A stretch of 56,621 bases of DNA, from the NCBI GenBank assembly GCA_944325935.1, contig CALVCF010000026.1:1-56621 (forward strand), read 5' to 3'. A model generated the notes under the pieces. The model worked only from the letters and a program-made list of their open reading frames with translations, was not told where the DNA came from and did no database searches. Source of the stretch: an uncultured Erysipelotrichaceae bacterium. Its GTDB lineage: Bacteria; Bacillota_I; Bacilli_A; Erysipelotrichales; Erysipelotrichaceae. The translations under genes and the position numbers were made by a program. This document shows positions 1 to 56,621 of the stretch, piece after piece (the stretch's first letter is position 1; each line of letters starts with the position of its first letter).

Positions 1-274
1 ATTCTTTCTTCTGTTCTTCTAAAAGAAGTTCTTTATTTACAGCAGCTATATACGTTCCTTTCCCGTGGACTGTTATAGTAAAGCCCTCACTTTCTAAAGT
101 GTCGTATGCTTTCTTCGCGGTTAAAGCGCTTATTTTTAATTCTTTAGAAAGGGTACGAACGGAAGGGAGGGCATCGTTTTCTTTCAGTTTTCCATCTCGT
201 ATGAGAGCCTTTATCTGATCGACAATTTGTTCGTAAATAGGAATCATAGATGATTTACTGACAATAATATTCAA
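1..274 (-). CDS. GntR-family (YtrA-type) transcriptional regulator, 5' part
   Basis: The visible 91 codons read from a TTG start and give a winged-helix DNA-binding domain typical of short GntR regulators: PIYEQIVDQIKALI near the start, then LPSVRTLSKEL and the wing GKGTYIA. The TTG at 272-274 was chosen because a GGAGG lies about 9 nt upstream. The C-terminal effector or dimer part runs off the window. YtrA-type proteins usually repress an adjacent ABC transporter operon; none is visible here. A perfect palindrome just upstream (307-327) is its likely operator, so autoregulation is inferred. Confidence 0.85.
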   Translation of the reverse strand, partial: MNIIVSKSSMIPIYEQIVDQIKALIRDGKLKENDALPSVRTLSKELKISALTAKKAYDTLESEGFTITVHGKGTYIAAVNKELLLEEQKKE

Positions 275-306
275 AATAATCAGCCTCCATTTCCTATAAA
301 CAGTAT

Positions 307-327
307 ATAACAGTTTATAACTGTTAT
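307..327. promoter_or_regulatory. Palindromic operator upstream of the GntR gene
   Basis: ATAACAGTT-TAT-AACTGTTAT is a perfect 9-bp inverted repeat with a 3-bp centre, 33 bp upstream of the regulator start. A further half-site-like AACAGTAT sits immediately upstream. Size and symmetry fit a GntR-dimer operator. The link to the neighbouring regulator is inference. Confidence 0.6.
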
Positions 328-354
328 CAAGTGCTTTATATTGTTTATTATTTA

Positions 355-392
355 AAAGAAAAAACATGCAGATCTATTAAGAAATGCATGTT
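355..392 (-). terminator. Intrinsic terminator of hicAB
   Basis: AACATGCA (363-370) pairs with TGCATGTT (385-392). Read on the minus strand, the stem is followed by a T-rich run, and it lies about 65 nt past the hicB stop codon. Confidence 0.6.
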
Positions 393-458
393 ATAAGATG
401 TGTGCGATCATGAGAATCGTTAAAATCTCTCTTTTGATTAATTGGGTCTTTATCATGA

Positions 459-848
459 TTACTTAATTTTATTGATCAGTGCCTCTTGCAGTACTTGAGA
501 AAAATTGATACCCCGTTTGCTAGCCTCTTCATTGAGCCATTCGGGAATGCTTAATGTCTTTTTTATCGCCTTATTTTTGTACTTTTTTGCATATGCTACA
601 GAGTCGTATGGCACAAGCATCACACTATCGCTAGGAAAATCCTGTTGGATCTTTTCGATTGGTGATGGTTTATTAAAATCATTATTTTCATCTAAATAAA
701 GACCTACTGCTTCTTGAACTTCTTTAAAAGCTTCTTCCATGCTATCTCCTTGACTAAAACAACCTGGGAGGTCTGGGACTTCTACCCAATAACCTTTTTC
801 GCTTTGATCGGCCTTATGAAATACAGCCGGATAAAAAGTCATAGACAT
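459..848 (-). CDS. hicB: HicB-family antitoxin
   Basis: 129 residues. The N-terminal half is the partly degraded RNase-H-like HicB fold, with the typical string YWVEVPDLPGCFSQGDS followed by EEAFKEVQEAVGLYL. The C-terminal tail (about 95-129) is a short DNA-binding-type segment beginning KTLSIPEWLNEEA. The ATG at 846-848 follows AGGAGGGG at good spacing. It lies 38 nt downstream of hicA on the same strand, the usual toxin-first order. HicB neutralises HicA and normally represses its own promoter; the palindrome at 1111-1128 is the candidate site. Confidence 0.9.
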   Translation of the reverse strand: MSMTFYPAVFHKADQSEKGYWVEVPDLPGCFSQGDSMEEAFKEVQEAVGLYLDENNDFNKPSPIEKIQQDFPSDSVMLVPYDSVAYAKKYKNKAIKKTLSIPEWLNEEASKRGINFSQVLQEALINKIK

Positions 849-886
849 TTACACCCCTCCTTTTGTAGGACCTGAAGAAAAGTCCT

Positions 887-1078
887 TTATTTAAGCCCCG
901 CTTGTTTAAGAATGGCTTGTTCTAACCCTTTCTTCAGGTCTTTACTGTGACAAGGAACAACAGTAGTCCTCTTAGAGACGGGGTTAAAGAATTTTCGATG
1001 TCCCGTTGGACCTCCCTTTATTTCAATAAACCCGTTCTTTTTGAGGAGTTTACACATTTCCTTAGACGTCATAGGCAT
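887..1078 (-). CDS. hicA: HicA-family mRNA interferase toxin
   Basis: 63 residues, the normal size for HicA, a double-stranded-RNA-binding-like fold that cleaves mRNA independently of the ribosome. Residues 4-17 (TSKEMCKLLKKNGF) and the end LKKGLEQAILKQAGL are family hallmarks. The catalytic histidine is probably H27, in GPTGHRKF. A GAGGAGG Shine-Dalgarno sits 8 nt before the ATG. It is the first gene of the pair with hicB and follows a strong promoter at 1105-1133. Confidence 0.9.
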   Translation of the reverse strand: MPMTSKEMCKLLKKNGFIEIKGGPTGHRKFFNPVSKRTTVVPCHSKDLKKGLEQAILKQAGLK

Positions 1079-1104
1079 GTAATGTACCTCCTCATCACAG
1101 CTTC

Positions 1105-1133
1105 ATTATAATACGTATTTTTACGTATATCAA
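1105..1133 (-). promoter_or_regulatory. hicAB promoter with palindrome in the spacer
   Basis: On the minus strand TTGATA (1128-1133) and TATAAT (1105-1110) are separated by exactly 17 bp. That spacer holds the inverted repeat ATACGTA-TTTT-TACGTAT (1111-1128). A protein bound there would block polymerase, so the palindrome is the expected HicB operator (inference). Confidence 0.7.
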
Positions 1134-1146
1134 TGTTAGATTAAAA

Positions 1147-1188
1147 AAAGAAGTATCCAAACTTCTCACAAAGTCTAAATACTTCTTT
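1147..1188 (-). terminator. Hairpin with a T run on the minus strand
   Basis: AAAGAAGTAT (1147-1156) pairs with ATACTTCTTT (1179-1188) across a 22-nt loop. A run of Ts follows on the minus strand. It lies just beyond the distal copy of the rpsI 3' end (1206-1222), so it may be the original rplM-rpsI terminator, displaced by integration of the element. The loop is long, so the call is tentative. Confidence 0.4.
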
Positions 1189-1205
1189 GATCTTCCCAAT
1201 ATAAC

Positions 1206-1222
1206 GATTAACGTTTTGAGAA
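1206..1222. repeat. att-like direct repeat, distal copy
   Basis: Exact copy of 2825-2841. On the minus strand it encodes the rpsI C-terminal residues and stop codon but is detached from the gene. Adjacent sequence at 1258-1280 contains two GTTGCAT words that could be recombinase arm sites (speculative). Confidence 0.7.
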
Positions 1223-1341
1223 CTTCGTAACCTTATAAAATAAGGGTTTTAAATCGTTTTTGTTGCATACTCGTTGCATTGGCAAAACTTCTTAGAATAA
1301 TCCATATCAATTCTCATCAATATCTTTCGCAAGTATTACCA

Positions 1342-1402
1342 CAAATGTATTAACTAATTTTCAGCAAATATGTTAACTAAAAATTGACAAATATGTTAAC
1401 TA
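1342..1402. repeat. Three direct repeats with 23-bp period
   Basis: Copies start at 1342, 1365 and 1388 and read CAAAT(G/A)T(A/G)TTAACTA. The second and third are identical over 15 bp. The period is exactly 23 bp, about two helical turns, so bound proteins would sit on one face. The third copy overlaps the -35 TTGACA of the ATPase gene, which fits an operator array. The palindromic core GTTAAC is in the two identical copies. Confidence 0.65.
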
Positions 1403-1412
1403 TCATTTATCA
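1384..1412 (+). promoter_or_regulatory. Promoter of the AAA+ ATPase gene
   Basis: TTGACA (1384-1389), 17 bp, then TTATCA (1407-1412). The -35 is consensus and the -10 is weak. Repeat three overlaps this promoter, suggesting repression by whatever binds the repeats. Confidence 0.45.
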
Positions 1413-1436
1413 TTTTATTAGATAGAGGATTTACTA

Positions 1437-2720
1437 ATGAAAGAATATAAACCAAGGATAGCAGACGAACAATTAAAACTAAAGTTAGAAGCATTTGGTG
1501 CCACGTTGATTGTAGGACCAAAAGGCTGTGGAAAAACAACAACAGCCAAGCAACAGGCAAAAAGTTTTATAGAATTTCAAGACGAAGACGAAAGAGAGAA
1601 CTATTTACTAATCGCAAATACACATCCATCTGATTTGTTGATAGGAGATAAACCTCGATTATTCGATGAGTGGCAAGATGCTCCAAAAATATGGGGCGCA
1701 ATTAGAAAAGATGTCGATGATTCAGGAGAAGTTGGCCAATATATATTAACAGGGTCAAGTTCAGAAAGAATTGATACTCCTCATACCGGAACACTTAGAA
1801 TATCTAGAATGAAGATGTATCCTATGAGTCTTTATGAAAGTAAAGAATCAAATGGTGCAGTTTCACTTCAAAAACTATTTGATGATCCTAATTCATTTTC
1901 TGGATGTCATTCCGATTTAACAATTGATGGTATAAAATTTGCAATATGTAGAGGTGGATGGCCGGCGAGTTTAAAAGGTAAAACTGATAAAGCAAAACTG
2001 GAAATTGCAAAAGATTTATTTAACCAAACTTGTAATGTAGATATTTCTAAAATAGATAATATTAAAAGAAATCCTTTATGGGCTAGAACATTGCTAAAAT
2101 CATATTCAAGAAATCTTTGTACATTAGCTGAGACCAAAACAATTTATGGAGACATTGTTTCAACTTGTGAAATGTCTAAGCCTGTTTATTATGAATATAT
2201 ATCAGGGCTTGAAAAACTGATGATTATTGAAGACATAGATGCTTGGTGCCCATCTATACGCTCAAAAACAGCAATACGTTCATCAAAAAAAAGAAATGTA
2301 ATTGATCCATCTATTGCAGCTGCTGCACTAGGGGTTTCCCCTGAATATTTTGCTAAAGATTATAAAACACTTGGATTTCTTTTTGAATCATTGTGTATCA
2401 GAGATTTAAAAATTTATTCTTCTGCAAACAACGGAACGGTTTCTTACTATCGTGATAGATATGGTTTGGAAGCTGATGCAGTCCTTCATTTAGATGATGG
2501 AAGATATGCAATCATAGAAATTAAGCTGGGTCAAAGTGAAGTTGATGAAGGGGCTAAACATTTATGCGAAATTGAAAAATTAATCAAAAAATACAATAAA
2601 GAAGGAAAACAAATTCCATTGCGCTTGCCTGATTTAAAATTAGTAATAACTGGTACTCAATACGGTTATAGACGTGATGATGACGTATTTGTAATCCCTT
2701 TAGGCAGCCTGAAAGATTAA
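1437..2720 (+). CDS. AAA+ ATPase, AAA_14/DUF4143 type, with C-terminal PD-(D/E)xK-like motif
   Basis: 427 residues. Walker A is GPKGCGKT (27-34), a Walker B-like LFDEWQ is at 75-80, and TGSSS (105-109) is a sensor-like strand. This arrangement belongs to the standalone prokaryotic ATPases with a DUF4143 C-terminal half. Near the end D347, E361 and K363 (EADAV...IIEIK) form the restriction-endonuclease-like core often found in that half. The substrate is unknown; family members occur as solitary genes near mobile DNA, and a defence or nuclease role is only inference. Codon use is richer in A-ending codons and poorer in GATC than in flanking genes. Confidence 0.85.
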   Translation: MKEYKPRIADEQLKLKLEAFGATLIVGPKGCGKTTTAKQQAKSFIEFQDEDERENYLLIANTHPSDLLIGDKPRLFDEWQDAPKIWGAIRKDVDDSGEVGQYILTGSSSERIDTPHTGTLRISRMKMYPMSLYESKESNGAVSLQKLFDDPNSFSGCHSDLTIDGIKFAICRGGWPASLKGKTDKAKLEIAKDLFNQTCNVDISKIDNIKRNPLWARTLLKSYSRNLCTLAETKTIYGDIVSTCEMSKPVYYEYISGLEKLMIIEDIDAWCPSIRSKTAIRSSKKRNVIDPSIAAAALGVSPEYFAKDYKTLGFLFESLCIRDLKIYSSANNGTVSYYRDRYGLEADAVLHLDDGRYAIIEIKLGQSEVDEGAKHLCEIEKLIKKYNKEGKQIPLRLPDLKLVITGTQYGYRRDDDVFVIPLGSLKD

Positions 2721-2768
2721 CGACTGTGAAACGATATTAAGCATCTAATACGATGCTTTTATTTTGCA

Positions 2769-2801
2769 AAAGAAAAAGACCGCCCAATAATGAGCGATCT
2801 T
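2769..2801 (-). terminator. Terminator downstream of rpsI
   Basis: On the minus strand AAGATCGCTC, loop ATTATT, then GGGCGGTCTT, a 10-bp stem with G-U pairs, followed by TTTTTC. It lies 26 nt past the rpsI stop, inside the integrated segment. Confidence 0.8.
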
Positions 2802-2824
2802 GATTTTCTCTTGACGATAAAATT

Positions 2825-2841
2825 GATTAACGTTTTGAGAA
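2825..2841. repeat. att-like direct repeat at the rpsI 3' end
   Basis: Same 17 bp as 1206-1222. Here it contains the final rpsI codons and TAA, so the element restores an intact rpsI end. Confidence 0.7.
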
Positions 2842-3231
2842 TTGTGGAGCACGACGTGCGCCTTTAAGACCGTATTTCTTACGTTCTTTGCTTCTTGCAT
2901 CACGAGTTAAGAAGCCGGCAGATTTTAAAGCTGGACGATAATCATCACTGGCTTGCAATAAAGCACGGGCAATACCATGACGCATTGCACCAGCTTGACC
3001 AGTGTAACCACCACCGTAGACATTGACGTAGATATCAAATTGATCAACAGTATTTGTAGTTACAAGAGGAGATTTAACGACCATCTGTAAAATCTCTTGT
3101 GGCAGGTACTCTTCTAAAGTTTTCTTGCCAACAGTTATCTTGCCGGTTCCAGGTGTCAGATAGACACGCGCAACGGCAGACTTACGGCGGCCTGTACCCA
3201 TATAAGTGATAGTAGTCTTTTTCTTAGCCAT
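2827..3231 (-). CDS. rpsI: 30S ribosomal protein S9
   Basis: 134 residues covering the full protein: the N-terminal [12 protein letters not shown] signature, the [20 protein letters not shown] centre, and the universal C-terminal FSKR that reaches the P-site tRNA. It sits 15 nt downstream of rplM in the standard operon. Its 3' end carries the att-like 17 bp, yet the protein end is intact. Confidence 0.98.
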
Positions 3232-3246
3232 TTACTTTCTCCCTTC

Positions 3247-3681
3247 CTAGTCTACCTTTAATTCTACTGGTTTTTGAGCTGTATGTGGATGTTCACTGCC
3301 AGCATAAACGAATAGGTGGGTACGGATACGATCGCCTAATTTGTTGTGTGGGATCATACCTGTAATAGCTTTTTGGACTAATTCCACTGGGTAGTTCTTT
3401 TTCATTTCCCCAATGCTTCTCTTTCTTAGACCACCTGGATACATAGAGTGAGAATAATAGTACTTCTTCTCAACTTGGTCACCGGTGTAGACGATCTTGT
3501 CAGCGTTGATGACAATGACATAGTCACCGCAATCGACATGAGGTGTAAAGCTTGGCTTATGCTTACCGCGCAAAACGGCAGCGACCTTAGTAGCTAAACG
3601 ACCTAGTGTCTGACCATTCGCATCGACGATGTACCATTCTTTTTTGACCTCAGATGGCTTCAACATAGTTGTCTGACGCAT
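3247..3681 (-). CDS. rplM: 50S ribosomal protein L13
   Basis: 144 residues, normal length. Recognisable by WYIVDANGQTLGRLAT near the start, the HVDCGDYVIVINADKI stretch, and the end GSEHPHTAQKP. It is an early 23S rRNA-binding assembly protein and the first gene of the rplM-rpsI operon. A possible leader RNA of about 55 nt precedes it (see the promoter entry). Confidence 0.98.
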   Translation of the reverse strand: MRQTTMLKPSEVKKEWYIVDANGQTLGRLATKVAAVLRGKHKPSFTPHVDCGDYVIVINADKIVYTGDQVEKKYYYSHSMYPGGLRKRSIGEMKKNYPVELVQKAITGMIPHNKLGDRIRTHLFVYAGSEHPHTAQKPVELKVD

Positions 3682-3745
3682 AATTTACTTAACCTCTTTC
3701 TATATGTAGTTTCCGGGGCTACCTATATTAAAGGTGTGCGTTAGT

Positions 3746-3774
3746 ATTCTAGCTTAATTGCATTTAAAAGGCAA
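3746..3774 (-). promoter_or_regulatory. rplM-rpsI promoter and short leader
   Basis: TTGCCT (3769-3774), 17 bp, then TAGAAT (3746-3751) on the minus strand. Transcription would start near 3739, leaving a leader to 3682. It can fold around GTAG...CTAC with a CCCCGGAAA loop. L13 operons in Bacillota are known to have autoregulatory leaders; whether this one matches is not established here. Confidence 0.5.
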
Positions 3775-3815
3775 TATAAATGGCTTATTTTCATAGTATT
3801 TACTATAATTCTGTT

Positions 3816-4352
3816 ATGGAGACCATAAAAACTAAACGGCTTATCTTGCGCAATTACGTTTTATCAGACTTAGGTGATCTTTATGATGTCGCCAAAGAAG
3901 TCGGGGTTTTAGAAAGGACAGGAGAGTCGTATTTGGCGGATGCGTCGCAGGCAATGGGGCAATTAAGCCGCTATTTATTATCGCCCGAAACCTATGCGAT
4001 CGAATTCAAGAAATATGGAAGAGTTATCGGTACCTTAGAGATAACAAGAGCTCGTTTTGATCCTTATAACCGCAAGGCGCGCGAACTGACTTTTTATTTA
4101 GGCATTCCTTATCAAAACCACGGTTTGATGACGGAAGCTTTAGAGGCTTATTTTAACTATGTCTTTCATAAGACCAAGATCAACAAAATCTATGCCGGTT
4201 ATTTTTACTACAATGAAGAATGTGCCAAGCTTTTGAAGAAATTCAGTTTTAAATACGAGACTACTTATAATCTCTATCTGGAATTCTTAGAACAAGAAGT
4301 AAAGAGCTATTACTACAGTTTGAGCAAAGAAGACTATCTTGCATGTCAATAG
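3816..4352 (+). CDS. GNAT acetyltransferase (RimJ/Acetyltransf_3 type)
   Basis: 178 residues from ATG 3816. The opening ETIKTKRLILRNY, the strand IGTLEITRARF, and the FYLGIPYQNHGLMTEALEAY acetyl-CoA loop region identify the GNAT fold used for protein N-terminal or small-molecule acetylation; the substrate cannot be told. An upstream in-frame ATG at 3780 is possible (AAAGG lies before it), but the conserved start is 3816. TATAAT at 3804-3809 lies only 6 nt before 3816, which suggests a leaderless message. Divergent from rplM, convergent with tRNA-Arg. Confidence 0.85.
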   Translation: METIKTKRLILRNYVLSDLGDLYDVAKEVGVLERTGESYLADASQAMGQLSRYLLSPETYAIEFKKYGRVIGTLEITRARFDPYNRKARELTFYLGIPYQNHGLMTEALEAYFNYVFHKTKINKIYAGYFYYNEECAKLLKKFSFKYETTYNLYLEFLEQEVKSYYYSLSKEDYLACQ

Positions 4353-4393
4353 CGTTTTTCTCATAAAAGTGGTCGAATAGCCATATAAAGCAA

Positions 4394-4443
4394 AAGCACA
4401 TCTTCTATAAATCCCTTAAATAAAGGCTTTTGAAGATGTGCTT
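4394..4443. terminator. Bidirectional terminator between GNAT gene and tRNA-Arg
   Basis: AAGCACATCTTC (4394-4405) pairs perfectly with GAAGATGTGCTT (4432-4443). On the minus strand it is followed by TTGCTTT and would end the tRNA transcript; on the plus strand by AAAATCT only, so termination is better for the minus strand. Confidence 0.7.
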
Positions 4444-4453
4444 AAAATCTAAA

Positions 4454-4530
4454 TGGCGTCCAAGGAGGGATTCGAACCCGCGACCGCACGCTTAGAAGGC
4501 GTGTGCTCTATCCAGCTGAGCTACTTGGAC
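4454..4530 (-). tRNA. tRNA-Arg (anticodon UCU)
   Basis: The full cloverleaf is visible: acceptor GTCCAAG with CTTGGAC, D-arm GCTC/GAGC, anticodon stem CACGC/GCGTG around loop CTTCTAA (anticodon TCT), TTCGAAT T-loop, discriminator G and encoded CCA (4454-4456). The T-stem has one C-U mismatch. It decodes AGA/AGG. It starts 21 nt after queH on the same strand with no terminator between, so it may be read as the tail of tgt-queA-queH. Confidence 0.97.
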
Positions 4531-4551
4531 AATGCCTAAATATATTAGCAT

Positions 4552-5133
4552 TTATTTGGAGTAAAGACAACCACAATAATCCTGTTCATAAAGATCGATT
4601 ATTTGATTGCATTTTTTATTGATGACTTCGCCATTGGCTTTCTTAAAGTCGGCAAAGAGAAATTTAGGACCATCTGCTTTACTCAATTTAGCGCCGATAT
4701 AATTGAGATAGTTGCTGTTTTTATGGCGCGAGACCGACATAATGGTCGAAAAGTAGGCAAAATCGTGTTTACGGGCATAGTCATAGGCATCTAAAAGGCG
4801 ATAGCTATAACATTTAACGCAGCGTCTAAAGCCCTCTTTTTCAAAAGCGTAAGCTGCCAGCTTTTTTTGGTAATCTCGATCATAAGAGGGAATGATCAGT
4901 TCGATCGGCGCATCGAGCATTTGAAGGTATCGCTCCAATTCCTTTAAGCGATGATCATATTCTTCTAAGGGATAAATATTGGAATTGGTATAGTAGATCG
5001 TGATGCGAAAATACTTCTTTAAATAATAGAGCGGGTAAAGGCTGCAAGGCCCGCAGCATACATGCAACAAAAGACGGGGTCTATAGCTTAGCTCTTGGAT
5101 CTGTTTTTGATGGACTTTAAAATAGTTATTCAT
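4552..5133 (-). CDS. queH: Epoxyqueuosine reductase QueH
   Basis: 193 residues from ATG 5133. The family signature HVCCGPCS is near the N-terminus, followed by the CVKCYSYRL pair and a C-terminal CGC. These cysteines hold a 4Fe-4S cluster and a metal in this non-B12 enzyme, which reduces epoxyqueuosine to queuosine in tRNA. The ATG was chosen because it overlaps the queA stop as ATGAATAA, showing translational coupling; the longer frame upstream is read-through of queA. It completes the last three steps of queuosine synthesis with tgt and queA. Confidence 0.93.
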   Translation of the reverse strand: MNNYFKVHQKQIQELSYRPRLLLHVCCGPCSLYPLYYLKKYFRITIYYTNSNIYPLEEYDHRLKELERYLQMLDAPIELIIPSYDRDYQKKLAAYAFEKEGFRRCVKCYSYRLLDAYDYARKHDFAYFSTIMSVSRHKNSNYLNYIGAKLSKADGPKFLFADFKKANGEVINKKCNQIIDLYEQDYCGCLYSK

Positions 5134-6154
5134 TGTCGATAAACATGGCGTCGCCAAAAGAGAAGAAGCGATATTTTTCATCTGTGGCGTGCTTATAGGC
5201 CTTCATGATCAGATCGTAGCCTGCAAAAGCGCTGATCATCATGATAAGAGTTGATTTAGGCAAATGAAAATTAGTAATTTGGGCATCGATCGCTTTAAAA
5301 TCGTAAGGCGGGTAGATAAAAATATTGGTCGTACCGCTGCAGGCTTTGAATTCACCGTATTTTTGCATGATAGTCTCTAAGGTCCTGGTTGAGGTCGTGC
5401 CGATCGCAATGATGCGGCGGCCTTCTTTTTTAGCCTTATTCAAGGCATCGGCAGTCTTTTGATCCATGCTGTAGTATTCATAGTGCATATGATGATCTTC
5501 GACCTTTTCTTCCTTGACTGGCTTAAAGGTCCCTAACCCAACGTGCAAAGTCACATCCTGGAAGCTGACTCCCTTGGCTTTGATCTTATTGATGAGTTCT
5601 TGGCTGAAATGAAGACCGGCGGTCGGGGCTGCGGCAGAGCCGTCGATCTTGGCATAGACGGTCTGATAGCGCGAAGCATCTTTTAATTCTTCATGGATAT
5701 AGGGGGGCAGGGGAGTTGTGCCGATCTTGGCCAAAACTTCCTTGAACAGGCCTTGATAGTGCGTCTTAAAGCGTCGGATCCCTTCGTCTAAGACCTCGAT
5801 ACATTCGCATTTTAAAAGATCATTACAATTGATGATCGTACCTATTTTGATCGCCTTAGCATTGCCGCACAGACATTCAATGATATCGTTATCTTCTTCT
5901 TTCAATATCAAAAGTTCGACCTTAGCCCCAGTAGGCTCCTTGATACCCTTTAGGCGAGCAGGGATGACGCGCGAATTATTACGCACCAGGACATCGCCTT
6001 CTTTTAGATAATCTATAATATCGTAAAAGTGCCTGTCTTCCAATTGACCGGTGTTTTTATGGACGATCAAAAGGCGGGAGTTTTCTCTTTTATCGCTTGG
6101 ATGCTGTGCGATCAATGATTCGTCTAATTCAAAATCAAATTCGTTGATATTCAC
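5126..6154 (-). CDS. queA: S-adenosylmethionine:tRNA ribosyltransferase-isomerase
   Basis: 342 residues, full length. Starts FDFELDESLIAQHPS and carries the RNNSRVIPARL, LHVGLGTFKPV and GTTSTRTLE motifs of QueA, which moves the ribosyl part of SAM onto preQ1-tRNA to give epoxyqueuosine. GTG start at 6152-6154, preceded by AAAGGGG. It directly follows tgt with no gap. Confidence 0.97.
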   Translation of the reverse strand: MNINEFDFELDESLIAQHPSDKRENSRLLIVHKNTGQLEDRHFYDIIDYLKEGDVLVRNNSRVIPARLKGIKEPTGAKVELLILKEEDNDIIECLCGNAKAIKIGTIINCNDLLKCECIEVLDEGIRRFKTHYQGLFKEVLAKIGTTPLPPYIHEELKDASRYQTVYAKIDGSAAAPTAGLHFSQELINKIKAKGVSFQDVTLHVGLGTFKPVKEEKVEDHHMHYEYYSMDQKTADALNKAKKEGRRIIAIGTTSTRTLETIMQKYGEFKACSGTTNIFIYPPYDFKAIDAQITNFHLPKSTLIMMISAFAGYDLIMKAYKHATDEKYRFFSFGDAMFIDNE

Positions 6155-7761
<1,607 letters not shown>

Positions 7762-7765
<4 letters not shown>

Positions 7766-8313
7766 AGATCGTCGCGATCGATTTTGAAACAGCTAACAAA
7801 TATGCCCACAGTGCATGTAGCTTGGGCTATGCCTGTTATTGTGATGGAGAAATAACAGATACAGGTTCTTTTTTGATCCTGCCCCCTAGGGATGTGCGCT
7901 TTTTTACCTTTAGTTTCATCCATCATCTGACGCTGAATGATGTGAAGGACGCTGATGAGTTTGACAAGCATTATGCTTTTTTGCAGGACTTATTTAAGGG
8001 GGCCTATATCTGTGCTCATAATGCGCGTTTTGATATAGGTGTCTTGAATGCTATGTCAGATCATTACAGCCTTCCACATTTTAAAAACCGCTTTTTTGAT
8101 ACAGTCCTTTTATCGCTCAAGGTCTTCGATCTTCCTAACCACAAGCTCAATACTGTCTGCGCCGCACTTGGTGTCAAGCTTGATCATCACGAGGCCGGCA
8201 GTGACGCCTATGGCTGTCTTATGATCGTCTTAAGGGCGATGGAGGCTTTAGGGATCTATGATATCGATCTCTTGCTAAAAAGGACAGGAGTCTATTTATC
8301 TTATAATCACTAA
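7762..8313 (+). CDS. DEDDh 3'-5' exonuclease (DnaQ/EXOIII-like)
   Basis: 183 residues from GTG 7762, which overlaps the preceding stop. The four acidic positions of the DEDD nucleases are visible: D7 and E9 in AIDFETA, the D in AHNARFDIGVL, and the H/D pair of HHEAGSDA, making it DEDDh. It looks like a standalone proofreading-type or RNase-type exonuclease. The exact substrate is unknown. Confidence 0.88.
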
Positions 8314-8333
8314 AGTTTGAAAAGAATTTCATG

Positions 8334-8362
8334 CTGAACTGAAAACTTAAATTCCACTTCAA
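8334..8362. repeat. Left terminal inverted repeat of the IS30 element
   Basis: 29 bp starting CTGAACTGAAAAC; exact reverse complement of 10031-10059. Confidence 0.93.
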
Positions 8363-8607
8363 AGGCAGCTAGATAATAGTTGAGCTTAATCTTACAAATA
8401 TGAGTGATTCTATTTATCTAACTGTCTTTTTATGTATTAAAGATCGTGTATATGCTTGTAGAACTTTATGTTTTTGATAAACTTTAGTTGTACAAAGTAT
8501 CTTATTTGGCACACTAAAAGGAAGTCGAATTTAGATTTTTTTAAAGGTGTAAGACTAAATCCCACTTCGCTAGCTTATGTTTGCCAGTTAAAGATGCCTG
8601 TATCAGT

Positions 8608-9891
8608 TTATTTTTTTAGCAGGTAAGGTCTTAAGATGACCTTATCTTTTTTAATTTCTTCTATCCCGAAATCGATAAACCTCAAAGCTAAAGTCGGATT
8701 CATAAACTTAAGCATTTCGAAGGGTGTCTTGCCATTTAACTTGGCTTTAGGGAAAGAATTAATGTGAGAAGCGATGAGATTAGCTTTATCTTGACTAATA
8801 AGGCCTAAGCCATAAAGATCGACTTCTTTAGGGCAGATATAGCGGATCTCTTCGTGATTATTTTCTAAAGATCCTTTTTGGTTAGAACACATTGGATCGC
8901 AATAATAGATCCTGGTCCTTCTAAGTCCATCTTCTCTTAATTCGATCTTATCTGCTAAGACAAACTCTGACCCTCTATCAGTAAGCAATACTTCAACTTC
9001 CTTGGAAAAAAGTTCTTCACCTATGATCTTTTCTAAAAGCAAGATACCCTCATACATTGATAAAGCATCTTTTTTGGTGTGATATATGATGACCATAAAA
9101 GAATATCTTAAAAACTTAAAGGTCTGCATAAAAGGGCCATTACTTCCATCGTTATAGACTGTATCCATCTCGACAATCTTAGCATCGGGATTAAAGTCCA
9201 AATACTTTTTATAATCGATATATAATCTTCCATTTAGATATTTTCTGTCATGACGAAGCTTGTACTTATTTTTATCTTTCTTTTTGATCCTTCTTGAAGG
9301 TTTTCTTCTTAGATCTAAAGAAATGAGATTGATCCCCTCGTTTTTAAAAGTCCCATCTTCGATATAGGTATATACGGTCTTTTCTGAGATCTTTAGATCA
9401 GGGTTGGCTTTTAATATAGCATAGGGTGATAGGCCCTGCTTGATCAAGGGCTCAATGATCTTTCCGATCTTTATTAGATCTTCTTTTGATGTGTTGATGC
9501 CTTCTCTTGATTCTTTTAAAGTCAGGCGATATTCATGATGTGCCAATGAGGGATCATACTTATAGTGATCAAAATGACAGTAGTGGATCTTATCACAACC
9601 ATTGCATGCCCCGGGCGTCCTGTCTCTTCTTTTACATTTAAAGGGAACGTAATATGGACAGCTTGATTTGCATCTTCTCCCTAGCTTACATTTCTTATAA
9701 ACAGCGCATTCAAGCATAAGACTGCATTTATAATTACATGTGCGATGAAGGGCGATCTCTTTACCGATCGTTGACTTATCTTTGCCTAAGATCTTAGCTA
9801 TAGCCGCTTTAGATGAACCATTGCGGATCCCTGTTTCAATAATACAGCGCTCTTCATATGTTAAGTGAGTGTTCTTATTAGATGATGCCAT
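8608..9891 (-). CDS. IS30-family transposase
   Basis: 427 residues from ATG 9891 (AAGGGGG lies 9 nt upstream; an ATG two codons earlier is too close to it). N-terminal helix-turn-helix: HLTYEERCIIETGI then KAAIAKILGKDKSTIGKEI. A cysteine cluster at about 55-100 (C-x6-C and similar) is a zinc-binding insertion. The DDE catalytic core shows D in VEMDTVYND, D in LLTDRGSEF and E in KGSLENNHEEIR. Intact, no frameshift. Confidence 0.95.
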   Translation of the reverse strand: MASSNKNTHLTYEERCIIETGIRNGSSKAAIAKILGKDKSTIGKEIALHRTCNYKCSLMLECAVYKKCKLGRRCKSSCPYYVPFKCKRRDRTPGACNGCDKIHYCHFDHYKYDPSLAHHEYRLTLKESREGINTSKEDLIKIGKIIEPLIKQGLSPYAILKANPDLKISEKTVYTYIEDGTFKNEGINLISLDLRRKPSRRIKKKDKNKYKLRHDRKYLNGRLYIDYKKYLDFNPDAKIVEMDTVYNDGSNGPFMQTFKFLRYSFMVIIYHTKKDALSMYEGILLLEKIIGEELFSKEVEVLLTDRGSEFVLADKIELREDGLRRTRIYYCDPMCSNQKGSLENNHEEIRYICPKEVDLYGLGLISQDKANLIASHINSFPKAKLNGKTPFEMLKFMNPTLALRFIDFGIEEIKKDKVILRPYLLKK

Positions 9892-10030
9892 GATCATTAA
9901 CCCCCTTATCTAATAACTTTGAACTCTATATATGGCATCATTAACTGACGATATATAATATAATCATGATTTAATGAAAGACTAAATTCAACTAGAAATG
10001 GCAGAAAGACTAAATTCCATTCACTTCCCC

Positions 10031-10059
10031 TTGAAGTGGAATTTAAGTTTTCAGTTCAG
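10031..10059. repeat. Right terminal inverted repeat of the IS30 element
   Basis: 29 bp ending TTTTCAGTTCAG; exact reverse complement of 8334-8362. Just inside it, two AAAGACTAAATTC words (about 9976 and 10001) and a related word near 8548 are subterminal repeats, possibly transposase-binding sites. Confidence 0.93.
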
Positions 10060-10106
10060 GATCAATCTAAAAGACATGAAATGATTAAGATATTAGAAAG
10101 AATTTT

Positions 10107-10115
10107 TGTTATAAT
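10107..10115 (+). promoter_or_regulatory. Extended -10 promoter of pnp
   Basis: TGT-TATAAT with no good -35. It lies between the IS end and pnp, so pnp expression need not depend on the IS. Confidence 0.5.
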
Positions 10116-10152
10116 TATACAGTTAGAAAAAAAAGAAGGAAATTTAAGTAAG

Positions 10153-12330
10153 ATGAAAGAAGTATTTAGTTTAGATTTCTATGGTCGCAAATTGAGTGTT
10201 GAGACCGGAGAGATCGCAAAACAAGCAGGTGGATCAGTGCTGGTCCGCTTCGAGGATACCGTCGTATTGTCAACAGCCACTGCTTCCAGTGTCGCTAAGG
10301 ATACGGATTTCTTTCCCTTGACGGTATTGTTTGAGGAAAAATTATATTCTGTCGGTAAAATACCAGGCGGTTTCTTAAGACGAGAGGGTCGACCCAGTGA
10401 ACATGCCACCTTGTCTGCAAGACTCATCGATCGTCCTATTCGCCCCTTATTCCCAGAGGGATTCCGCAATGAGGTGCAAGTAGTCAATACGGTGCTTTCG
10501 GTCGATGTTGACTGCAGTGCCCAAGTGGCGGCCATGCTGGGGTCTTCCTTGGCTTTAGGAATTTCAAATATTCCTTTTAATGGTCCGATTGCCGGGGTAC
10601 ATGTCGCTTATATCGATGGCCAGTATGTCATCAACCCCAGTGTTGAAGATATGGAACGCTCTTTGATCAATCTGACTGTCGCTGGTACTAAAGATGCCAT
10701 CAATATGGTCGAAGCTGGCGCGAAGGAAGTTAGCGAAGATCTGATGTTGGGTGCTTTGATGTTTGGCCATGAAGCCATTAAGAAACTTTGCGCATGGCAA
10801 GAAGAGATTATTCAAAAGTGCGGCAAAGAGAAAATGGAAGTCACACTTTATAAGATCGACGACAGCATTATCGAGTATGTCGATCAAAATGCGAAAGAAG
10901 ATCTCAAACAAGCCGTTGCGATCGAAGGAAAGCTGGAACGCTACGGTAAGATCGACGAATTGACCGAAAAGATGCAGGCCCACTTTGCAGAGCAGAGTTA
11001 TGAAAGTGAAAAAGTAAAAGACAAGACTTTAAAACAAGTGTCGGAGTATTGTACGGAGATCGTTGCTGACGAAGTCCGTCGTTTGATTTCGGTCGAAAAG
11101 ATCCGGCCCGATGGGCGCAAGGTCAACGAGCTACGTCCATTGAATTCCCAAGTAGATCTTCTGCCTCGTGTTCATGGCAGTGCGATGTTTACGCGTGGAG
11201 AGACTCAGGTCTTGTCAGTTACGACCTTAGGCCCATTAGGAGACAATCAGATCATTGATGATTTAACAGAAGTGGAAGAAAAACCATTCATGCATCAATA
11301 TAACTTCCCGCCTTATAGTGTTGGCGAAGTTGGCCGTATGGGCTCACCCGGCCGTCGCGAGATTGGACACGGAGCTTTAGGGGAAAGAGCTTTAGCCCAA
11401 GTTATGCCCTCACAAGATGAATTTCCCTATTGTGTCAGAACGGTCGCTGAAGTTTTAGAATCGAACGGTTCTTCATCACAAGCCTCGATCTGTGCTGGTA
11501 CGATGTCTTTGATGGCTGCTGGTGTACCGATCAAGGCACCGGTTGCAGGTGTAGCCATGGGTCTTATCACATATGGTGACCATTATACGATCTTAACAGA
11601 TATTCAAGGTATGGAAGATCACTATGGCGATATGGACTTCAAGGTCGCTGGTACTAAGGAAGGTATCACCGCTTTACAGATGGATATCAAGATCAAGGGT
11701 ATTTCCGAAGATATCTTAAGGGAAGCTTTAGCTCAAGCTAAAGAAGGGCGAATGGAGATCTTAGACAATATGATGGCTACGATCGATAAGCCGCGAAGCG
11801 AAGTTTCAAAATATGCGCCAAAGCTTGACATGCTGCAAATTCCAGTCGATAAGATCCGGGAGGTCATTGGTACCGGTGGCAAGATGATCAATCAAATCAT
11901 CGAAGAGTGCGACAATGTCAAGATCGATATCGACGATGATGGTAAGTGTGTCATATATCATATGGACCGCGCAGCTATTGATAAGGCTAAAGCGATGATC
12001 GAAAATATCATCAGGGAAGCCAAGGTCGGTGAAATTTATGACGCTAAAGTCGTACGTCTTGAGAAATTTGGTGCCTTTGTCGAATTGTTTGCCGGTACGG
12101 ACGCCCTCTTACATGTTTCCAAGATCGCTCATGAAAGAGTAGAGAAACCTGAGGATGTCTTAAAGATCGGTGATACAATCCGCGTCGTAGTTACCGAGAT
12201 CGATGACAAGGGACGCGTCAATGTTTCTCATAAAGATCTTTTACCCAAGCCTGAAAAGAATCACAGCGATGATGAAAAAGATACAAACCAAAAGGCTAAG
12301 GGTGAAAAGAGGATCTTCCGCCGTAAATAA
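10153..12330 (+). CDS. pnp: Polyribonucleotide nucleotidyltransferase (PNPase)
   Basis: 725 residues from ATG 10153 (start [19 protein letters not shown]); the frame upstream reads back into the IS end and is not native. Two RNase PH domains with [11 protein letters not shown] and [15 protein letters not shown], a KH domain (about 555-615, [15 protein letters not shown]), and an S1 domain (about 622-695, [18 protein letters not shown]), then a charged tail. Phosphorolytic 3'-5' exoribonuclease of mRNA decay. The IS30 element sits 93 bp upstream. Confidence 0.98.
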
Positions 12331-12340
12331 TGCTTAAAGG

Positions 12341-12386
12341 AAACTCCTTAAATATGCTATGATTATAAAGCTATTTAAAGGAGTTT
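12341..12386 (+). terminator. pnp terminator hairpin overlapping the trmB Shine-Dalgarno
   Basis: AAACTCCTTAAATA (12341-12354) pairs with TATTTAAAGGAGTTT (12372-12386), 14 bp with one bulge, followed by TTTATTAT. The 3' arm contains the AAAGGAG that serves trmB, so one structure could end the pnp message and hide the trmB ribosome site in read-through RNA. Confidence 0.55.
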
Positions 12387-12391
12387 TTATT

Positions 12392-13021
12392 ATGCGCATG
12401 AGGAAGAAAAAATGGGTCGATGCCTTTTTGGAAAGCGAAGACCATTATCTTATTAGAAATAGAGAAGAACTGCAATTCAAGAAGACCAACATATTAGAAA
12501 TCGGGATGGGCATGGGTGATTTTATTACTCAATCTGCCAAAGCCAATCCTGATACTCAGTTTTTTGGTTTTGAAAAGGTCGATCAGTGCGTTGCCCACGC
12601 CATTAAGAAAGCGGCTGATCTAGAACTTGATAACCTTAGGATCATCATGGATGACGCCAGCAATCTTGAGGACTATTTCGACCATCAAATCGATAAGATC
12701 TATCTCTTCTTTTCCGATCCTTGGCCCAAAAAGCGCCAAGCTAAAAGACGTTTGACCTATCGCGCTTTTATTGAGCGTTATGAAAAGATCCTTAAAAGCG
12801 ACGGTGAACTCATTTTTAAAAGTGATAACAGACAGCTATTTGAATTCACTCTAAAGGAGTTTTCTCATTTTGATTTTTATCTTGAAGATGTCAGTCTCGA
12901 TTTGCCGCTTGCTGAAGATAGCCCTATTTCAGCCTACGAAATGCGTTTTCGGAAGCTTGGTCAACCCATCTATTTTGCTCATTATAAAAGGTCTAAACAT
13001 GAGTTTGGAAAACAGTTATAA
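12392..13021 (+). CDS. trmB: tRNA (guanine-N7-)-methyltransferase
   Basis: 209 residues from ATG 12392, 8 nt after AAAGGAG; the earlier in-frame ATG lacks a site. SAM motif LEIGMGMGDF, FGFEKVDQCV, the signature FFSDPWPKKRQAKRR and FKSDNRQLFEF are typical of TrmB, which makes m7G46 in tRNA. Alone between pnp and the lipoprotein gene. Confidence 0.95.
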   Translation: MRMRKKKWVDAFLESEDHYLIRNREELQFKKTNILEIGMGMGDFITQSAKANPDTQFFGFEKVDQCVAHAIKKAADLELDNLRIIMDDASNLEDYFDHQIDKIYLFFSDPWPKKRQAKRRLTYRAFIERYEKILKSDGELIFKSDNRQLFEFTLKEFSHFDFYLEDVSLDLPLAEDSPISAYEMRFRKLGQPIYFAHYKRSKHEFGKQL

Positions 13022-13033
13022 TAAAGAATAGAT

Positions 13034-14041
13034 ATGAAGAAACTTATTATATCGATCACTTGTCTTTTATTTATGTTGACCGGTTGCAGTCAAATGAAGA
13101 GTAGTTTAGCCTATACCGTCTATCCCTTAGGATATCTCCTAGAGCGTTTGAGCGATGGCATTATTGAGATCGATTCTATCCAGACTAATGAAATGGTCCA
13201 GGTAGCAGCGATCGCCGATGATTATCAGAGGGTTTTAGAAAATTCATCCTATCTTTTTCATATTGGTGAACTTGAACCTTATTTAGAACTGTATGCAGAA
13301 GAAATCAGCGCGAATGACGTTATTGAGGTCGATTTATCCAAGGTCAACGCAATCTATAAATTTGCGCGCTATACCAGGGTCAGCATCGACGGTCAGGAGA
13401 GTTATATTGAAGGGCCATATTATAATTCATCACTTTTTAATAAGATCGATACAACAGAAAATGATCTCTTTATCTGGATCGATCCGATCGGTATGCTTTC
13501 AATGGCAAGCGATATCTTAGATATTTTATGTCAGAATTATGTAGAAGAAAGCGAGCGCTTCAGAGAAAATTATGAGGAATTAGAGCGCGATCTAACCTCT
13601 TTGGATGCCGCTTACCAAAATTTAGTTAGTGAACTTGAAAGTGAAGACAGGACCATTAAATTTGTTTCGATGTCTGCCAGTTTCGGCAATTGGCAAAAGG
13701 CCTATGGTTTTAGCGTCTATCCTGTCTGCCTTTCCAAATACGGCGCATTACCCAGTGATGAAGAACTCGCTATTATCAAAGAGCGGATTGTGGCTGATGA
13801 TGTCCACTATATCGCTTATGAACCTAATATGAGCGAAGAGATGCGCGAATTGTTTAATGAATTAGAGGATGAGTTAGGTTTGATCCGTGTCAATTTGAAT
13901 AATTGTTCAAGTCTGACGGATTCGCAACTAGAAAACGGATCGGATTATTTAAGTTTAATGTATGAAAATTTAAGTGTATTAGAAAATATGGCGACAGAGG
14001 AGCTGGGGGAGGTGAGCATAAGTGAAGATGTTATTGATTGA
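13034..14041 (+). CDS. Lipoprotein, TroA/ZnuA-type metal-binding family (divergent)
   Basis: 335 residues. Signal peptide with lipobox LTGC (Cys18). The body follows the layout of cluster-9 metal-binding proteins: VYPLGYLLERLSDG near the start, LFHIGELEPYLE, a long helical linker, FVSMSASFGNWQKAYGF, and IAYEPNMSEEM in the second lobe. The His-rich loop and part of the usual metal ligands are not obvious, and no ABC permease or ATPase is adjacent, so it may not bind zinc or manganese. A TATAAT overlaps the trmB stop 11 nt before the ATG. Its 3' end overlaps polA by 20 nt. Confidence 0.75.
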   Translation: MKKLIISITCLLFMLTGCSQMKSSLAYTVYPLGYLLERLSDGIIEIDSIQTNEMVQVAAIADDYQRVLENSSYLFHIGELEPYLELYAEEISANDVIEVDLSKVNAIYKFARYTRVSIDGQESYIEGPYYNSSLFNKIDTTENDLFIWIDPIGMLSMASDILDILCQNYVEESERFRENYEELERDLTSLDAAYQNLVSELESEDRTIKFVSMSASFGNWQKAYGFSVYPVCLSKYGALPSDEELAIIKERIVADDVHYIAYEPNMSEEMRELFNELEDELGLIRVNLNNCSSLTDSQLENGSDYLSLMYENLSVLENMATEELGEVSISEDVID

Positions 14042-16595
14042 TGGTAATTCCATGTTGTTTCGCGCTTATTATGCGACGGCCTATGGAATGATGATGAAGA
14101 CTTCTAAGGGCGAATATACCAATGCGGTCTTCGCCTTTGCCAATATGCTTAATAAAGCTTTGAAACTATCATCCCCGGAATATTTAGTGGTAGCCTTTGA
14201 TAAGGGCAAACATAATTTCCGACATGAGATCGATCAAAGCTATAAAGGGACCCGTAAGAGTGCGCCAGAGGAACTTGTTATGCAATTTGCTTTGGTACGC
14301 GAGTATTTGCGCGCTTTCCACGTTCCTTACTTAGAATATGACGAGATCGAAGCTGATGATATCATTGGCTCTTTAAGCAAAAAATATCCAGCGGTCCAAG
14401 TCGATATCCTCACTTCAGATCGTGATATGTTGCAATTGATCGATGATTCGACCAGAGTCTATCTCATGAAAAAAGGGCTCAGCGATCTTCAACTCATGGA
14501 TCGGCAGAGCTTAAAGGAGACTTTTGGACTTAGTCCTGAACAAGTGATCGACCTTAAAGCTTTAATGGGCGATAGCAGTGACAACATCAAAGGAGTTGAG
14601 GGGATCGGGCCAAAGACAGCTGAAAAGTTTTTAAACGAATACGGTGATGTTGAGACCTTATATGAGCATATTGATGAAATCAAAGGCAAGGTCAAAGATA
14701 AACTGATCCAAGGTAAAGAATCATGTTTTAAGTCAAAGCTTTTAGCTACGATCAAGACTGATGTCCAAATAGATGAAGATCTTATGGATTTCAAACTTTC
14801 TTTAGACTACGAAGGCGTCAACGTCTTCTTTGACAAATACGAGATGTATTCTCTTAAATTTAAGACCGATGCCTCTAAAGACAAGGTGGAAGTCAAGCGC
14901 GTCAATCATATAAGCGATGAGTTATTAAAAGAAGGGGCTGTGGTTTATTTTTGCAGCGACCACTTTACTTATTATGATGCCAACATCTATGGCTTAGCTC
15001 TTGCATTAAAGGATAAGGTTGAATTTTTGCCTTTTGAAGATCTCTGTCAGGATCAAAAAACCCTTGATTTTTTAAGGAGCGATCTTAAAAAATATACCTT
15101 TGATCTAAAATGGGCTAAACATGCCCTTAAGAATAAGGGGATCGAGTTGGGTTTTTTTGACGATCTCATGCTGATGTCTTTTTTAAAGAATAATTATCTT
15201 GATAGTCTAGAAGCGATCTTTAACGAATATCATTTAGATCTACCGTGTGAATTAAGCGATATCTATGGCAGCAAGAAAAAGCCAAAGATGATCGATGCCA
15301 AAAAAGAAGCTTTTAGAGCGTCCGAGATCGCCTTGGGTCTAAGTCAAATCATTGAACAATTAGAAAAGAGTCTCAAAGAAGAAGATGTCTATAACTTATA
15401 TCAAGAGGTCGAATTGCCTTTGCTGGATGTTCTTTTTGAGATCGAAGAAAATGGAATCCGTTGCGATGAGGGGATATTGCAAATGATCGGTGCTGATTTT
15501 AAAAAGCACCTTGACGATCTGACTTGCGAGATCTATTCTCTTGCGGGTCACGAGTTTAATCTTAATTCACCTAAACAATTAGCTGCCGTTTTATTTGACG
15601 AGCTTGCCTTGCCAGCAAATAAGAAGCGCTCGACCTCGATTGAATATTTAACTGATCTAAGTTCTTTTCATCCAATCATTGAAAAACTCATCAGTTATCG
15701 TAAGTATGCCAAGCTGCAAAGCTCTTATGTCGAAGGCTTGCAACGTTATATCAATGACGATGGACGCATCCATACGATCTTTTCCCAAACAATCACCCAG
15801 ACCGGACGACTTTCAAGTTATGATCCCAATCTGCAAAATATTTCGGTGCGCGATGAAGAGGGCAAGCTTATTCGAAAAGCTTTTTTGGCCAGCAGTGAAA
15901 ATCATGTGCTCATCTCCAGCGATTATTCACAGATCGAATTGCGGATCTTAAGCGCCTTGGCGCATGAGGAAAGAATGATCGAAGCATTTAACGCGCATAT
16001 TGATATCCATACAAAGACGGCGATGGACATCTTTAAGTTAGCTAAAGAAGATGTCGATGCTAATTTCAGAAGGAAGGCCAAGGCGATCAATTTTGGGGTG
16101 ATCTACGGCATCAGCGACTTTGGTCTTGCCAAACAAGCTGGCTTGAGCCTTAATGAAGCTAAACATTATATCGAGCAATACTTTATGACTTATCCCAACA
16201 TCAAAGCCTTCTTAGACAGCTCGATCGCCTTTTGCAAAGAAAAGGGCTATGTAACGACGATGTTAAAAAGAAGGCGCTATATCAAAGAGATCAATGATAA
16301 GAATTTCATGCTTCGCGAATTTGGCAAAAGAGCTGCTATGAACTCGCGCATCCAAGGTTCGGCGGCAGATTTGATTAAATTGGCGATGATCAAGATGCAA
16401 AAAGTAATCAAAGAAAAAGGACTAAAGTCGAAAATGGTTCTTCAGATTCATGACGAGCTCATTTTTGACGTACCGCTTGATGAAAAAGAGGAAATGTTGC
16501 GTTTGATCGATGAAACGATGAAAAATGCCTACCACTTAGATGTCAAACTTGATAATTCTATCAGTTGCGCTTATTCGTGGTATGATGCCAAATAG
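14022..16595 (+). CDS. polA: DNA polymerase I
   Basis: 857 residues from a GTG start with a strong GGGGGAGGTGA site 7 nt upstream. 5'-nuclease domain (1-290, LLIDGNSMLFRAYYA, GDSSDNIKGVEGIGPKTA), a central exonuclease-like domain (about 295-460) in which the catalytic acidic residues are not recognisable, so proofreading is probably lost as in Bacillus, and polymerase domain with motifs A (SSDYSQIELRIL), B (RRKAKAINFGVIYGIS) and C (QIHDELIF). Heads the run to mutM, coaE, dnaB and dnaI. Confidence 0.98.
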   Translation: MKMLLIDGNSMLFRAYYATAYGMMMKTSKGEYTNAVFAFANMLNKALKLSSPEYLVVAFDKGKHNFRHEIDQSYKGTRKSAPEELVMQFALVREYLRAFHVPYLEYDEIEADDIIGSLSKKYPAVQVDILTSDRDMLQLIDDSTRVYLMKKGLSDLQLMDRQSLKETFGLSPEQVIDLKALMGDSSDNIKGVEGIGPKTAEKFLNEYGDVETLYEHIDEIKGKVKDKLIQGKESCFKSKLLATIKTDVQIDEDLMDFKLSLDYEGVNVFFDKYEMYSLKFKTDASKDKVEVKRVNHISDELLKEGAVVYFCSDHFTYYDANIYGLALALKDKVEFLPFEDLCQDQKTLDFLRSDLKKYTFDLKWAKHALKNKGIELGFFDDLMLMSFLKNNYLDSLEAIFNEYHLDLPCELSDIYGSKKKPKMIDAKKEAFRASEIALGLSQIIEQLEKSLKEEDVYNLYQEVELPLLDVLFEIEENGIRCDEGILQMIGADFKKHLDDLTCEIYSLAGHEFNLNSPKQLAAVLFDELALPANKKRSTSIEYLTDLSSFHPIIEKLISYRKYAKLQSSYVEGLQRYINDDGRIHTIFSQTITQTGRLSSYDPNLQNISVRDEEGKLIRKAFLASSENHVLISSDYSQIELRILSALAHEERMIEAFNAHIDIHTKTAMDIFKLAKEDVDANFRRKAKAINFGVIYGISDFGLAKQAGLSLNEAKHYIEQYFMTYPNIKAFLDSSIAFCKEKGYVTTMLKRRRYIKEINDKNFMLREFGKRAAMNSRIQGSAADLIKLAMIKMQKVIKEKGLKSKMVLQIHDELIFDVPLDEKEEMLRLIDETMKNAYHLDVKLDNSISCAYSWYDAK

Positions 16596-16606
16596 GAGAT
16601 ATAAAT

Positions 16607-17422
16607 ATGCCAGAGTTACCAGAAGTGGAGACAGTTAGAGCTACTTTAGAAAATCTTATCAGTGGCGAAGAGATCATCGATGTCAAGATCCTTTATGAAC
16701 CGATCATCAAGGGTGATCCTGTTAAATTCAAAAAGGCTTTGATCGGTCAACACTTTCGCCAATTTAAAAGAAGGGGAAAGTACTTGATCTTCAAGATGGA
16801 CAATGTCGCCTTTATATCGCATTTAAGAATGGAAGGCAAATACTTTGTCCAACAAAGAAATGAACCCATATTGAAACACACTCATATTATTTTTGAGCTG
16901 GCCAGCGGGAAAGACTTGCGCTATGACGATACAAGAAAGTTTGGCCGAATGGAGCTGAGAGATTTTGATGACGAAGAGATAACTAGTTTAGGCGTCGAAC
17001 CTTTAAGTGATGCCTTTAATATGTCTTACGCCAAGGATTTTTTGCATCATTCTAATCGCCACATCAAGGCCTTGCTCTTGGATCAAAGTTTTGTTGCAGG
17101 GATCGGCAATATCTATGCTGATGAGATCCTGTTCTTGTCGAAGATCCATCCCGATGAAGTCGCCTGCAAGTTAAACGATCAGAATATTAAGGATCTCGTT
17201 TTAAATACGAAAGAAGTTTTGACAAAGGCGATCGAACTTGGCGGGACGACTATCCGTTCCTATACTTCTTCTTTAGGAGTAACAGGGCGTTTTCAGATTA
17301 ATCTTAGGGTCCACACTAAACAAGGCGAGGCATGTCCATTTTGTCAAACTAAGATCATTAAGACAAGAGTTGCCGGTCGAGGGACGTATCTGTGTCCTAA
17401 CTGTCAGAGGTTAAAAAAATGA
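16607..17422 (+). CDS. mutM: Formamidopyrimidine-DNA glycosylase
   Basis: 271 residues. The N-terminal PELPEVETVR supplies the catalytic Pro2 and Glu3; GGTTIRSY and the C-terminal zinc finger (CPFC...CPNC) complete the Fpg fold. Removes 8-oxoguanine and nicks the strand. It follows polA by 11 nt with a GGAGAT site and overlaps coaE by ATGA, matching the Bacillus polA-mutM-coaE order. Confidence 0.98.
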   Translation: MPELPEVETVRATLENLISGEEIIDVKILYEPIIKGDPVKFKKALIGQHFRQFKRRGKYLIFKMDNVAFISHLRMEGKYFVQQRNEPILKHTHIIFELASGKDLRYDDTRKFGRMELRDFDDEEITSLGVEPLSDAFNMSYAKDFLHHSNRHIKALLLDQSFVAGIGNIYADEILFLSKIHPDEVACKLNDQNIKDLVLNTKEVLTKAIELGGTTIRSYTSSLGVTGRFQINLRVHTKQGEACPFCQTKIIKTRVAGRGTYLCPNCQRLKK

Positions 17423-17985
17423 GGATTGCGCTCACCGGTTCTATCGGTTCTGGTAAAAGCAGTGCCTTAAAGATCATCAAAGATCTTGGTTTTAAGACTC
17501 TGTCTTGTGATGAGATCAATGCTGAGCTTTTAGAATATCCCCATGAAGGGTACTTTAAAATCGCCTCTGCCTTTAAGGATTGTATAAAAGATCAGCAAGT
17601 AGATAAAAAACAACTTGCCAAAATCGTTTTTAAAAACGATCAGGAATTAGATAAATTAAATAGACTGATGCATCCCTTGATCTTAAAAGAGATCAATACT
17701 TATCAAGATGATCCCTTATTTGTCGAAGTACCTCTTTTATATGAAAGCGGATTTGCGCCCTATTTCGACTATGTTTTATTGATCTATGTCGATGAAGAAA
17801 TAGCATTCCAAAGACTCTTAAACAGGGGTATGAAATATGAAGAAGCCCTTGAAAGGCTCAGAAAACAAATGAGTGTTGCAGAAAAGTTGCGCTTATGTGA
17901 TAAAGCAATCGACAACAGCGGCGATCTAGCTGATCTAAAAAGGGCGGTCGAAGATTTTTTAAAGGAGTTTGGCTATGCTTGGTGA
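17419..17985 (+). CDS. coaE: Dephospho-CoA kinase
   Basis: 188 residues. P-loop GSIGSGKSS (7-15), SCDEINAELL, LMHPLILKEI and VEVPLLYESGF are the CoaE hallmarks. Last step of coenzyme A synthesis. Four-nucleotide overlap with mutM and 11-nt overlap with dnaB indicate coupling. Confidence 0.96.
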   Translation: MRIALTGSIGSGKSSALKIIKDLGFKTLSCDEINAELLEYPHEGYFKIASAFKDCIKDQQVDKKQLAKIVFKNDQELDKLNRLMHPLILKEINTYQDDPLFVEVPLLYESGFAPYFDYVLLIYVDEEIAFQRLLNRGMKYEEALERLRKQMSVAEKLRLCDKAIDNSGDLADLKRAVEDFLKEFGYAW

Positions 17986-19135
17986 AAACAAATATCTATG
18001 TGAAAATCGAATCGAATTAAATAATAGCGATATGCGTTCGCTCTATCTTTTATATTATCCTTTGATCAAAGAAGAGGCGCTTGTAGTCTATTTGGCTCTG
18101 ATCTATGACCTCAATTCTAATTTTGTCAAATTAAATCATCTTTTAAATTATCTGGATTATTCGATCGATCGCTTTGAAAAGGCCTTGCACGAGCTTGAAA
18201 AGATGGGGCTTGTGATAACTTATCAAAAAAATGATGATTATATTTTTGAAGTGCAAAGGCCGCTTAGCATCGAGCGTTTTATGTCGCATGAGATCTTATC
18301 GCGCCTTCTTTTGAATGTCATCGATACTAAAAGCTATAAACGTCTTTATGAATTAAAAAATAGCAGCAGCAAGCATAAGGGTTTTACTAATGTTTCGGAA
18401 GTTTTGGAATTTGCTCACTTAAGCAAATGGAACCAAAGTCAAGAAAAGAAATATCAGAATATCAAAAAGATTACTTTAGAAGAGATGGATGTGGATGGTT
18501 TTGATATCAAGGCGGTTTTAAAAAGAGTCAATCTTCCTGATGATCTAAAAGAAAAAGATGTCTTGGAATTCATTGCGCGCAGTGGACGCTCTTTTGGCGT
18601 CAGTGTCGATGATATGTGTAAGTATGTCGTCGATGCGATTGACTATGATAAGGATGAAAATGGTTTTCCTTGCCTTAACCCGCGTTTCAATAAGTCAAAA
18701 CTAATTTACTTTATCTCCAAAAGCAAGCACTTCGAACGCAGCAATTCCGATGATCCATACGAAAAACCCTGTGCTACTTTCTTAAAAGATCTGCAAAATA
18801 ATAAGGAGCCCACAATCAGCGACTATCGTCTGATCGCCAGTCTTAGCAATGACTACTACCTAAAGGGTCCGGTCATTAATTATCTTTTAGAATATGTCTA
18901 TTTGGAAAGAAGCGGGGAGATCAATCCTTCTTATGTCAAGTCGATCGCCGCTAATTGGCATCGTCAAAATATCGATTCGGTTTTAAAAGCCAAAGAATAT
19001 CTCAGCAATCGCAAAAAACGTTTGGTATCCAAAAATGAGGAACGAGTCCAGGATATCACCCGGCCTGATTACACGATCGACAATAGCAAGTTCGATTTAA
19101 GCGATGAAGAGATGCTGAAATATCTGCCAAAGTAA
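17975..19135 (+). CDS. dnaB: Replication initiation and membrane attachment protein DnaB (DnaD-like)
   Basis: 386 residues from ATG 17975, 7 nt after AAAGGAG; a TTG two codons earlier is possible. N-terminal winged-helix region (about 15-130) and a C-terminal DnaB/DnaD domain around 310-350 (LEYVYLERSGEINPSYVKSI, then the NWHRQNID-type helix). It is the Bacillota helicase co-loader, not the E. coli DnaB helicase. It precedes dnaI by 13 nt as in Bacillus. Confidence 0.92.
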   Translation: MLGENKYLCENRIELNNSDMRSLYLLYYPLIKEEALVVYLALIYDLNSNFVKLNHLLNYLDYSIDRFEKALHELEKMGLVITYQKNDDYIFEVQRPLSIERFMSHEILSRLLLNVIDTKSYKRLYELKNSSSKHKGFTNVSEVLEFAHLSKWNQSQEKKYQNIKKITLEEMDVDGFDIKAVLKRVNLPDDLKEKDVLEFIARSGRSFGVSVDDMCKYVVDAIDYDKDENGFPCLNPRFNKSKLIYFISKSKHFERSNSDDPYEKPCATFLKDLQNNKEPTISDYRLIASLSNDYYLKGPVINYLLEYVYLERSGEINPSYVKSIAANWHRQNIDSVLKAKEYLSNRKKRLVSKNEERVQDITRPDYTIDNSKFDLSDEEMLKYLPK

Positions 19136-19148
19136 AGGGGGTGCCAGA

Positions 19149-20078
19149 ATGGATTTTAAAGATTTTACTTACTCAAACGAAGACTATCTAAATCTAAGAG
19201 AGAAGCTTGTTGATGAACTGGCTTTAGATCCTGACGTTCTAGCATTCTTAGATAGGCATGCTTTACAACTTGCTGAAGTCAAAGAGTTGACTGCTCTTAA
19301 GACCTATGCCGCTGGGCTCAAGAATTGTCACCGTTGTCATGGGCTAAGGGATTGTCCCTATCAATTGAAGGGCCGAAGTCTAGATTTAGAAGTATTGAGC
19401 AAGGGTCATGTAAGACTTATTTATCGTGATTGTCCTTACTTAAGTAAAGAAAAAAAGGAGCGCGACTTCTACCGAAATTTCATTGTCCATGATATCGCTG
19501 CTCGTTATGACAAACTCGATCTATCTTCAAAAGAGATCGATTTCAATGCGGAAAACTCCAAGATCCTATATGTCTATCTCAAGAAGATTTTGTTAGGTGA
19601 GAGAAATAAAGGCTTGTTTGTCTATGGGCCTTTCGGTGTTGGCAAGACCTATCTTTTAATTGCGCTAGCTAACTCTTTGGCTAAGGCGAATCAAAAAGTT
19701 GCCTTTTGCAAATACGGACGTCTGATCAATGAATTGCGCTCTTTATATATCAATGACCGAGATAATTTTAATTATTTCTTTGATAAACTCGTGCATGTTC
19801 CATATCTTTTCTTAGATGATCTGGGAACGGAAAGTGCCAGTTCCTTCGGACGTGATGATATCTTGTTTAACTTATTTGATCAGCGGCTCGAAAAAGGGCT
19901 TTGTACACTGATCTCTTCCAATAACGATCTCAAAACATTAAAGATCAACTATGGTCATACCAAGACGGGCGATGCCTCGATTAATGAATTAAATGCTCAA
20001 AGACTCTTGGAACGGATCGAGAAATTGTGTGATCCGATCGCTATCACAGGGATCGACCGCAGAAAATTTGAGACTTAA
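19149..20078 (+). CDS. dnaI: Primosomal protein DnaI, helicase loader ATPase
   Basis: 309 residues. N-terminal zinc-binding domain with C-x2-C (CHRCHG), then CPY, binding the replicative helicase. C-terminal AAA+ domain: Walker A YGPFGVGKT, Walker B LFLDDLGTE, sensor SSNNDL. Loads the replicative helicase at oriC and at restart sites with DnaB/DnaD. AAAGGGGGTG is its ribosome site. Last gene of the polA-dnaI run. Confidence 0.96.
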   Translation: MDFKDFTYSNEDYLNLREKLVDELALDPDVLAFLDRHALQLAEVKELTALKTYAAGLKNCHRCHGLRDCPYQLKGRSLDLEVLSKGHVRLIYRDCPYLSKEKKERDFYRNFIVHDIAARYDKLDLSSKEIDFNAENSKILYVYLKKILLGERNKGLFVYGPFGVGKTYLLIALANSLAKANQKVAFCKYGRLINELRSLYINDRDNFNYFFDKLVHVPYLFLDDLGTESASSFGRDDILFNLFDQRLEKGLCTLISSNNDLKTLKINYGHTKTGDASINELNAQRLLERIEKLCDPIAITGIDRRKFET

Positions 20079-20119
20079 GCGTTTACATTTGAAGAAAAGC
20101 TTATCTTAAAAGATTATTG

Positions 20120-20128
20120 TGCTAAAAT
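20120..20128 (+). promoter_or_regulatory. Extended -10 promoter of pfkA-pyk
   Basis: TGC-TAAAAT (TGTGCTAAAAT in context) with a weak upstream TTATCT at 20101-20106. Ends 18 nt before the pfkA ATG, with AAGGAG between. Confidence 0.5.
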
Positions 20129-20146
20129 AAGCAAGGAGTAAATGAT

Positions 20147-21106
20147 ATGATACGAAAGATTGGGATTTTGACATCAGGTGGGGACTCGCCTGGTATGAAT
20201 GCTGCCATTAGAGCGGTAACGCGTTGTGCCTTAGGTAATGGGATCGAAGTATATGGGATCCAAGATGGTTACCGAGGCTTGGTAGAAGATCGGATGCGTC
20301 CATTTAAAAAGGGCGATGTCTCAGATATCTTATCAAGAGGTGGTACAATTTTAGGTAGTGCCAGATTACCGGAATTTAAGGATGAAGCAGTCCAGGATAA
20401 GGCTTGTGCCATCCTCAAACAGAGGGAAATCGATGCCTTAGTCGTCATTGGAGGCGACGGTTCGTATCGCGGTGCTAAATCCCTGACTGATAAGGGTATC
20501 AATTGCATTGGTTTGCCAGGGACGATAGACAACGATATTCCCGGCACCGATCAAACAATTGGTTTCGACACAGCATTACACACCGTTGTGGAGGCTGTGG
20601 ATAAACTAAGAGATACCTCCAGCTCACACCATCGCTGCAGTGTCGTCGAAGTTATGGGCAATCACTGCGGTGATCTAGCTGTCTATTCAGGCCTTTCGTG
20701 CGGAGCTGAGATCGTTGTCTCGCCTGAGACGGGTTATGATGAAGAAGATATCTTGGACCGTTTGCGCTATTTAGACAATCTTGGCAAAAATCATGCGATT
20801 GTAGTGATCTCAGAAAAGATCTGCGATGTTGAAGCATTGGCTCGCAAGATTTCGGCTTCTACTGGTTTCAGCGGTCGGGCAACGGTTTTAGGACATATTC
20901 AAAGAGGTGGTTCGCCAACTCCCAATGACCGTGTTCTAGCTTCACTGATGGGAGAAAAAGCCGTTGATCTTCTGGTAGCAGGGGTTGGAGGACACTGCGT
21001 GGGGATCAAAGAAAATGAGATCGTCTCATTTGCGATCGACGAAGCCTTAGCGATGCCCAAGAGCTCACGCAAGCATCTATATCGTTTATTTGATCGCTTA
21101 GTATAA
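20147..21106 (+). CDS. pfkA: ATP-dependent 6-phosphofructokinase
   Basis: 319 residues, the short bacterial PfkA length. [14 protein letters not shown] binds [12 protein letters not shown] keeps the Gly that marks ATP rather than PPi use, and [10 protein letters not shown] carries the catalytic Asp. Commits fructose-6-phosphate to glycolysis. Paired with pyk 25 nt downstream, the classic Bacillota glycolytic operon. Confidence 0.98.
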
Positions 21107-21131
21107 GAATTAATAGGGAGTGTTTTACAAA

Positions 21132-22547
21132 ATGACTAAACAAACAAAAATCGTCTGTACTTTAGGACCAGCGAGTGATAATTATGATACGATCCTAAAA
21201 ATGGCTAAAGCCGGGATGAATATCGTCCGTTTAAATTTTTCGCACGGATCATACGAGGAACATTTGAAGCGGATCAAACTTATTCATCAAATCGAAAAGG
21301 AAAATCACATCAATCTAGGTATTATGCTAGATACCAAGGGTCCAGAAATCCGTTTAGGTGATTTTGAAAATGATCGCGAAGATTATAAGATCGGTGAAAC
21401 GGTCACGATCACCAAAGAAAAGATCCTTGGAACCCACGAACGTTTTCATATCCAATGTCCAGAGCTTTTTGATGATGTCAAAGCCGGTAATTATCTTCTT
21501 ATTAACGATGGCAAGATGCGCTTGACTATTTTAGCCAACAATGGAGAAGAACTTACTTGCCGAGTTGATGTCAATGGGCCAATCTCATCTCGTAAGGGTT
21601 GTAATGTACCTGGCGTTAAATTATCGATGCCTTTCGTCTCAGAAAAAGATGACGCTGATATTCGTTTTGGATGTGAACAGAATGTCGATTTCATCGCAGC
21701 TTCTTTTGTGAGAAGAGCAGAAGATGTCAATGCGATCCGTTCTATCTTGGCCGAGATGGGCAAGCCAAAGATCAATATCATCGCCAAAATCGAAAACCAA
21801 GAAGGTTTCGACAATATTGAAGAGATCTTAGAAGCGGCCGATGGAGTTATGGTTGCAAGAGGCGATCTGGGAGTCGAGGTAGAGACGGCTTTTGTTCCAA
21901 TCTATCAAAAACAGATCATCCACGTCGCTAATCGCCATGGCAAGGCGGTTATTACTGCGACCCATATGCTTGATTCTATGACTTCTAATCCCCGTTGCAC
22001 AAGAGCAGAAGCCTCAGATGTCGCCAATGCGGTCTTGGATGGCAGTGATGCCGTTATGTTGTCAGCAGAATCAGCAGCTGGTGATTACCCTGTTGAAGCG
22101 GTTGCGACAATGGCCAAGATCATTGAAGCGACAGAGAAAATCATTCCTTATCGCAATAATCTAGAGGTCTTAAAACAATACAACGACAAGACCGTTCAAG
22201 ATGCGATCGGAATCTCGATCTCGGACGCCACTTTAACTTTGGATATTGGGGCGATCGTTGTTTTTACCCAAGGCGGTACGACAGCTAGACGTCTTTCCAA
22301 GTATCGTCCAAGTTGCCCGATCTATGCCGTTACTTTCTCTAAATCAACTCAATCGAAGCTAGAAGTATATTGGGGCGTTCACCCGATCTTCTCTAAGGTG
22401 CAAAACGAGATGACGAATGATGATGAATTAGCTAGTGCAGTAGCAAAGGCACATGGCCTAAAACCTGGACAGCTCATCATCATTTCGGCAGGCTATCCTA
22501 CTGGTGAGGGCTCTGCCAATATGATGAAGATCGTGGAAGTAAAATAA
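21132..22547 (+). CDS. pyk: Pyruvate kinase
   Basis: 471 residues from ATG 21132 (an in-frame GTG lies at 21120, directly abutting the GGGAG). KIVCTLGPAS, LDTKGPEIRLG, IAKIENQEG, MVARGDLGVE and ATHMLDSM are the family motifs. It lacks the extra C-terminal phosphohistidine domain found in Bacillus pyruvate kinase. Ends at a terminator at 22558-22578. Confidence 0.98.
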   Translation: MTKQTKIVCTLGPASDNYDTILKMAKAGMNIVRLNFSHGSYEEHLKRIKLIHQIEKENHINLGIMLDTKGPEIRLGDFENDREDYKIGETVTITKEKILGTHERFHIQCPELFDDVKAGNYLLINDGKMRLTILANNGEELTCRVDVNGPISSRKGCNVPGVKLSMPFVSEKDDADIRFGCEQNVDFIAASFVRRAEDVNAIRSILAEMGKPKINIIAKIENQEGFDNIEEILEAADGVMVARGDLGVEVETAFVPIYQKQIIHVANRHGKAVITATHMLDSMTSNPRCTRAEASDVANAVLDGSDAVMLSAESAAGDYPVEAVATMAKIIEATEKIIPYRNNLEVLKQYNDKTVQDAIGISISDATLTLDIGAIVVFTQGGTTARRLSKYRPSCPIYAVTFSKSTQSKLEVYWGVHPIFSKVQNEMTNDDELASAVAKAHGLKPGQLIIISAGYPTGEGSANMMKIVEVK

Positions 22548-22557
22548 TTAATAAATG

Positions 22558-22578
22558 GGACCTTCAGGGTCCTTTTTT
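22558..22578 (+). terminator. Terminator of pfkA-pyk
   Basis: GGACC (22558-22562) pairs with GGTCC (22568-22572), followed by TTTTTT. Confidence 0.8.
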
Positions 22579-22604
22579 ATATGAAGCAATGTAAGATTTT
22601 TGTA

Positions 22605-22643
22605 TGGTTTAATACTTGAGATACATGTTAAAATAGAACATGT
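22605..22643 (+). promoter_or_regulatory. Promoter and palindrome at the start of the glycolipid operon
   Basis: TAAAAT (22629-22634) with a poor TGGTTT upstream (22605-22610). The -10 sits in the loop of a perfect inverted repeat ACATGTT...AACATGT (22623-22629 / 22637-22643) whose right arm overlaps the GTG start codon. Either an operator or a coincidence of leaderless spacing. Confidence 0.45.
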
Positions 22644-23646
22644 GAAAGTACTATTATATTTTGAAAGCGAGAAGGTCCTTTCGATCTCTGGGATCGGTAG
22701 GGCGCGTCGTCATCAGATTATGGCATGCGAGAGCGCTGGGATCGATTATACATTGAATCCTTTAGATAACTATGATATATTGCATATCAATACCACCTTA
22801 TTAAATTCAAAATCAATGGTTGAGAATGCACGCCGTCATAGGCGCAAAGTTATTTATCATGCGCATTCCACGCAAGAAGATTTTCGCAATTCGTTTTTGT
22901 TTTCGAATCAGCTCGCACCTTTTGTCAAACATCATCTCATCTCTTTATATTCCAGTGCCGATGAGATTATCACGCCGACCGATTATGCCAAGAAGCTCTT
23001 AGAGGGCTATGGGATTAAGGTGCCTATCACCGCGATCTCTAATGGCATCGATCTAAACCGCTTTGTCTACAATAAAGCAAAGGTCGAGGCTTTTCGTCGC
23101 TATTTTTCGCTAAATGAAGATGATAAAGTAGTTCTCGGTGTAGGGATGTTATTTGAAAGAAAGGGCATTTTGGATTTTTTTGAAGTCGCCAGAGCCTTGC
23201 CTCAATATAAGTTTATCTGGTTTGGCACAACGCCCAAGATTTCTCTTCCTCACAGCATCAACAAGGCTCTTGAAGATCCGCCGATCAACGTGATCATGCC
23301 AGGCTATGTCAAGGGGGCGATCATCGAAGGAGCTTACTTAGCCAGCTCTTGTTTTTTCTTTCCTTCTTTTGAGGAGACTGAAGGGATCGTGACACTTGAA
23401 GCTTTGGCCTCAAGACAACAGGTTATCGTACGCGATATCGGAGCGTTTGAAGGTTGGCTCGAAAACGGCAAAAACTGTTATATGGGCAACAATGTAGAAG
23501 ACTTTATTCATTTAATCGATTCATATATTAAAAAGGAATTAAGACCGACGATCGATGCAGGCTATGAAGTTGCCAAAGCTCGTTCGATCGATGCGGTTGG
23601 CCGAGAGCTTAAAAAAGTTTATGAAAGGGTCTACCAAAGCTTATGA
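22642..23646 (+). CDS. Glycosyltransferase family 4, CpoA-like glycolipid glycosyltransferase
   Basis: 334 residues from GTG 22642. Start VKVLLYFESEKV...SGIGRARRHQ closely follows the pneumococcal CpoA type, which adds the second sugar to monoglucosyl-diacylglycerol. ISNGIDLNRF and the E-x7-E motif (ETEGIVTLE) belong to GT4. No Shine-Dalgarno; -10 box 7 nt upstream, so probably leaderless. Followed with a 4-nt overlap by a flippase-like protein and then the first-step glucosyltransferase, so glycolipid or lipoteichoic-acid anchor synthesis is inferred. Confidence 0.8.
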   Translation: MKVLLYFESEKVLSISGIGRARRHQIMACESAGIDYTLNPLDNYDILHINTTLLNSKSMVENARRHRRKVIYHAHSTQEDFRNSFLFSNQLAPFVKHHLISLYSSADEIITPTDYAKKLLEGYGIKVPITAISNGIDLNRFVYNKAKVEAFRRYFSLNEDDKVVLGVGMLFERKGILDFFEVARALPQYKFIWFGTTPKISLPHSINKALEDPPINVIMPGYVKGAIIEGAYLASSCFFFPSFEETEGIVTLEALASRQQVIVRDIGAFEGWLENGKNCYMGNNVEDFIHLIDSYIKKELRPTIDAGYEVAKARSIDAVGRELKKVYERVYQSL

Positions 23647-24662
23647 TTAAAAAGATTTTCTCGAATACCTTTGTCAATCTGGGATTAATATTGGCAATCG
23701 GTGCCCTCGTTTTGTGGTTGGTATTAAAAGATGATCCTCAAACTGTATTAGCTTCGATCACCAGCGCTGATCCTATGCTCATCTTAGTTGCGCTACTGGC
23801 GGTCTTTTTATGGCAATTTATGGTCGGGCTTTGTCTCAAGGTTTTGACCAATATCACCCATCCTGAATATAAGGCTAGTCAGGGTCTTTTGAATTCCTTT
23901 GTCGCTTCTTTGTTCCATGGTTTGACTCCATCGGCCAGCGGCGGGCAGATCGCCCAAATCTATGTCTATAAGAAACAAGGAGTTGATATTGGTGATGCAG
24001 GAAGTGTCTTGTGGTTAGAATTTATTATTTATCAAAGTGTACTTACTTTGGTCTCATTGTTTTTTATTGTAGTCAAATTTCCTTTCTTTTATCATAATTA
24101 TTCCAATCTCTTCCTCATTGTCATTATTGGTTTTGTGCTTAATACAGCCATCATCTTTTTTATCTATGGTTTGGCTAAATTTAAACGCCTTCATGACTGG
24201 ATCAAAAACAAGGGAGTCTATCTTGGCTATAAGATCCATCTTGTCAAAGATCCGGAAAAAACGATCGAAAGGATCGAAGTGCAACTGGAAAAGTTCCGCT
24301 GTGAATCTCAAAAGCTGGGACATAATAAGGGTGTTATCATCAAATGTGCACTACTTTGTGTTTTGCGCTTGCTTTTATATTACGTTGTTCCCTATATCGT
24401 TTTTTTAGCCTTGGGTGTACCTTTTTCTTGGGATATGTTTTTAAATGCGATCGCAATGGGATCCTTTGTCTCGATTGCGACTGGTTTGATTCCCATCCCT
24501 GGCGCCAGCGGTGGAGCGGAGGCGATCTTTATTCTGATGTTTGGCAATCTTTTCGGGGCCGAACTGATATCGGGAGCGATGTTGCTTTGGCGTTTTTTAA
24601 CTTTCTATTTAGTAATGTTTATCGGGGCGATTTGTTTTGCTTATTTGCGTTTAAAACGTTAG
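23643..24662 (+). CDS. Lysylphosphatidylglycerol-synthase-TM / UPF0104 family membrane protein
   Basis: 339 residues with about eight hydrophobic segments starting FVNLGLILAIGALVLWLVL. GLTPSASGGQIAQIYVYKK and ATGLIPIPGASGGAEAIF are the two conserved loops of the MprF/YbhN flippase domain. No catalytic aminoacyl-transfer domain is attached. Position between two glycolipid glycosyltransferases suggests it flips their product. Start overlaps the previous stop (ATGA). Confidence 0.85.
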   Translation: MIKKIFSNTFVNLGLILAIGALVLWLVLKDDPQTVLASITSADPMLILVALLAVFLWQFMVGLCLKVLTNITHPEYKASQGLLNSFVASLFHGLTPSASGGQIAQIYVYKKQGVDIGDAGSVLWLEFIIYQSVLTLVSLFFIVVKFPFFYHNYSNLFLIVIIGFVLNTAIIFFIYGLAKFKRLHDWIKNKGVYLGYKIHLVKDPEKTIERIEVQLEKFRCESQKLGHNKGVIIKCALLCVLRLLLYYVVPYIVFLALGVPFSWDMFLNAIAMGSFVSIATGLIPIPGASGGAEAIFILMFGNLFGAELISGAMLLWRFLTFYLVMFIGAICFAYLRLKR

Positions 24663-24674
24663 GAGGGTGAAGTT

Positions 24675-26660
24675 TTGCGGATCGGATTGTTTTCAGATAC
24701 TTATTTGCCTGATGTTAATGGGGTTGTTACATCGGTCGAATTACTGCGCAAAAAACTTTGTGAATTAGGGCATGAAGTTTTTGTTATCTGCACTTATAAA
24801 GGCCTTTTAAAAGTTGAAAAAGAGGGCAATATTATTCGTTTGCCTGGAATTGAAGCAAAAAAACTATACGGTTATGCTTTGACCTCGCCCTTGCATCCTT
24901 TGATGATGGATGAGATTAAGGATTTAGAGCTTGATATCATCCATCTTCATACTGAATTCGGGGTCGGCATTTTTGGACAAATGTGTGCGGAATCTCTCCA
25001 TATCCCCTTAGTCAGGACTTATCATACAACTTATGAAGATTATACCCATTATATTAATTTTTTGCACAGTGATTCCTTTGATAAACTAGCAAAAAAAATA
25101 GTTATCAACTGGACTAAGTATTTGGGCCGACACTGCCTTAGGATGATCGTTCCTTCAAAAAAAACCTACGATCTACTCGTATCGAGTTATGGTTTAAAAG
25201 TGCCAATCGATATAATCCCTACCGGTATCGAACTTGATCGTTTTGACCCGAAAGATAAAGATGATGCAGAATGCCAAAAGGTCAAAGATTCATGTAAGGT
25301 CGGGCCAAAAGAAAAGCTTCTGCTGTATGTGGGAAGGGTCGCTCAAGAAAAATCGATCGATCTGCTTATAAGGACGATGAGCCTAGCTAAAGATCTAAAG
25401 GTCAAGCTTTTGATCGTGGGCGGTGGACCAGATCTAGAAAATCTTAAGGATCTTGTCAATCAATCAGGTCTGCAGGATAAGGTCTATTTTGCCGGCAAGG
25501 TTCCTTTTGTTGAGGTACCGCAATACTATCATGCCTGTGATGCCTTTATCAGTGCATCAACTAGCGAGACGCAGGGTATGACATATGTCGAGGCAATGTC
25601 TAGCGCTAGGATCATTTTCGCTAGAAGAGATGAATGTGTCAAAGAGCTCCTGTATGAAGGGGAGAACGGTTTTTATTTTGACAACGAGCAAGAGCTTTAT
25701 GCTAAGATCAAATCCTTTTTGGCTTTAGATGAAAAAAAGACTAATGCGATGGAAGAAAAATCATTAAGCATCGCGCGTGAATTTGATGCTGGGGTTTTTG
25801 CTGAACGAGTCTATTCTGTGTATACTAAGGCTATGAACGCTTTTCATGATTATTACCTTTTAAAAGACGTCCGTCTTTATAATGACTATGTTAAATTGAA
25901 ATTAGAAAACGGTTTTAAAGAGAAGGAAGATCTCATTGTCTCCCTAGACAGTTTTCTAAACGAGGGCTTGCGCAAAGGCATGCAGCTTCAAAGTTCGACC
26001 TACGATCGTCTTAAAATGAAAGAAACTTCGATCTTGGCCTATGTTGACTGCTTGAAGGCATTAGCGCGCAAGGACTATACAATCAAACAGATGTATGATC
26101 ACATACAGAAAAAATATGACAAGATCGAGATCGAGGATGTCAACGCTGTAATTGAACGCCTCTTAAAACAGGGCTTATTGAATGATGAAGCCTATGCTAG
26201 ATCAAAAATAGAAAGCTTTGAGACGAAACTTTTCTCGTATAAGCATATCTTTAATTCTTTGCGCAAGGATGGTGTCCCCATTGAAATCATTACAAAAGTC
26301 TTGGCGCAAGACGAGGATAGGGAACTAAAAAAAGCTTATAAACTCGCTTTAAAATATCAAAACAATTATCGCCAGCGTTCCTTAAAGATGCAGATTGTGA
26401 TGCTTAAACGCAAACTGTACGAGGAGGGTTTCACCAATGAAGTGATCGAAATGGCAATCAAAGATCTTGATTTTAGTGAAGCCAGTTTTAATGAGATCGA
26501 AAACTTAAGACGCGAGGCTAAAAAAGCTAAGGAGCGCTACAGCAAGAAGCTCGAAGGCACGCAATTGCGCAATCGTGTTTATCACTACTTGGCTTCTAAA
26601 GGTTATAGCAGTGATAATATTTATACAATTTTGAATGAAATGAGGTGGAAGGATGAGTAA
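24675..26660 (+). CDS. Diacylglycerol glucosyltransferase fused to a RecX domain
   Basis: 661 residues from TTG 24675 after AGGAGGGTGA. Residues 1-390 are a GT4 enzyme: RIGLFSDTYLPDVNGVVTS, LHTEFGVGIFG, TYHTTYEDY and E298-x7-E306 (ETQGMTYVE), matching 1,2-diacylglycerol 3-glucosyltransferases. Residues about 400-661 are a full-length RecX: VSLDSFLNEGLRKGM, repeated three-helix units with LLKQGLLNDEAYARS and RKLYEEGFTNEVIEMA. RecX normally limits RecA filaments and is a free protein. No stop, frameshift or clear internal ribosome site separates the two. Its stop overlaps yhaM by 8 nt. Whether the product is processed is unknown. Confidence 0.88.
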   Translation: MRIGLFSDTYLPDVNGVVTSVELLRKKLCELGHEVFVICTYKGLLKVEKEGNIIRLPGIEAKKLYGYALTSPLHPLMMDEIKDLELDIIHLHTEFGVGIFGQMCAESLHIPLVRTYHTTYEDYTHYINFLHSDSFDKLAKKIVINWTKYLGRHCLRMIVPSKKTYDLLVSSYGLKVPIDIIPTGIELDRFDPKDKDDAECQKVKDSCKVGPKEKLLLYVGRVAQEKSIDLLIRTMSLAKDLKVKLLIVGGGPDLENLKDLVNQSGLQDKVYFAGKVPFVEVPQYYHACDAFISASTSETQGMTYVEAMSSARIIFARRDECVKELLYEGENGFYFDNEQELYAKIKSFLALDEKKTNAMEEKSLSIAREFDAGVFAERVYSVYTKAMNAFHDYYLLKDVRLYNDYVKLKLENGFKEKEDLIVSLDSFLNEGLRKGMQLQSSTYDRLKMKETSILAYVDCLKALARKDYTIKQMYDHIQKKYDKIEIEDVNAVIERLLKQGLLNDEAYARSKIESFETKLFSYKHIFNSLRKDGVPIEIITKVLAQDEDRELKKAYKLALKYQNNYRQRSLKMQIVMLKRKLYEEGFTNEVIEMAIKDLDFSEASFNEIENLRREAKKAKERYSKKLEGTQLRNRVYHYLASKGYSSDNIYTILNEMRWKDE

Positions 26661-27600
26661 GAAAGTAATTGATTTTAAAGAGGGTGAGCATTTAGAGTTG
26701 GATCTCTTAGTCGCTGGCCTCGTCAAGGGTACGACTAACTCAGGGGCACCTTATCTCAGTTTAATCTTGCAAGATGATTCGAAGGATATCGAAGCCAAGA
26801 TCTGGGATGTAAAGCCGGAGATCGCCAGAGAAATGGAAGTAGGTAAAGTCTTTCACTTTGAATTTGATGTAATTAAATATCGCCAAAATCTCCAATTGAA
26901 GATCACTAAAGTCCTGCCCCTTATTCAAAGCGAGATCGATAAAAGCCGGTTTATCTTCAAGTCGCCGATCAAAAAGGAAGCCTTGCGTGAAGCGGTGCAG
27001 GCTTCGATCAATCGGATCAAAGATCCGATCATTGCAAAGTTGGTCGTCGCCTTGTTGAACGACTATGGTGAAGCATTTTACGAATATCCTGCCGCCAGCA
27101 AGATCCACCATTCTTTTATCGGCGGTTTAGCGACTCATGTCAAGGGGATGCTAGAAGTGGGTAGCGCTCTTTGTGAGATCTATCCCCAGGTTGATTATGA
27201 CTATCTTTGTGCCGGCATTATTCTGCATGATTTAGGTAAGATCGAAGAACTCTCATCGCCTATTGTGACTGAATATACCACTAAAGGCAAGCTCTTAGGC
27301 CATATATCGATTTTACAAGCTAAGTTGACTAAGATCGGGGAAGAACTTAAACTGGCCGATAGTGAAGAACTTATGTTGCTAAGACACATGGTCTTGTCTC
27401 ATCACGGTCATTTAGAGTTCGGCTCGCCAGTCAAACCTATGACGCTTGAAGCGGAACTCTTATATTTGATCGACAACATAGATGCTCGGATCAACACGAT
27501 CACAAAGGCCCTTGACCAGATCAAGGAAGGGGAGTTTACTCCTAAAATGTTTGCCTTAGAAAACCGCAGTTTTTATAAGCATAAGAAAAGTCAAGTTTAG
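26653..27600 (+). CDS. yhaM: 3'-5' exoribonuclease YhaM
   Basis: 315 residues. N-terminal OB-fold (about 15-90, YLSLILQDDSKDIEAKIWD) and a C-terminal HD domain (HHSFIGGLATHVKGM, ILHDLGKIEE, LRHMVLSHHG). Usual YhaM size and layout; trims RNA 3' ends and can act on DNA. Closely coupled to the RecX fusion. Its last codons are part of a two-way terminator shared with hit. Confidence 0.95.
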   Translation: MSKKVIDFKEGEHLELDLLVAGLVKGTTNSGAPYLSLILQDDSKDIEAKIWDVKPEIAREMEVGKVFHFEFDVIKYRQNLQLKITKVLPLIQSEIDKSRFIFKSPIKKEALREAVQASINRIKDPIIAKLVVALLNDYGEAFYEYPAASKIHHSFIGGLATHVKGMLEVGSALCEIYPQVDYDYLCAGIILHDLGKIEELSSPIVTEYTTKGKLLGHISILQAKLTKIGEELKLADSEELMLLRHMVLSHHGHLEFGSPVKPMTLEAELLYLIDNIDARINTITKALDQIKEGEFTPKMFALENRSFYKHKKSQV

Positions 27601-27612
27601 AACTTGACTTTT
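27586..27612. terminator. Bidirectional terminator spanning both stop codons of yhaM and hit
   Basis: AAAAGTCAAGTT (27586-27597), loop TAG, AACTTGACTTTT (27601-27612): a perfect 12-bp stem with U runs in both directions. The loop contains the yhaM stop codon and most of the hit stop codon, so the arms encode the last residues of both proteins. Confidence 0.85.
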
Positions 27613-27989
27613 TTACTGAGTTCTTGGAGATCGTATTGATTTTCGCTAAATTCGATCTTTATCGTATCATTGATCGTATAACGAGGAATAATATGGATAT
27701 GTAAATGCATCATGGTCTGTCCGGCTATTTCGCCCTTGTTTATCAGGATATTGTAGGCGCTGAAACCAAGTTTTTCTTCAAGGTGTTTTGCGATCATTTG
27801 GACTTTCGCCATGAGCTCTTTTAATTCATCGCTTGTGATCTCATCGAGATCCTGATAATGTTTTTTGGGCATGACCAGTGTGTGGCCCATCGTAGTTTGG
27901 GCTAGATCTAAAATTGCAAGGACCTTCTCATCTTCATAGACTTTATTGGAAGGTATTTCACCTTCAATTATTTTACAGAAGACACACAT
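27597..27989 (-). CDS. hit: HIT-family nucleotide hydrolase
   Basis: 130 residues. The HIT motif is in MMHLHIHIIPRY, preceded by VFCKIIEGEIPSNKVYED, with TTMGHTLVMPKKHY in the middle. HinT-type purine nucleoside phosphoramidase. The ATG overlaps the stop of the upstream foldase gene by one base, so it is translated from the prsA transcript. hit, prsA and yhaM are also neighbours in Bacillus. Confidence 0.95.
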   Translation of the reverse strand: MCVFCKIIEGEIPSNKVYEDEKVLAILDLAQTTMGHTLVMPKKHYQDLDEITSDELKELMAKVQMIAKHLEEKLGFSAYNILINKGEIAGQTMMHLHIHIIPRYTINDTIKIEFSENQYDLQELSKKVKF

Positions 27990-28855
27990 TATTCAAAAGC
28001 CTCGTAAACGGCGTGTACGAGATCATAGGTCCTCTGATCATATACTTCGACGTTGTGCTTGCTGAGATATGAATTGATGATCGTATCGCTGTCATAATCT
28101 TCGCTTAAGATCGAATAGAATTCATCTTTGAAGTTATTGACGTCAAGGTCATCGATTGCGCAGATATAATAACGATAAGTATCATAACTATTACCGTCGG
28201 CATCAGTGGCGGTCGTAGTCGACATCAAAACGCTGGAATGACCAGTGCTTGTAGCTGTATTAAAATATTCTTTTACTTCAAAGGGTAGATCACTTTTGTC
28301 AGTGATAACTTCTTGAGTGATCTCATCTTCGTAGCCGACTTCCTTGGCAGCATCTTCAAAGCTTGTGCCTTCCTCTAATAAACTATACATATTAGAAGCT
28401 GTCTCAGCATCATCAAAGTAGATCGCTTTACCCATGACTGGCTTATATTCCTCTAATAAGCTTTCTTCATTTTCGCTAAAGTAGGCATTATTGAGTTCGT
28501 CGATGATATTTGAAAGGCGAATTGAATCTCTGATTACATCTTCTCCGCCATAATAGTTGACAGCCGTCTCATAATCATCGCCATATTCTTCTTTCAAAGA
28601 GTTGATCTCATCTTCGATCGCCGCTTCGATCGATGCTTCATCTAAACCTTCAAGTTCAGCCAGGTCATTGTAAAGCGCCATCGTGATAGTGTTGGTATAG
28701 TCGTTATTCTTCATATCTTCAAAGAAATCCTGTTTTGTATAGTTGACGCCATCACCAGTAATTACAGCGGTATTTTGGTCTGAGACTAATGCTGAATTAG
28801 AACTGCAGGCTGACAGGGCAAATACACAAAGCAAAATGACTAATAATTTTTTCAT
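27989..28855 (-). CDS. Lipoprotein, SurA/PrsA-like foldase, degenerate
   Basis: 288 residues from ATG 28855, preceded by AGGAGG inside the end of the upstream gene. Lipobox LSAC with Cys17. The layout follows PrsA: N-terminal helical part opening ITGDGVNYTKQDFFEDMKN, a middle part where the parvulin domain would lie (about 145-235), and a C-terminal helix. The rotamase signature is weak, so it may be a chaperone without isomerase activity. Second of two tandem paralogues. Confidence 0.75.
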   Translation of the reverse strand: MKKLLVILLCVFALSACSSNSALVSDQNTAVITGDGVNYTKQDFFEDMKNNDYTNTITMALYNDLAELEGLDEASIEAAIEDEINSLKEEYGDDYETAVNYYGGEDVIRDSIRLSNIIDELNNAYFSENEESLLEEYKPVMGKAIYFDDAETASNMYSLLEEGTSFEDAAKEVGYEDEITQEVITDKSDLPFEVKEYFNTATSTGHSSVLMSTTTATDADGNSYDTYRYYICAIDDLDVNNFKDEFYSILSEDYDSDTIINSYLSKHNVEVYDQRTYDLVHAVYEAFE

Positions 28856-28856
28856 C

Positions 28857-29864
28857 TTATTCTTCCTCCTCGCCTTGGATCTGGGACAAGATCTCATCTC
28901 TTAACTGTTCGTCTTGAATCGTGATCCCTAATTCTTCCGCTTTTTCTAAAAGAGGAGCATTATACAAGACGACGTCATCGCCATAGACCGCCGTTAAGAA
29001 ATCACTAGTCTCATATAGATCTTCGATATTTTCAGAATTGCAGTAGATGATATGGTAACCGTATTGCGATAAGAAAGGTTCGCTCATCTCGCCTTCATTC
29101 ACGGTCATTGCCACCTTTTTAAAGGCGTCGACATAACTTGTATTTGTATCGTCGAAATAACCTAAGAAACCGCCATCTTTTGCACTTCCGTCATCTGAAT
29201 ACTCAATCGCGACATCTTCAAAGGCTTCGCCATTTGCTAAAGCTTCCAGCACTGCGTCGTATTTGGCCTGTTCTTCTTCTGTCATATTGGCGGTGTAGAC
29301 TGTTTCGCCGTCTTCATTCTCTTCAAAAGTGACATCCTTGACTTTGATCAGAATATGCGAGATCAATTTGGGATGGTTCTTTTCCACATAGGGCTTAACA
29401 TATTCATCGTAGTGTTCCCTGAGATAATCAGCTCTTAAGGCTTGGGCTTTTTGTACGTAGATATAGTAGTCATCAAGATCTTCGCTTGAGCCATAACCTA
29501 GTGACTGCATTTGCGTCGTCGCTTCTTCTTCGCCGTATTGGCTGATGAAATAAGCTGCTTGATTTGAAGCGATATCTTGCATTTCGCTGGTCGTTTCGAT
29601 CGCTTTGTCACAGACGAGCTCATCAAATTTACGATATAAGGTGCTGATACCATAACTCTCTTTTAGATCTTCGTAGAGCTCATCAGCGGTGTAATTTTGA
29701 CCGTCGATCGTGTAGATGAGATAAGATCCGTCTTCTTCTTTCGCTGTAATTTCAACAGGACGATTCAGGTAGCTATTGACTGCATAGACACCAATGAAGG
29801 CCACGAATAAGACAGCGATCATGATAACGAACCAGAATCGTTTCAATATATCTTTAATATCCAT
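28857..29864 (-). CDS. prsA: Membrane-anchored parvulin-type peptidyl-prolyl isomerase
   Basis: 335 residues from ATG 29864 (AGGAGG 6 nt upstream). One N-terminal membrane segment (about 9-29, FWFVIMIAVLFVAFIGVYAV) without a lipobox, then an extracytoplasmic part with a recognisable parvulin domain (about 170-290): HPKLISHILIKVKD, YSDDGSAKDGGFLGYF, VNEGEMSEPFLSQYGYHII. Assists folding of exported proteins. Differs from classical PrsA in the uncleaved anchor. Confidence 0.88.
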   Translation of the reverse strand: MDIKDILKRFWFVIMIAVLFVAFIGVYAVNSYLNRPVEITAKEEDGSYLIYTIDGQNYTADELYEDLKESYGISTLYRKFDELVCDKAIETTSEMQDIASNQAAYFISQYGEEEATTQMQSLGYGSSEDLDDYYIYVQKAQALRADYLREHYDEYVKPYVEKNHPKLISHILIKVKDVTFEENEDGETVYTANMTEEEQAKYDAVLEALANGEAFEDVAIEYSDDGSAKDGGFLGYFDDTNTSYVDAFKKVAMTVNEGEMSEPFLSQYGYHIIYCNSENIEDLYETSDFLTAVYGDDVVLYNAPLLEKAEELGITIQDEQLRDEILSQIQGEEEE

Positions 29865-29889
29865 AAGTTTCCTCCTATATAGCCTTACC

Positions 29890-29919
29890 ATTATAGCTTA
29901 GAAAACACAAAGTTGTAAA
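29890..29919 (-). promoter_or_regulatory. prsA promoter
   Basis: On the minus strand TTTACA (29914-29919), 18 bp, TATAAT (29890-29895), then AGGAGG before the start. Confidence 0.7.
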
Positions 29920-30005
29920 TTTTATCGAGCTTGATTTCACCTAAAATTCAGATATCTATTACAAAATACTAATAAATAGTAATTAAAGCGTTTTTATGGG
30001 CAATA

Positions 30006-30014
30006 TGCTATAAT
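30006..30014 (+). promoter_or_regulatory. suf operon promoter, extended -10
   Basis: TGC-TATAAT, no clear -35. The first start codon follows 19 nt later with GGAGG. No regulator-binding palindrome is obvious in 29896-30033. Confidence 0.6.
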
Positions 30015-30033
30015 CTTTGGCGTTGGAGGTAAT

Positions 30034-30864
30034 ATGGAACACGTATTAAAAATTAAAGATCTACATGTGAGTGTTGACGATAAAAAGATCCTCAAGGGAG
30101 TGAACCTGACCGTTAAGTCTAATGAGGTCCATGCTTTAATGGGTCCCAACGGCAACGGCAAATCGACGTTATTACAAGCCATCATGGGTCATCCCCGCTA
30201 TCGGATCGATCAGGGCGAAGTGTATTTTGATGATGTCGATATACTTTGCAAAAGGGTTGATGAAAGAGCGAAGGCCGGCTTATTTTTGGCAATGCAATAT
30301 CCTTTGACGATCTCTGGGGTTACTAATTCCGATTTTCTAAAGGCTGCCATTAACGCTAAAAGAGATGAGCCGATCTCGCTATTTAAATTTATTAAAGGGA
30401 TCGAAGCTAATATTAAAAAATTGCATATGAAGGAAGATCTGGCACATCGCTTTGTCAACGATGGTTTTTCAGGCGGCGAAAAGAAACGCAACGAGATCTT
30501 GCAGATGATGATGTTAAGACCGGAAATAGCCATGTTAGATGAGATCGATTCCGGTTTGGATGTCGATGCGATCAAATTAGTAGCTGACGCCTTAAATGAA
30601 TTAAGGTCAGAAACGGGTTTAGGCATGATCGTTGTCTCGCACTACGAGCGTTTCTTCGATATGATCAAGCCGACTCATGCCCATGTCATTGTCGATGGCC
30701 GGATTGTTGTTGAAGGGGATGAGGAACTAGTCAAGCGGATCGATCAAGACGGCTATGATTGGCTATATCGCGAATTGGATATCAAACCCGTAAAGATCAA
30801 TGAGCGTCCTTTAGTCTATTCTTTGGGAACCTGCGCTCATCAAAGGATGAAAGACAATGGTTGA
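30034..30864 (+). CDS. sufC: Fe-S assembly ATPase SufC
   Basis: 276 residues. ABC ATPase with Walker A GPNGNGKSTL, signature FSGGEKKRNEI and Walker B MLDEIDSGLD, the last typical of SufC. Energises the SufBCD scaffold. First gene of sufCDSUB, overlapping sufD by 8 nt. Confidence 0.97.
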   Translation: MEHVLKIKDLHVSVDDKKILKGVNLTVKSNEVHALMGPNGNGKSTLLQAIMGHPRYRIDQGEVYFDDVDILCKRVDERAKAGLFLAMQYPLTISGVTNSDFLKAAINAKRDEPISLFKFIKGIEANIKKLHMKEDLAHRFVNDGFSGGEKKRNEILQMMMLRPEIAMLDEIDSGLDVDAIKLVADALNELRSETGLGMIVVSHYERFFDMIKPTHAHVIVDGRIVVEGDEELVKRIDQDGYDWLYRELDIKPVKINERPLVYSLGTCAHQRMKDNG

Positions 30865-31582
30865 TTATTTGATCAAGGACGTCGATTCTAGGCATCTTCA
30901 TCTTAATAGAGATGTCAATTATATTTTACTAGTCAATGACGATCTAAAACTGAGTTTGGAACTTGATGGGGAGAGTCATTTAATCATCTTAAATCAGGCT
31001 TCAAAAGATATTAGGATCCAAAACACAGGCACTTTGAAAAAAGATGCCTACCTTAAGATCACATATATCGACTTGAGCGCTCACGGCCTTGACCTATCAA
31101 GTGATATAAGCGTGGATGAAGGAGCAAGCTTAGAGGTTGTTTTAAAGATATTGGTCGCAACGAGTAAACAGGTCAAGATGAATTATGTTAATCATAAGGC
31201 TCACAGCAGCGTCCTCATTGATAACTCGGCGATCGTTTTAAAAAATGGCGATCTTAATTTGCGCTGTACGGGCGATATTAAAAAAGGCGCCCATCATAGT
31301 GCTTCGCACCAACACACAAGGACCTTGACCTTCAATGAGGTCAAAAGAGCTCTGTGCATTCCTGAACTTCTGATCGATGAAGATGAGGTAGAAGCTTCTC
31401 ACGCCCTGAGCTCTGGCGCAATCGATGAGGATATCCTGTTTTATATGCAGACGCGCGGTCTGGATGAAAAAGCGGCAATGCGGCTTTTGATCCATTCTTA
31501 TTTGATGTTGGATGAAAAGATCGATCAAAGTCTTATGGATAAATTAGAAAAGCAGGTGGATGAGATATGTATGATGTATTAA
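30857..31582 (+). CDS. sufD: Fe-S assembly protein SufD, short form
   Basis: 241 residues, much shorter than the roughly 430 usual for SufD; the N-terminal helical region is missing. The beta-helix core and SufBD C-terminus are present: QHTRTLTFNEVKRALC, DEVEASHALSSGAIDEDILFYMQTRGLDEKAA, with conserved His in ASHA. Probably still pairs with SufB. Overlaps sufC and sufS. Confidence 0.88.
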   Translation: MVDYLIKDVDSRHLHLNRDVNYILLVNDDLKLSLELDGESHLIILNQASKDIRIQNTGTLKKDAYLKITYIDLSAHGLDLSSDISVDEGASLEVVLKILVATSKQVKMNYVNHKAHSSVLIDNSAIVLKNGDLNLRCTGDIKKGAHHSASHQHTRTLTFNEVKRALCIPELLIDEDEVEASHALSSGAIDEDILFYMQTRGLDEKAAMRLLIHSYLMLDEKIDQSLMDKLEKQVDEICMMY

Positions 31583-32796
31583 AAGTTAGAAATGATTTTC
31601 CGATGATCCAAACGCTCAAAGAGCGGCATATGATCTATTTAGATAGTGCAGCGACCTCTTTTAAGCCACAGTGCGTCATTGACAAGGTCAATGAGTATTA
31701 TACTAAGGAAAACGCCAATATTCATCGCGGTGATTACGATCTTTCTTTTGAAGTTTCAGACGAATACGAAAACGCCCGCAAGACTTGCGCTAAATTTTTG
31801 AACGCCAAAAAATGGGAAGAGATCGTTTTTACCAACGGGGCATCTAGTGCCTTAAATCTTGTGGCCTATGGTTATGGACAAAAGTTCTTAAAAGAAGGTG
31901 ATGTCATCTTATCGACCGAGGCTGAGCATGCCTCTAATATCCTTCCCTGGTTCAAGGTTTCCGAAGTGACAGGGGCAAAAATCGAATACATAGCCTTAAA
32001 CCATGACGGGACCTTTGATATTGAAAGCTTTAAAAAGGCGATGCATGAGGGGGTCAAGGTCGTTACGTTAGCCCATGTCTCTAATGTCTTAGGTTATATC
32101 ATGCCAATCAAAGAGATCACTAAGATCGCCCACGAATATGGGGCAGTGGTTGTAGTGGATGGCGCACAAAGCGTACCTCATCTCAAGACTGATGTTTGTG
32201 ATCTCGATATGGATTTTTTATGTTTCAGTTCTCATAAGATGTTGGGTCCAAGCGGTGTTGGCGTCTTATATGGCAAATATGAGCTTTTAGATCAAATGGA
32301 TCCCTTTATGTTGGGTGGAGGGTCTAATGCGCGTTTTGATATTTGCGGTAATATTCTTTTAAAGAATCCGCCTTTTAAATTTGAAGCCGGAACACCTTGT
32401 GTAGAAGGAGTTTTAGGATTCAAGCGAGCTTTAGAGTATTTAATGGACTTAGGTATGGATAATGTTCAAAAGTACGGGCATGAACTGCATGCTTACTTTA
32501 TGGAACGCATGAAGGAACTCGATAATGTAGAGGTCTATAATCCACACGCCCAAACTTCGATTGTAACCTTTAATGTTAAAAATATCTTTGCCCAGGATGT
32601 AGCTGCTTATCTCAATAAGATGGGTATTGCTTGCCGCAGTGGAAACCACTGTGCCAAGATCTTATTGAATGTGATCGGAGCATCTGAGACCATTAGAGCT
32701 TCTGTTTATCTGTATAACACCAAAGAAGAGATCGATTATCTTATTGAAACCTTAAAAGGAGTAACACTTGAAAAGTGTATCGGAGCCTCATTATGA
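31567..32796 (+). CDS. sufS: Cysteine desulfurase SufS
   Basis: 409 residues. Class V aminotransferase fold: YLDSAATSFKP, TNGASSALNLV, VVDGAQSVPH and the PLP lysine in FSSHKMLGPSGVGVLYG. The catalytic cysteine lies in CRSGNHCAKILL. Supplies sulfur to SufU. Overlaps sufD by 16 nt and sufU by 4 nt. Confidence 0.97.
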   Translation: MYDVLKVRNDFPMIQTLKERHMIYLDSAATSFKPQCVIDKVNEYYTKENANIHRGDYDLSFEVSDEYENARKTCAKFLNAKKWEEIVFTNGASSALNLVAYGYGQKFLKEGDVILSTEAEHASNILPWFKVSEVTGAKIEYIALNHDGTFDIESFKKAMHEGVKVVTLAHVSNVLGYIMPIKEITKIAHEYGAVVVVDGAQSVPHLKTDVCDLDMDFLCFSSHKMLGPSGVGVLYGKYELLDQMDPFMLGGGSNARFDICGNILLKNPPFKFEAGTPCVEGVLGFKRALEYLMDLGMDNVQKYGHELHAYFMERMKELDNVEVYNPHAQTSIVTFNVKNIFAQDVAAYLNKMGIACRSGNHCAKILLNVIGASETIRASVYLYNTKEEIDYLIETLKGVTLEKCIGASL

Positions 32797-33230
32797 TGGA
32801 AGAAAGTTTAAAAAGAGCGATCATATTAGATCATTATCAGCATCCCCGCAATAAAGGGCTCAAAGATGATCCAAGCTATATGTCGCGCCATATGGCGGCT
32901 GATTCGTGCATTGACGACATTACGGTCATGATGAAAATCGAAGATGGAGAAGTCAAAGACGTCTGTTTTGACGGTCAGGCTTGTACGATTTCGACGTCTT
33001 CTACTTCGATCATGTCGACATTGATCAAAGGACAAAGCGTTGAAAAGGCCCTTATGATCATTGATGAATACTATAAGATGATCGATGAAGAGCATTATGA
33101 TGCAGAAGTATTGGAAGAAGCTAATGCCTTTGATACCCTCTCTAAACAGGCTAATCGGATCAATTGCGGTACGATCGGTGTCAAGGCGATGAATGAGATG
33201 TTAAGGGAATATCAAAATGGACAACAATAA
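32793..33230 (+). CDS. sufU: Sulfur-transfer protein SufU
   Basis: 145 residues from ATG 32793 (ATGA overlap with sufS, GGAG 7 nt upstream). Three zinc-binding cysteines are present in [17 protein letters not shown] and [10 protein letters not shown]. The first motif is CID where most SufU have CGD. Accepts persulfide from SufS. Confidence 0.93.
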
Positions 33231-34623
33231 AGAGATATTAAAGAGTCAGGATGAATATGCCTATGACTTCAAAGATCCTGATGTAGCTATATTCAAGACA
33301 AAAAAAGGTTTGAGCGAAGAAATTATACGTGAGATCTCTTTTCATAAAAACGAGCCGGACTGGATGCTTGAATTAAGGCTCAAGGCTTACCACAAGTTTT
33401 TAGAGCTACCTTTACCGAATTTCGGGCCCGATCTTAGTGCGATCGATTTTAATGACTTTACATATTATATCAAACCATCTGAGAAAGTAGAAAAAGACTG
33501 GGGCGAAGTACCAGAGACGATCAAAAATACCTTTGATAAGCTCAAGATCCCCGAAGCTGAGCAAAAGTTTCTGGCTGGGGTGTCGACGCAATATGAAAGT
33601 GAAGTCGTCTATCATAATATGCTAAAAGAAGTAGAAGATAAGGGTATTATCTTTTATGATACCGATACGGCTTTGAAGCGCTATCCCGACCTTGTCAAAA
33701 AGTATTTCGGCAAGCTGGTATCATATGCCGACAATAAGTTCGCGGCTTTAAATACGGCTGTCTGGTCAGGCGGTTCATTCATATACGTACCAAAAGGAGT
33801 TAAGCTCGATAAGCCCTTGCAATCCTATTTCAGGATCAATTCGGAAGAAATGGGACAATTTGAAAGGACGCTGATCATTGTTGAAGATGAAGCTGATCTT
33901 CATTATGTCGAAGGATGCACAGCTCCCCGCTATTCAAAAGATTCTTTGCATGCAGCTGTTGTAGAGATTTTTGTGGGCAAAAAGGCCAAATGCCGCTACT
34001 CGACTGTTCAAAACTGGTCCAGCAATATCTTAAATCTGGTCACCAAAAGGGCAATCGTTAAAGAAAACGGACTGATGGAGTGGATTGATGGCAATATCGG
34101 CTCACACTTAAATATGAAATATCCCTGTTGTGTATTAAGTGAAGAGGGGGCACGGGGCGTCTGCATTTCGATTGCTGTAGCTTCAAATGCGCAATTTCAA
34201 GATGCCGGGGCTAAGATGATCCATCTTGCACCCCATACTTCTAGCAACATCGTTTCTAAGTCTTTATGCCGCAAGGGCGGTAAGGTCAACTACCGCGGCC
34301 TTGTCGAAATGGGCCCTAAAGCTGAAAAGGCGAAGGCTAAAGTAGAATGTGACACACTGATCTTAGATAAGTTTTCAGCAAGCGATACTATCCCCACTAA
34401 TATCGTAAAAAACTCGACGGCAACTATCGAGCATGAGGCGACAGTTTCCAAGATTTCTGAAGATCAGTTGTTCTATTTGATGTCGCGCGGTTTAAGTGAA
34501 GAGGATGCTACGCAAATGATCATCTTAGGCTTTATTGAACCTTTCACAAGAGAACTGCCGATGGAATACGCAGTTGAATTAAATCAGCTGTTAAGGATCG
34601 ATATGGAAGGCTCGATCGGATGA
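33217..34623 (+). CDS. sufB: Fe-S assembly scaffold SufB
   Basis: 468 residues, normal length. [58 protein letters not shown] and [14 protein letters not shown] are SufB hallmarks. Holds the nascent cluster with SufC and SufD. Overlaps sufU by 14 nt and the next gene by ATGA. Confidence 0.97.
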
Positions 34624-35069
34624 TAGAGCTTTATAAGCCGAGCCTAGCGGAATTAGACTTTCGAAAAGAACTTTTGCAGGATGAAGCTACCATGGCTTTT
34701 AATCATGCCTATGGTGGTACAATAGCTTTCAAAGATATAAAGACTTGGTATAATAAATGGCTCGTCAAAGACGACGAGCATTTTTATCGCTATGTTAAAA
34801 ATAATGATCTTTTCGTGGGTGAAGTGGCCTATTATCTTGAAGAAGATAAATGGCTTATCTCGATTATCATCAAAGATGAGTTTCGTAAAAGAGGATATGC
34901 TAAAAAGGCCCTTAGCTTATTATTTGAGGAGTGCAAAGCCCATGATATCAGAGAGATCTATGACATGATCGCAGTTGATAATCCTTCGATCGATCTGTTT
35001 CTCGACCTGGGATTTACTATAATCGATCGAAATGAGGAGTATATATTGATCAAAAAAGCTTTAGATTAG
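34620..35069 (+). CDS. GNAT acetyltransferase at the end of the suf operon
   Basis: 149 residues. Acetyl-CoA loop [21 protein letters not shown] and the C-terminal strand region [21 protein letters not shown] identify GNAT. Start overlaps the sufB stop, so it is co-translated with SUF. No known link to Fe-S assembly; substrate unknown. Confidence 0.85.
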
Positions 35070-35126
35070 TTTCTCTTTTTAAAAGTATGATTAAACCTTT
35101 TAAACTGGCTTTGGGGATCATTTAAT

Positions 35127-35154
35127 TTGACAAGCAATTAAAAATTACTATACT
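35127..35154 (+). promoter_or_regulatory. Promoter of T-box-thrS
   Basis: TTGACA (35127-35132), 16 bp, TATACT (35149-35154). Confidence 0.8.
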
Positions 35155-35159
35155 TAAAG

Positions 35160-35360
35160 AGTAAAAACTGTGAATAAGACATGACCTCTTAAGACTTGTT
35201 TATAGCGAGATCTAGATGGTGGAAGTAGATCAATGAAGTTAAGAGTGTTACTACTTAGGAGTTGCCCCTTGTAATGAGGCGGCCGTAAGCTTGCGTTAAG
35301 AGTTTGAGTAATAAGTTAAGGTGGGACCTCGCAAATATGCGACCTTTGGTTTCACCTTTT
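35160..35360 (+). promoter_or_regulatory. T-box leader of thrS (threonine-specific)
   Basis: Conserved T-box word AGGTGGGACCTCG near 35319-35331. Stem I closes by CTCTTAA with TTAAGAG (near 35240). The next bases hold ACT followed by A (35250-35253), the right place and codon for a threonine specifier. The terminator pairs AAGGTG with CACCTT (35318-35358) before TTTTATTT; the T-box word lies in its 5' arm, so uncharged tRNA-Thr would favour the antiterminator. This covers the 313-nt gap before thrS. Confidence 0.88.
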
Positions 35361-35382
35361 ATTTATTTTAAAGGAGGTTTGT

Positions 35383-37128
35383 ATGTTAAAGATCAAGGAA
35401 AATGAGCGCTTAGCTTTGCTTAATCACTCCTGTGCCCACCTTTTGGCACAGGCGGTCTCGCATCTTTACCCAGGTGCTAAATTTTGGGTTGGACCTGTTA
35501 TTGATGAAGGCTTTTATTATGATATGGATCTAGGCGATCGCGTCATTAAAGAAGAGGATTTACCAGCCATCGAAAAAGAGATGAAGAAGATTGCCAAAGA
35601 TGGCAAACGTATCGTACGCCATGAGATCTCAAAAAAAGAAGCTTTAGAAATGTTTAAAGATGATCCCTATAAGATCGATCTGATCAATCAGATGGCTGAT
35701 GATACTAATATTTCCTGTTATACTCAAGGCGATTTTTGCGATCTTTGTCGTGGCCCGCATGTTGAAAGTGTCAAAGAGTTGAAACACTTTAAACTATTGA
35801 AGGTTTCAGGGGCTTATTGGAAGAATGACGCCCATAATAAGATGCTGCAAAGGGTTTATGGTATCTGTTTTGATACCAAAGAAGAGTTGGATGAACACCT
35901 ATATAAACTAGAAGAAGCCAAAAAGAGCGATCACCGAAAGCTTGGCAAGGAACTAGGCATCTTCATGCTTAGTGAATATGCACCAGGCTGTCCGATCTTT
36001 TTGCCCAACGGGATGATCTTGAGAAATATTCTTGAAAATTTCTGGTATGAAGAGCACAGCAAAGAAGGCTATGAATTTGTTAAGACTCCGATCATGATGT
36101 CAAGGGAACTCTGGGAGACTTCAGGCCATTGGGATCATTACCAAAACAATATGTACACGACCTTAGTCGATGATCACGAGTTTGCGATCAAACCGATGAA
36201 TTGTCCAGGATCGCTGGTTGTTTATAAGGCTGGTCTTCATTCTTACCGCGATCTTCCTATTCGTATGGGCGAACTGGGCTTAGTTCATCGCAATGAGGCC
36301 AGCGGCGCTTTAAGCGGCCTGTTCAGAGTTAGATCATTTACGCAGGATGACGCTCATATCTTCTTAAGAGAAGATCAAACAGAAGCAGAAGTTATTCGTC
36401 TTATCAACTTTATCGACCGCTTTTACAAGATCTTCCATCTTGACTATACGATCGAATTGTCAACTCGTCCTGAAAAGGATTATATTGGCTCATTAGAAAC
36501 CTGGGATCGGGCAGAAAAAGCCTTGGCTAGCGCGTGTGAACATGCAGGTAAGACGCTTAAGGTCAATCCTGGTGATGGTGCCTTTTATGGACCTAAGCTC
36601 GACTTCCATATCTTTGATAATTTAGGACGAGAATGGCAATGTGCAACGATCCAGCTCGATATGAATCTACCAGAGCGCTTTGATATCAATTATATCGATG
36701 AAAACGGCGAGAAGAAGCGGCCCTTGATGCTACACCGTGTCATTTTCGGCTCAATTGAACGCTTTATGGGTATTTTGATCGAGCGTTATAAAGGCGTCTT
36801 CCCATTATGGTTAGCGCCAGAACAAGTAGTGATCATACCAGTTCATCATGAAAATCACCTGGCGTATGCCAATGAAGTTTTAGATAGATTAAAAGAAGTA
36901 GGTCTAAGAGCAAGCGTTGATAGCCGCAATGAAAAACTAGGTTATCGGATGCGTGAAGCCCAAACCAAGAAGATACCATATGTCATCGTCTTGGGCGATA
37001 ATGAGATGAAGGAGCACAGTGTCAATCTTAGAAGACATGGCAAGAAGGATACCCGTATTCTAAGCCTTGATGAATGTGTCAAGCTTCTTCATGAAGAAGA
37101 TCTCAATAAGATCTATGTGGAAGATTAA
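35383..37128 (+). CDS. thrS: Threonyl-tRNA synthetase lacking the TGS domain
   Basis: 581 residues against roughly 640 in most bacteria. It starts directly in the editing-domain region (HSCAHLLAQAVSHLYPGAKFWVGP), so the roughly 60-residue N-terminal TGS domain is absent. The start is secure: AAAGGAGGTTTGT precedes the ATG. Editing domain about 1-180, class II catalytic domain with zinc Cys in MNCPGS, anticodon domain at the end. Similar short forms are known in some Mollicutes. Confidence 0.96.
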   Translation: MLKIKENERLALLNHSCAHLLAQAVSHLYPGAKFWVGPVIDEGFYYDMDLGDRVIKEEDLPAIEKEMKKIAKDGKRIVRHEISKKEALEMFKDDPYKIDLINQMADDTNISCYTQGDFCDLCRGPHVESVKELKHFKLLKVSGAYWKNDAHNKMLQRVYGICFDTKEELDEHLYKLEEAKKSDHRKLGKELGIFMLSEYAPGCPIFLPNGMILRNILENFWYEEHSKEGYEFVKTPIMMSRELWETSGHWDHYQNNMYTTLVDDHEFAIKPMNCPGSLVVYKAGLHSYRDLPIRMGELGLVHRNEASGALSGLFRVRSFTQDDAHIFLREDQTEAEVIRLINFIDRFYKIFHLDYTIELSTRPEKDYIGSLETWDRAEKALASACEHAGKTLKVNPGDGAFYGPKLDFHIFDNLGREWQCATIQLDMNLPERFDINYIDENGEKKRPLMLHRVIFGSIERFMGILIERYKGVFPLWLAPEQVVIIPVHHENHLAYANEVLDRLKEVGLRASVDSRNEKLGYRMREAQTKKIPYVIVLGDNEMKEHSVNLRRHGKKDTRILSLDECVKLLHEEDLNKIYVED

Positions 37129-37207
37129 AAAACAGCTGACGATCATTTGGCTTTTGTCGCTGGCTGTCATCATCAGCATTTGCCTATATCTATTGATGAT
37201 TGTATAA
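37115..37207 (+). CDS. 30-residue putative single-pass membrane peptide
   Basis: ATG 37115 to TAA 37207, overlapping the thrS 3' end by 14 nt in another frame. N-terminal MWKIKKQL then one hydrophobic helix (about 9-29, IIWLLSLAVIISICLYLLMIV): positive-inside signal-anchor type. No good Shine-Dalgarno, so it would depend on coupling to thrS termination. It lies directly before the thrS terminator. No recognised family. Confidence 0.5.
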   Translation: MWKIKKQLTIIWLLSLAVIISICLYLLMIV

Positions 37208-37228
37208 GGAGGTCAAGGCCTCCTTTTT
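37206..37228 (+). terminator. Terminator of thrS
   Basis: AAGGAGG (37206-37212) pairs with CCTCCTT (37219-37225), then a T run. The AAGGAGG is a stem arm, not a ribosome site. Confidence 0.85.
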
Positions 37229-37233
37229 AAATT

Positions 37234-37257
37234 AAAAATAGCCCGGAGGCTATTTTT
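37234..37257. terminator. Terminator of proS (usable in both directions)
   Basis: AAAAATAGCC, loop CGGA, GGCTATTTTT: a perfect 10-bp stem. One arm contains the proS TAG stop codon. Confidence 0.85.
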
Positions 37258-38941
37258 GGAGTATTTGTTTTAAATGCTCAAGAATCTCTTCGTATTTTAT
37301 ATCACTTTTTTCATTGCTGCGGCGATCTTTTAACTCTACCAGACCTTCGCTTAGCTTTTTGCCAAGGGTAATCTGATAGGGAATACCGATAAGATCCATA
37401 TCATTGAATTTAACACCGGCTCGTTCATCACGATCATCTAATAAGACTTCAATTCCAGATTTACTTAGCTCATCGTGCAATTCTATTGCTGATCTGACCT
37501 GGTTTTGATCCTTGGTATTGGTAGTGATGATCGCCACTTCAAACGGGGCAACACTTAAGGGCCAGATGATGCCGTGTTCATCGTGATTCTGTTCGACTAA
37601 AGCAGCCATTACCCGACCAAGGCCTATCCCATATGAACCCATCCAGACATATTCGCTCTTATTCTCTTCGTTTAAGTAGCTAAGATCGAGTGCCTTGGAA
37701 TACTTGGTGCCAAGCTTAAAGGTATTGCCGATTTCTATACCTTTGGTAAAGGATAACTTCTTACCACAATGCGGGCAGAGATCGTCTTCGCCGATCTGGC
37801 GGATATCGGCCATGATATCATATTTAAAATCTTTGAAGTTGACATTGATCAAATGGTGGTCACTCTTGTTGGCGCCGGTGATAAAGTTGCACATATCTTT
37901 GAGAGCTTCATCAACAATTATTTTGCAATCAAGTCCAATAGGTCCTGCAAAGCCCACCTTAGCTTTAGTCAATTGTTCAACAACCTTTTGATCGGCTAAT
38001 TCGACCTCAAAAGCGTTTAAAACTTTAGCTAGTTTAGTTTCTGATACTTCGTGATCCCCTCTTAACAAGACAGCTACATTTTCGCCATCACAAGTGTAGA
38101 TCAAGGTTTTAACGAATTTATCTTCCGCTAGATTTAAATAAGCGCAGACATCTTTGATCTTACCGGCATTTGGTGTATAGACTTCTTCAATTTTTAGGGG
38201 CTCTTCATAAGGGTTGGCCTGATATTGACATTTTGCGACTTCAAGATTAGAAGTATAACCGCAATGATCGCAATAAACGATCGTATCTTCACCGATCGGG
38301 GTGATCGCTTGAAATTCCTCTGATAAAAGTCCGCCCATGACACCTGTATCGGCTTTGACGATACGATAATCGATCTCCATCTCATCAAAAGACTTTTTAT
38401 AGGCTTCAAACATTTTTTGATAGGAGACATCAAGACCATCTAGATCGCGATCAAAGGAATAAGCGTCCTTCATTAAAAATTCTTTGACCCTGATCAAGCC
38501 AAAACGCGCACGCGGTTCGTCGCGGTATTTGTTTTGGAATTGATAAAGGTTGAAGGGCATGTGTTTATATGATCGGATCATCATTTTGGCAGCCAGCGCA
38601 AAGAGCTCTTCGTGAGTTGGCCCAAGGTCCATACCCTTGCCGTTTCGGTCTTTTAAGCGGAAGATACTCTTGCCGAAATTTTCAAGCCGGCCCGATTTTT
38701 CATAGTACTCTTCAGCGATCAAAGCAGGCATTTTGACTTCTTGAGCCCCAGCTTCTTCCATATGTTTACGGATGATGCCTTCGATCTTGTTTTGAACTTT
38801 AAGACCTAAAGGCAGCATCATATAGATGCCAGCCGAGGTTTTTTTAATATAGCCTGCCTTGACCAAAAGATTACCACTGATGGAATCTTCGTCTTTGACA
38901 TCTTCTCTTAAGGTATAAAAATACTTGTTTTTTAATTTCAT
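37250..38941 (-). CDS. proS: Prolyl-tRNA synthetase, bacterial type
   Basis: 563 residues. Class II motifs (GIYMMLPLGLKVQNKIEGIIR, RFGLIRVKEFLMKDAYSFD, GSYGIGLGRVM), with the editing insertion (about 220-385) between motifs 2 and 3 including a C-x2-C pair. Charges tRNA-Pro and deacylates Ala-tRNA-Pro. Convergent with thrS. GTGACA-17-TATAAT promoter just upstream; no T-box seen. Confidence 0.97.
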   Translation of the reverse strand: MKLKNKYFYTLREDVKDEDSISGNLLVKAGYIKKTSAGIYMMLPLGLKVQNKIEGIIRKHMEEAGAQEVKMPALIAEEYYEKSGRLENFGKSIFRLKDRNGKGMDLGPTHEELFALAAKMMIRSYKHMPFNLYQFQNKYRDEPRARFGLIRVKEFLMKDAYSFDRDLDGLDVSYQKMFEAYKKSFDEMEIDYRIVKADTGVMGGLLSEEFQAITPIGEDTIVYCDHCGYTSNLEVAKCQYQANPYEEPLKIEEVYTPNAGKIKDVCAYLNLAEDKFVKTLIYTCDGENVAVLLRGDHEVSETKLAKVLNAFEVELADQKVVEQLTKAKVGFAGPIGLDCKIIVDEALKDMCNFITGANKSDHHLINVNFKDFKYDIMADIRQIGEDDLCPHCGKKLSFTKGIEIGNTFKLGTKYSKALDLSYLNEENKSEYVWMGSYGIGLGRVMAALVEQNHDEHGIIWPLSVAPFEVAIITTNTKDQNQVRSAIELHDELSKSGIEVLLDDRDERAGVKFNDMDLIGIPYQITLGKKLSEGLVELKDRRSNEKSDIKYEEILEHLKQILQK

Positions 38942-38963
38942 ATTTTCTCTCCAAACCTTAAAA

Positions 38964-38992
38964 ATTATACAATATCAGCTTTAACTTGTCAC
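38964..38992 (-). promoter_or_regulatory. proS promoter
   Basis: GTGACA (38987-38992), 17 bp, TATAAT (38964-38969) on the minus strand. It begins directly after the stop codon of the upstream membrane gene. Confidence 0.7.
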
Positions 38993-39832
38993 TTAGATCT
39001 CGCCTTTAAAGCGACGGGTAATTTGTTCGAGTTTTTCTTTTTTAACGGCTAGATCTTTTTTGATCATATCGATCTTTTTCTCGTCAAAGCTTTTCTCAAA
39101 GCGTTTATTTAAGGCGTTGCGCAGATCCTTATGTACTTTTTTGTAGTCGGCTTTAGCTTGTAGATAATCTTTTTTGATCTTATTTGGCAAGGCCTTAAAA
39201 TCGGGATAGGCCGCAAGGATCCTTCTTTCTAGTAAATTATGATCTTTCAAAAGTGCACGTACTTCTTTAGCGATCTCTTCTGTATCATCTTTGCCGCTAT
39301 GATCGATTTCTTGTTTAACTATATTCATCAAGAAATGAGACAGGATGTAATCGCTAAGGATCAAGATAATAATGAAGATCGCCGCAATCTTTAAAAATCC
39401 ATCGCTTAATTGCCCGACTAAATTGAAGTAATGGGGTGCGATAAAGCGGACGATCACCACCGAAGCTAAACCGAATAAGATTAGATTACCGATCCAGATC
39501 CTGCCGTTTAGGTTCATAGGTTTACTTGAATAATCCCACCAGCGGGCATGGAAGACCTTTTCCATATACCAGCTAGTAAAATATTCCAAGGCGCCGCATA
39601 TGACAAAGCCAGTCCAAAAAGTTTCGGCGATCGTTCCTCTATAGCCGATAAGACCGCCAACCAGGATCGTCACGCTTACAACGCCCCAGCCATAGATCGG
39701 GCAATAGGGGCCGATCAAAAAACCCCGATTGATAAAATGGTGGTATTGGATATATTTGAGCGTGACTTCCATAAGCCAGCCCAAGACCGCGAACACAAAA
39801 AACAATAAGACAAATTCATAAAATAAGTGCAT
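38993..39832 (-). CDS. CmpB-type putative ABC transporter permease-like membrane protein
   Basis: 279 residues. Five or so hydrophobic segments in the first 165 residues, with GWLMEVTLKYIQYHHFINRGFL and GPYCPIYGWG typical of the ABC_trans_CmpB (PF06541-type) family. The last 100 residues are a highly charged coiled-coil-like tail. The family name implies transport, but no function is proven. Follows the MATE gene by 9 nt with AAGGAG, so the two are co-transcribed. Confidence 0.82.
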   Translation of the reverse strand: MHLFYEFVLLFFVFAVLGWLMEVTLKYIQYHHFINRGFLIGPYCPIYGWGVVSVTILVGGLIGYRGTIAETFWTGFVICGALEYFTSWYMEKVFHARWWDYSSKPMNLNGRIWIGNLILFGLASVVIVRFIAPHYFNLVGQLSDGFLKIAAIFIIILILSDYILSHFLMNIVKQEIDHSGKDDTEEIAKEVRALLKDHNLLERRILAAYPDFKALPNKIKKDYLQAKADYKKVHKDLRNALNKRFEKSFDEKKIDMIKKDLAVKKEKLEQITRRFKGEI

Positions 39833-39841
39833 ACAAACTCC

Positions 39842-41194
39842 TTAGATCTTAATATCGATCCATTTTCCCTGATGATAGCGGGTCGTAAAAAAGATAAAAC
39901 GGGACAGCTGATCAGATAATACCCCGATCCAAATACCGGTCAAACCCAGATTGATAATGCCGCCTGCGAAAGACCAAGTAATAAGCGTACGGATCAAAGT
40001 AACGGAGATAAGCGAGGCAAAAAGCGTATAGCGCGCATCTCCTGCACCTCTAAGACAGCCTGCGTAAATGACTTGCGATATTTGAAAGACCATAATGATA
40101 CCGATGAAGTTCATGATCATGGCACCCATATCTAGGATGATAGCTTCATCAAAGAAGAAGCCGAAGAGATCTCTTCCAAAGAGGAACATGATAATCATTA
40201 AGATCAGCGAAATAATGAGTCCCATTAGTTGACAATAAGTACCGTATCTTTTGGCTAAAGGTCCATTTTTTTCGCCCAGACTGCGTCCGATCAGGGCGAC
40301 AGCCGCCACTTGCATTCCATCGCCAAAGGAGAAAGACAGGCTCAAAAAATTCATGCCTACTTGATGGGCGGCAAAGGCATTAGTACCTAGCTGAGCAGCG
40401 ATGATAGCCGTTGTCAGAAAGCCAATACGCATCGCGATGTTTTCAATGAAGAAATTAGAGGAAAGACGAATAATGCTGCCTAAGGTCATAAGACTGGGAC
40501 GGATCTTCTCATCGATGATATAGGCGATATTAATATAGCTGTTATTTTTTAAAAGGGACATGATCGCCATGACAAAGGAAACGATCGTACCTAAAACCGT
40601 TGCTAAAGCAGCTCCAAATAAACCAAGAGCTGGAAAACCAAAGTGGCCCTCGATCAAAAGATAATTAAAAAAGATATTGATCAGCGAACTGGTGACATTG
40701 GTGGTCATAGCGATCCTCGTATTCCCGCTGCCTCTTTGGGCGGCATTTACAAGCATCGTCAAGACATTAAAGATCATTCCGGCCTGAATGACCTTAAAAT
40801 AGGTCACTGCCAGATCGTGGGTATCGCTATTAGAACCGCATAATTCAATGATCCCATCGGCGAAAACAAAGGTAAAGAAGCTGATCAAAAGGCAGGCGAT
40901 CAAGACAAAGATAAAGGAAGTGACCACAATCTCATTGGCATTTTTTCTTCTTTTTTGCCCAAAACGGCGGGCGACAAGCGCGCTGATCGCAATATTTGAT
41001 GCCAAAAAAAGCGCCAGGGCGATCAGTTTGGGTTGGGTAGTCAAGCCTACTGCAGCTATAGCACTGGGACCTAAGGTCGAGACCATCAGGGTATCGATCA
41101 TTCCGGCCAAAGAGATAAAAAAACTCTCCAAGACTGCAGGCCATGCCATTTGGAAGGTTTCATAAAACAGGCTTCGTCTTGCGTGTTGTTCCAT
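39842..41194 (-). CDS. MATE-family multidrug/sodium antiporter
   Basis: 450 residues from ATG 41194 with twelve hydrophobic segments in two similar halves (MAWPAVLESFFISLAGMIDT; IRLSSNFFIENIAMRIGFL). GLTTQPKLIALALFLASNIA and AAHQVGMNFLSLSFSFGDGM are MATE motifs. An in-frame ATG at 41230 is less likely since it lies upstream of the -10. TATAAT ends 6 nt before ATG 41194 and there is no Shine-Dalgarno, so a leaderless mRNA is likely. Divergent from guaB. Confidence 0.93.
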   Translation of the reverse strand: MEQHARRSLFYETFQMAWPAVLESFFISLAGMIDTLMVSTLGPSAIAAVGLTTQPKLIALALFLASNIAISALVARRFGQKRRKNANEIVVTSFIFVLIACLLISFFTFVFADGIIELCGSNSDTHDLAVTYFKVIQAGMIFNVLTMLVNAAQRGSGNTRIAMTTNVTSSLINIFFNYLLIEGHFGFPALGLFGAALATVLGTIVSFVMAIMSLLKNNSYINIAYIIDEKIRPSLMTLGSIIRLSSNFFIENIAMRIGFLTTAIIAAQLGTNAFAAHQVGMNFLSLSFSFGDGMQVAAVALIGRSLGEKNGPLAKRYGTYCQLMGLIISLILMIIMFLFGRDLFGFFFDEAIILDMGAMIMNFIGIIMVFQISQVIYAGCLRGAGDARYTLFASLISVTLIRTLITWSFAGGIINLGLTGIWIGVLSDQLSRFIFFTTRYHQGKWIDIKI

Positions 41195-41200
41195 ATGTGT

Positions 41201-41206
41201 ATTATA
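41201..41206 (-). promoter_or_regulatory. -10 box of the MATE gene
   Basis: TATAAT on the minus strand, 6 nt from the start codon. The -35 is poor (TGGCAT at 41224-41229, 17-bp spacing). Confidence 0.5.
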
Positions 41207-41235
41207 CGCGCCATTAGAAAGATATGCCATTTTAA

Positions 41236-41265
41236 TTGTCTTTTTTAAAACCTTTTTTGTATAAT
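41236..41265 (+). promoter_or_regulatory. guaB promoter
   Basis: TTGTCT (41236-41241), 18 bp, TATAAT (41260-41265), then AAAGGAGAAG. The leader is too short for a purine riboswitch. Confidence 0.7.
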
Positions 41266-41291
41266 ACTTGTAAAAATAAAGGAGAAGATTG

Positions 41292-42797
41292 ATGGCTTAT
41301 TTTTTCAAAGAAACGTCACACACATTTAATGAGTACTTATTGGTTCCAGGTTTTACAAGTTCTGATTGTATTCCCTCGAAGGTCGATCTGAGTGCGCCTT
41401 TGGTTCGTTTTAAAAAAGGGGAGAGATCACCAATTGAATTAAAGATCCCGATGGTCTCCGCTATTATGCAAGCTGTTTCAGATGATCGTTTGGCGATCGC
41501 TTTAGCAAAAGAGGGAGGGCTGTCTTTCATATACGGTTCGCAGAGTATTGAAGATGAAGCCGATATGGTCAGACGCGTTAAAAATCATAAAGCGGGCTTT
41601 GTTGTTTCGGATTCAAATATTCGTCCTGACCAAAGCTTGGCTGAACTTTTGGCTTTGGTTGAAAAAACAGGACATTCTACGGTCGCCGTCACCGAAGATG
41701 GACTAGCAAACGGCAAACTTGTCGGTATTATCACTTCCCGCGATTATCGCTTATCAAGAGTAGACCTCAATGATAAGGTGGAAAAATATATGACCCCCTT
41801 TGATCATCTGATCTGCGGTAATATCAATGATGATCTTACCCGTTGTAACGATCTAATATGGGAACATAAGCTCAATTCTTTACCCATCATCGACGATAAT
41901 AATAATTTAGCTTACTTGGTTTTCCGCAAGGACTATGAATCACACAAGGAATATCCCAATGAATTAAGTGATGTCCATAAACGTTTTTTAGTGGGTGCAG
42001 GCATTAATTCAAGAGACTATGAAATGCGGGTTCCAGCGCTTGTTGAAGCGGGCGCTGATGTGCTTTGCATCGATTCTAGTGAAGGTTATAGCCAATGGCA
42101 GGCTAATACTCTAAAGTGGATCAAAGAAAAATATGGCGATCGCATTTTTGTTGGAGCCGGCAATGTCGTTGATGCAGAGGGTTTCCGTTTCTTGGCTGAT
42201 GCTGGGGCTGACTTTGTCAAGGTCGGGATCGGTGGCGGATCGATCTGTATCACAAGAGAGACCAAAGGCATCGGACGCGGTCAGGCGACGGCAGTGATCG
42301 ATGTTGCTAAGGCTCGCGATGATTATTTTAAAGAGACGGGGATCTATGTACCTATCTGTTCTGATGGCGGGATCGTATTTGACTATCACATTTCACTTGC
42401 TTTGGCAATGGGAGCCGACTTTGTGATGCTGGGTCGCTATTTTGCCCGTTTTGAAGAAGCACCAAACAACAAAGTTATGTTGAATGGATCATACTATAAA
42501 GAATACTGGGGCGAAGGTTCCAACCGCGCTCGCAATTGGCAAAGGTATGATATGGGCGGTTCGACTCATTTAAGCTTTGAAGAGGGTGTTGATTCATTCG
42601 TGCCCTATGCCGGCAACCTGCACGACAATGTGGGCCTGACTTGTTCTAAGATCAAGTCGACCATGTGCAATTGTGGGGCTTTGACGATTAAAGAATTCCA
42701 AGAAAAGGCAAAATTGACACTTGTCTCAGCGACCTCGATCGTGGAAGGCGGTGCCCATGATGTTATCGTCAAGAATTCCAATACAAATGCTAACTGA
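41292..42797 (+). CDS. guaB: IMP dehydrogenase, Tritrichomonas-like clade
   Basis: 501 residues from ATG 41292 (a TTG one codon earlier is possible). Barrel interrupted by two CBS domains (about 100-215). The catalytic loop [20 protein letters not shown] places the cysteine at 319, and R418-Y419 (NWQRYDMGG) are the flap base residues; these positions equal those I recall for the Tritrichomonas foetus enzyme. It differs from the usual bacterial GIGPGSICTTR form. Oxidises IMP to XMP. Its 3' end overlaps rnhC by 8 nt. Confidence 0.95.
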
Positions 42798-43629
42798 GTT
42801 TAGCGGTATTCTTAAAATGGAGTTTGGCAACCTTGATCAGCGCCTCACGTCCGTGTTTTTGGACGAAAGATTGGGCAAAGCGGTCAACTTCTTCCCCGGC
42901 TCCTTTGATAAAATGCATGTTATAAGTTTGGTCCATCTGGGCCAAACTTTTTAAAAAGGCATAACGGGCAATGATGCTGCTGGCAGCGACAGATAAGTAA
43001 CGCTCTTCGGCCTTTGTCTCAAACTGAACTTTTTGATAGACTTCTTTTTCGTCTTTAAGATAGTTAAAATAACGCTCTTTAGGGCAGAATTCATCGATGA
43101 TGGCCAAAGAGGGGATATCATAGCCTTTGCTTAAGAGATTGAGATAGGCTTTATTATGCATCTTTGCTTTGATCATATTGAGATTATTGACTTGATGAAT
43201 GCGATTATAGGTCAAGGGATCCAGGATCAAAAGCGAGTGTTTCAATCTTTTCATCAGCGAAGGTGCAATCTTTAAGATCTTTTCATCGTCGATCTTTTTC
43301 GAGTCGGTTACCCCTAAATCATTAAGAAAGGCAAAGTCCTCTACTTCTACGATCGAGGCACAAACACAAACAGGCCCAAAGTAGTCACCGGTGCCGACTT
43401 CATCCGAGCCAGCCAGCCGCTTATCTTTCTTTATTAGCCCGGCTACATATTCATGTGCTAAGGAACCGGTAAAGACGGCTTTATTTGTTGTATAGATCGT
43501 TATATCTAAATCTTCGCCTTTATAGCGATAGGCGACGTAAGGTGCGGTATTCTTTTTGATATAAGGGCCAAAGTCCTTGAGAATCTTAGCTATATCAGAC
43601 GAGCTCAATTTTAAACTTAGTGTATTCAT
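42790..43629 (-). CDS. rnhC: Ribonuclease HIII
   Basis: 279 residues. N-terminal TBP-like substrate-binding domain (1-75) and the RNase H catalytic domain with [18 protein letters not shown] and [12 protein letters not shown]; the GTGDYFGP form separates HIII from HII. Removes RNA from hybrids and ribonucleotides in DNA. Convergent with guaB, divergent from cvpA. Confidence 0.96.
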
Positions 43630-43665
43630 ATGCGTTTATGGTATCATAAGAAAAGGAGGAATTGT

Positions 43666-44508
43666 ATGCATATCGATAGTTCTTTATTTATCTTTATCAA
43701 TATTGTCGTCGTGGTCATCTTCCTTATCACGATCTTATTGGGATATAAAAATGGGTTTTTATATGGCATTTTAAATATTGTTTCATTATTCATATCGGCC
43801 TTTGTAGCTTGGGTCGTAGGACCAGTCATCGCTGAAAGGATCTCTTTTTTTGATCATTATACATCCTTGAGCGATGTCATCCTTTATACTCTATTGAATT
43901 TTGTGATATGGATCTTGATCGTTTTTTTCTTATGCCGTTTGATTTTGTTCATTGTCATGAAAGTGACAAAGCTGGTGTCAAAATTGCCGATCATCGGGGT
44001 TTTTAACCGGATGCTAGGGGCTCTTTTAGGAGTTGTGGTAGGATTCTTCTATATCATTCTCTTAACAACTGTTCTAGCAACTCCGGTTTTTGTAAACGGG
44101 CAAGAAGCAATCGATCAGACATTTTTAAAACCTCTTAGCAATATTTCCAATCAAATCATGCTCAAACTCAGCGATATGATCGATCTTTCGTCATTTGAGA
44201 CGCAAGCTGTCGATAATCTTCAAAATTCCGGATCAAATCTTGAAGAGATGATCGCCAAGGGCGATATCGAAAGTCTTAAAGAGATCGCTCTAGCGTATCT
44301 TCCAAACGATATCGGTGTTGACGAATTAAGAGATATGGTAAGGACATATTTACCTGAAGATATCAATTCAAAGGCGATCTTAGAAGATCCAAAGGTCCAA
44401 GAGGCAATCAACAATTTAGATATCGATGCCTTGTATACTGCCTTAGGTACTAAATTAGACATTGAGGCAATGCGTGATCAGGTAGAAGGTCTGCTCGATC
44501 ATGAATAA
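43666..44508 (+). CDS. cvpA: CvpA-family membrane protein
   Basis: 280 residues from ATG 43666, after AAAAGGAGG. Four hydrophobic segments in the first 145 residues (IFINIVVVVIFLITILLGYKNGFLYG; GVFNRMLGALLGVVVGFFYI), then a soluble acidic helical C-terminus. CvpA/YshB proteins often precede mutS2 in Bacillota, as here with an 8-nt overlap. Function is unsettled. Confidence 0.88.
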   Translation: MHIDSSLFIFINIVVVVIFLITILLGYKNGFLYGILNIVSLFISAFVAWVVGPVIAERISFFDHYTSLSDVILYTLLNFVIWILIVFFLCRLILFIVMKVTKLVSKLPIIGVFNRMLGALLGVVVGFFYIILLTTVLATPVFVNGQEAIDQTFLKPLSNISNQIMLKLSDMIDLSSFETQAVDNLQNSGSNLEEMIAKGDIESLKEIALAYLPNDIGVDELRDMVRTYLPEDINSKAILEDPKVQEAINNLDIDALYTALGTKLDIEAMRDQVEGLLDHE

Positions 44509-46771
44509 TAGCGATCGTAAAGCTTTAGAATTCGATCTTGTCTTAGCGCGGGTTTGCGAATACGCTACTTTTGAGCTTGCGAAAAAGGCGATCTTAGAAG
44601 AGGAAGTCGACTTTAATCCCTTAGTCATTAAAAGAAAACTGGCTCTTTCCAAAGAGGCTGAACAGATCATTTTAAAACACGGACGGGTCGATCTAAGTGA
44701 TATCAAGGATATTAGGCCCTTGTTGGACACTCTTAATAAGGGCTTGTCTTTAACAAGTCGTGAGCTATTGTCGGTGCTTGATCATAATGCCCATATCAAA
44801 AGGATCACACGCTTTTTTCGCGATATTGAAGACTTAGAATATCTCGAAGATTTTTTACAAGATCTCTTTTATGATGAGACGATCATGCAAAGGATCAGCC
44901 AATGCATTGATCAAAATGCCAAGATCTTAGACAGCGCCAGTTCACGTTTGAAAGAATTGAGACGTGCCTTAAATAAATGTGAGAAGGATCTAAGCGATAC
45001 CGCCCAGGATTTTATGCGCAGAAACGCCAACAGTCTGCAAGAGACTGTGGTCTACTTGAGACATGATCGCTATTGTTTTTTGGTCAAGAATAGCGATAAG
45101 AACAAATTTGATGGGTTTTTTCATGGCGAGAGTTCATCGGGTCTGGCGAATTATGTTGAACCAAAAGTTCTGATTATTCTCAACAATCTTAAAAGTGAGC
45201 TGGAAGAGAAGATACACGATGAAGAAAGCGCGATCCTGTTGGAGCTTTCACAGCTGGTCTTAAGCCAAGCCGATCATTTTTACAACAATCTCGATTCTTT
45301 AATCGAGCTAGAAAAGGCTTTAGCTAAGGCAGATTACGGTCTTAAAAACGAAGGCGTCCTGGCAAAGCTTCAAGAAGATCTCGACTTAGAGGAAATCGCT
45401 CATCCCCTGATCGATCCAAAGAAGGTGGTCCGCAATAGTTATCATCTTCAAAAGCCTATCAAGGGCATCGTCATCTCCGGTTCGAATACTGGCGGGAAGA
45501 CCGTCTCTTTAAAGATCATCGGTCTAAGCGTTCTTTTGACTTATTTAGGCATCCCTCTGTTAGCTAAAAGGGCAAGCGTTCCGTTATATTCAAAGGTCCT
45601 GGTTGATATCGATGAAGAACAATCGATTATCGACTCTCTAAGTACTTTTTCGGCAAGGCTCAATAAACTTAAAGAAATCCTCAAAGATTTATCCAAGGAT
45701 AGTCTTTTATTGATTGATGAGATCGCCTCTGGGACCGATCCTAAGGAAGGGGAAGCGCTGGCTTTGGCGATTATCGACTATCTTGAAAAAAAGGATTGCC
45801 ATTTTATCATCACGACGCATTTCTCAAGGGTCAAGGAACATGCCTTAGCTTCACGTGTATTGATGATTGCATCCCAGGCTTTTGATCTTGAAAAGATGCG
45901 TCCGACCTATAAATATCTGGAAAATACGATCGGTTATTCCAATGCCTTAGACATTGCCCAAAATTATCTCAACAATGATGAGATCATAGCTAAGGCCCGC
46001 CTGTATTATTTAGAAAATGCAGACGAGGCGACAAGATCGCTCAAAGCTTTAGAAGAAAAAGAAAGCGAATTAGTTCAAAAAGAAAAAGAACTAGCCGATT
46101 TAAAAGCGGAGCTTTTAAGGTCTAAAGAGACTTACGAAGAACAGGTTGCAGAACTTGCCAAAAACAAAGAAGAACTCTTAAAACAGGCCCAAAGTGAATA
46201 TATAAGTTATGTAAATAAACAAAAAGCCCGCTTAGGCAATCTCATTAAGAAAGCTGAAGATAATAGGGAAAGTCTTTTAACTATTCAAAAACAGCTACAA
46301 AAAGAAGAAGCAGAACCTTTAAAAGAAGAACATGATTTCAAGGTCGGTGAAAAAGCTCGGATTCTTTCGACTAAACAAGTGGGAACGATCATTGCGATCA
46401 AAAAAGATACAGCAAGACTTGATGTCAATGGGATCAATTTGACGACCAGCTTAAGCGATCTTGAATATGTCGCTCATGTGGAAACAGCTAAAGTACGCAA
46501 GGTGCATAGCGAAAGAAGTTTTAAGCGCGTCAAACGCGATCTCAATCTCATCGGTCTTCATGTTGATGAAGCTTTGGAACTTGTGGCTAATTTTCTGGAT
46601 GAAGCTTATGGCCATAATATGAAACAGGTCAAGATCATCCATGGCGTTGGGACACTGGCTTTAAAAAAAGCAGTCGAACAATATTTAAAAAATGCTAAGA
46701 TCGTTAAGAGTTTTAAAACAGCAGAACACTATGACGGCGGTAGTGGCGCGACGATCGTGGAGCTAAAATGA
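44501..46771 (+). CDS. mutS2: Endonuclease MutS2
   Basis: 756 residues. MutS-type clamp and ATPase with Walker A SGSNTGGKTVS, Walker B LLIDEIASGTDP and THFSRVKEHAL; a coiled-coil linker (about 500-600) and a C-terminal Smr nuclease domain (about 680-756, LNLIGLHVDEALE, IIHGVGTLALKKAV). Resolves recombination intermediates and splits collided ribosomes. Coupled to cvpA and uvrC. Confidence 0.97.
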   Translation: MNNSDRKALEFDLVLARVCEYATFELAKKAILEEEVDFNPLVIKRKLALSKEAEQIILKHGRVDLSDIKDIRPLLDTLNKGLSLTSRELLSVLDHNAHIKRITRFFRDIEDLEYLEDFLQDLFYDETIMQRISQCIDQNAKILDSASSRLKELRRALNKCEKDLSDTAQDFMRRNANSLQETVVYLRHDRYCFLVKNSDKNKFDGFFHGESSSGLANYVEPKVLIILNNLKSELEEKIHDEESAILLELSQLVLSQADHFYNNLDSLIELEKALAKADYGLKNEGVLAKLQEDLDLEEIAHPLIDPKKVVRNSYHLQKPIKGIVISGSNTGGKTVSLKIIGLSVLLTYLGIPLLAKRASVPLYSKVLVDIDEEQSIIDSLSTFSARLNKLKEILKDLSKDSLLLIDEIASGTDPKEGEALALAIIDYLEKKDCHFIITTHFSRVKEHALASRVLMIASQAFDLEKMRPTYKYLENTIGYSNALDIAQNYLNNDEIIAKARLYYLENADEATRSLKALEEKESELVQKEKELADLKAELLRSKETYEEQVAELAKNKEELLKQAQSEYISYVNKQKARLGNLIKKAEDNRESLLTIQKQLQKEEAEPLKEEHDFKVGEKARILSTKQVGTIIAIKKDTARLDVNGINLTTSLSDLEYVAHVETAKVRKVHSERSFKRVKRDLNLIGLHVDEALELVANFLDEAYGHNMKQVKIIHGVGTLALKKAVEQYLKNAKIVKSFKTAEHYDGGSGATIVELK

Positions 46772-48546
46772 ACAAAGAGTTAAAAGCGAAACTTTCGACC
46801 TTGCCTCTTAAGCCCGGTTGCTATCTCATGAAAGATAAAAAGGGGAAGATCATCTATGTCGGTAAGGCCATTAAGTTAAAAAACCGCGTCAATTCTTATT
46901 TTCGGGGTGCTCATGATTTTAAGACGACGAAATTGGTCTCAAATATCGCCGATTTTGATTATATCGTCACCGCGTCCGAAAAAGAAGCCTTGATTCTTGA
47001 ATATAATCTCATTAAGGAATATGATCCTGAATACAATATCATCTTTAAAGATGACAAGTCTTATCCTTATATTCTTTTAAGCGATGACAATATCCCATAT
47101 TGTCGTTTACTGCGCCTTAAAAAGAAAAATAAGTACCGCGGCAAGATCTTTGGACCTTATCCTGATGTCGGAGCGGCCAATAATACGATCAAGCTCATCA
47201 ACAAATTGTTTAAGACGCGGAAATGTCAAAATCTGCCTAAAGAGCTTTGTCTTTATTATCATTTAGATCAGTGCCTAGGTTATTGCGCTAAGGATGTCGA
47301 TGTCAGGGAAATGCAAAAGATCAAAGATGACATCGAGCGTTTTTTAAAAGGAGACAACGCCTTTATTATCGCGCGTTTAAAAGACGAAATGCATCAAGCC
47401 AGTGAGGAGTTGCGCTTTGAAGAAGCGCAAGAGTATCGCGACCTTATTATGGATGTTGAATATGTTACTCAGGCCAAACAAAATGTCGAAGGGCGCCGCA
47501 AGGAAGATTTTGATGTATTCAATTATTATGTCGAAGATAATTATATTTCGATCGTCGGTCTTTTTATACGCAGTGGCCGGCTTTTGGCCAGCGATGTACA
47601 TATCGATCATCTCTATGATGACCCCAAAGAAGAATTCGTCTCTTATCTGTATCAATTCTATCAGCATAATCTTTTGCCTAAATTCCTCGTTTTAGATAAA
47701 GAACACGATCTTTCGATGATCCAGGAAAGCTTGGGGATTAAGGTTGAATACTTTAGCCGAGGCTTCAAATACCAAATGTTACAAAAGGCCAAAGTAAATG
47801 CTCAAACTAACTTGAGTCAAAATAAGCAGATCATTAAAAAGGACGAACAATATCTAGAGATCATTGCCAAAGAATTTCAAAAATATATAGGCTTTGTCCC
47901 TGATAGGATCGAGCTTTTTGATAACTCGCACCTTGGCGGAGAGCTCACCTGTGCAGCTATGGTCGTTTACGAAAAACTGAAACCTAATAAAAAGGAATAC
48001 CGGCTTTATCGTTTAGATGACAGTTATGACGATCTAAAATCGATGGAAGAGGTTTTATACAGGCGTTATTTTCGGGTTTTGAACGACGGCCTCAAATGTC
48101 CTGATCTCATTTTGATCGACGGCGGGGAGAACCAGCTGAAAGTGGCCCTTGATATTCTGACGCAGCTTGACTTAAAGATCAGGGTCATCGGCCTTAAAAA
48201 GGACGAACATCACTCTACCTCGATCTTATTAGATGAAAATCTTAATCCGATCAAGACCGATCATCGATCAAGTCTTTTTCTATACCTTGCTTCCTTGCAA
48301 GATGAGGTCCATCGCTTCGCGATCACCTATAATCGCAAATTGCGGAAAAAGAAGACTTACGCCTCAAAACTTGACGATATAAAAGGCCTGGGTAAAAAAA
48401 GAAGGGTAGCTCTTTTACGGAAGTATCATTCTATTTCTAATCTTCAAAAACAATCGCTTGCAGAATTGTGTACGGTTTTGCCAAAGGGTGTCGCCGAATT
48501 GTTGTATAATAAACTACACGAGGTAAAACATGTTGACGAGCGTTAA
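46768..48546 (+). CDS. uvrC: Excinuclease ABC subunit C
   Basis: 592 residues. GIY-YIG domain (PGCYLMKDKKGKIIYVGKA), UVR motif (LRFEEAQEYRDLI), RNase-H-like endonuclease (FDNSHLGGELTCAAMVVYE, LILIDGGENQLK) and C-terminal helix-hairpin-helix (IKGLGKKRRVALL). Makes both incisions in nucleotide excision repair. Starts within the mutS2 stop (ATGA). Confidence 0.98.
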   Translation: MNKELKAKLSTLPLKPGCYLMKDKKGKIIYVGKAIKLKNRVNSYFRGAHDFKTTKLVSNIADFDYIVTASEKEALILEYNLIKEYDPEYNIIFKDDKSYPYILLSDDNIPYCRLLRLKKKNKYRGKIFGPYPDVGAANNTIKLINKLFKTRKCQNLPKELCLYYHLDQCLGYCAKDVDVREMQKIKDDIERFLKGDNAFIIARLKDEMHQASEELRFEEAQEYRDLIMDVEYVTQAKQNVEGRRKEDFDVFNYYVEDNYISIVGLFIRSGRLLASDVHIDHLYDDPKEEFVSYLYQFYQHNLLPKFLVLDKEHDLSMIQESLGIKVEYFSRGFKYQMLQKAKVNAQTNLSQNKQIIKKDEQYLEIIAKEFQKYIGFVPDRIELFDNSHLGGELTCAAMVVYEKLKPNKKEYRLYRLDDSYDDLKSMEEVLYRRYFRVLNDGLKCPDLILIDGGENQLKVALDILTQLDLKIRVIGLKKDEHHSTSILLDENLNPIKTDHRSSLFLYLASLQDEVHRFAITYNRKLRKKKTYASKLDDIKGLGKKRRVALLRKYHSISNLQKQSLAELCTVLPKGVAELLYNKLHEVKHVDER

Positions 48547-48688
48547 TGATTATTTATCCCTAGCCGTACTTATTGTCTTATGTATTTTTTCTTTACGGGT
48601 GTTTATCGCTTCTTTGCGGGGCTTTAAGACGCCTTTAGAAAAGAAAAAACAGACGGTTTTTGACTATCCCGAAAACGAAGATGAATAA
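48530..48688 (+). CDS. 52-residue small membrane protein after uvrC
   Basis: ATG 48530 to TAA 48688, overlapping the uvrC 3' end by 17 nt in another frame. GAGG sits 6 nt upstream, a proper ribosome site. One hydrophobic segment (about 9-29, YLSLAVLIVLCIFSLRVFIA) followed by a basic then acidic cytoplasmic tail (KKKQTVFDYPENEDE). No family recognised. Likely real because of its site, coupling and composition. Confidence 0.65.
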   Translation: MLTSVNDYLSLAVLIVLCIFSLRVFIASLRGFKTPLEKKKQTVFDYPENEDE

Positions 48689-48714
48689 TATTTTGATCAT
48701 TTTCGTAATAAAAA

Positions 48715-48743
48715 TTGGGAAAAGGATCGATTTGTGCTAATAA
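48715..48743 (+). promoter_or_regulatory. Promoter of the ComK-like gene
   Basis: TTGGGA (48715-48720), 17 bp, TAATAA (48738-48743); ATG follows after 6 nt. Confidence 0.6.
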
Positions 48744-48749
48744 TAAGGT

Positions 48750-49175
48750 ATGGAAGCTATTTACTATGCTTATCAAAAAGATGGGCAGCTGTATTTAGGT
48801 CTTAAAGATGAGACGCTAGTTTTGCCTACGACTCTGTATCAGTATTTCAGCCAAAGAGCTCTCGAATTCGGCTCAAGTATTCAAGGGCGTCTTGATGCGG
48901 TCGCCTACATTACAGGTCACAAGCATAAACCGCCGCTCATTATTTCCAATGGTGCCAGGGAGTATTATTTATGTACGCGGTCTTTAAAGGCGGCGGATTG
49001 CCTCTTAATCAATTTCGGCCTACTTAATAAGATTAAAGGTTGCCCCCATGGAAGCATCATCTTCTTTGAAGGCGGAAAGACTCTGAATACATTTGTCGAC
49101 AAAAGAATCTGGAATCGTCAAAGACGTCTTTTACAAGAATATTTTAGCTTTTATTCCTTGCAAAAGATGCTATAA
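48750..49175 (+). CDS. comK: ComK-like competence transcription factor
   Basis: 141 residues, shorter than Bacillus ComK (192). The block from F40 to I66 aligns without gaps to the ComK I recall: FGSS-x2-GR (40-47), a Thr at 55, HKPP (59-62), then Cys84 in the position of the C-W-I segment and FEGGKTL (106-112) matching the F-x-NGKT strand. ComK binds AT-boxes as a dimer of dimers and switches on DNA uptake genes. Both N- and C-terminal tails are short. No Shine-Dalgarno; the -10 ends 6 nt before the ATG. It stands alone before rmuC. Confidence 0.78.
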   Translation: MEAIYYAYQKDGQLYLGLKDETLVLPTTLYQYFSQRALEFGSSIQGRLDAVAYITGHKHKPPLIISNGAREYYLCTRSLKAADCLLINFGLLNKIKGCPHGSIIFFEGGKTLNTFVDKRIWNRQRRLLQEYFSFYSLQKML

Positions 49176-49176
49176 T
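49168..49176 (+). promoter_or_regulatory. Extended -10 promoter of rmuC
   Basis: TGC-TATAAT at the very end of the ComK-like gene, 9 nt before the rmuC ATG. No clear -35. Confidence 0.5.
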
Positions 49177-49185
49177 GTGCTCGTT

Positions 49186-50178
49186 ATGTCTAACGAAGAG
49201 CTTTTCTTGATTTTCTTCTTTGTCTTGTTGCTGGCATTTTTGGTTTTGATCTTGCTGGTCCTGCATCAAAATCGCTTATTTGCAAGATTAAGTCAACACA
49301 ATGACTATTTTAAGCTTAGCCAAGCAAATGAACTGGATCGCCTCAAAGAAAAACTCACTAACGATTACGACGATCAAAAGAAAATTACTAGCGCCGCTTT
49401 GGAGAAAATCGATCACCAAGTGGGCTATCTTTTGCGTTCCCAAGAAGAATTAAGGGAAATAGCAGATGATATCGTATCCCTAGAAAAAATCCTAAATGAC
49501 AAAAAGCTAAGAGGGGTCTTTGGCGAGATCGAACTCTATCATCTTTTGGAAATGGTCTATGGCCAGGATCAAAATTTCTATGCAAGACAATATCGTTTAA
49601 GCAATTCATTGATCGCTGATTGTGTCATCAAAATCGACCGGGAGCTTTTGGTGATCGATTCCAAATTTCCCCTTGAAAACTATCGGCGTTTTAATGACGA
49701 AGATTTAGATAAAAACCAGCGCGCTAAAGCTTGGAAAGAATTTAAAAATGATATATTCAAGCATTTAAAAGATATTAAGAATAAATATATCATCAGCGGA
49801 GAGACTCTCGATTTTGCCTTAATGTTTATCCCATCTTACACAATCTGCGATGAAATATATACCAAGTTTGACGACCTGGTTGAGTTCTCTTATCGTTTGG
49901 GAGTCTATATAGTTTCTCCTACTAGCCTTCTGGCTTTCTTAACAAGTTTCAAAAAGACCAGGATCCACTTAGAACAAGAACAAAATGCCAAGCAGATCTT
50001 AACACAGTTAGAATATCTCGCCCATGAATTTAATCACTACGAAGAGCGCTTTTTAAAACTCAAACAGGAATTTACGCATTTAGAGAGAGCTTTTGAGGAA
50101 TTAGATATTACAGGCAAGAAACTGGCAAAACGATTTCGACAGATCGAAAGGGGTGATTTGATTAATGAAAAAGTATAA
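49186..50178 (+). CDS. rmuC: RmuC-family DNA recombination protein
   Basis: 330 residues from ATG 49186; the open frame upstream lies in the ComK-like gene. One N-terminal membrane helix (LFLIFFFVLLLAFLVLILLVL), a coiled coil (about 30-105), then the RmuC nuclease-like domain: RGVFGEIELYHLLE, VIDSKFPLENYRRF, FALMFIPSYTICDEIY. Thought to limit inversions at repeats. No Shine-Dalgarno. Confidence 0.92.
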   Translation: MSNEELFLIFFFVLLLAFLVLILLVLHQNRLFARLSQHNDYFKLSQANELDRLKEKLTNDYDDQKKITSAALEKIDHQVGYLLRSQEELREIADDIVSLEKILNDKKLRGVFGEIELYHLLEMVYGQDQNFYARQYRLSNSLIADCVIKIDRELLVIDSKFPLENYRRFNDEDLDKNQRAKAWKEFKNDIFKHLKDIKNKYIISGETLDFALMFIPSYTICDEIYTKFDDLVEFSYRLGVYIVSPTSLLAFLTSFKKTRIHLEQEQNAKQILTQLEYLAHEFNHYEERFLKLKQEFTHLERAFEELDITGKKLAKRFRQIERGDLINEKV

Positions 50179-51031
50179 ACATTTAAGGCAAGATATGATC
50201 ACCTTTTGTCTCATGTTCGTATCGGCTTTTATCTACAGTATCGCTATTACGAGCTTTTCTAATGTCGGCGGTCTATATCCCGGCGGTTTTTCTGGTATTT
50301 CCAGAATCATCGTGGATATCGCCCGGCGCTTTGCCCATATTGAGATACCATTTGGCATCTTGTATTTCACGCTAAATCTATTCCCGACCCTTTTAGTCTT
50401 TAAGTATATCGGAAAACGTTTTACGATCTTTTCGATAATTCAATATATTTTTGTCTCGATCTTGACGATGTTTTTAAAACCGCTCTTTTTAGTTGACGAT
50501 CCACTTCTGATCGCAGTCTTTGGCGGGCTCTTAGGCGGGATCGGCATGGGGATCGCCTTGCATAATAACGCCTCCAGCGGCGGCACTGATTTTATTGCGA
50601 TCTTTGTTTCAAGCCGCTATAATCGCTCCGTTTGGAATTATGTCATGATCGCTAATGCCATGATTTTGTGTGTAGCTGGTCTGTTATTCGGCTGGGAAAA
50701 AGCACTCTATTCGATCATCTATCAATTTGTCTCAACTCAAGTCGTTGAAAAACTCCATGAGCGCTATAAAATGGAAACACTTACGATCATTACCAAACAT
50801 CCCGACGAAGTTGCTAAAAAGGTTTTGGAGGGGACAAGGCATGGTATTACTGAGATCAAAGCGGAAGGCGTCTATTCACACAAAGATACGGCGATGCTGT
50901 ATATGGTCATCAATACTTTCCAAAAAAGAGCGGTCATAAAAGCTGTATTGAGTGTTGATCCCAACGCTTTTATCAACATCCAAACAACGACGGCGGTCAT
51001 TGGCAATTACTATCAACAGCCCCTTGAATAA
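50165..51031 (+). CDS. YitT-family membrane protein
   Basis: 288 residues. About five or six hydrophobic segments with SNVGGLYPGGFSGISRI and NNASSGGTDFIAIFVS, the twin Gly-rich loops of YitT/DUF161, plus a C-terminal DUF2179 domain (about 205-285, METLTIITKHPDEVAKKVLE). Function unproven. GGGGTGAT precedes the start, which overlaps rmuC by 14 nt. Confidence 0.9.
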   Translation: MKKYKHLRQDMITFCLMFVSAFIYSIAITSFSNVGGLYPGGFSGISRIIVDIARRFAHIEIPFGILYFTLNLFPTLLVFKYIGKRFTIFSIIQYIFVSILTMFLKPLFLVDDPLLIAVFGGLLGGIGMGIALHNNASSGGTDFIAIFVSSRYNRSVWNYVMIANAMILCVAGLLFGWEKALYSIIYQFVSTQVVEKLHERYKMETLTIITKHPDEVAKKVLEGTRHGITEIKAEGVYSHKDTAMLYMVINTFQKRAVIKAVLSVDPNAFINIQTTTAVIGNYYQQPLE

Positions 51032-51032
51032 T

Positions 51033-52826
51033 ATGCTTCTTGTTTATCGTGATCTAGCACTAGATATCAAAGACGGCTATTTTTGGCTGTTTCATCAAAA
51101 GAAAGCGATTCCTTTGATGCGTGATCGCTATTTTCAAAATATTATAAAGATCAAGACCGTCGAAGATCTAGCTGGGCCCTGTGTCTTGATTGACTATCAA
51201 TACGAAAATCTCTATTTAAAAGAAAAAATAACGATTACTCAAGCCGACCAGGAATTTGTTTTTGAACTTCAAATTATATCTTCGGATCATTCTGTTTCTG
51301 AGATCGCTTACCCAGGAAGTCTCTTGTTGGATAAAGGTTTTGATATCTTGCCTTTAAGACAAGGCCTTATGTCGGACCGTTTCAGCAAAGACCGGATTGA
51401 CTTGCCTTTCAATGGCTATTTCTGTAGTGCTGCAGCCTATTTGCCGATCATTGGTCAGATCGATCAAATAAAAGGTCTATCTTTTTTATGGATCATAGAT
51501 GAGCCTTATGACAGCCGTTATAGTCTAGACGAAGCCCATAAGCGAAGAGCGATCAATTTATATGAAATGGCCTCCCTTGGAACTTTTGAAAGGATCCGCA
51601 AGACTCGTCTAAAGATTTTACATACCACAAACTACAACCAGATCGCCGCTTATTACCGCCAGGATGTGATCAAAAAGGGACGTTATGTCACACTTAAAGA
51701 TAAATTAAAGGATCTGCCCAAGATCGATGATTTATCTAAAGCGGCCTTTATTCATACCGGTATTGCCACTAAAGTTCAAAAAACATCGCTTTTTTATGAT
51801 CCAAACGATCCTTTCAAAAACGATCATGTGACATCTTTTAAGCTACGTCAAAACGAGATTCATCGCTATCACAAATATGGGCTTGACCATTTTTATGTCC
51901 ATCTTGACGGTTGGGGTCTGGCCTATGATAACGGTCATCCCGACCCCTTTCCAATCAATCGTGAAGCCGGGGGAACTTCGGCTTTGTTAGAACTGATCAG
52001 ATCTTTGCATAATGACCATGATCTCATCGGTCTGCACGATCAATATCGCGATCTCTATTTTTTATCAAATGCGTACAACGAAAGACTTGCTGTCATGGAT
52101 ATAAACGGGGAGCGCTATAGTCATAACCGCTGGGCCGGTGGCTGGCAAAACTATTTATGTGCAAGTTTGGTTCCAGGTTTTGTGAAAAAGAATTATGATC
52201 GACTTTTTAAGCTTGGCATTCAGACTGATTGTGCCTATCTTGATGTCTTTACCTGTAATGAATTAGACGAATGTTTTGACAAGCAGCATTTGATGTCGCG
52301 CAGGGATTGCGCAGCATATCGTAGTGCATGTTTTAAAGAGATGATCAAAAGAGGCATCATTCCATCAAGTGAAGAAGTAAATGCCATCTATGTTGATTCA
52401 TTAGTCTTCGCTCATTATGCACCCTATGATTTTATGCTTGACATGGACGAAAGAAAGAATGGTCTACCGATCCCGCTTTTTAATCTTGTCTACCATGATT
52501 GTTTCATGATCCCTTGGATGATGGATATAAGAAAAGAAGATTATATGCTTTATGCTCTTTTAAACGGGGGTTTGCCCTATTTTAAGCGCGATGCAGCCTA
52601 TCCCAATGTCGATGGTGTGTTTGAAGGCGTTAAGATCTCTTTGGCTGATCAGGCTCGACGTTGTAAGGAAGTCTTGAGACTTTATGATCAAGTCAAATAT
52701 CAAAAGATGATCGAGCATCAGTATCTGAGTGCGGACATACAAAAGACCACTTTTGAAAGTGGTCTTGAGGTATTGATTGATACAAGCAAAGGGCAGTATT
52801 GGATCAAGAACGCTTGTGAATATTGA
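51033..52826 (+). CDS. Cytoplasmic glycoside hydrolase, GH129/GH101-like (DUF5696-type)
   Basis: 597 residues from ATG 51033, two bases after the YitT stop; no signal peptide. A beta-sandwich-like N-terminal half precedes a barrel with FYVHLDGWGLAYD, D404 in AYLDVFTC and E447 in PSSEEVNAI. The 43-residue distance equals that between the nucleophile and acid/base I recall for the GH129 alpha-N-acetylgalactosaminidase, hence the call. Substrate is unproven. The 3' end overlaps trpS by 23 nt and contains the trpS terminator. Confidence 0.6.
   Translation: MLLVYRDLALDIKDGYFWLFHQKKAIPLMRDRYFQNIIKIKTVEDLAGPCVLIDYQYENLYLKEKITITQADQEFVFELQIISSDHSVSEIAYPGSLLLDKGFDILPLRQGLMSDRFSKDRIDLPFNGYFCSAAAYLPIIGQIDQIKGLSFLWIIDEPYDSRYSLDEAHKRRAINLYEMASLGTFERIRKTRLKILHTTNYNQIAAYYRQDVIKKGRYVTLKDKLKDLPKIDDLSKAAFIHTGIATKVQKTSLFYDPNDPFKNDHVTSFKLRQNEIHRYHKYGLDHFYVHLDGWGLAYDNGHPDPFPINREAGGTSALLELIRSLHNDHDLIGLHDQYRDLYFLSNAYNERLAVMDINGERYSHNRWAGGWQNYLCASLVPGFVKKNYDRLFKLGIQTDCAYLDVFTCNELDECFDKQHLMSRRDCAAYRSACFKEMIKRGIIPSSEEVNAIYVDSLVFAHYAPYDFMLDMDERKNGLPIPLFNLVYHDCFMIPWMMDIRKEDYMLYALLNGGLPYFKRDAAYPNVDGVFEGVKISLADQARRCKEVLRLYDQVKYQKMIEHQYLSADIQKTTFESGLEVLIDTSKGQYWIKNACEY
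52743..52766 (-). terminator. trpS terminator inside the hydrolase gene
   Basis: AAGACCACTTT and AAAGTGGTCTT form an 11-bp perfect inverted repeat; on the minus strand TTTTGT follows. It lies 38 nt past the trpS stop and within the last 85 nt of the hydrolase coding region. Confidence 0.7.
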
Positions 52827-53799
52827 TGCCAATTTTGCGCTCGACCTTATTCAGTTTCTTTCGCGCGACGGCTTGAGCTTTTTGAGCCCCGTTTTGCAAG
52901 ACATCTTCCACGATACTTGAATCTACGATCTGACGATAACGCTCTTGAAGTTTTGCCAGTTCATCGACGACACAGTCGGCGACAGCTTTTTTAAATTCAC
53001 CATAGCCCTGACCTTTGTGTTTTAATAGCAGCTCTTTTGGGTCAATACCGCTTAAGGATGAATAGATCTCAAAGAGATTATAAAGACCGGGTTGTTTTTC
53101 ATGATCGATCTTTAGCTCATTATAAGAATCGGTCACAGCGGACATGATCTTCTTACGAGCTACATTAAGATCATCTAATAAATAGATGCAGCCCTTGTCA
53201 TTGCCCTCTGATTTAGACATTTTTTTAGTAGGATCATTTAACGACATGATGCGTTTGCCGACTTTGGCAACAAGGGCTTGGGGCAAAGTGAAGGTTTCGC
53301 CATAACGATTGTTGAAACGAATGGCAATATCTCTAGTCAGTTCGACATGTTGTTTCTGATCTTCGCCAACTGGCACATAATCGGCATCATATAAAAGGAT
53401 ATCGGCCGCCATTAAACAAGGGTAGGTATATAAGCCTGCCGTAAGAGCTGTTTCCTTTTTTTGCATTTTTTCTTTAAACTGAGTCATGCGGTTCAGCTCG
53501 CCCATATAAGTGTTGCAAGCCATGATATAGCCCAGCTCTGCATGCTCTTTGACATCTGTCTGCAAGAAGATTGTGCATTTGTCAGGATTTAGCCCGGCAG
53601 CTAAATATAGTGCGATCGCATCTTTGAGATTCTTTTTCAGTTCGCTTGGCTCTTGAAAGACTGTGATACAGTGAAGATTTGCTACAAAAACATATAGTTC
53701 ATAATCATCCTGGTATTTGACAAAGTTCTTTAAGGCCCCGATGTAGTTGCCTAAAGTTAATTGGCCAGTTGGCTTGATTGCCGATAGCATCCTTTCCAT
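52804..53799 (-). CDS. trpS: Tryptophanyl-tRNA synthetase
   Basis: 331 residues from ATG 53799, after GGAGGG; the longer frame runs into the T-box terminator. Class I synthetase: SAIKPTGQLTLGNYIGALK replaces HIGH, and KKMSKSEGND is the KMSKS loop. PVGEDQKQHVELTRDIA is typical of TrpRS. Governed by the T-box upstream. Confidence 0.97.
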   Translation of the reverse strand: MERMLSAIKPTGQLTLGNYIGALKNFVKYQDDYELYVFVANLHCITVFQEPSELKKNLKDAIALYLAAGLNPDKCTIFLQTDVKEHAELGYIMACNTYMGELNRMTQFKEKMQKKETALTAGLYTYPCLMAADILLYDADYVPVGEDQKQHVELTRDIAIRFNNRYGETFTLPQALVAKVGKRIMSLNDPTKKMSKSEGNDKGCIYLLDDLNVARKKIMSAVTDSYNELKIDHEKQPGLYNLFEIYSSLSGIDPKELLLKHKGQGYGEFKKAVADCVVDELAKLQERYRQIVDSSIVEDVLQNGAQKAQAVARKKLNKVERKIGINIHKRS

Positions 53800-53804
53800 A
53801 AATA

Positions 53805-53997
53805 ACCCTCCTAAAATAAAAAAATGACACGTATGGGACGAATATATCCGTGGTGCCACCCAATTTCGCTTAAAAAGCCTTTACAAGATAACGGATTGAC
53901 CGCTAAGCAAGCTTAGAAACCACTTCGTTTTTAGTGTATAAGCTATTTACACCGACCATAGCCTCGCTGAATAGGGACACTAACAACTACTGTTGTC
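53805..53997 (-). promoter_or_regulatory. T-box leader of trpS (tryptophan-specific)
   Basis: On the minus strand the T-box word GGGTGGCACCACGG is at 53847-53860. Stem I pairs TTAGTGT with ACACTAA, and just after it comes TGG (53920-53922), the tryptophan codon, as specifier; the base after it is T rather than the usual A. A terminator stem with GTGTCA and a run of six or more Ts follows (to about 53816). Confidence 0.85.
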
Positions 53998-54026
53998 ATT
54001 ATAGGTGTAAAAAGATGTAAAGTCAA
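53998..54026 (-). promoter_or_regulatory. Promoter of T-box-trpS
   Basis: TTGACT (54021-54026), 17 bp, TATAAT (53998-54003) on the minus strand. Confidence 0.8.
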
Positions 54027-54066
54027 TGTGGCATTTATGATATATTTATAGTTGGAGGAAGTAAAA

Positions 54067-54492
54067 ATGATCGTTATCTATACATCTCCAGGCTGTGCTT
54101 CCTGCCGCAAGGTCAAAGCTTGGCTGAGGGACCACAACATAAAATTTATTGAAAAGAATATCTTCAATGTCTTATTAAATAAAAATGAGATCAAATATCT
54201 TTTATCGCGTTCAGAAAACGGTACGGATGATATTATTTCCAAGCGGTCAAAGATCATTCAGGAAAATAAGATCGATCTTGAGTCCTTGTCGATCGATGAA
54301 TTGATCGATTTTATCATTGCCCATCCTTCCGTTTTGAGAAGACCAATCATTTTAAACGAAGACAATTTTCAAATTGGTTATGATAAGGAAGAGATCGAGA
54401 CTTTCATACCTCGTAATGAATTAAATGAGTTATGTAAATGCGACAAGACATGTCCCAATTTTGAAAGCTGCGGGAAGTTGCGCAATGTCTAA
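54067..54492 (+). CDS. spx: Spx/ArsC-family protein with Cys-rich tail
   Basis: 141 residues from ATG 54067 (GGAGGAAG upstream). Thioredoxin-like Spx fold: YTSPGCASCRKVKAWL holds the C-x2-C redox switch, SVLRRPIILNED the conserved RPI motif, and IGYDKEEIETFIPR the C-terminal strand. Spx binds the RNA polymerase alpha C-terminal domain. The last 20 residues add four cysteines (CKCDKTC and ESCGK), longer than the usual 131-residue Spx. Overlaps mnmA by 8 nt. Confidence 0.85.
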   Translation: MIVIYTSPGCASCRKVKAWLRDHNIKFIEKNIFNVLLNKNEIKYLLSRSENGTDDIISKRSKIIQENKIDLESLSIDELIDFIIAHPSVLRRPIILNEDNFQIGYDKEEIETFIPRNELNELCKCDKTCPNFESCGKLRNV

Positions 54493-55630
54493 GGTCTTAG
54501 TAGGTCTATCAGGCGGTGTGGACAGTGCGATCGCCCTTTATCTTTTAAAAAAACAGGGCTATGAGGTAGCTGCCTGTTTTATGCGCAATTGGGATAGTGC
54601 TCTCAATAATGATACCCTAGGCAATCCAACCCTGAATGATGATATTTGTCCCCAAGAAGCTGATTACAACGATGCAAAGAAGGTTGCCGATCTTTTAGGT
54701 GTTAAACTTTATCGGCAAGACTATATCGCTGAATACTGGGATGAAGTCTTTAAGACTTTTTTAAGTGAATATCAAAAGGGACGTACGCCCAACCCGGATA
54801 TATTATGTAATCGCTATATTAAATTTGATGCTTTTTTAGATTTTGCAAAGTCTAAGGGTTTTGACTATATCGCTACAGGTCATTATGTCAAAAAAGGTCG
54901 TTTTCAAGACGAGCCCTGTCTTTTAAAAGCACACGATCTGAATAAGGATCAATCATACTTTTTGGCTGAGATCAAAAAAGAGGCCCTCGCTGTTTCTCTT
55001 TTTCCTTTAGGTGATATTGATAAGACTCAAGTGCGAAAGCTGGCTTTAGAATTAGATTTGCCGATCGCTAAAAAGAAGGATTCGACAGGGATCTGTTTTA
55101 TCGGTGAGCGTAATTTCCGAGCTTTTTTATCTAATTACATTGCGATGAAAGAGGGCGATATCATCGATCTTGAGACCAAAGAGATTCTCGGGCGCCATCA
55201 AGGAGTCTTCTATTACACGATCGGTCAAAGAAAAGGACTGGGAATCGGGGGAGAAAAGGGTCCTTATTTCGTCGCAGGAAAAGATGTCTATAAGAATGAA
55301 CTCTATGTCGCCGATGTCAAACATCGCTTTTGGCTTTACGCCAACCGGGTCAAAGTAGTCAATTTTAATTATCTTGTCGATCTGAAACAGTCAGAATTTG
55401 ACTGCATGGCTAAATTCCGCTATCGTGCCAAGGATGCAAAGGTTCATGTTACAATTTTAAAAGATTGCCTTATGATCGATACTTTAGAAGATGTTTCGGC
55501 CATCACCGAAGGCCAAGAAGCCGTTTTGTACCTCGATGGTATCTTATTGGGTGGCGGTGTGATCGAAGAAGTGTACTTTAATGATCAGACAAGACAAGAA
55601 AGGATTGCTGAAGCCCTTGGAAGAGACTAA
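54485..55630 (+). CDS. mnmA: tRNA-specific 2-thiouridylase MnmA
   Basis: 381 residues from ATG 54485. PP-loop GLSGGVDSAIALYLL, catalytic cysteines in NPDILCNRYIKF and DSTGICFIGERNF, and TPNPD and GQRKGLGIGG motifs. Makes s2U34 in Lys, Glu and Gln tRNAs. Follows spx with an 8-nt overlap and is coupled to recD2. Confidence 0.97.
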   Translation: MSKVLVGLSGGVDSAIALYLLKKQGYEVAACFMRNWDSALNNDTLGNPTLNDDICPQEADYNDAKKVADLLGVKLYRQDYIAEYWDEVFKTFLSEYQKGRTPNPDILCNRYIKFDAFLDFAKSKGFDYIATGHYVKKGRFQDEPCLLKAHDLNKDQSYFLAEIKKEALAVSLFPLGDIDKTQVRKLALELDLPIAKKKDSTGICFIGERNFRAFLSNYIAMKEGDIIDLETKEILGRHQGVFYYTIGQRKGLGIGGEKGPYFVAGKDVYKNELYVADVKHRFWLYANRVKVVNFNYLVDLKQSEFDCMAKFRYRAKDAKVHVTILKDCLMIDTLEDVSAITEGQEAVLYLDGILLGGGVIEEVYFNDQTRQERIAEALGRD

Positions 55631-56621
55631 TTTAGATTGCTTGAAAGGTGTTTTCAAACGGCTTATTTTTGACAGTCCGACTTTTTGCGTCTATCGCTTT
55701 ATCGATGAAGCAGAGGGTTCGATCTCGGTAGTTGGCGATATTCACATCGACGATTTTGGCCCTACTTATCTTTTGTATGGTACTTTTGAAGATCATAAAC
55801 GTTTTGGAATTCAATTTAAGATCTTGCACTACGAAACAGCTTTACCTGATGATCTTGAAGGGATCATAGCGTATTTATCTGGACCGCTCTTTAAGGGGAT
55901 CGGACCTAAAAAAGCTCGCAAGATCGTGGAAACGCTGGGCGGTGATAGCCTCGATATTCTTAAAAAAGATCCGCAAATCTTATCAGATTTAGGTTTTAAG
56001 AAGAAGGATATCGACGTGATCGGTCAAGTCTTATCCAATAATCTCGATTATGAAGACAGCTTTTATAAACTTTTGGCGATCGGTCTAAAGGCAAGCGATA
56101 TAAAAAGACTTTTAAATAAATATGAGGGCAATACTTTAAATATCTTAGCTAACGAGCCCTTTGCGCCATATTTTGACCTGCCAAACTTCAGTTTTAATAA
56201 CGCCTATAAAATCGCCAGTTATTATAAACTCGCTCATGATGACGACCGCTATCTTTTAGCTTTAATGGCTCATCTTTTAGACGATCTATCTTTTAAAACA
56301 GGCGACAGTATCATCTCTTACCAAAGCATCCAAAATGCCTTTTTAAAAAGTGAGCACGATCTGGAACACTTTGAAAGAGCTTTGGATCTGGCTTTAGAAA
56401 AGGGCGTTGTCTTTTTGTACCATGCTTATTATATGCATTTTCGCCAATTCTGGGCCGAGCGTCTTATCAGTAAGTATCTATTAAATTTTGCGAAACGCTC
56501 ATATGTCGATGACGATTTATTGGATAGGTGCATAAGGGAAATTGAGCAAAGTATAGGCCTAAAATACAGCGCCGAACAAAAAGCAGCCATTGAACGTTTT
56601 TATCATGAAAATTTTTCTTTG
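55617..56621 (+). CDS. recD2: ATP-dependent DNA helicase RecD2, N-terminal part
   Basis: 335 residues visible, running off the end. TTG 55617 overlaps the mnmA stop by 14 nt; AAAGGA lies about 12 nt upstream, so the start is moderately secure. N-terminal OB-type segment (KGVFKRLIFDSPTFCVYRF...SVVGDI), then helix-hairpin-helix repeats (GPLFKGIGPKKARKIVE; LSDLGFKKKDIDVI), and the beginning of the helicase core (KYSAEQKAAIERF, the Q-motif region). The mnmA-recD2 order is common in Bacillota. Confidence 0.92.
   Translation, partial: MEETNLDCLKGVFKRLIFDSPTFCVYRFIDEAEGSISVVGDIHIDDFGPTYLLYGTFEDHKRFGIQFKILHYETALPDDLEGIIAYLSGPLFKGIGPKKARKIVETLGGDSLDILKKDPQILSDLGFKKKDIDVIGQVLSNNLDYEDSFYKLLAIGLKASDIKRLLNKYEGNTLNILANEPFAPYFDLPNFSFNNAYKIASYYKLAHDDDRYLLALMAHLLDDLSFKTGDSIISYQSIQNAFLKSEHDLEHFERALDLALEKGVVFLYHAYYMHFRQFWAERLISKYLLNFAKRSYVDDDLLDRCIREIEQSIGLKYSAEQKAAIERFYHENFSL

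Follow-up and report, generated by a model that had tools for sequence, protein, structure and literature searches.

The window, a stretch of 56,621 nucleotides of DNA from an uncultured Erysipelotrichaceae bacterium, carries a gene which, as judged from its profile match and motifs, encodes a genuine, short-tailed ComK, a short member of this family in a new setting, the competence regulon of an Erysipelotrichaceae genus. We consider it rather probable that this regulon is read by a SigH-type sigma factor with ComK as co-activator, similar to the situation in Staphylococcus aureus. The relevant features of the window are the following:

46,768 to 48,546, forward strand: uvrC, the upstream border of the conserved locus (TIGR00194 above cut-off; synteny)
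48,530 to 48,688, forward strand: conserved ORF of 52 amino acids between uvrC and comK (locus comparison)
48,715 to 48,720, forward strand: TTGGGA, the -35-like element common to the com promoters (genome pattern scan, table of 21 promoters)
48,739 to 48,745, forward strand: AATAATA, the -10-like element, separated from the -35 by an 18-nt spacer (genome pattern scan, table of 21 promoters)
48,750 to 49,175, forward strand: comK, encoding a ComK-family protein of 141 amino acids without C-terminal tail (Pfam PF06338, AlphaFold2, orthologs)
49,186 to 50,178, forward strand: rmuC, the downstream border (PF02646, E 8e-50; locus comparison)

The comK frame runs from an ATG to a stop codon, and its product matches the Pfam ComK profile (PF06338.17) with an E-value of 6.2e-9 and 36.2 bits at a cut-off of 22.3 bits, which is far beyond chance; no other family was matched in Pfam and none in NCBIfam. 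The family assignment of the preliminary description, which had been made by motif, is thereby confirmed by profile search. Its placement of the gene in an unusual lineage is supported as well, the Erysipelotrichaceae lying outside the classical Bacillales. The motifs FGSSIQGR (residues 40-47), HKPP (59-62) and FEGGKT (106-111) all lie within the ComK core and agree with the core motifs of the family, G-S-S-x2-G-R, K-P-P/K-x-P and F-x-x-G. The alignment to the core had been described as gap-free; residues 23-124 fall on profile positions 34-136, i.e., 102 residues on 103 positions, so that it is not quite so. A profile search found one ComK copy in the source genome (G000), a metagenome-assembled genome (MAG) whose 81 contigs add up to 1.36 Mb. 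Across the order ComK is present in 107 of 196 genomes, 103 of these within the Erysipelotrichaceae; an ortholog in one sister genome shares 67% identity, and all 19 relatives in alignment A4 match ComK in Pfam. For a phage origin, 50,697 phage records were compared and gave no match to the protein, and no PDB chain matched it by sequence.

The protein ends 17 residues past the conserved Q124, in line with the reduced tail noted before, and the ComK proteins of the Erysipelotrichaceae likewise end shortly past this glutamine, with short ends across alignment A4. In Bacillus subtilis, removal of 25-35 C-terminal residues of ComK abolishes comG induction, and the region contacting MecA is not conserved in other ComKs (PMC3536758). 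As the tail is required there for comG induction, the tail-less protein may act differently. MecA was found in 0 of 41 genomes of the order by a search that detected the positive controls B. subtilis and Lactococcus lactis. MecA/ClpCP control as in B. subtilis is thus unlikely, and the turnover of this ComK, judged by its short end and the missing adaptor, is likely controlled in another way. The search covered MecA, and for MecA the expectation of a degradation control unlike that of Bacillus holds.

The comK gene lies in a conserved locus. In the ComK-lacking sisters of the genus, G016, G022 and G172, identified by the search of the order, and G196, judged from its locus, rmuC directly follows the 52-aa ORF, so that comK is cleanly missing between uvrC and rmuC. 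These four genomes, like the rest of the genus, retain the comG operon; the loss or gain of comK left the DNA-uptake machinery in place. This pattern would also be expected if ComK were a repressor or modulator of its own regulon acting by negative feedback, like ComK2 of S. aureus under strong oxygen limitation, for which a role as repressor is reported (PMC12491500), and the absence of the tail, which in B. subtilis is required for activation by ComK (PMC3536758), points the same way. However, the studied members of the ComK family mostly activate com genes, and we regard a repressing ComK as improbable.

The 52-aa ORF has one hydrophobic segment and an acidic tail with the conserved end YDYP-x-NED and is found in the family between uvrC and either comK or rmuC. 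It was considered as a ComS-like partner of ComK, which is ruled out as genomes without comK retain the ORF at this position; it is thus a feature of the locus rather than of ComK. A further observation at this locus is an inverted repeat, TCCCG or TCCTG, N16, CGGGA or CAGGA, enclosing the comK -10 element and start codon in L055 (G168), L057 (G120) and L305 (G105), at the same place and with matched changes on both arms. It is absent in the window, in G156 and in G177 and is therefore not general.

Genes for DNA uptake, the presence of which had been named as a check, were found in the source genome: a comGABCDEFG operon followed by efp, comEA-comEC-holA, dprA at a contig edge, and the prepilin peptidase gene comC (Peptidase_A24, E 5e-5, slightly under the cut-off). 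ComEC reaches 16-18 bits with the Pfam Competence profile at a cut-off of 23 bits; comEC is recognizable in the source genome in a form diverged under this cut-off. ComEC was described as lost in the Erysipelotrichaceae in a survey of 2018 (PMC6299819), which may be explained by these low scores, and surveys relying on the Pfam Competence cut-off will call the Erysipelotrichaceae ComEC (L053:5089-6894) lost. In the genus the comE operon begins with a gene for a protein of 211 amino acids (L053:4019-4654), a counterpart of which is present in G168 (L156). The divergence of ComEC, together with the reduced genome sizes of 1.1-1.6 Mb and evidence that comes from MAGs only, could be taken to mean that comK and the com genes are relics that no longer serve transformation but, e.g., pilus functions. 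Yet the com reading frames of the source genome are open, the comG operon is maintained throughout the genus, and the geometry of the com promoters is conserved exactly to the base, leaving such a relic very improbable.

The com promoters share one architecture. In five genomes of the genus comK and comG follow TTGGGA-N18-WATAAWT or a close variant, and TTRGGA-N18-WATAAWT precedes comK, comG, comE, comC, comFA, dprA and a gene for an ArdC-like protein. The source genome was scanned with a degenerate form of the pattern and chosen stretches were then read. The scan gave 15 matches compared to 11 for the backward control, a total that barely exceeds the control, so that the evidence lies in which genes the matches precede. 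Seven of the 15 are promoter-like, directly upstream of a correctly oriented ORF, namely comG, comK, comE, comC, the ArdC-like gene and two surface-protein genes. Since the pattern was derived from comG, comK and the genome's own comE, only the remaining genes constitute independent tests; comC and the ArdC-like gene, which were not used in its definition, were recovered. The scan returned dprA, comK, comE and the ArdC-like gene in G156 and comFA, comE and comK in G168. By a rough estimate, about 0.002 chance matches per genome would fall within approximately 60 bases upstream of about six com operons. A letter-by-letter check of 21 promoters showed a spacer of 18 nt in each, with the GA of the -35 and the ATAA of the -10 invariant.

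At the window comK the -10-like element ends 4 nt before the ATG, an in-frame stop codon lies 6 nt upstream and no Shine-Dalgarno sequence is seen at the usual spacing. The gap of 4 nt is found in all six comK genes compared, and the leaderless promoter proposed in the preliminary description agrees well with this. For dprA, comFA, comC and the ArdC-like gene the start codon similarly follows 4-6 nt past the -10, and these genes are, like comK, taken to be leaderless, while the leaders of comG and comE measure 15-23 nt and contain Shine-Dalgarno sequences.

Promoters of the same type also stand before surface-protein genes (L082, L084, L152, L154), judged by eye as thioester-adhesin-like, WxL-like and WXG100-like, and the regulon may thus be wider than DNA uptake. 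The ArdC-like antirestriction protein (G000:C42:920, L085; L153:637-1431 in G156) matches ArdcN with an E-value of 3e-9, and its gene has a com-type promoter and a leaderless start; the protein could shield incoming single-stranded DNA during uptake.

Whether these promoters depend on ComK bears on the earlier suggestion of a ComK master regulator, for which paired AAAA-N5-TTTT boxes had been named as a check. Pairs 8, 18 or 31 bp apart with at most two mismatches occur in 27 of 68 comG upstream regions of ComK-containing genomes, to which the search was directed, compared to 24.4 +- 3.8 in shuffled sequences, i.e., they are no commoner at comG than in shuffles. A Bacillus-type ComK circuit in this lineage is not supported. 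In a rival reading ComK itself would read the shared element, with TTRGGA or the -10 region as ComK box and sigma-A as transcribing factor as in B. subtilis: within the genus the AATAAAT-type promoter tracks comK (5/5 genomes with comK, 0/4 without), and pattern matches exceed the controls mainly in ComK-containing genomes. However, in addition to the missing enrichment of the classical boxes, the comG upstream regions of the ComK-lacking sisters retain a TTAGGR-like -35 at the same 18-nt spacing and differ in the -10, which is TTATAYG-like, and in G006, which belongs to another genus and likewise lacks ComK, TTAGGA-N18-AATAAAG precedes comG and AAAGGA-N18-AATAATG precedes dprA. A ComK box of this kind therefore appears unlikely. 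Family-wide, a looser RGGW-N15-17 promoter was found at comG in 27 of 70 genomes with ComK (shuffles 5.1) and in 6 of 23 without (shuffles 1.1). The role of ComK as master regulator is doubtful, as sisters without comK have an intact comG operon with a related promoter and as a SigH-type sigma factor accounts better for the com promoter. As a separate observation, the comG upstream regions of the ComK-lacking sisters (L062, L063, L065) contain a hairpin, CCTCCTTAT..ATAAGGAGG, followed by Ts, which encloses the Shine-Dalgarno sequence of comGA and may control comG translation.

A SigH-like sigma factor is encoded in ComK-containing genomes at the canonical cysS-mrnC-rlmB-sigH-secE-nusG locus, which is complete in G000 and G120 and covered from cysS to sigH in G168 and G177. 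The ComK-lacking sisters have a diverged SigH-like gene elsewhere, in three of them adjoining the S10 ribosomal operon. Against the NCBIfam profile spore_sigH (TIGR02859) sigma factors scored 41.2 and 47.1 bits, far under the cut-off of 294.8, so that the naming as SigH relies on the locus and weak similarity; SigH-like factors of non-sporulating species are known to be highly divergent (PMC3364868). Sigma factor and -10 element change together between ComK-containing and ComK-lacking sisters, which fits a SigH-type reader of the promoter. Furthermore, S. aureus comG requires both SigH and ComK1 (PMC10182052), and com genes of Lactobacillus sakei are activated by SigH-like factors (PMC3364868).

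In the circuit that we favor, built from MAGs throughout, the SigH-type factor from the sigH locus would transcribe comK, comG, comE, comC, comFA, dprA and the ArdC-like gene. ComK would be translated from a leaderless mRNA belonging to this regulon, bind DNA and co-activate the genes in a feed-forward loop, similar to the joint action of SigH and ComK1 in S. aureus, and MecA control would not apply to it, MecA being absent; cells would presumably become competent by this route.

Predicted structures give a lead on the fold of ComK. AlphaFold2 models of the window protein and of a distant ComK reached pLDDT values of 95.2 and 96.1, and the best Foldseek matches of both were LytTR domains (window ComK: E 1.2e-3, probability 1.00; distant ComK: E 0.07). 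In VIA the top six entries were LytTR for both models, with Z 6.0-7.4 for the window ComK (next entry 3.2) and 6.2-7.7 for the distant ComK (next 4.8), all below 8; the LytTR matches of the two models, Z 6.0-7.7, extend over 78-95 residues. By sequence, Pfam LytTR (PF04397) did not match the window protein and matched one of 19 relatives at E 0.018, and hhalign of ComK against LytTR profiles gave probabilities of 2-7%, above most column shuffles, although 1 of 40 shuffles scored as high. In the titles and abstracts searched a kinship of ComK and LytTR was not found; the two words occur together in the text of five papers. The models make a LytTR-like fold of ComK a candidate. The wider proposal, that ComK belongs to the LytTR domains as a highly divergent member and that the tail-less Erysipelotrichaceae ComK acts within a SigH-type, largely leaderless regulon inducing an ArdC-like DNA shield, is speculative and we hold it to be doubtful. 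Were ComK a LytTR domain, competence and quorum control in Firmicutes would use one DNA-binding fold in its ComK branch and in its ComE/AgrA branch, and a LytTR-like fold would provide a structural handle on ComK.

No report of ComK-based competence in Erysipelotrichaceae was found in the literature searched. Natural transformation, if present, would open a way for genes to be transferred in a large gut lineage and could serve there as a genetic tool. Close sisters within the genus differ in the presence of comK, and promoter and sigma factor differ accordingly; they constitute a natural experiment in which one can ask what ComK contributes to a SigH-driven competence regulon.

Compared to known systems, B. 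subtilis ComK resembles the window ComK in Pfam family, in core motifs and in the DNA-uptake gene set of the genome; in contrast, the window ComK lacks the C-terminal tail with the MecA contact site and its lineage lacks MecA, is not enriched in paired AT-boxes at comG and uses a different type of promoter. LytTR DNA-binding domains, as in AgrA and ComE, are the best structural matches of the two predicted ComK models, whereas the window ComK has neither a Pfam LytTR match nor a receiver domain. To our knowledge, ComX/SigH of L. sakei and streptococci act without a described ComK. Their regulons resemble the present one in that late com promoters are likely read directly by a factor of the SigH family; the present regulon is set apart by the promoter TTRGGA-N18-WATAAWT and by several leaderless genes. 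ComK1 and SigH of S. aureus likewise combine a ComK-family protein with a SigH-type factor at the canonical locus, and the com genes of S. aureus are under both (PMC10182052); in the Erysipelotrichaceae the MecA family is absent, and comK itself has the shared promoter and a leaderless start.
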